Virus record (IMG/VR): IMGVR_UViG_3300035698_026017
Span: 1 to 23,050 of that record
From: a virus
DNA length: 23,050 bases
Strand: one strand, 5' to 3'
Shown: positions 1 to 23,050 of the stretch, in pieces
How the letters are laid out: the number at the start of each line of letters is the position of its first letter
How positions within the stretch are numbered: the stretch's first letter is position 1
Notes under the pieces: model-generated
Databases searched by the model: none
Told to the model about the DNA's origin: nothing
What the model saw: the letters and a program-made list of their open reading frames with translations, nothing else
Made by a program: the position numbers and the translations under genes

Positions 1-2
1 GA

Positions 3-713
3 ATGAATGAGATGAATAAGATGAATAAGATGAATATAGAATTTATTAAAGCTTCTGAGACTGGCTCTGTAGAGGTTGTTAAGGCATTGACTGGCTCTGT
101 AGAGGTTGTTAAGGCATTGCTTAAATGTGGTGCTGATGTTCATGCTGATAATGATTATGCTATTATATTGGCTTCTAGAAATGGTCATTATGAAATTGTC
201 AAGCTTCTACTAGAACACAGTGCTAATATTCATGCTAAAGATGATTATGCTTTGAGATTGGCTTCTTATTATGGTCATCTAGAGATTGTCAATCTTCTTA
301 TAGAGAATGATGCTGATGTTCATGCTAATAATGATTATGCTTTTAGGTGGGCTTCTAGAAATGGTTATCTAGAGGTTGTTAAGGTTCTTCTAGAGAATGG
401 TGCTGATGTTCATGCTAAAGATGATTATGCTTTAAGATTGGCTTCTTATTATGGTCATCTAGAGATTGTCAAGCTTCTACTAGAACACAGTGCTAATATT
501 CATGCTAATGACATTCATGTTAAAGATGCTGCTAATGACAATATTAAAGTTATAGAAGATTACAATAATAAAAAAATTAATCGATTGATTATTAAAAATA
601 TTATTGATGATTTAGAATCATCAATAGAACCATTTAGTAATAGTTATAATTCTGGATGGAATGATGCTATAGAATATTCCCTTGAAAAGCTTGATGATCT
701 TCTTAAGAATTAG
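3..713 (+). CDS. Ankyrin-repeat protein (30-residue repeat type)
   Basis: A 236-residue protein made mostly of ankyrin-type helix-turn-helix repeats. About five units run from residue 10 to 175, each close to DYALRLASYYGH then LEIVKLLLEHSANIHAKD. The unit is 30 residues, not the usual 33, and lacks the TPLH turn. A non-repeat, helix-rich tail follows (residues ~176-236). The start MNEMN matches that of the minus-strand ankyrin gene at 22432-22893, which supports ATG at 3; its ribosome site lies outside the window. Residues 20-39 contain an exact 10-residue tandem duplication (TGSVEVVKAL twice). Ankyrin repeats bind other proteins; the partner is unknown. There is no signal peptide. A hairpin terminator follows at 736-766, so it forms a transcription unit separate from the late genes. 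The fold is confident; the function is not known. Confidence 0.85.
   Translation: MNEMNKMNKMNIEFIKASETGSVEVVKALTGSVEVVKALLKCGADVHADNDYAIILASRNGHYEIVKLLLEHSANIHAKDDYALRLASYYGHLEIVNLLIENDADVHANNDYAFRWASRNGYLEVVKVLLENGADVHAKDDYALRLASYYGHLEIVKLLLEHSANIHANDIHVKDAANDNIKVIEDYNNKKINRLIIKNIIDDLESSIEPFSNSYNSGWNDAIEYSLEKLDDLLKN
60..119 (+). repeat. Exact 30-bp tandem duplication inside the ankyrin gene
   Basis: Two identical adjacent 30-nt units (60-89 and 90-119), each beginning ACTGGCTCTG and ending AAGGCATTG. The duplication keeps frame and inserts ten residues into the first ankyrin repeat. Perfect identity suggests a recent slippage event. Confidence 0.95.
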
Positions 714-735
714 ATAATTATAATATTTCTCTTCT

Positions 736-766
736 GAAACATCATTTAATGATGTTTCTTTTTTTT
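736..766 (+). terminator. Intrinsic terminator after the ankyrin gene
   Basis: A perfect 10-bp stem (736-745 GAAACATCAT with 749-758 ATGATGTTTC), a 3-nt loop TTA, then an uninterrupted T tract 759-766. It lies 22 nt after the ankyrin stop and before the first late-promoter-like box. Confidence 0.85.
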
Positions 767-781
767 GCAATATATATATTA

Positions 782-789
782 GATAAATA
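782..789 (+). promoter_or_regulatory. T4-type late promoter box (GATAAATA)
   Basis: GATAAATA differs by one base from the T4 late -10 box TATAAATA. It sits about 35 nt upstream of the small gene at 825, just after a terminator. The same box is found before gp19 and the first endonuclease cassette, with variants before gp18 and gp22. Confidence 0.55.
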
Positions 790-824
790 CATTATGAGAA
801 TTTTACTAAAATAGGAGTATACTA

Positions 825-1013
825 ATGAGAACTTTTAAAGGTTTTTTTACTAATGAAGATAATAATCCATTTCGAAATGCTGTATTAAATGAAAAGAAAT
901 TTACAAATGATATACAAAAATATTCTGCTGGTGAACCAAAACCAAAAATAAGTGATATATCTCATGGTCAAGATGCTGATAAACATCTAGATTCATTACT
1001 AAAACAATATTAA
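825..1013 (+). CDS. Small hypothetical protein with capsid-targeting-like leader
   Basis: A 62-residue soluble, polar protein. ATG 825 is preceded by TAGGAG at good spacing and by a late-promoter-like box. The N-terminus MRTFKGFFTNED resembles the capsid-targeting leader of T4 internal proteins (known form MKTYQEFIAEA). That raises the possibility of packaging into the head and trimming by gp21, although the P3 residue (T) does not fit the L/I-x-E cleavage rule well. It is the first gene of the late block, upstream of gp13. No family recognised. Confidence 0.6.
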   Translation: MRTFKGFFTNEDNNPFRNAVLNEKKFTNDIQKYSAGEPKPKISDISHGQDADKHLDSLLKQY

Positions 1014-1164
1014 TGCATTCTTTATTAATTAAATCATTTTGTTAATAAATCTAATAATTCTATAGAATTAAAAGAAGAATATGATTATATAACTGGTATT
1101 TTGAAAAAATGCTTAAAATTGAATCGATTAAATCATATAAATCATTCATTAAAGGACTCAATTA
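1014..1164 (+). other. Short intergenic stretch with open-frame remnants
   Basis: No complete gene is convincing. One frame reads VNKSNNSIELKEEYDYITG and onward without a start codon. A second frame gives an 18-codon reading (1109-1165), MLKIESIKSYKSFIKGLN, whose stop TAA overlaps the gp13 start. The segment KSYKSFIKG looks like the leader MKSFKTFIKE of the gene at 12151. It may be a decayed small gene. A TATAAATC box at 1135-1142 could be a weak late promoter for gp13. Confidence 0.3.
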
Positions 1165-1908
1165 ATGTCTAGACCAAATTCACGTTCAACACTCATTCAA
1201 TACTGTTTAAGAAAACTAGGACATCCAGTTATTGATATTAATATCGATGATGATCAAATCAGTGATTGTGTAGATGATGCTTTACAGATGTTCGAAGAAT
1301 ATCATTTTGATGGTGTTGAAAGAATTTTTCTTAAACATCAAATAACAGCTGATGATATTACTAATGAATATATAACAATTAGTAATGCTGTTATAGGTAT
1401 TAAAAAAATATTTCCAATTGGTTCTTCTGGATCATCTAGTTCATCATTCTTTAGTGTTGATTATCAATTTATGCAAGATGAAGTTTGGAATATAGGTGGT
1501 GGTGATTTAATTCATTATGATATGGTTACTAGAAATATAGCATTAATGCAAAATCTTTTTCTATCAACTGAACAATTTGCTTTTCATAGACATAAAAATC
1601 AATTAACTATTGAAATGAAATGGTCTGAGCTCTCTACTGGAAATTATCTGATAATTGAATGTTATAGAATTCTTGATCCAAATACATATACAGATGTATA
1701 TAATGACATGTTTCTTAAAAGATATCTTACGGCATTAATGAAAAAACAATGGGGATCTAACTTGAAGAAATATGAAGGTTTAATTCTTCCAGGAGGAGTT
1801 ACATTTTCGGGCCAATCTATTTTTGATGAAGCTTCAACTGAAATAGATACTATAGAAGAAGAAATGACATTAAAGTATGAATTACCAATAGATTTTGAGA
1901 TAGGATAA
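1165..1908 (+). CDS. 13: gp13-like neck (head completion) protein
   Basis: 247 residues, shorter than T4 gp13 (309). Recognised by the conserved C-terminal block LKRYLTALMKKQWGSNLKKY (residues ~188-207), the following LPGGVTFSGQSIFDEA, and the ending YELPIDFEIG. In T4, gp13 with gp14 closes the portal vertex of the DNA-filled head and forms the docking site for the tail. ATG 1165 follows AAAGGA at 1151-1156. The next two genes (papain-like protein and lipoprotein) are inserted between it and gp14, which are adjacent in T4. A serine run (GSSGSSSSS) marks a flexible loop near residue 90. Confidence 0.9.
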   Translation: MSRPNSRSTLIQYCLRKLGHPVIDINIDDDQISDCVDDALQMFEEYHFDGVERIFLKHQITADDITNEYITISNAVIGIKKIFPIGSSGSSSSSFFSVDYQFMQDEVWNIGGGDLIHYDMVTRNIALMQNLFLSTEQFAFHRHKNQLTIEMKWSELSTGNYLIIECYRILDPNTYTDVYNDMFLKRYLTALMKKQWGSNLKKYEGLILPGGVTFSGQSIFDEASTEIDTIEEEMTLKYELPIDFEIG

Positions 1909-1914
1909 ACTATT

Positions 1915-2448
1915 ATGTATAAAATGATAACAAAAAATGAATTACTAAGTTCAAATATAATTAAAGTTCCATCTATTGTTCTTACATCTAACTTATATGG
2001 GTTTTTTGCATGGAGAATTAGAGTTCATACAAAAAATGCTTATAGTCATGCAATGATTCTTCATAAAAGAGATAAATTTGCTTCTCAGGATAAAAAATTT
2101 CAGAGTGTTCCTATTGAAGATTATTTAAGTGGAAAATTTCGTATTAAGATATGGTATTCTCCTAAATGGTCTATTAAGGAGTGTGATAATATGTTAAAAA
2201 AAGTAAATGAAGATTTAGAAAAAGGTGGAAAATATGATTGGATAGGAATAATTGGTTATTTTCTAGGTTTGAAATATATAAATTCTAAAAATCGCGATTA
2301 TTGTTCTGAACATGTTAAGTCTATTTTACATCTTACTAATGAAGGATTAAAATGGGAAATAGAAAATCCATCTCCTGGAGAGATAGATAAATATTTTTCT
2401 TCAAAACCAGATATATATAAAGCATTAGTTTATGATCCTACGATTTAG
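1915..2448 (+). CDS. Permuted papain/NlpC-P60-like (YiiX-type) protein
   Basis: 177 residues. The pattern fits circularly permuted NlpC/P60-papain proteins (YiiX/YebB group). An early histidine lies in AYSHAMIL (His45), a hydrophobic segment YDWIGIIGYFLG follows (~108-119), and then a cysteine in DYCSEHV (Cys130). In permuted members the order is His before Cys, as here. Such enzymes act as amidases or peptidases on peptidoglycan peptides or lipids; the substrate here is unknown. There is no signal peptide, so a virion-associated or cytoplasmic role is likely. It starts 6 nt after gp13 stops, and its 3' end overlaps the lipoprotein gene by 17 nt. Fold assignment is moderately sure; activity is inferred. 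Confidence 0.6.
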   Translation: MYKMITKNELLSSNIIKVPSIVLTSNLYGFFAWRIRVHTKNAYSHAMILHKRDKFASQDKKFQSVPIEDYLSGKFRIKIWYSPKWSIKECDNMLKKVNEDLEKGGKYDWIGIIGYFLGLKYINSKNRDYCSEHVKSILHLTNEGLKWEIENPSPGEIDKYFSSKPDIYKALVYDPTI

Positions 2449-2749
2449 TATTTTTATATTTCTTTTTTTAATTATTGGATGTTCTGGAACAATATATTCA
2501 TTCAGAACTGAAACAATAACATCATCTGTAACTATAAATGGTGTTGAATCAACATTAACTAGAACTGGTCCTACTGCATTATTTGTTGAAAATGATATAA
2601 TAAATAAGATAAATATTATTGAATATGATGGATTAACTTCTAAGAGTATTACTATTGAAAGTATATATGATCCAGAATCTGAAACTTCTGCTGCATTGTT
2701 TAGTAATATTGTTCCAGCTATAGTTGGATTTATCGCGGGTGTATTTTAA
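2432..2749 (+). CDS. Small lipoprotein with C-terminal hydrophobic helix (u-spanin-like candidate)
   Basis: 105 residues. The N-terminus MILRFSIFIFLFLIIGCS has a basic n-region (Arg4), a hydrophobic core and a lipobox ending at Cys17 with Ser at +2, which predicts an outer-membrane lipoprotein. The middle (18-85) is polar, Thr/Ser/Ile-rich and looks beta-strand-like. Residues 87-105 (AALFSNIVPAIVGFIAGVF) form a hydrophobic C-terminal segment long enough to span a membrane. Lipid anchor plus C-terminal transmembrane segment is the layout of unimolecular spanins such as phage T1 gp11. The gene overlaps the preceding papain-like gene by 17 nt, and its TAA overlaps the gp14 ATG. A virion or superinfection-exclusion lipoprotein is an alternative. 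No strong ribosome site is seen, so translational coupling is likely. Confidence 0.6.
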   Translation: MILRFSIFIFLFLIIGCSGTIYSFRTETITSSVTINGVESTLTRTGPTALFVENDIINKINIIEYDGLTSKSITIESIYDPESETSAALFSNIVPAIVGFIAGVF

Positions 2750-3606
2750 TGGCTAATAATAGAGCAACAAATCCTTTTTTCAATAATTTTAGAAGTTCTA
2801 ATGAGCAGAATTTAGCTCAAGATTTAGTTGATGAATTTATTGCTATAGGTGGATATGATTTTTACTATCTTCCTAGAACATATTCTAATCACGAAGATAT
2901 TAATATGCTTGGAGGTGATGCATCATCAGAATTTAATGATGCTTATTCAATTCCACTTTTTCTTGAAGAACCAGAATATGGTGGAAGTGGTGATTTTTTA
3001 TCAAAATTTGGATTGGAAATAGATGATCAATTTACTCTAAGAGTATCTAGAAGAATTTTTGAATCAAAGGTTCCAAATCAATCAAAACCAATGACTGGTG
3101 ATTTACTTTTTTTTCAAATGGGTGGGCAAGGTCTTGGAACATTCTTTGAAATATCATTTGTTGAAGATGAAAAACCATTTTACCAACTTGGAAAGAATTA
3201 TACATATACATTAAATACAAGACTTTTTACATATAGTTCTGAAAGATTTAATACTGGTATTCCAGGAATTGATGAAATTCAGAAAAATAATGCTTATGGT
3301 GTTGATATTACATTAGATGATGGTATTGGTGATTATATTGTTGGAGAGATATTAACAAATTCAACTACTACAGCTAAGGTGTTTGATTGGGATAAAATAA
3401 CAAAAATTATTAGAGTTGGTGATTTAACAGCAAATATTATATCTTCAGCAAATATTGTTGGGAATACAAGTGGTACTGAATATTCAATATCTACTTTTGA
3501 TCGTCTTGATCTTCCAACAAATGATGAAGCATTGAATGATTATTTTGAAAGAGAAGCAGATGAAATTATAGAAACTGATGAAACAAATCCATTTGGTAAT
3601 TTTTAG
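2749..3606 (+). CDS. 14: gp14-like neck protein
   Basis: 285 residues (T4 gp14 is 256). The N-terminal half carries the family-like segments FNNFRSSNEQNLAQDLVDEF, IGGYDFYYLPRT and PMTGDLLFF, followed by FFEISFVEDEKPFYQLG, typical of T4-type neck proteins. In T4 it works with gp13 to complete the head and attach the tail. Residues ~185-240 (DDGIGDYIVGEILTNSTTTA) resemble a small beta-rich insertion. The start ATG overlaps the TAA of the upstream lipoprotein gene by one base, so translation is probably coupled. Confidence 0.85.
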   Translation: MANNRATNPFFNNFRSSNEQNLAQDLVDEFIAIGGYDFYYLPRTYSNHEDINMLGGDASSEFNDAYSIPLFLEEPEYGGSGDFLSKFGLEIDDQFTLRVSRRIFESKVPNQSKPMTGDLLFFQMGGQGLGTFFEISFVEDEKPFYQLGKNYTYTLNTRLFTYSSERFNTGIPGIDEIQKNNAYGVDITLDDGIGDYIVGEILTNSTTTAKVFDWDKITKIIRVGDLTANIISSANIVGNTSGTEYSISTFDRLDLPTNDEALNDYFEREADEIIETDETNPFGNF

Positions 3607-3620
3607 GAGATATTTAATTT

Positions 3621-3860
3621 ATGTCAAAGTATAAAAGTGTTAGAAGAATATTTGAAGAAATCAAAAAAGATAGAATTAAAATCAGATTTTCTTTTACTGA
3701 TAAACAAAAAATGTATAAATTTCGATTTAATATTAGAAATTTAATATATTCTTTTGAAGGTGATTTCAATAAGAAAATTATTTATGTGACAATATCTAAA
3801 AAGTTTGTAGATGATGTTGAGAAAATTGCTAAAACTTATGGAATAAAAAAAGAGAATTAA
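3621..3860 (+). CDS. Small basic hypothetical protein
   Basis: 79 residues, rich in Lys, Arg, Phe and Ile, with predicted strands (RIKIRFSFTDK, KKIIYVTIS) and a C-terminal helix. ATG 3621 is preceded by TAGGAG, in which the gp14 stop codon is embedded. It lies between gp14 and gp15, where T4 has no gene. No signal peptide or transmembrane segment. Family not recognised. Confidence 0.65.
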   Translation: MSKYKSVRRIFEEIKKDRIKIRFSFTDKQKMYKFRFNIRNLIYSFEGDFNKKIIYVTISKKFVDDVEKIAKTYGIKKEN

Positions 3861-3865
3861 TTAAC

Positions 3866-4675
3866 ATGTTAGGAACATATTTCTATCATTCAACAATTGG
3901 TAACATTGTTAAGATTTTTGGTAATCTTTTTAACAATATACATGTACATAGATTTAATAGCTCTGGTACTACCGTTCAAGATATTGTAGTCCCCATAATG
4001 TTTGCTCCTAGAGAGCGATATTTATCTGTATTGAATCGTGAAAGTACTTCGACATCTGTTAATCTCCCCGTTATGTCATTTGAAATAACTGGATTAACTT
4101 ATGATACAACTAGAAAAACTTCTTCAATTAATAAGATAGTAAGACCAATTACTGGAAATCCAGATACATCTTCATATGCTTATAATTCTGTACCATATGA
4201 TATTAATATTACTCTTAATATATTTGCTAGAAATTCTATTGATGGTTATCAGATAATTGAACAAATTGCTCCATTTTTTTCTCCAGAAATATCACAAACT
4301 ATAGAGATGATTCCAGATCTTGATATTAATAGAGATATTCCAATAATATTAAATAGTATTAGTCCTTCTGAAGAATATGAATTTGGTGAAGATCCAGAAA
4401 CAAAGAAATTTGTATGGTCACTTGAATTTACATCTAAGATAGAATTTTTTGGTCCAGTTTCTACTTCTGGATTAATAACTAAATCAATTGTTCAAACATA
4501 TGTTCAATCTAATGTTAGTAGCAATACAGTTAATACTACTTATAGAGATGATCCAGCTTCTAATACATTAGTAAATGCGGTTTCAAGAATTACTATAGTA
4601 CCTAATCCAGAAGATGCTTTATCAAATTCTAATTATACATATACTGAAACAATATTATTACAGGAGGATCAATGA
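3866..4675 (+). CDS. 15: gp15-like tail terminator / sheath stabiliser
   Basis: 269 residues, almost the length of T4 gp15 (272). The opening LGTYFYHSTIGNIVKIFGNL followed by NIHVHRF, the middle VVPIMFAPRERYL and IVEQ-like segment YQIIEQIAPFFSPE, and the later WSLEFTSKIEFFGPV match the T4 family pattern. In T4 a gp15 hexamer caps the finished tail and is the interface for head joining. Its TGA overlaps the next gene's ATGATG. Gene order (14, small gene, 15, 16, 17) agrees with the assignment. Confidence 0.88.
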   Translation: MLGTYFYHSTIGNIVKIFGNLFNNIHVHRFNSSGTTVQDIVVPIMFAPRERYLSVLNRESTSTSVNLPVMSFEITGLTYDTTRKTSSINKIVRPITGNPDTSSYAYNSVPYDINITLNIFARNSIDGYQIIEQIAPFFSPEISQTIEMIPDLDINRDIPIILNSISPSEEYEFGEDPETKKFVWSLEFTSKIEFFGPVSTSGLITKSIVQTYVQSNVSSNTVNTTYRDDPASNTLVNAVSRITIVPNPEDALSNSNYTYTETILLQEDQ

Positions 4676-4917
4676 TGAATGCGTTTATTAATGAAGCAAT
4701 TTATAATAAAGCTGTATCATTAGATGCAATGATAATGGCGCTTGAATTAATGAAAATTCATGGGAAAAATTTTAAGAAGATTGAAGATTATCTTCTTAAA
4801 AGTGTTGAAGTGCATGGTGAAAAGAAGATATTTAAATTCAAATCAGATGATCCTTTGAAAGAAGTTCTTAAATCGGCATTTGATTTTATTAATCATAAAG
4901 TTAGTTTTATTAAATAA
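4672..4917 (+). CDS. Small hypothetical protein between gp15 and gp16
   Basis: 81 residues, helix-rich: residues 5-28 (INEAIYNKAVSLDAMIMALE and onward) and a basic C-terminal half. AGGAGG at 4663-4668 precedes ATGATG; either Met is possible, with the second (4675) at the better spacing. It overlaps the gp15 stop by four bases, so translation is probably coupled. No T4 counterpart at this position and no family recognised. Confidence 0.6.
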   Translation: MMNAFINEAIYNKAVSLDAMIMALELMKIHGKNFKKIEDYLLKSVEVHGEKKIFKFKSDDPLKEVLKSAFDFINHKVSFIK

Positions 4918-4938
4918 AAGAAAGGTAGATTTGATGAA

Positions 4939-5457
4939 ATGAAAAGTATCGATGAAAAAATTAGAAAAGTTCTTGAAGGTGAGATAATAGAAGAATTAGA
5001 AATTCCAATTGAATCTAGTATTGTTAAGCCAATCGTTAAAGAAATATCTGTTGTAGCAATAGTACCAGAAGAACTTTGTAATACAGTATCACTTTCTAAA
5101 GAATCACTAGAAAGTGATATTGCATTTGATTATGATAAAAGTCGAAAAACTCTTAGAGGTCTTTTAGATAATGGTAATTCAGCTCTTTTGAATCTCATTG
5201 AATTAGCTGAAGAAGTTGAATCTCCAAGAGCCTATGAAGTTGTGGGAAATATGATAAAAAACCTTGGAGATATTTCTAAAGATTTAATTGATCTTCAACT
5301 AAAAATTGCTGAATTAAATAGGAAAAGCGAAGAATATCATGAAAATGGTGTAAATAATATACAAAATGCTGTTTTTGTTGGAAGCACTAAAGATCTTCAA
5401 GATGCTATTAAAGAAAGTCATAAAAAAGGAAATATTAATGAAAACGGTACTAAATGA
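4939..5457 (+). CDS. 16: gp16-like small terminase subunit
   Basis: 172 residues (T4 gp16 is 164). The central helical region with VESPRAYEVVGNMIKNL and the C-terminal NIQNAVFVGSTKDLQDAI correspond to T4 gp16 SPRHMEV and NIQNATVFMGSPTEL. It recognises DNA and regulates the gp17 motor during packaging. AAAGG at 4920-4924 lies upstream of ATG 4939. It ends in TGA with the sequence NGTK, close to the T4 gp16 end NGTTD, so the stop looks authentic even though the frame stays open for another 34 codons beyond it (see 5461-5620). gp17 follows. Confidence 0.88.
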   Translation: MKSIDEKIRKVLEGEIIEELEIPIESSIVKPIVKEISVVAIVPEELCNTVSLSKESLESDIAFDYDKSRKTLRGLLDNGNSALLNLIELAEEVESPRAYEVVGNMIKNLGDISKDLIDLQLKIAELNRKSEEYHENGVNNIQNAVFVGSTKDLQDAIKESHKKGNINENGTK

Positions 5458-5460
5458 GAA

Positions 5461-5620
5461 AGGTTTGATGAATATCACTATATAGTTAAATTAGCTGCAA
5501 TTCAAAAACAATCTGATATTTCAGATATTCTTTTATCAATGAGTCATTATGAATTTAGAAGTTAATTATAATAATAATAAAAAATCAATGAAAGTATTTG
5601 AAAACATCTTAAAAAAATAA
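5461..5620 (+). pseudogene. Decayed small gene between gp16 and gp17
   Basis: Directly after the gp16 TGA, the same frame reads FDEYHYIVKLAAIQKQSDIS then DILLSMSHYEFRS before TAA. This is protein-like but has no start codon. A different frame beginning at ATG 5549 then gives MNLEVNYNNNKKSMKVFENI and LKK, stopping at 5620. Together these look like one ~60-residue gene that lost its start and suffered a frameshift near 5550-5560. Function unknown. The rest of the gap to gp17 (5621-5659) holds nothing recognisable. Confidence 0.45.
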
Positions 5621-5659
5621 ACGATCAACACCACAACTATAATGAAAGAATACTAAACA

Positions 5660-7303
5660 ATGCCTAGTCAAAAAAATAAGGAAATGAAATCGTATCTTGG
5701 CAATCCTTTACTTAAAGCATCAAATGTCAAGATACCATATACACAAGAACAAGTAGAAGAATATATTAAATGTTCTAATGATCCAGTATATTTTATTCGT
5801 GAATATGTACAAATAGTTGATGTTGATAGAGGATTAGTTCCATTTATTCCTTATGATTATCAAGAAAATATGATTGAAACATTTGATAAAAATCGATTTT
5901 CTATTGTTAGAGCTTCAAGACAGATTGGGAAATCAACTACTGTAATTGCGTTTTTTCTTCATCAAATAATTTTTAGAGATAATCATGCAATTGCTATTTT
6001 AGCTAATAAAGATAAAATAGCAAAAGAATTGCTTTCAAGACTTAAAAGAGCTTATGAAAATCTTCCTAAGTGGTTACAACAAGGTATACTTGAATGGAAT
6101 AAAGGAAATATTTCCTTAGAGAATGGAAGTAAAATACTTGCATCGGCTACTTCGGAAAGTTCAATTCGTGGTCAATCAATGAATTGCATCTTTCTCGATG
6201 AGTTTGCTCACGTTCCATTAAATATTCAAAAAGATTTTTTCACATCAGTTTATCCAACAATTACTTCTGGTAATACAACTAAAGTAATAATTGTATCTAC
6301 CCCTAAGGGTTTTGAACTTTTTTATAAGTATTGGGAAGATGCTAAAAATAAATTAAATAGTTATATTCCAATTGATGTTAATTGGAGACAAGTTCCAGGT
6401 AAAGATAGTGCTTGGAGAGAAGAAACAATTAAAAATACATCATTGAATCAATTTGAACAAGAATATGAATGTAATTTTCAAGGATCGATTCATACTTTAA
6501 TATCTACAGATAAAATTGCTAGTATGGCTCATGCTATTCCTATCTATTCTAATAAAGGATTAGATATTTATGAAAAACCAGTATTAAATCATAAATATGT
6601 TGCAACTGTTGATGTTGCTCAAGGAAAAGAATTAGATTATTCAATAATTTCAATTATAGATGTTACATCTATTCCATACAAACAAGTTGCGAAATATAGA
6701 AATAATCAAATAGTACCAGTTGCATTTTCTCCAATCATAGCTAATATTTCGCAAAGTTATAATGAAGCTATGGTTTTAGTGGAAACAAATGATGTTGGTA
6801 TTCAAACAGCTCATGTACTACATTATGAAATTGAATATCCTAATATACTTTTTACTGAACAAAAGGGCAGAAAGGGCCAAGTTATATCAAGTGGTTTTGC
6901 TAAAACTCAAAATCCAGGAGTTAAAACAACTGTAGCAGTTAAACGTATTGGGTGTTTAAATCTAAAATCAATGATTGAATCTGATAAATTAATAATTAAA
7001 GATTATGAAACTATTTCAGAACTTAGTACATTTATTAATAAGAAAAATTCATGGTCTGCTGAAGTTGGACACCATGATGATATTGTTATGAGTCTTGTTC
7101 TTTTTGGTTGGTTAATTGATCAACAATATTTTAAGGATGTTATAGAATCAGATATATCTCAAAGTATATATGAATCTCATGTTAAATCTATTGAAGAAGA
7201 TTTACTTCCATTTGGATTTATTGATAATGGTATTCCAGATACAATAATGAATGGACAAGTATATGCAGAAACTATTGATGGTGATGTTTGGACAAAAGTT
7301 TGA
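5660..7303 (+). CDS. 17: gp17-like large terminase (packaging ATPase/nuclease)
   Basis: 547 residues. N-terminal ATPase: Walker A SRQIGKST (residues 86-93), Walker B CIFLDE (176-181, Asp180 and catalytic Glu181), and coupling motif STP (213-215). C-terminal RNase H-like nuclease: Asp318 in TVDVAQG, Glu375 in VLVETND, and Asp473/Asp474 in HHDD, as in the T4 gp17 acidic triad. It translocates DNA into the prohead through the portal and cuts it at headful. It is shorter than T4 gp17 (610), mainly at the ends. No good ribosome site is visible before ATG 5660. It follows gp16 as expected. Confidence 0.96.
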   Translation: MPSQKNKEMKSYLGNPLLKASNVKIPYTQEQVEEYIKCSNDPVYFIREYVQIVDVDRGLVPFIPYDYQENMIETFDKNRFSIVRASRQIGKSTTVIAFFLHQIIFRDNHAIAILANKDKIAKELLSRLKRAYENLPKWLQQGILEWNKGNISLENGSKILASATSESSIRGQSMNCIFLDEFAHVPLNIQKDFFTSVYPTITSGNTTKVIIVSTPKGFELFYKYWEDAKNKLNSYIPIDVNWRQVPGKDSAWREETIKNTSLNQFEQEYECNFQGSIHTLISTDKIASMAHAIPIYSNKGLDIYEKPVLNHKYVATVDVAQGKELDYSIISIIDVTSIPYKQVAKYRNNQIVPVAFSPIIANISQSYNEAMVLVETNDVGIQTAHVLHYEIEYPNILFTEQKGRKGQVISSGFAKTQNPGVKTTVAVKRIGCLNLKSMIESDKLIIKDYETISELSTFINKKNSWSAEVGHHDDIVMSLVLFGWLIDQQYFKDVIESDISQSIYESHVKSIEEDLLPFGFIDNGIPDTIMNGQVYAETIDGDVWTKV

Positions 7304-7328
7304 AATGATAAATTCAAAAACCATAAAA

Positions 7329-7337
7329 TACTAAATA
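7329..7337 (+). promoter_or_regulatory. Late-promoter-like box before gp18 (TACTAAATA)
   Basis: TACTAAATA shares the TAAATA core with the GATAAATA/TATAAATA boxes elsewhere in the window. It lies ~48 nt upstream of the sheath gene, which also has a strong ribosome site AAAGGAG. A dedicated late promoter for gp18 would be expected from its expression level. Confidence 0.4.
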
Positions 7338-7384
7338 GATAGTGAGGAAAAATATAAAAGAATCTTATATAAAGGAGAAATATA

Positions 7385-9427
7385 ATGGGTTTTCAAGTAT
7401 CTCCAGGAATTGTAGTATCTGAAATTGACTTAACTACAGTCATTCCTTCAGTAGCTACAACAGACTGCGCTTTTGCTGCCCCATTTCAATGGGGTCCAGT
7501 AGATCAAATTATAACAATTGATAGTGAGAATACACTATTTAATATTTTTAATGGTCCAGCTGATGAATTATCAACATCAAATAACACTGGTCAAGCTGCT
7601 CAATGGATGACAGCTGCAAGCTTTTTATCTTATGGTGATAGACTTCATATAGTGAGAGTAGTTGGTGATTTTGCATTTAATGCTGTTTCTGAGGGAACAG
7701 CACCACAAATTAAAAATATAGAAGAATATGAAAATAATCATGAAGATGGATCTAATTCCGTAGGTCCATTTGCTGCAAAATATCCTTCTAATACATTTGG
7801 TAATAGTCTTGAAGTTGCTATCTGTCCTTCAGCTTCAGCATTCTCAAACACTTTAACTGTTACTGGTAATGTAGATGCTACCGCTGCGACACATAGTAAT
7901 TCTGGATTAATTTTGAATGTTAATAATGATATTTCAAATAAAATTGAAGCTGGTGAAATTTTGAAGTTTCCAGATTCTACTACAGCAACTGGAAGTTATA
8001 TAGTAACAGCTTATGGTGATTCTACAAATCATCCAAATGATTTAGGACACAATTGGGTTACATTTTCTCCAGCTTTAAATGCTGGTAATGGTAATCTTGA
8101 AGCAGATTCAGCAATTACTAGATATTGGAGATGGGCTCATTTATTTGATTCTGCTCCAGGTACATCACAATATTGTACAAACAAAGGTGCATCAAATGAT
8201 GAATGTCATATTGTTGTAAATGATGCTGGTGGTGAATGGTCAGGAACTTCTAATACGGTTTTAGAAAGACATACTAATCTTTCAGTTGCATCTGATGCTA
8301 AAGATGAAAATGGTTCTAGTATCTATTACAGAGATGTTTTAAAAACTAAATCAGATTATATTTGGTGGATGGATCATCCAAGTGCATATACAACAGATTC
8401 ATGGGGATGTGTAGCTTCTACTGGAGTTATTTTTGGTGCTGCTGATGGTGTTAATGGAATTCCTAAGAGTTATCGTTTATCTAATGGTAAAGATCATAAC
8501 CATGAAGATTCTTTAGATTCTCTTTTATCTGCTAGAGTTGCTGGTTATAAACTATTTGATGATCCAGAAAGTACTGATATTTCTTTAATTATTTTAGGAA
8601 ATGCACATGCAGATAGACTTAAAGCCGCTACATTAATTCAGCAATGTATTGACAATGTTGCTTTAAATCGTCTTGACTGTGTTGTTTGTTGCTCTCCAAT
8701 ACAAACAGATACAGTTGGACAAACTACTCAATATGCGGCTAAAGATGCTGTAATTGCTACTAGAGATGCAATTAATAGAAGTACTTCATATGCTATTATG
8801 GATTCTGGACATAAAATGATGTATGATATGTATAATGATGTTTATAGAGCAGTTCCGTTAAATGGTGACATAGCTGGATTAGCTGTTAGAACAGATACTC
8901 AAAGAGATCCTTGGTGGAGTCCAGCTGGATTAAATAGAGGTCATATTAAAAATGTTGTTAAATTATATTTTTCACCTAGAAAGAGTTATCGGGATGATTT
9001 ATATAAGAAAGGAATTAATCCAGTAATTACTATTCCTTCAGAGGGAACAGTTCTTTATGGTGATAAGACACTTCAAGCAAAACCATCAGCATTTGATAGA
9101 ATTAATGTAAGACGTTTATTCATTGTTCTTGAAAAAGCTATTTCTAGAGCTTCTAAATATACATTGTTTGAATTTAATGATGTTTTCACTAGAGCACAGT
9201 TTAGAAATATGGTTGAACCTTTCTTAGAAGATGTGAAAGGGAGAAGAGGATTATATGATTTCAAATGTGTTTGTGATGAGACTAATAATACTGGTGAAGT
9301 TATAGATAGAAACGAATTCATCGGAGACATCTATATTAAACCAGCAAGGTCAATCAACTTTATAAGTTTAAATTTTATAGCAACTCGCACAGGCGTTGAC
9401 TTCTCAGAAGTGGTTGGAAAATGGTAG
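7385..9427 (+). CDS. 18: gp18-like contractile tail sheath protein
   Basis: 680 residues (T4 gp18 is 659). The N-terminus MGFQVSPGIVVSEIDLT is the conserved sheath start that threads into neighbouring subunits. The conserved C-terminal core includes DRINVRRLFIVLEKAI, RAQFRNMVEPFLEDVKGRRG and ARSINFISLNFIATRTGVDF. Sheath subunits form the contractile cylinder around the gp19 tube. A strong ribosome site (AAAGGAG) lies 8 nt before ATG 7385. Its stop is followed by a 12-mer shared with the gp23 3' flank and then by an endonuclease cassette. Confidence 0.96.
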   Translation: MGFQVSPGIVVSEIDLTTVIPSVATTDCAFAAPFQWGPVDQIITIDSENTLFNIFNGPADELSTSNNTGQAAQWMTAASFLSYGDRLHIVRVVGDFAFNAVSEGTAPQIKNIEEYENNHEDGSNSVGPFAAKYPSNTFGNSLEVAICPSASAFSNTLTVTGNVDATAATHSNSGLILNVNNDISNKIEAGEILKFPDSTTATGSYIVTAYGDSTNHPNDLGHNWVTFSPALNAGNGNLEADSAITRYWRWAHLFDSAPGTSQYCTNKGASNDECHIVVNDAGGEWSGTSNTVLERHTNLSVASDAKDENGSSIYYRDVLKTKSDYIWWMDHPSAYTTDSWGCVASTGVIFGAADGVNGIPKSYRLSNGKDHNHEDSLDSLLSARVAGYKLFDDPESTDISLIILGNAHADRLKAATLIQQCIDNVALNRLDCVVCCSPIQTDTVGQTTQYAAKDAVIATRDAINRSTSYAIMDSGHKMMYDMYNDVYRAVPLNGDIAGLAVRTDTQRDPWWSPAGLNRGHIKNVVKLYFSPRKSYRDDLYKKGINPVITIPSEGTVLYGDKTLQAKPSAFDRINVRRLFIVLEKAISRASKYTLFEFNDVFTRAQFRNMVEPFLEDVKGRRGLYDFKCVCDETNNTGEVIDRNEFIGDIYIKPARSINFISLNFIATRTGVDFSEVVGKW

Positions 9428-9496
9428 ATAAACCTAATAAAATCAATGGTTTATAAAATTGATGATATTTAGAATGTATCTTAAAAAAAATGTAAA

Positions 9497-9542
9497 AAGT
9501 GAAGAAGTGGCTTGAGCAATAAAGTTAGTTACTTCTTCACTT
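9497..9542 (+). promoter_or_regulatory. 12-bp hairpin carrying a 17-nt repeat in its loop
   Basis: AAGTGAAGAAGT (9497-9508) pairs perfectly with ACTTCTTCACTT (9531-9542). The 22-nt loop contains repeat copy 1 (9514-9530). No T tract follows, so it is not a classical terminator. It may protect the gp18 mRNA 3' end or present the repeat as an RNA element. Confidence 0.6.
9514..9530 (+). repeat. 17-nt intergenic repeat, copy 1
   Basis: GAGCAATAAAGTTAGTT, identical to copies 3 (9625) and 5 (20173). Located in the loop of the 9497-9542 hairpin. Confidence 0.85.
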
Positions 9543-9557
9543 AAATTAAGACTTAGA

Positions 9558-9574
9558 GAGTAATAAAATTAGTT
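9558..9574 (+). repeat. 17-nt intergenic repeat, copy 2 (two mismatches)
   Basis: GAGTAATAAAATTAGTT matches the consensus at 15 of 17 positions. It lies 44 nt downstream of copy 1. Confidence 0.6.
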
Positions 9575-9624
9575 AAGATTCTTGAAGGTCTATAATCATT
9601 AAAAAACTGTCAAGGATACATAAG

Positions 9625-9641
9625 GAGCAATAAAGTTAGTT
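9625..9641 (+). repeat. 17-nt intergenic repeat, copy 3
   Basis: Exact copy of GAGCAATAAAGTTAGTT. It directly abuts the GATAAATA box at 9642-9649, as if repeat and promoter formed one element. Confidence 0.85.
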
Positions 9642-9649
9642 GATAAATA
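9642..9649 (+). promoter_or_regulatory. Late-promoter-like box of endonuclease cassette 1
   Basis: GATAAATA immediately after repeat copy 3. Transcription from it would begin close to the start of the 9656-9685 hairpin, about 65 nt before the ATG at 9719. Confidence 0.5.
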
Positions 9650-9655
9650 AAACAA

Positions 9656-9710
9656 GGATGATAGAACTTTAATCTTCTATCATCCTCTAATCAAAATCCG
9701 TAATAAGAGG
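9656..9710 (+). promoter_or_regulatory. Structured leader with possible SD sequestration, cassette 1
   Basis: A perfect hairpin (9656-9666 with 9675-9685) is followed by CCTCT (9684-9688), which is complementary to the Shine-Dalgarno AGAGG (9706-9710). The sequence CATCCTCTAATCA then TTACGAACATGACTAAA recurs before the gene at 20296. CC of CCTCT is shared between the two helices, so they compete, as in a translational switch. T4 homing endonucleases such as I-TevI are known to have their ribosome sites masked in early transcripts. Confidence 0.5.
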
Positions 9711-9718
9711 TTACGAAC

Positions 9719-9865
9719 ATGACTAAAGATATTTATACAGATCTTAAAGAATGGATAGAAAAAAATTTACTTGATAAGAATGAAAAATTAAATTCTCAGA
9801 GAGTTAAAAAAGATGGTTTGAAAAACAAAAAGAAGTTAAAAGATTTAATAAAATTATTAACATAA
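9719..9865 (+). pseudogene. 5' part of endonuclease gene 1, separated by a frameshift
   Basis: From ATG 9719, with AGAGG 8 nt upstream, a 48-codon frame starts MTKDIYTDLKEWIEKNLLDK and ends at TAA 9863-9865. The start context TTACGAACATGACTAAA is the same as for the other endonuclease cassettes, so this is the true gene start. The frame carrying the rest of the protein is open from 9808 and reads FNKIINITNFLNNKSG before the Met at 9892. Joining them needs a -1 shift between about 9808 and 9860, in A-rich sequence. Loss of one A, or an assembly error, is the simplest explanation. Confidence 0.65.
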
Positions 9866-9891
9866 CGAATTTTCTTAATAATAAATCTGGA

Positions 9892-10995
9892 ATGACTGAA
9901 CGAATATATTGTATAAGAAATAATATTAAAGAAATTCAATTATGTTCTTATTGTAATAAAGTTGTTAGATATAATGCAAATAAAAGTAAATATCAAGAAT
10001 ATTGTTCAACAAAATGTGCATCTAAAAAAAATATTAATATATCTCAGAAAAGACTAAAGAAATCATTATTCAAGAAATATGGAGTTGAAAATAGTAGTCA
10101 AATTCCAGGAGTTTCAGAAAAGATAAAAAAAACATGTCAGAGGAAATATGGTGTTGACAATCCATCTCAGATATGTTATAGTAAAGAAACTTTTAGAAGA
10201 TTAAATGATAAGGAGTGGTTAGAAAATCAATATAATATTTTTAATAAAAGTGTTCCATCAATAGCTAAAATAATTAATGTTTCGCCAAAAGCTATAATGA
10301 ATAGTTTTAAGAAATATAGTATTAAAACAAAAAATCGATGTAATATTTCTAAAAAATCTCGAAGAAAGATCAATGATAGAAAATGGATGATTCATCAACA
10401 TTATGTGTTAAAGAAACCAGTCTACAAAATAGGATTAGAAATTGGTGTCTCTCAAAGAACAATGACAATAATGTTTAGAGAGAAACACAATATTGAAATT
10501 AAAAATTATCGTATCTCTGAAGAAGCTGCAAGGAGATTTAAGGATAAAAAATGGCTTATAGAACAACATCATGTTAAAGAAAAACCAGTTTATGTTATAG
10601 CTAAAGATTTAGATGTTGCGGCAACATCAATGAGAGGGGTTTTTAAGAGGTTAGGAATAAAAATCAAAAGATTTCCAATTTCTGAGCTTGAAAAAGAAGT
10701 TTTAAGTTATGTCAAAGAAATTTATAATGGAGTTATAGAACATAATGATAGAACGATAATTGCTCCATTAGAACTTGATATTTATTTACCAAAGATAAAT
10801 AAAGCTATAGAGGTAGATGGAAGTTATTGGCACAAAGATGATGATTCAAAATATAATAGATCGAAGAAAGAACAATGTAGGATGGTAGGAGTTGATTTAC
10901 TACATATAACAGATTTAAATTGGTTAAAGAATAAATCAAAATCTTGTAAAGGAATCTTAAAACATATAGAAAGAAGAACTTCTAATGATTCTTGA
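9892..10995 (+). CDS. Homing endonuclease-like protein (Vsr-like/PD-(D/E)XK), body of cassette 1
   Basis: 367 residues from Met 9892, but the true N-terminus probably lies at 9719 behind a frameshift. In order: a Cys4 zinc-binding-like motif (CSYC then YCSTKC, residues ~19-42); two KYGVxNxSQ repeats (~63-105); three helix-turn-helix-like repeats each starting KEWL, RKWM or KKWL (~115-260); and a C-terminal nuclease-like domain LELDIYLPKINKAIEVDGSY then WHKD (~298-321). The last motif fits the Vsr/EDxHD type of PD-(D/E)XK homing enzymes (I-Bth0305I family). It would cut DNA lacking the element and drive its own spread. Its 3' end overlaps the next gene by 11 nt. Activity is uncertain because of the broken 5' end. 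Confidence 0.7.
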   Translation: MTERIYCIRNNIKEIQLCSYCNKVVRYNANKSKYQEYCSTKCASKKNINISQKRLKKSLFKKYGVENSSQIPGVSEKIKKTCQRKYGVDNPSQICYSKETFRRLNDKEWLENQYNIFNKSVPSIAKIINVSPKAIMNSFKKYSIKTKNRCNISKKSRRKINDRKWMIHQHYVLKKPVYKIGLEIGVSQRTMTIMFREKHNIEIKNYRISEEAARRFKDKKWLIEQHHVKEKPVYVIAKDLDVAATSMRGVFKRLGIKIKRFPISELEKEVLSYVKEIYNGVIEHNDRTIIAPLELDIYLPKINKAIEVDGSYWHKDDDSKYNRSKKEQCRMVGVDLLHITDLNWLKNKSKSCKGILKHIERRTSNDS

Positions 10996-12154
10996 AGAAA
11001 TGCAAAAAAGAATTAAAATAGAAATACTATCTATTAAGGGAAAGATAAGACCATCAAAATGTTCTGGAGAACTTTGGAAAAAGATAGAAGAAACTACTGA
11101 GTTTTTAGATAAAGATGCTTCAAGAGTAGAACGTATACATTGTATACTTTCTGGATTTTCAAAACTTCAAATGTGTCAATATTGTGGATTAAATCCAGTT
11201 AAGTTTCATGCAGCATTAAAAGGTTATTCCGAGACATGTTCTAAAAAATGTGCTGGACTTCTTCAAAATAATAAAAAAGGATTAGTAATAGATTTCATTA
11301 GAAATCTATATGATGGTGAAATCATTAAAAATACAAAGATTCCATTAGAACTTGATATATATCTTCCAGAGAAGAATTTTGGAGTTGAATTTAATGATAC
11401 ATATCAACATTCTTATAATAGAAAAGAAACTAAAGAAGAGCGAAAAAGTCATTTGAAAAAGACAGAGGAATGTGAAGTATTAGGAATTCATCTTTTACAG
11501 ATATTTTCTCACGAGTGGGAAGATAAGAAAAAAAGAGATATATGGAAATCAATTATTAGAAATAAATTAGGTAAGAATAAAGAAAAGATTTATGGAAGAA
11601 AAACTAAATTAAAGGTTATTGAAAAAGGAGATAAGAATCTCAGAAAAGAAGCTAAAAAGTTTTTAGATGATAATCATCTTCAAGGCCATGTATATTCATC
11701 TATGGCAATTGGTTTATATTATAATGATGAGTTAGTATCATTAATGACATTTGGAAAATCTAGATTCAATAAGAATTATGATTTTGAACTAGTACGATTT
11801 TGTTCTAAGAAAAATACTTCTGTTATTGGTGGTGCCCGAAAGATATATAAATATTTTAATTCATTGGTTGGGATAAATAGAATAGTGTCATATGCAGATA
11901 GAAGATTCTCAAATGGAAATCTCTATGAAGTTTTAGAAATGGAAAAAAAGAAAACATCAAAACCAAATTATTTTTATAGATCAAAAAATGGGGAGATATC
12001 AAGTAGAGTTGCATTTCAGAAACATAAGCTAGAAAAGAAACTAGAGAAGTTTTCAGAGAAATTAACTGAATCAGAAAATATGTTTATTAATTCATTTAGA
12101 AGATTTTGGGATTGTGGTAATTTAGTGTTTGGTACAAAGGGAGAAAGAGTATGA
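10985..12154 (+). CDS. Hef-like phage homing endonuclease
   Basis: 389 residues. N-terminal LWKKIEETTEFLDKD then a Cys4 motif (CQYC...CSKKC). Next is a PD-(D/E)XK/Vsr-like domain (LELDIYLPEKNFGVEFNDTY then QHS, followed by LKKTEECEVLGIHLLQIFSH). The C-terminal region has FELVRFCSKKNTSVIGGARK, GINRIVSYADRRFSNG and ends FRRFWDCGNLVFGTKG, a tail widely seen in phage Hef-like endonucleases. Where relatives usually have FNGxYWHS this one has FNDTYQHS, so catalysis may be altered. The start overlaps gene 9892-10995 by 11 nt and the end overlaps gene 12151 by four (ATGA). Likely a free-standing mobile endonuclease between gp18 and gp19. Confidence 0.8.
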   Translation: MILEEMQKRIKIEILSIKGKIRPSKCSGELWKKIEETTEFLDKDASRVERIHCILSGFSKLQMCQYCGLNPVKFHAALKGYSETCSKKCAGLLQNNKKGLVIDFIRNLYDGEIIKNTKIPLELDIYLPEKNFGVEFNDTYQHSYNRKETKEERKSHLKKTEECEVLGIHLLQIFSHEWEDKKKRDIWKSIIRNKLGKNKEKIYGRKTKLKVIEKGDKNLRKEAKKFLDDNHLQGHVYSSMAIGLYYNDELVSLMTFGKSRFNKNYDFELVRFCSKKNTSVIGGARKIYKYFNSLVGINRIVSYADRRFSNGNLYEVLEMEKKKTSKPNYFYRSKNGEISSRVAFQKHKLEKKLEKFSEKLTESENMFINSFRRFWDCGNLVFGTKGERV

Positions 12155-12573
12155 AATCGTTTAAAACATTTATAAAAGAGAATCAAATTTTTAAAGAAGA
12201 TATAGAAGATGAAACGGGGGGGTTTCCTTTAAAAGTTGTTAAAAAAATGCAATCTGATCTTGAGAAATATGTAAAATCAGTTTCAATTGGAACATGGAAA
12301 GCGAAAAAGCTTATTGATGATGGATTTAGAAGTAGTGCTAGGGTTTTTAATATTATTGTTGAAGAAAATGAAACAGTTAGGGATTCTTTTGAAATCTGGA
12401 TCCATGAAAAATCTGTTGGAAAAGTTTTTGTACGTATTCCACATGAAGGTTTACTTACATCTCGTCAACATAAAAATGCTAATCCTGCTGATATGAAAGA
12501 AACAATAGTAAAAACTCCAAAAGAAGCAATGAAAATAATATTAAATTATCTTAAAAAACACAAAGGTATTTAA
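12151..12573 (+). CDS. Putative internal head protein with capsid-targeting leader
   Basis: 140 residues. The N-terminus MKSFKTFIKEN closely follows the capsid-targeting sequence of T4 internal proteins (MKTYQEFIAEA). IKE|N fits the L/I-x-E rule for cleavage by gp21, giving a mature protein from residue 11. The mature part is Lys-rich and mixed alpha/beta, with a C-terminal helix (PKEAMKIILNYLKKHKG). ATG overlaps the stop of the upstream endonuclease (ATGA), and GGGAG at 12139-12143 provides a ribosome site. It would be packaged in the head and might be injected with the DNA. Family not recognised; the targeting idea rests on the leader alone. Confidence 0.6.
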   Translation: MKSFKTFIKENQIFKEDIEDETGGFPLKVVKKMQSDLEKYVKSVSIGTWKAKKLIDDGFRSSARVFNIIVEENETVRDSFEIWIHEKSVGKVFVRIPHEGLLTSRQHKNANPADMKETIVKTPKEAMKIILNYLKKHKGI

Positions 12574-12575
12574 TT

Positions 12576-12857
12576 ATGAAAAACTTGGAAGAAACATATA
12601 AAGTAATTATTGAAGGTGATTGGACAGCTCATCATATTCCAACAAAAACAATGAAGAATCCAGTTATATATGTTGATGATAAAGATAAAACATATTTATT
12701 AATTTGAGGTGGGCAGGATCAAATAGTTGGTACTAATAGATATAAATTCTATCTTAAAGAAAATGTTGATGTAAATACGTTTGCTAAAGAAATGAAAAAA
12801 ACATTAAATAAATATTGTGATAGTAATTTTATAATTAAATCTTGGGATGAAAAATAA
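12576..12857 (+). pseudogene. Small gene interrupted by in-frame TGA
   Basis: From ATG 12576 the frame reads MKNLEETYKVIIEGDW and on to codon 43, meets TGA at 12705-12707, then continues protein-like (GGQDQIVGTNRYKFYLKENV and so on to SWDEK) to TAA 12855-12857, 94 codons in all. The context LLI-stop-GGQD suggests a former Trp, Arg or Gly codon. The leader MKNLEETYKVIIE resembles MKNLVETYKTITE of the gene at 16362, and IIE|G could be a gp21 cleavage site. TGA is a normal stop elsewhere in the window, so recoding is unlikely. Probably a nonsense mutation. Confidence 0.6.
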
Positions 12858-12890
12858 CAATGGCAATACACTATAAAGGATTTTATTAAT

Positions 12891-13216
12891 ATGTTAATAA
12901 AAGATAAAGTCAAAGAAAATCTTTCTGAAACTTTTCAAAATATTATTGAAAAAGATTCTAATCAGATTATAGGAACTTCAAAACGATTGAAAATTAATAA
13001 AGAAATTACATCTTTATTAACCCCAAAGAATAAAACAAAATAGTTTAAATGATATTTAGATATTCTTAAGAAATATGAAATACTTCTTATCCAAGAAGAT
13101 AACACGGAGCTGATGCTAAATTTGAAATGTATGTTCCGATTACTAATCGGATTCTTGTAATGCAATATCATAAAATGTCAAGTGGTATGTGGGAAATATT
13201 TGCTTATGTAACATAA
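12891..13216 (+). pseudogene. Decayed small gene before gp19 (two stops and a frameshift)
   Basis: ATG 12891, with AAAGGA upstream, reads MLIKDKVKENLSETFQNIIE and on to TAG at 13041. After Phe-Lys there is TGA at 13050. The same frame then reads YLDILKKYEILLIQED. After a shift near 13100 another frame gives ADAKFEMYVPITNRILVMQY, then HKMSSGMWEIFAYVT and TAA at 13214-13216. The pieces look like one ~105-residue gene that has decayed. No function can be assigned. Apart from this and the gp19 promoter, nothing else is seen in 12858-13261. Confidence 0.55.
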
Positions 13217-13222
13217 TAAAAA

Positions 13223-13230
13223 GATAAATA
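13223..13230 (+). promoter_or_regulatory. Late promoter box before gp19 (GATAAATA)
   Basis: GATAAATA 32 nt upstream of the gp19 start, one mismatch from T4 TATAAATA. It restarts late transcription after the accessory block. Confidence 0.6.
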
Positions 13231-13261
13231 GAGAGAAGATTAAGTTATAAGGAGAAAAAAA

Positions 13262-13843
13262 ATGCCTTTTAGTGTATCAGAGTTTAGAACAAATTTAACT
13301 GGTGGTGGAGCTAGACCAACACTCTTTGAAGTTATTATGACTCCCCCAGCTGGATTATCATTATCTAGAGGTAATGCTGCTCAAGGGGCTCAAAAATTTA
13401 CATTTATGTGTAAAGCATCTTCGATTCCAGGAGTAACAATGGGAGCTGTTGAAATTCCATATTTTGGTCGTAAGATTCCAGTTCCAGGTGATAAAGTTTT
13501 TGCTGATTGGAATACAACAATTATTAATGATGAAGATTTTGCTGTAAGAGATATGGTTGAAGATTGGATGAGCTCAATGGGAGAACATGTTGAAAATATA
13601 GCTCAATCAAATAATCCTATTAATTATAGTGCAAACTTTGATGTTCTTCAATATGGTCGTGAAGGTAATGTCATTAAAGGATATAAAATTGTTGGAGCAT
13701 TTCCAATCGAACTTCCACAAATTGATCTTAGTTGGGAATCAAATGATGAGATTGAAGCTTTTGATGTAACATGGAAATATTCTCATTGGGAAGCAATTAC
13801 AACTGATGGTAAAGCTTCTATTTCTGTGAATGTATCATTCTAG
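13262..13843 (+). CDS. 19: gp19-like tail tube protein
   Basis: 193 residues (T4 gp19 is 163). The motif order fits myoviral tube proteins: N-terminal FSVSEFRTNLTGGGARPTLF, then FTFMCKASSIPGVTMGAVEI, PYFGRKIPVPGDKVF, and the C-terminal FPIELPQIDLSW followed by FDVTWKYSHWE. Stacked hexamers form the inner tube inside the gp18 sheath. AAGGAG lies just before the start, and a GATAAATA box further upstream. In T4 gp18 and gp19 are adjacent; here the 3.8 kb accessory block separates them. Confidence 0.93.
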   Translation: MPFSVSEFRTNLTGGGARPTLFEVIMTPPAGLSLSRGNAAQGAQKFTFMCKASSIPGVTMGAVEIPYFGRKIPVPGDKVFADWNTTIINDEDFAVRDMVEDWMSSMGEHVENIAQSNNPINYSANFDVLQYGREGNVIKGYKIVGAFPIELPQIDLSWESNDEIEAFDVTWKYSHWEAITTDGKASISVNVSF

Positions 13844-13857
13844 AAAGGTAGCATTTT

Positions 13858-15849
13858 ATGGCTGAATTTAAGATCTTTGGATTTACTTTAGGTAAAAAAA
13901 AGGTTGATCTTACTATTGATAATAGTAAGAAATCTTCTAAAACAATAGTAGTACCCATACCAAAGGAATCAGAAGAAGATGAAGTAATTGTATCATTTGG
14001 TTCTGGTGCTGGTGGATATATTGGTCAATCACTTAATTATGATGTTAAATCTGCATCAGATGATAAATCTGCAATAAATACATATAGAGAAATTGCCAAT
14101 AGTAGTGATATTGATAAAGCTATTGAAGAAATTGTTAATGAAGCTATTATAGTTGATGATGATATTTCTATTGATCTAATACTTGATAATTTACCTAAAA
14201 ATTATAAAGAAGATACTAAAAAATTATTTAGGGAAGAATTTTACAATATATTAAGATTAATGAATTTTAAATTTAAAGGTCAAGATCTTTTTAGAGAATG
14301 GTATATTGATGCAAGACTTTTTTACTATATGGTTGTTTCTGATAATAAAAAACAAGGTATTTTAGAGCTCAGAAAAATTGATCCAAGATTTATACAGAAA
14401 GTTGTATTAACTGAAGAAAAGATTGATGAAAAAACTGGAGTTAAATTTACAAAACGTATTGGTGAAATATATAATTATAATCCAACTACAAATCAAAGTT
14501 TGAATAATAATTATTATAATCAACCATTTCAAATGACAAAGGATAGTGTAGCACAATGTAATTCGGGTATAATAGATCATAATAATAATAGAGTTATAGG
14601 ATTTCTTGAAAAAGTAATTCGGCCATTTAATCAACTAAGAATGATGGAAAATTCAATGGTCGTTTATAGAATGTCAAGAGCTCCAGAACGAAGAGTATTT
14701 TATGTTGATGTTGGTAATTTACCTAAATTAAAAGCTGAAGAATATCTTAATAGTATTATGAGAAAACATCAAAATAAAATGATTTTTAATGAAACAACTG
14801 GATCAGTAGAAAATGATAAACGTCAAATGTCAATGCAAGAAGATTATTGGCTGCCAAGAAAAGAAGGTGGAAAAAGTACTGAAGTGACTACATTACAAGG
14901 TGGTTGTCTTGCAATGGATACTAAAATTTCTCTTATTGATGGAAGAGATTTGAGTATAAGAGAAATTGAAAATGAATTGAAGTCTGAAAAAGAATTATGG
15001 ACTTATTCTTGTCATCCAACTACTGGAAAGGTTGTCCCAGGACTTATTTCTTGGGCTGGTGTTACTCAAAAATCTGCTAAAGTACTTGAAATAACACTTA
15101 ATGATGAAAAAAAAATAGTGTGTACACCAGATCATCAATTTCCAATTTATGAAAAAGGATTTGTTAGAGCTGATGATCTTGTAATTAATGAAAAATTAAT
15201 TTCTAAGAAATTAAATCACAAAATTATTAAGATAAAATATCTTAATAATGAAATAGAAGTTGGTACACTTACTATAGATAAAGAAGAAAAATATTACAAT
15301 TATCATACATTTGTTCTTTCTTGTGGTATTTTCACAAAGAATAGTAATCTTGGTGATATTGAAGATATTTTATATTTTCAGAAAAAGTTGTATGAATCAT
15401 TAAATGTTCCAATAAGTAGATTAGAACCTGGAGAATCTTTTTCTCTTGGACGTTCTTCTGAGATAACAAGAGATGAACTTAAATTTTCAAAATTTATTAT
15501 AAGACTTAGAAATAAATTTTCACAAATTTTTGATGAAATTTTAAAAACTCAATTAATATTAAAAGGTATAATTAAAAAGAATGAATGGAAAGATATACAA
15601 CATTTAATTATCTATGATTTTAAGAAAGATACATATTTTAGTGAACTTAAAGAATCTGAAATTATGCGAGAACGATTTTCATCATTAAATGATATTAATG
15701 ATTTTGTTGGCATTTATATTTCAAAAGAGTGGGTTAAAAAACATATCTTAAAACAGACAGAAGAAGAGCGAAAAAAAATGAAAGAAGAAATAGAAATTGA
15801 AAAAAAAGCAGAACCATCAAATGAAGATTCTAATGAAAAATGGAATTAA
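13858..15849 (+). CDS. 20: gp20-like portal protein interrupted by an intein
   Basis: 663 codons. The exteins (1-349 and 496-663, 517 residues, near the 524 of T4 gp20) contain family blocks such as FREWYIDARLFYYMV, ELRKIDPRFIQ, YRMSRAPERRVFYVDVGNLP and MSMQEDYWLPRKEGGKSTEV. After the intein come LGDIEDILYFQKKLYESLNV and SEITRDELKFSKFI. The portal dodecamer nucleates prohead assembly and is the DNA entry channel for gp17. Splicing is needed because the intein splits the highly conserved segment TLQGG / SNLGDIEDI. AAAGG precedes ATG 13858, 14 nt after gp19 ends. Confidence 0.95.
   Translation: MAEFKIFGFTLGKKKVDLTIDNSKKSSKTIVVPIPKESEEDEVIVSFGSGAGGYIGQSLNYDVKSASDDKSAINTYREIANSSDIDKAIEEIVNEAIIVDDDISIDLILDNLPKNYKEDTKKLFREEFYNILRLMNFKFKGQDLFREWYIDARLFYYMVVSDNKKQGILELRKIDPRFIQKVVLTEEKIDEKTGVKFTKRIGEIYNYNPTTNQSLNNNYYNQPFQMTKDSVAQCNSGIIDHNNNRVIGFLEKVIRPFNQLRMMENSMVVYRMSRAPERRVFYVDVGNLPKLKAEEYLNSIMRKHQNKMIFNETTGSVENDKRQMSMQEDYWLPRKEGGKSTEVTTLQGGCLAMDTKISLIDGRDLSIREIENELKSEKELWTYSCHPTTGKVVPGLISWAGVTQKSAKVLEITLNDEKKIVCTPDHQFPIYEKGFVRADDLVINEKLISKKLNHKIIKIKYLNNEIEVGTLTIDKEEKYYNYHTFVLSCGIFTKNSNLGDIEDILYFQKKLYESLNVPISRLEPGESFSLGRSSEITRDELKFSKFIIRLRNKFSQIFDEILKTQLILKGIIKKNEWKDIQHLIIYDFKKDTYFSELKESEIMRERFSSLNDINDFVGIYISKEWVKKHILKQTEEERKKMKEEIEIEKKAEPSNEDSNEKWN
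14905..15342 (+). mobile_element. Mini-intein in the portal protein (146 residues)
   Basis: Residues 350-495 of the portal gene. Block A starts at Cys350 (CLAMDTKISLIDGRDLSI). Block B is CTPDHQ, with Thr423 and His426 in the TxxH pattern. The C-terminal end is NYHTFVLSCGIFTKN with terminal Asn495, followed by nucleophile Ser496 of the C-extein. The penultimate residue is Lys494 instead of the usual His. No LAGLIDADG or HNH domain fits in the ~45 residues between blocks B and F, so it is a splicing-only mini-intein. The boundaries are strongly supported because removing it restores the T4-like portal sequence. Confidence 0.93.
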
Positions 15850-15874
15850 TATATAGAAAGGAAGGTATAGTATA

Positions 15875-16066
15875 ATGAGACCACAACGAAATAGAACAGA
15901 AACAATTGGAATAATAGTTCAAAATATTAAACAAAAAACTGTTGAAAATCTTCCAACTCTTATTAATGATACTATAAGAGAAAAAGTTGATTCTATGATA
16001 GAAAAAAAGCGACCAGTTATATCTAAAAAGATGGGTGGAAAAAAATCAAAAAGAGGTATTGAATAA
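15875..16066 (+). CDS. Small basic protein in the gene 67/68 position
   Basis: 63 residues with a basic C-terminus (KKRPVISKKMGGKKSKRGIE) and an amphipathic helix in the middle. AGAAAGG then AGGTATAG precede ATG 15875. It lies between portal and prohead protease, where T4 has genes 67 and 68 (prohead core). No sequence similarity to the acidic T4 gp67 is apparent. A core or DNA-binding role is only a positional guess. Its TAA overlaps the next ATG by one base. Confidence 0.6.
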   Translation: MRPQRNRTETIGIIVQNIKQKTVENLPTLINDTIREKVDSMIEKKRPVISKKMGGKKSKRGIE

Positions 16067-16353
16067 TGACAAATGATTCACCACTTAGACAAGTTGTAAC
16101 AAATTCAGATGATCCAACATTTAGAACTGTTATAAATGCTACATCATTTTTATCTAATACTAAACCAACATGTTTATATATACCAACAAATAATGTTGGT
16201 GATGATCCATTAATTATTGTTATGGCTAATGATGTTGAATCAAATGGTGAAATTATGGTAGAAACTACATTAAATAATCTTCCAATTGGATTTCATAATC
16301 TTCAATTAGCTAAAATTGTTTCAGCACCACCAAATACTGTGGCATTTAAATAA
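16066..16353 (+). CDS. Hypothetical beta-rich small protein
   Basis: 95 residues of alternating hydrophobic strands (TCLYIPTNNVG, DPLIIVMAND, GEIMVETTLNNL, LQLAKIVSAPPNTVAF), which suggests a small beta-sandwich. It overlaps the upstream stop (TAATG), so it is probably translationally coupled. It sits within the head-assembly block, and a head decoration or core role is possible but unproven. Family not recognised. Confidence 0.6.
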   Translation: MTNDSPLRQVVTNSDDPTFRTVINATSFLSNTKPTCLYIPTNNVGDDPLIIVMANDVESNGEIMVETTLNNLPIGFHNLQLAKIVSAPPNTVAFK

Positions 16354-16361
16354 AGGGAGAA

Positions 16362-16688
16362 ATGATGAAAAATTTAGTAGAAACATATAAAACTATTACA
16401 GAAAGTAAAGAAGATTTATTAACAGAAGCAGTTAAGAAAACTAAACTTACAGTTGAGCTACCAATGATTCTTACTGGAATTCCTTTTGATGATACTAGAA
16501 ATGTTCAAGATTATTTACGTATTTTTTTAAAAGAGAAAAAAGTTAAGGTTGAAGAAATTGATACTTTAGATCCAGAAGATGAAAATGAATATGATATGTT
16601 AGTTAGTTATCTTGACGCAGTTATAGTTTTTATTGGTCGTCTACCCGATAAAAAAACTATAAAGCAAATGCTTGATAAAGCAAAGTAA
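16362..16688 (+). CDS. Small prohead-core-type protein (gene 68 position)
   Basis: 108 residues. AGGGAG precedes ATGATG; the second Met (16365) has the better spacing and gives MKNLVETYKTITESKEDLLTEAV, read here as two segments: leader MKNLVETYKTITE and then DLLTEAV. LLTE|A matches the gp21 cleavage rule (L/I-x-E before a small residue). The leader resembles that of the interrupted gene at 12576. The rest has an acidic middle (EEIDTLDPEDENEYD). Position between portal and protease suggests a prohead core protein processed by gp21; homology to T4 gp68 is not visible by eye. Confidence 0.6.
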   Translation: MMKNLVETYKTITESKEDLLTEAVKKTKLTVELPMILTGIPFDDTRNVQDYLRIFLKEKKVKVEEIDTLDPEDENEYDMLVSYLDAVIVFIGRLPDKKTIKQMLDKAK

Positions 16689-16703
16689 TATTGGAGAAGA
16701 ATA

Positions 16704-17321
16704 ATGAGATTACTTCAAGAAGCATCTGAAAATATTTCAATTGATAAAAAAAACTATATCATTCAGGGTATATTCATTCAATGTGATGTTGAAAATGGTA
16801 ATGGAAGAATTTATCCTTTGGATGTTGTAAAGCCAGAAGTTGATAAATATATTACAGAGAAAATTAAAACTAAAAGATCATTAGGAGAATTAGGGCATTC
16901 CGATTCTCCTTCAATTAAGCTTGATAGAGTTTCTCATTTAATAACTGAATTAAAACTTAATGGATCAAATTATTATGGTAAAGCTATTGTAGCAGATACT
17001 CCAAGAGGAAAAATAATTAAAAATCTTATTGATTTAGGAGTTACTTTAGGTGTTTCTACTCGTGGTATTGGATCAGTTAAGAAAAAAAATGGGGTTGATA
17101 TAGTTGATAGTGATTTTGTTTTATCTACAATAGATGTGGTTTCAGAACCATCAGCTCCAGCTGCTTTTGTTGAAGGTTTAATGGAATCTGTTGATAAATG
17201 GATTATTGATGATAATGGTGAATTTATTGAAAAAGCTCAAAGTAAAATTCGTAGGACGAAAATGGATACAATAGAAAAAGTTGGATTAAATTTATTTAAG
17301 GAATTTATGAAAAAGTATTAA
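16704..17321 (+). CDS. 21: gp21-like prohead protease
   Basis: 205 residues (T4 gp21 is 212). A serine protease of the phage/herpesvirus maturation-protease type. Conserved blocks: GNGRIYPLDV (~33-41), GELGHSDSPSIKLDRVSHLI (61-80) with catalytic His65, and LGVTLGVSTRGIGS (111-124) with nucleophile Ser118. SEPSAPAAFV follows (~147-156). It cleaves gp23, gp22 and core proteins after L/I-x-E during maturation. Its own N-terminus MRLLQE|A has such a site and may be self-cleaved. ATG 16704 follows GGAGA at 16693. It precedes gp22 and gp23 as in T4. Confidence 0.94.
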   Translation: MRLLQEASENISIDKKNYIIQGIFIQCDVENGNGRIYPLDVVKPEVDKYITEKIKTKRSLGELGHSDSPSIKLDRVSHLITELKLNGSNYYGKAIVADTPRGKIIKNLIDLGVTLGVSTRGIGSVKKKNGVDIVDSDFVLSTIDVVSEPSAPAAFVEGLMESVDKWIIDDNGEFIEKAQSKIRRTKMDTIEKVGLNLFKEFMKKY

Positions 17322-17343
17322 TATAGGTTGAAAAATTAATATG

Positions 17344-17351
17344 TATAAATA
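17344..17351 (+). promoter_or_regulatory. T4 consensus late promoter box before gp22 (TATAAATA)
   Basis: TATAAATA is an exact match to the T4 late -10 box, 58 nt upstream of the scaffold gene in the 88-nt gap after gp21. It would supply strong late transcription of gp22 and gp23. Confidence 0.7.
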
Positions 17352-17409
17352 ATTATATAACTATTGAATTGTTAAAAAAAATGATAATTAGAAAAGAGGA
17401 GATAGATAA

Positions 17410-18672
17410 ATGTTAAATATTCGAAAAGAATTAACTGATGAAGATCTTAAGAATCTTCAAACACTTATTCTAGAAACTAAGAAATCAAAAAAAGAAGATG
17501 AAAAAGAAGATGAAAAAGAAGATGAAGAAAATGAAGATGATGAAAAAGAAGATGAAGATGATGAAGAACTTAATGAAAAAGAAGATGAAGATGATGAAAA
17601 AGAAGATGAAGATGATGAAAAAGAAGATGATGAAGAAATTAATGAAGAAGATGAAGATGAAGATGAAGAAGATGAAGATGAAGATAAAGAAGATGAAGAT
17701 AAAGATAAAGAAGATGATGAAGATGATGAAGATGAAGAAGATGAAGAAGATGAACTTGAAGAGAAAAAAGTGAAAATAAAGCGTAAAGGTAAAATGGTAA
17801 CTATTGATAAGAAAAAAATGAGCTCAAAAGAAAAAATGAATAGAAAAAAGGGTGCTAAAAAAGCACTTAAAACAAAAGGAGCTTCTGGACTTAAGGCAGC
17901 TGCTAAGAAAGCTAAGAAAACTAAAAAGCGATTTGAATCTTTAGATTTAGATAAGATTCTTGAAAAGATTACTAAGGGTCGTGATGTATCTGAAGAATTT
18001 ATTACAGAGGCAAGACTTGTTATTGATGCTGCACTTACAGAAAAAACAAATGAAATGGAATTAGAGTTCGAAAACGCTCTTTCCGAAAAGTTTAAGAAAG
18101 CTGTGGAAATTGTTACTGAAAATGTTGAGAAAAATACTGATAGCTACTTAACTTATATTGCGGAAGAGTGGATGAAAGCAAACACTTTAGCAGTTGATCG
18201 CGGTCTAAGGTCACAACTTACTGAAGGATTTATTATTGATCTTAAGATACTTCTAGAGAATCATAATATTAACCTTCCAGAAGATCAAGTTGATGTTCTA
18301 GAAAATCAAGCAGACCAGATTCAAAAACTTGAAGAGCAACTTCGTGGTGAGATTCAGTCTAATGTAGTACTTAAAGAATCTAACGAAAATCTTCAACGTG
18401 ATTCAGTTATCTCTGAAGTAGGTTCAGATTTAACAGTAACAGAATCAGATCGTTTTGAATCATTAACTGAAAGTGTTGATTTTTCAAATAAAGAAGAATT
18501 TGAAGAGAAGATTAAAGTTATTAAAGAATCATTTTTCAGTGAGGAAGACGATTCTGAAGACACAAGATCTATAATGAATGAAAGTGTTTCTTTAAATCAA
18601 AATGAAGGTTCAGAAATGAGTGAAAAAATGGCAATTTATACTAATGCAATTAGGCGAGTTCATACTCAATAA
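17410..18672 (+). CDS. 22: gp22-like prohead scaffold with long acidic/basic N-terminal extension
   Basis: 420 residues against 269 for T4 gp22. The C-terminal ~245 residues match gp22: YIAEEWMKANTLAVDRGLRS, then LKILLENHNINLPEDQVDVL, a coiled-coil region (~300-335), and LTESVDFSNKEEFEEKI. The N-terminus carries an insertion: residues 28-118 are almost only Asp/Glu/Lys, and residues 119-174 are strongly basic (KVKIKRKGKMVTIDKKKM). Candidate gp21 cleavage sites are FITE200|A201 and QLTE|G. It forms the core around which gp23 assembles and is degraded by gp21. AGAGGAG precedes ATG 17410. The acidic tract resembles T4 gp67 in composition, so fusion of core functions is possible. Confidence 0.85.
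   Translation: MLNIRKELTDEDLKNLQTLILETKKSKKEDEKEDEKEDEENEDDEKEDEDDEELNEKEDEDDEKEDEDDEKEDDEEINEEDEDEDEEDEDEDKEDEDKDKEDDEDDEDEEDEEDELEEKKVKIKRKGKMVTIDKKKMSSKEKMNRKKGAKKALKTKGASGLKAAAKKAKKTKKRFESLDLDKILEKITKGRDVSEEFITEARLVIDAALTEKTNEMELEFENALSEKFKKAVEIVTENVEKNTDSYLTYIAEEWMKANTLAVDRGLRSQLTEGFIIDLKILLENHNINLPEDQVDVLENQADQIQKLEEQLRGEIQSNVVLKESNENLQRDSVISEVGSDLTVTESDRFESLTESVDFSNKEEFEEKIKVIKESFFSEEDDSEDTRSIMNESVSLNQNEGSEMSEKMAIYTNAIRRVHTQ
17491..17763 (+). repeat. Low-complexity GAA/GAT/AAA codon tract in gp22
   Basis: About 90 codons drawn almost only from GAA, GAT and AAA in short imperfect tandem units (for example GAAGATGAAGATGATGAA). It encodes the acidic part of the scaffold and is likely to vary in length by slippage. 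Confidence 0.85.
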
Positions 18673-18702
18673 ATTGCCAAATTCACAAAGGAGAACAAGA
18701 AA

Positions 18703-20031
18703 ATGATGAATAATGGTCAAGAAATTCTATCAGAAGCGCTTATGAATAAATGGGCTCCTCTATTAGATCATAAAGATGCGCCAGAAATTAAAGATGCTTA
18801 TCGGCGTAGTGTTACAGCAATTCTATTAGAAAATCAAGAACGATTTTTAACAGAAGCAGCTCCAGCTAATAACATGGGTGGGGGTAATGTTAATACATTT
18901 GATCCAGTTCTAATTTCTATGATTAGACGTTCAATGCCACAACTAATTGCTTATGATATTTGTGGAGTACAGCCAATGACTGGTCCTACTGGTCTTATCT
19001 TTGCTCTTAAATCTGAATATCAAAAGCAAGGTGGTACTGAAGCTCTTTATAATGAAGCTAATGCAGCATTCTCAGCACAAGCTATTGGTGGTTATGGTGC
19101 TGATGGTAGTACTGGTTATGCAAATGCAATGATTAGTGGAGACTTCTCTAATGTAACTTCAACTCAATTTGTTGATAATGACATTACTGGTCATCCATTT
19201 AATGCTCCAAAGGGAATGACTACAGCACTTGCTGAAGGTCTAGGTGGTGACTCAGATGATTATTTCAATGAAATGGCATTCTCAATTTCTAAGGTTACTG
19301 TAACTGCTAAGAGTCGTGCATTAAAAGCAGAATATACAACTGAATTAGCTCAAGACCTTAAAACTATTCATGGTCTAGATGCTGAGTCAGAATTAGCTAA
19401 TATGCTTAGTAATGAAATTCTTGCAGAAATTAACCGTGAAGTTATTCGTACAATCTATCTTGAAGCTAAGCTTGGTTGTGCTGCTGGTACGACTACAACT
19501 ACAGCTGTATTTGATATGGATACAGATGCTAATGGCCGTTGGGCTGCTGAAAAAATGCGTGGCCTTCAGTTCCAGATTGAGCGTGAAGCTAACTATATTG
19601 CTCAAGATACCCGTCGAGGTAAAGGTAACTTAATCATTTGTTCAGCTGATACAGCTTCTGGTCTAAATATGGCTGGTCTATTAACTCAAACTCCAGAGTC
19701 CTTGAATGTTGATCCAGCGGTTTCAACATTTGCTGGTCTCTTGGGTGGAATGAAAGTATATGTTGATCCATTCTATACAGCTCCTTCAACTGGTTATCAA
19801 TATGCACTAGTTGGTTATAGGGGTACTAATGCTTATGATGCTGGTCTCTTTTATTGTCCTTATGTTCCTCTAGAGATGATTCGAGCAGTGGGCGAACATA
19901 CATTCCAACCAAAGATAGCCTTTAAAACTAGATATGGTATCGTATCGAATCCTTTTGTGAACAGTACTGGAGCTCTTGCTTATAATCAGAATAGTTATTA
20001 TCGTCGATTCCAAATTCGTAACCTTGCTTAG
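18703..20031 (+). CDS. 23: gp23-like major capsid protein
   Basis: 442 residues, shorter than T4 gp23 (521). The N-terminus has EALMNKWAPLLDHKDAPEI and IRRSMPQLIAYDICGVQPM followed by TGPTGLIFAL, the T4 family signature. FLTE51|A52 is the expected gp21 cleavage site that removes the N-terminal delta piece. Later blocks include YTTELAQDLKTIHGLDAESE, ARAEL-like segments and FKTRYGIVSNPF (near the end). AAAGGAG precedes ATGATG at 18703; the first Met has acceptable spacing. Base composition is less A-rich than that of its neighbours, consistent with codon selection in a highly expressed gene. A terminator follows at 20056. Confidence 0.96.
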   Translation: MMNNGQEILSEALMNKWAPLLDHKDAPEIKDAYRRSVTAILLENQERFLTEAAPANNMGGGNVNTFDPVLISMIRRSMPQLIAYDICGVQPMTGPTGLIFALKSEYQKQGGTEALYNEANAAFSAQAIGGYGADGSTGYANAMISGDFSNVTSTQFVDNDITGHPFNAPKGMTTALAEGLGGDSDDYFNEMAFSISKVTVTAKSRALKAEYTTELAQDLKTIHGLDAESELANMLSNEILAEINREVIRTIYLEAKLGCAAGTTTTTAVFDMDTDANGRWAAEKMRGLQFQIEREANYIAQDTRRGKGNLIICSADTASGLNMAGLLTQTPESLNVDPAVSTFAGLLGGMKVYVDPFYTAPSTGYQYALVGYRGTNAYDAGLFYCPYVPLEMIRAVGEHTFQPKIAFKTRYGIVSNPFVNSTGALAYNQNSYYRRFQIRNLA

Positions 20032-20055
20032 ATCAATGGTTTACATGGAATTTTT

Positions 20056-20086
20056 AAGAGTGGAAATTAATTTTTCCACTCTTTTT
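20056..20086 (+). terminator. Intrinsic terminator after gp23
   Basis: An 11-bp perfect stem, AAGAGTGGAAA (20056-20066) with TTTCCACTCTT (20073-20083), loop TTAATT, followed by T residues. It lies 24 nt after the capsid gene stop. Confidence 0.85.
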
Positions 20087-20102
20087 ATTATCCAAAATAC
20101 TT

Positions 20103-20119
20103 GAACAATAAAGTTAGTT
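20103..20119 (+). repeat. 17-nt intergenic repeat, copy 4 (one mismatch)
   Basis: GAACAATAAAGTTAGTT, 16 of 17 matches to the consensus, 70 nt upstream of copy 5. Confidence 0.8.
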
Positions 20120-20130
20120 AAAAACCCCCA

Positions 20131-20170
20131 AAAATTCCTAAAAACTTTTAAAAATTCTTAAAAACTTTTA
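20131..20170 (+). repeat. 20-bp tandem repeat, two units
   Basis: Units 20131-20150 and 20151-20170 differ at one base (AAAATTCCTAAAAACTTTTA against AAAATTCTTAAAAACTTTTA). They fill the space between repeat copies 4 and 5. Confidence 0.85.
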
Positions 20171-20172
20171 TA

Positions 20173-20189
20173 GAGCAATAAAGTTAGTT
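20173..20189 (+). repeat. 17-nt intergenic repeat, copy 5
   Basis: Exact copy of GAGCAATAAAGTTAGTT, upstream of the second endonuclease cassette. Confidence 0.85.
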
Positions 20190-20216
20190 GAAAATTACTA
20201 ATGAAAATATTGAAAA

Positions 20217-20225
20217 GAATAAATA
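20217..20225 (+). promoter_or_regulatory. Late-promoter-like box of endonuclease cassette 2
   Basis: GAATAAATA holds the TAAATA core and occupies the same place, just upstream of the hairpin leader, as GATAAATA at 9642 in cassette 1. Confidence 0.4.
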
Positions 20226-20230
20226 AAGGT

Positions 20231-20287
20231 GAGAATGAAAGAAGGTATAACTTCTTTCATCCTCTAATCATATTCATAAGGAGAGGG
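20231..20287 (+). promoter_or_regulatory. Structured leader with possible SD sequestration, cassette 2
   Basis: A hairpin of 14 pairs with one mismatch (20231-20244 with 20251-20264). CCTCT at 20261-20265 is complementary to AGAGG at 20282-20286, the Shine-Dalgarno of the gene at 20296. CATCCTCTAATCA and TTACGAACATGACTAAA are identical to cassette 1, while the stem sequences differ. Confidence 0.5.
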
Positions 20288-20367
20288 TTACGAACATGAC
20301 TAAATCTATTTATCATCAACCTAAAGACATATTATTCATTTCAAGATTCACTAAAGAAGAATTTGAT
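20288..20367 (+). repeat. 80-nt direct repeat, copy 1 (gene start)
   Basis: 79 of 80 bases are identical to 21439-21518. It begins 8 nt before ATG 20296 and covers the first 24 codons. Confidence 0.95.
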
Positions 20368-21450
20368 GAATCAAAGAAAAATCATAAAGAAAAGATTCTA
20401 GAAGTTAAATGTATTATTTGTGGTACATTATTCCTTACCAGCAGAATGAAAATTCTTCAAGATATGAATCCTAAAGTTAGATCAACGGTGAGATATTGTT
20501 CTACTAAATGTTCTAAAATTGGTATAGGTAATAGAAAAGCTAAAATATCATCAGATTTTTTAGATCATCCAGAAGAACTGTCATTCATCCCTAAATTTAC
20601 TAAAGAAGAATTCGATAGAGCCATTAAAGACTATAGAGGGAAAATATTAGGTCTTGAATGTGTTGTTTGTGGCAAAAACTTTCTTGGAAGTAGACATAAA
20701 ATAATTGCTGCATTAAATCCAAATCTTGCAGATTCAATGAGAACATGTTCTCATACATGTTTTCTTAAAGATAGATCATCTAGACAGAGATCTTTATATT
20801 CTTCAGATTTCTTAGATCATCCCGAAGAACTTGCATTTATTCCTAAATTTACTAAAAAATTATTTGAAGAATCAAGTCAATTGGAAAATGTATTAAAAGT
20901 TGAATGTATAGAATGTGGTAAAAATTTCTATACAAATAGAAAAATGATTATTGATGCACTTAATCCAATTAAAACTAATACATCTCAATATTGTTCTATC
21001 GAATGTGCTATTATAAAAAATGGAAGAGTCAAAAGATCTAAATATTCATCAGATTTTTTAGATCATCCAGAAGAACTTTCATTCATTCCTAAATTTACTA
21101 AAAAAGAATTTGAAAATGATACATCAAAGGATAAAACACTTAAAATAGAATGTCAAGATTGTGGCAAAATTTTTCTAACAGATCGTAATAATGTTCAATC
21201 AGCTATTAATCCTAAATATCATAAAGCTCTTGCAACTTGTGGTATTGCATGTTCATGTGCTTTACCAATTCCAGAATTTACTGAAGAAGAATTTGCTATA
21301 GGAGATAAAAATATTAGTGATGTTTTAGAAGGTGATGTTATTAACCATGATTTAACTATCTATGAAAATTTTGATTTTGATGAATATTCAAAAGAAATGG
21401 GTATAACAAAAAAAGACATTTCAGAATATTTAAAGTCTTTACGAACATGA
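20296..21450 (+). CDS. Repeat zinc-finger-like protein of the endonuclease family (no nuclease domain seen)
   Basis: 384 residues built from four homologous units (about 1-84, 85-168, 169-250, 251-325). Each has SSDFLDHPEELSFIPKFTKE or a variant, then a four-cysteine pattern: LKVECxxCGKxF, RxxIxxAxNP, and YCSxxC. These look like zinc-binding DNA-recognition modules. The C-terminal ~60 residues are acidic, and no PD-(D/E)XK, HNH or GIY-YIG motif is visible. AGAGGG precedes ATG 20296 inside a structured leader. The stop overlaps the start of its paralog (ATGA). It may be a DNA-binding partner of the following nuclease, or a nuclease that lost its catalytic domain. Confidence 0.65.
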   Translation: MTKSIYHQPKDILFISRFTKEEFDESKKNHKEKILEVKCIICGTLFLTSRMKILQDMNPKVRSTVRYCSTKCSKIGIGNRKAKISSDFLDHPEELSFIPKFTKEEFDRAIKDYRGKILGLECVVCGKNFLGSRHKIIAALNPNLADSMRTCSHTCFLKDRSSRQRSLYSSDFLDHPEELAFIPKFTKKLFEESSQLENVLKVECIECGKNFYTNRKMIIDALNPIKTNTSQYCSIECAIIKNGRVKRSKYSSDFLDHPEELSFIPKFTKKEFENDTSKDKTLKIECQDCGKIFLTDRNNVQSAINPKYHKALATCGIACSCALPIPEFTEEEFAIGDKNISDVLEGDVINHDLTIYENFDFDEYSKEMGITKKDISEYLKSLRT

Positions 21451-21518
21451 CTAAATCTATTTATCATCAACCTAAAGGCATATTATTCATTTCAAGATTC
21501 ACTAAAGAAGAATTTGAT
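21439..21518 (+). repeat. 80-nt direct repeat, copy 2 (gene start)
   Basis: Second copy, beginning 8 nt before ATG 21447. The Shine-Dalgarno AGAGG found upstream of copy 1 is not part of the repeat and is absent here (AAAGTC instead). The single difference changes Asp11 to Gly. Confidence 0.95.
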
Positions 21519-22409
21519 AAAGTTCCTAATTCGAATCTTAAAATTCTTAAAATAAAATGTCAACAATGTCATAAAATATTTTATTGTTCTAAAACACAAA
21601 TTTTAAGAGCAATAAATGTTAATAATAATAGTACACATCAATTTTGTTCTCAAAAATGTAGAGGACAGTTTAATAGTGAAAAATTAAGAAAATCTAATAT
21701 TACTGTTTGTGAAGTTTGTGGTATTAAATTTTTTAAATATGAATCTGAAAAGAAAAAATCAAAACATAATTATTGCTCTCAAAAATGTGCTAGACCAGCA
21801 ATTAATAAACAGTTAAGATCTAAACAATCCTCAGATTTTTTAAAGCATCCAAAAGAACTTTCATTTATCCCTAAATTTACTAAAGAAAAATTTGATAAAG
21901 TTCCTAATTCTAATCTTAAAATTCTTAATATAGAATGTCAACAATGTTATAAAACTTTTAAAGTTTCAAGAATTCAGATAATTAATGCAATTAATCCAAA
22001 TATTTCAAATACTTTGAAATTTTGTTCAAAGAGATGTTGTACTACATTTAATATCGAACATGGTATTTTTGGTAAACGATCAATGATGGAAAAATATATT
22101 GAAAAAAAACTTAAAAATACATATAAAAATATTAACATTCTTTTCAATGATAAAAATTTTCTTGAAGGGCTTGAATTAGACATTTTTATACCATCTCTAA
22201 AAATAGCTTTTGAAATTGATGGTATCTTTCATTTCAAACCAATATTTGGTGAAAAAGTTCTTAAAAGACATCAAAAAAATGATAAGAAAAAGAACTTACT
22301 TTGTAATAAATTAGGAATAAATCTTCAACGAATTGATATTAGTTATTTAAGTAAATTTACTGAAGAAAAAGGAGAAGTAATTTTTAAAGAAATAATTTCG
22401 CATTTATAA
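21447..22409 (+). CDS. Vsr-like/PD-(D/E)XK homing endonuclease
   Basis: 320 residues. The first 24 residues are nearly identical to those of the upstream paralog. Cys4 zinc-like modules follow: CQQC...CSQKC (39-71), CEVC...CSQKC (88-114), and CQQC...CSKRC (164-197) within a unit that repeats FDKVPNSNLKIL. The C-terminal nuclease-like domain (~211-305) has GLELDIFIPSLKIAFEIDGI then FHF (Glu243, Asp245, Glu256, Asp258, His262) and KRHQKNDKKKNLLCNKLGIN, the pattern of Vsr/EDxHD-type homing enzymes. Its start overlaps the previous stop (ATGA) and lacks its own ribosome site, so reinitiation is likely. A free-standing homing endonuclease downstream of the capsid gene. Confidence 0.75.
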   Translation: MTKSIYHQPKGILFISRFTKEEFDKVPNSNLKILKIKCQQCHKIFYCSKTQILRAINVNNNSTHQFCSQKCRGQFNSEKLRKSNITVCEVCGIKFFKYESEKKKSKHNYCSQKCARPAINKQLRSKQSSDFLKHPKELSFIPKFTKEKFDKVPNSNLKILNIECQQCYKTFKVSRIQIINAINPNISNTLKFCSKRCCTTFNIEHGIFGKRSMMEKYIEKKLKNTYKNINILFNDKNFLEGLELDIFIPSLKIAFEIDGIFHFKPIFGEKVLKRHQKNDKKKNLLCNKLGINLQRIDISYLSKFTEEKGEVIFKEIISHL

Positions 22410-22431
22410 AATTTTATCTTAAAAATTACTA

Positions 22432-22893
22432 TTATATATAATTAATATTAGCACCATTCTCTAAGAGAACCTTAACAATTTTATAATAACCATTAGAAGC
22501 AGCATATCTCAAAGCATAATCATTCTTAGCATGAACATCAGCACCATTCTCTAGTAGAATCTTAACAGTCTCATAATAACCATTATAAGAAGCCCATCTT
22601 AAAGCTTCATCATTCTCAGCATGAACATCAGCATTATATTCTATTAGAATCTTGACAATTTCTGGATAACAATTAGAAGCAGCATATCTCAGAGCTTTAT
22701 TATTATCAGCATGAACATCAGCATTATAATCTAATAGAATCTTGACAGTTTTATAATAACCATAATAAGAAGCCAATCTTAAAGCTTCATCATTATTAGC
22801 ATGAACATTAGCACCATTCTCTAGAAGAAGCTTGACAGACTCTATATGACCATTAGAAGCAGCTTTTTTAAGTTCTAGATTCATCTCATTCAT
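22432..22893 (-). CDS. Ankyrin-repeat protein (30-residue repeat type), minus strand
   Basis: 153 residues made almost wholly of five 30-residue ankyrin-like units, for example NDEALRLASYYGYYKTVKIL then LDYNADVHADN. Start MNEMN is the same as in the gene at 3-713, and the units are clearly homologous. There is no C-terminal extra domain and no signal peptide. The mRNA leader has AGGGAG about 10 nt before ATG, and a perfect sigma70-type promoter lies at 22932-22960. It is convergent with the endonuclease gene, 22 nt away. Transcription by unmodified host polymerase suggests early expression, unlike the late genes around it. A role in host protein binding is inferred from the fold only. Confidence 0.85.
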   Translation of the reverse strand: MNEMNLELKKAASNGHIESVKLLLENGANVHANNDEALRLASYYGYYKTVKILLDYNADVHADNNKALRYAASNCYPEIVKILIEYNADVHAENDEALRWASYNGYYETVKILLENGADVHAKNDYALRYAASNGYYKIVKVLLENGANINYI

Positions 22894-22931
22894 TCTTAAG
22901 TCTCCCTTTCTCTCTCAATCTTTCTACCTCT

Positions 22932-22960
22932 ATTATAGAGTATACTTATCTATATGTCAA
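22932..22960 (-). promoter_or_regulatory. Perfect sigma70 consensus promoter of the minus-strand ankyrin gene
   Basis: On the minus strand TTGACA (22955-22960) is followed by exactly 17 nt and TATAAT (22932-22937). Transcription should begin near 22925, giving a leader of about 30 nt before ATG 22893. This is typical of phage early promoters. Confidence 0.85.
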
Positions 22961-22985
22961 GAGAAATCATGTGTTATAGATCATT

Positions 22986-23050
22986 CTAATCATTAGAGTT
23001 ATCAAGATTCTTAACTGTTTCTAAGAGATTTTCATACTCTTTCCTTGAAA
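22986..23050 (-). CDS. C-terminal end of a minus-strand gene, cut by the window
   Basis: The minus strand reads SRKEYENLLETVKNLDNSND to a TAG at 22986-22988. It is a charged, helix-like tail. It ends 26 nt before the -35 box of the ankyrin promoter, which fits ordinary gene spacing. Too short to identify. Confidence 0.4.
   Translation of the reverse strand, partial: SRKEYENLLETVKNLDNSND

Follow-up and report, generated by a model that had tools for sequence, protein, structure and literature searches.

The virion gene block and its endonuclease cassettes

The window, that is, the whole 23,050-base virus record over which the motif described below was counted, carries the block of virion genes of a T4-like phage. 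Its gene order is gp13-gp14-gp15-gp16-gp17-gp18, an inserted homing endonuclease (HEN) block, gp19-gp20-gp21-gp22-gp23 and a second HEN-type block. Identity of the capsid protein to those of known phages and most IMG/VR relatives does not exceed about 60%, with one partial MAG fragment reaching 62%, and the full-length matches of the sheath protein are mostly below 60%; capsid and sheath comparisons across known phages and IMG/VR recovered no near sibling of this phage. In gp22, close to its start (17424-17813), Glu/Asp/Lys repeats form a long and highly acidic stretch. Both ends of the window bear ankyrin-repeat ORFs, unusual neighbors for T4-like virion genes, which lie inverted with respect to each other (3-713 on the plus and 22432-22893 on the minus strand) and are 76% complementary over 404 nt; the one at the window start includes a perfect tandem 30-nt repeat (59-118).

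The presence of a HEN-family protein between conserved genes, together with the matches to phrog_3339/559, identifies a free-standing homing endonuclease cassette. Since gp18 and gp19 of the relatives are usually just 10-50 nt apart, the gp18-side block can be recognized as an insertion; the gap 3' of gp23 in relatives is mostly 70-130 nt. HEN 1 is split by a frame shift between ORF 9719-9865 and ORF 9892-10995, which could reflect decay, a sequencing error or a programmed shift. ORF 12151-12573 has no family match, and decayed ORF remnants (12574-13261) fill the space between the HEN block and gp19. On the gp23 side, ORF 20296-21450 (hereafter ORF 20296) and ORF 21447-22409 are paralogous zinc-finger-like repeat proteins, the first 83 nt of which are 98% identical. 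HEN 1 and HEN 3 share 31% identity over 100 residues. A search for relatives of ORF 20296 and ORF 21447 found none, solved structures offered no relevant match, PADLOC gave no match and a tRNA search found none.

The 17-nt repeat and the shared leader

The 291-nt gap 3' of gp18 and the 264-nt gap 3' of gp23 harbor a 17-nt repeat in five plus-strand copies, three of them exact, one matching at 16/17 and one at 15/17 positions (Table 1). The repeat is real: dinucleotide shuffling predicts 0.17 (about 0.2) matches with up to three mismatches across the window, as against an observed six that none of the shuffles attained. The initial annotation had listed these five copies, and we recover all of them at the places given there, on the plus strand. 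It had also confined the motif to the two noncoding gaps, which holds for the five copies but overlooks a sixth match (15/17) in antisense inside gp23, on account of which the motif is not strictly limited to the gaps. For matches of this quality, with up to two mismatches, the expectation in the window is 0.0115 under a Markov model, and codon resampling of the virion genes gives 0.025. Its placement of one copy in a hairpin loop is roughly right: copy 1 sits atop a perfect 12-bp stem (arms 9497-9508/9531-9542), and in the minimum-energy fold its own ends pair further up the stem. The copy said to abut a late-promoter-like box, copy 3 at 9625, indeed directly adjoins GATAAATA at 9642. Likewise, both gaps lie directly upstream of a cassette, as had been noted, but ORF 20296 lacks a recognizable nuclease and the ORF following gp18 is frame-shifted near its start.

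Table 1. Features of the two gaps, their cassettes and the matching coding sites, in window coordinates
Feature	Position	Strand	Remarks
gp18 C-terminal SINFISLNFIAT codons	9352..9383	-	antisense of relatives differs from the 17-mer at as few as 2 positions
ATCAATGGTTTA just after gp18 stop	9442..9453	+	weak
gp18 3' hairpin	9497..9542	+	12-bp perfect lower stem, no U-run
17-mer copy 1	9514..9530	+	exact, 0 mismatches; atop gp18 3' hairpin
17-mer copy 2	9558..9574	+	2 mismatches: C4T, G11A
17-mer copy 3	9625..9641	+	exact; adjoins late-promoter box
Late-promoter-like box GATAAATA	9642..9649	+	77 nt before ATG
Shared leader hairpin 1	9655..9686	+	
Ribosome-site/start segment GAGGTTACGAACATGACTAAA	9704..9734	+	shared
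HEN 1	9719..10995	+	9719-9865 plus 9892-10995, frame-shifted between
HEN 2	10985..12154	+	phrog_3339 / phrog_559
Antisense 17-mer match in gp23	19587..19603	-	15/17; codes EANYIAQ, codons 295-301; candidate homing-site-like sequence
ATCAATGGTTTA directly after gp23 stop	20032..20043	+	weak
gp23 intrinsic-terminator-like hairpin, then T-rich tract	20056..20088	+	fold and sequence
17-mer copy 4	20103..20119	+	1 mismatch: G3A
17-mer copy 5	20173..20189	+	exact; 28 nt 5' of the late-promoter box
Late-promoter-like box AATAAATA	20218..20225	+	78 nt before ATG
Shared leader hairpin 2	20232..20263	+	T-A to A-T exchange preserves pairing; one A-C mismatch
Ribosome-site/start segment, gp23-side leader	20281..20311	+	shared
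Zinc-finger-like repeat protein (ORF 20296)	20296..21450	+	related to HEN DNA-binding parts; nuclease not recognized
HEN 3	21447..22409	+	same repeat type as ORF 20296; nuclease-like C-terminus related to HEN 1

The stop codon of gp18 is followed by ATCAATGGTTTA, the hairpin with copy 1, copy 2, copy 3 with GATAAATA, a hairpin, GAGGTTACGAACATGACTAAA and HEN 1, and that of gp23 by ATCAATGGTTTA, a terminator-like hairpin, copies 4 and 5, AATAAATA, a hairpin, GAGGGTTACGAACATGACTAAA and ORF 20296. Both cassettes are headed by a common leader of late-promoter box, hairpin and GGTTACGAACATGACTAAA. The leader 3' of the last 17-mer is homologous between the cassettes (alignment score 69.5 versus 21.5±5.0, reached by 0/500 shuffles), and the last two copies follow the same order with a spacing of 67 nt in the gp18 gap and 70 nt in the gp23 gap. 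Gap sequence outside the 17-mers and the leader has no detectable likeness (score 38 versus 31.7±5.7, 73/500 shuffles), which suggests that the 17-mers were either selectively kept or separately copied and spread. Since the proteins of the two cassettes share only a distant relationship, conservation is far stronger in the leader, and most of all in the 17-mers, than in the genes that follow. The recurrence of ATCAATGGTTTA after both stops is weakly significant, with about 3% of simulated gap pairs sharing a word of this length; NATAAATA occurs six times in 2.2 kb of non-coding plus strand as against nine times in coding DNA totaling about 21 kb.

Distribution and antisense likeness to gp18 and gp23 codons

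Beyond the window, IMG/VR scans with the exact and the degenerate 17-mer returned about chance numbers and no copy in a recurring context: the contexts of the 18 exact-pattern matches are unrelated, with several of these matches coming from near-identical contigs of a single locus, and a two-copy match (L179) was discarded as a duplicated coding segment. Similarly, no copy in a recurring context emerged from 1.56 Mb comprising 151 loci of T4-like phages, where the 12 matches with up to three mismatches equal the chance number. The 17-mer was not found in the gp18 and gp23 gaps of relatives, a search with the 18-nt leader/start sequence gave no match, blastn of both gaps against phages returned AT-rich noise only, and the window has no match at gathering score in Rfam 15. 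The earlier suggestion of an independently mobile element is therefore not supported, there being no recurring-context copy in IMG/VR or in the 151 loci. A proposed comparison with relatives carrying the same cassette also went against it: a different T4-like phage (L163-L165) independently possesses a related HEN between gp18 and gp19, at the same place, with neither the 17-mer nor an operator-like match to gp18/gp19 at that locus.

All 12 matches in the T4-like phages are antisense to virion genes, with several in the last gp18 codons and one at the gp23 motif noted above. We therefore averaged, over the aligned relatives, the mismatches to the 17-mer at each of 20,248 position-strand sites spread over 11 virion genes. 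The best four distinct sites, all antisense, are gp18 9352 (SINFISL), gp23 19587 (EANYIAQ), gp23 18936 (MPQLIAY) and gp18 9367 (SLNFIAT), with both gp18 sites falling within its last 76 nt. Among control random 17-mers the top two sites comprise gp18 and gp23 in 3-4%, the top four are confined to these two genes in 0.5-1.7% and the best one maps to the final 100 nt of gp18 in 0.5-2.7%. These figures must be read bearing in mind that the test was conceived once the gp23 match was known and that gp18 and gp23 had served to fetch the relatives. The window's own gp18 site differs from the 17-mer at six positions, which is about the family average, and an unbiased ungapped scan of gaps against genes turns up chance matches of equal quality in gp22 (score 15.5). 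We rejected the idea that co-conversion had left behind a piece of gp18 3' coding sequence as the repeat, because the orientation is inverted.

A candidate operator and the competing readings

We tentatively propose, at a probability of a little over one in three, that the 17-mer is an operator of the HEN cassettes that mimics homing targets in gp18 and gp23 and holds down the late promoter of the cassettes. Briefly, the conserved gp18 and gp23 codons would be the homing targets cleaved by proteins of the HEN family, and cassette proteins would also bind the 17-mer DNA, at two or three sites per promoter-proximal leader. Bound to these look-alike sites they might repress their own late promoter, much as I-TevI does at its operator. 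The binder would be a protein of this family, possibly the zinc-finger ORF 20296. This proposal draws on the occurrence of the 17-mer in HEN-type leaders, its proximity to late promoters and its resemblance to codons of exactly the two neighboring genes; that antisense likeness we take as moderate evidence. The endonuclease target entertained in the initial annotation comes close to it, as the resemblance to conserved coding sites of gp18 and gp23 fits an operator that mimics a homing site. Against the proposal, binding specificity cannot be read from the proteins, and the related HEN of L163-L165 has neither the 17-mer nor an operator-like match to gp18/gp19. Further, copy 3 adjoins its box and copy 5 lies 28 nt upstream, with no copy overlapping the promoter; since that is the nearest copy in the gp23 leader, simple promoter occlusion is a weakened option there.

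The closest precedent is I-TevI of T4, the operator of which is 15/20 identical to the homing site, overlaps a late promoter and mediates self-repression; I-TevII and I-TevIII have similar sites, but autorepression via a homing-site-like operator is proven for I-TevI alone, an intron-encoded rather than free-standing enzyme (PMC2988022). The present leaders resemble these operators in having, at or near a late promoter just 5' of a HEN gene, a site similar to a putative coding target, and in a leader RNA hairpin. They differ in that their HENs stand free and belong to another nuclease type, each leader has two to three copies, one site is shared by two cassettes and binding to it is a prediction.

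Two of the competing readings place the action of the repeat in RNA. It is unlikely that the 17-mer is a transcribed stem-loop, A-G-C[AAUAAA]G-U-U plus a flanking stem, with a role in termination, processing or stability in the 3' UTRs of two highly expressed operons. All five copies do lie 3' of gp18 and gp23 on the strand that is transcribed, copy 1 tops a strong hairpin, and the folds of both gaps are more stable than those of shuffled sequence (z -6.2 and -4.2); the C4U and G11A changes of copy 2 would be compensatory, and G3A in copy 4 keeps a pair with U12. However, we estimate that such a compensatory double change has a chance of about 1-3% with alternative stems allowed, and the motif's absence from the gaps of relatives and from Rfam speaks against this reading. 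We demoted this reading because in longer context only copy 1 folds in this manner (pairing probability 0.6-0.9, versus 0-0.28 in copies 2-5 with longer flanks). The RNA-protein site suggested earlier is conceivable, but a consistent fold across the copies fails. Very improbable is an antisense mechanism, in which transcripts of the 17-mer would pair with gp23 mRNA to modulate capsid translation. The orientation is right: five sense copies face an antisense gp23 match, which grows to 18/20 nt when the CTT on the 5' side of copies 1 and 4 is counted. Of everything in the window, four of the five copies pair best with gp23 (-19.0 to -25.9 kcal/mol); but these energies are not exceptional, as random window 25-mers reach -21 to -26 kcal/mol against gp23, and a target this deep in the coding region (codons 295-301) is unusual for translational control.

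Two others invoke DNA without a dedicated binder. T4-type phages recombine readily over short homology, and the repeats could be duplicated or recombined parts of HEN leaders, maintained by gene conversion between cassettes with no present function. The homology of the leaders and the agreement in copy order and spacing favor such a passive origin, which we nevertheless hold doubtful: recent conversion should have homogenized the neighboring sequence too, yet the stretches between copies are not detectably similar while the 17-mers remain at 15-17/17. It is quite improbable that the 17-mer is an upstream element of the late promoters or terminators of the phage, unrelated to HENs. The operons that end in these gaps are strongly expressed in T4, and copy 3 touches a late box; even so, the other late-type boxes of the window (782, 13223 and 17344) have no 17-mer, and the spacing to the box differs by 28 nt in the gp23 gap.

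If the operator proposal is taken further, the two free-standing cassettes might share one multi-copy operator mimicking antisense sheath and capsid codons, with the nuclease-less paralog ORF 20296 perhaps acting as a dedicated repressor, such that a single site would link the choice of homing target, HEN expression and possibly virion gene control. In this full form we deem the scenario unlikely. The operator proposal itself has a parallel in CapR, a pure repressor derived from the zinc-finger DNA-binding domain of a HEN, which silences expression of the capsid in phage ICP1 (PMC10448857): ORF 20296 is likewise a HEN-related zinc-finger-like protein, with no recognized nuclease, beside a capsid gene, whereas CapR is satellite-encoded and represses the capsid genes of its helper. 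Were the operator proposal correct, free-standing HENs of another nuclease type would also autorepress, pointing to a general strategy by which selfish nucleases persist while sparing the phage. Moreover, a HEN's homing target, otherwise difficult to predict, could then be read from its operator sequence.

The initial annotation had likened the repeat to PeSLs, the promoter-early/stem-loop cassettes of T4-type phages, as something related but different; the evidence supports a regulatory element that the HEN cassettes have in common and that is not a PeSL. The definition of PeSLs used here draws in part on a citing paper (PMC4503421). As in PeSLs, promoter and stem-loop units recur at gene borders, the latter being the hairpins at 9655-9686 and 20232-20263; unlike in PeSLs, the repeated core is not the stem-loop and occurs with HEN cassettes only. 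PeSL membership is rejected because the promoters, judged from GATAAATA and AATAAATA, are of the late type and not early, host sigma-70-like ones. The 75-bp extragenic repeats of the Campylobacter T4-like phages CP220/CPt10 are also short gap repeats of an AT-rich T4-like phage, but form long tandem arrays in place of isolated 17-mers (PMC2853527). In T4, segD sits between genes 23 and 24 and so, as here, a HEN adjoins gene 23, but it is a GIY-YIG enzyme, antisense to gene 23, for which no promoter was found. In Aeromonas phage 25, seg43(25) has a comparable stable hairpin just 5' of an unsequestered RBS; the consulted passages on segD and seg43(25) mention no repeat like the 17-mer. As for the site of insertion, the same-family HEN between gp18 and gp19 of the unrelated T4-like phage (L163:3371-4846) suggests a recurrent insertion point.
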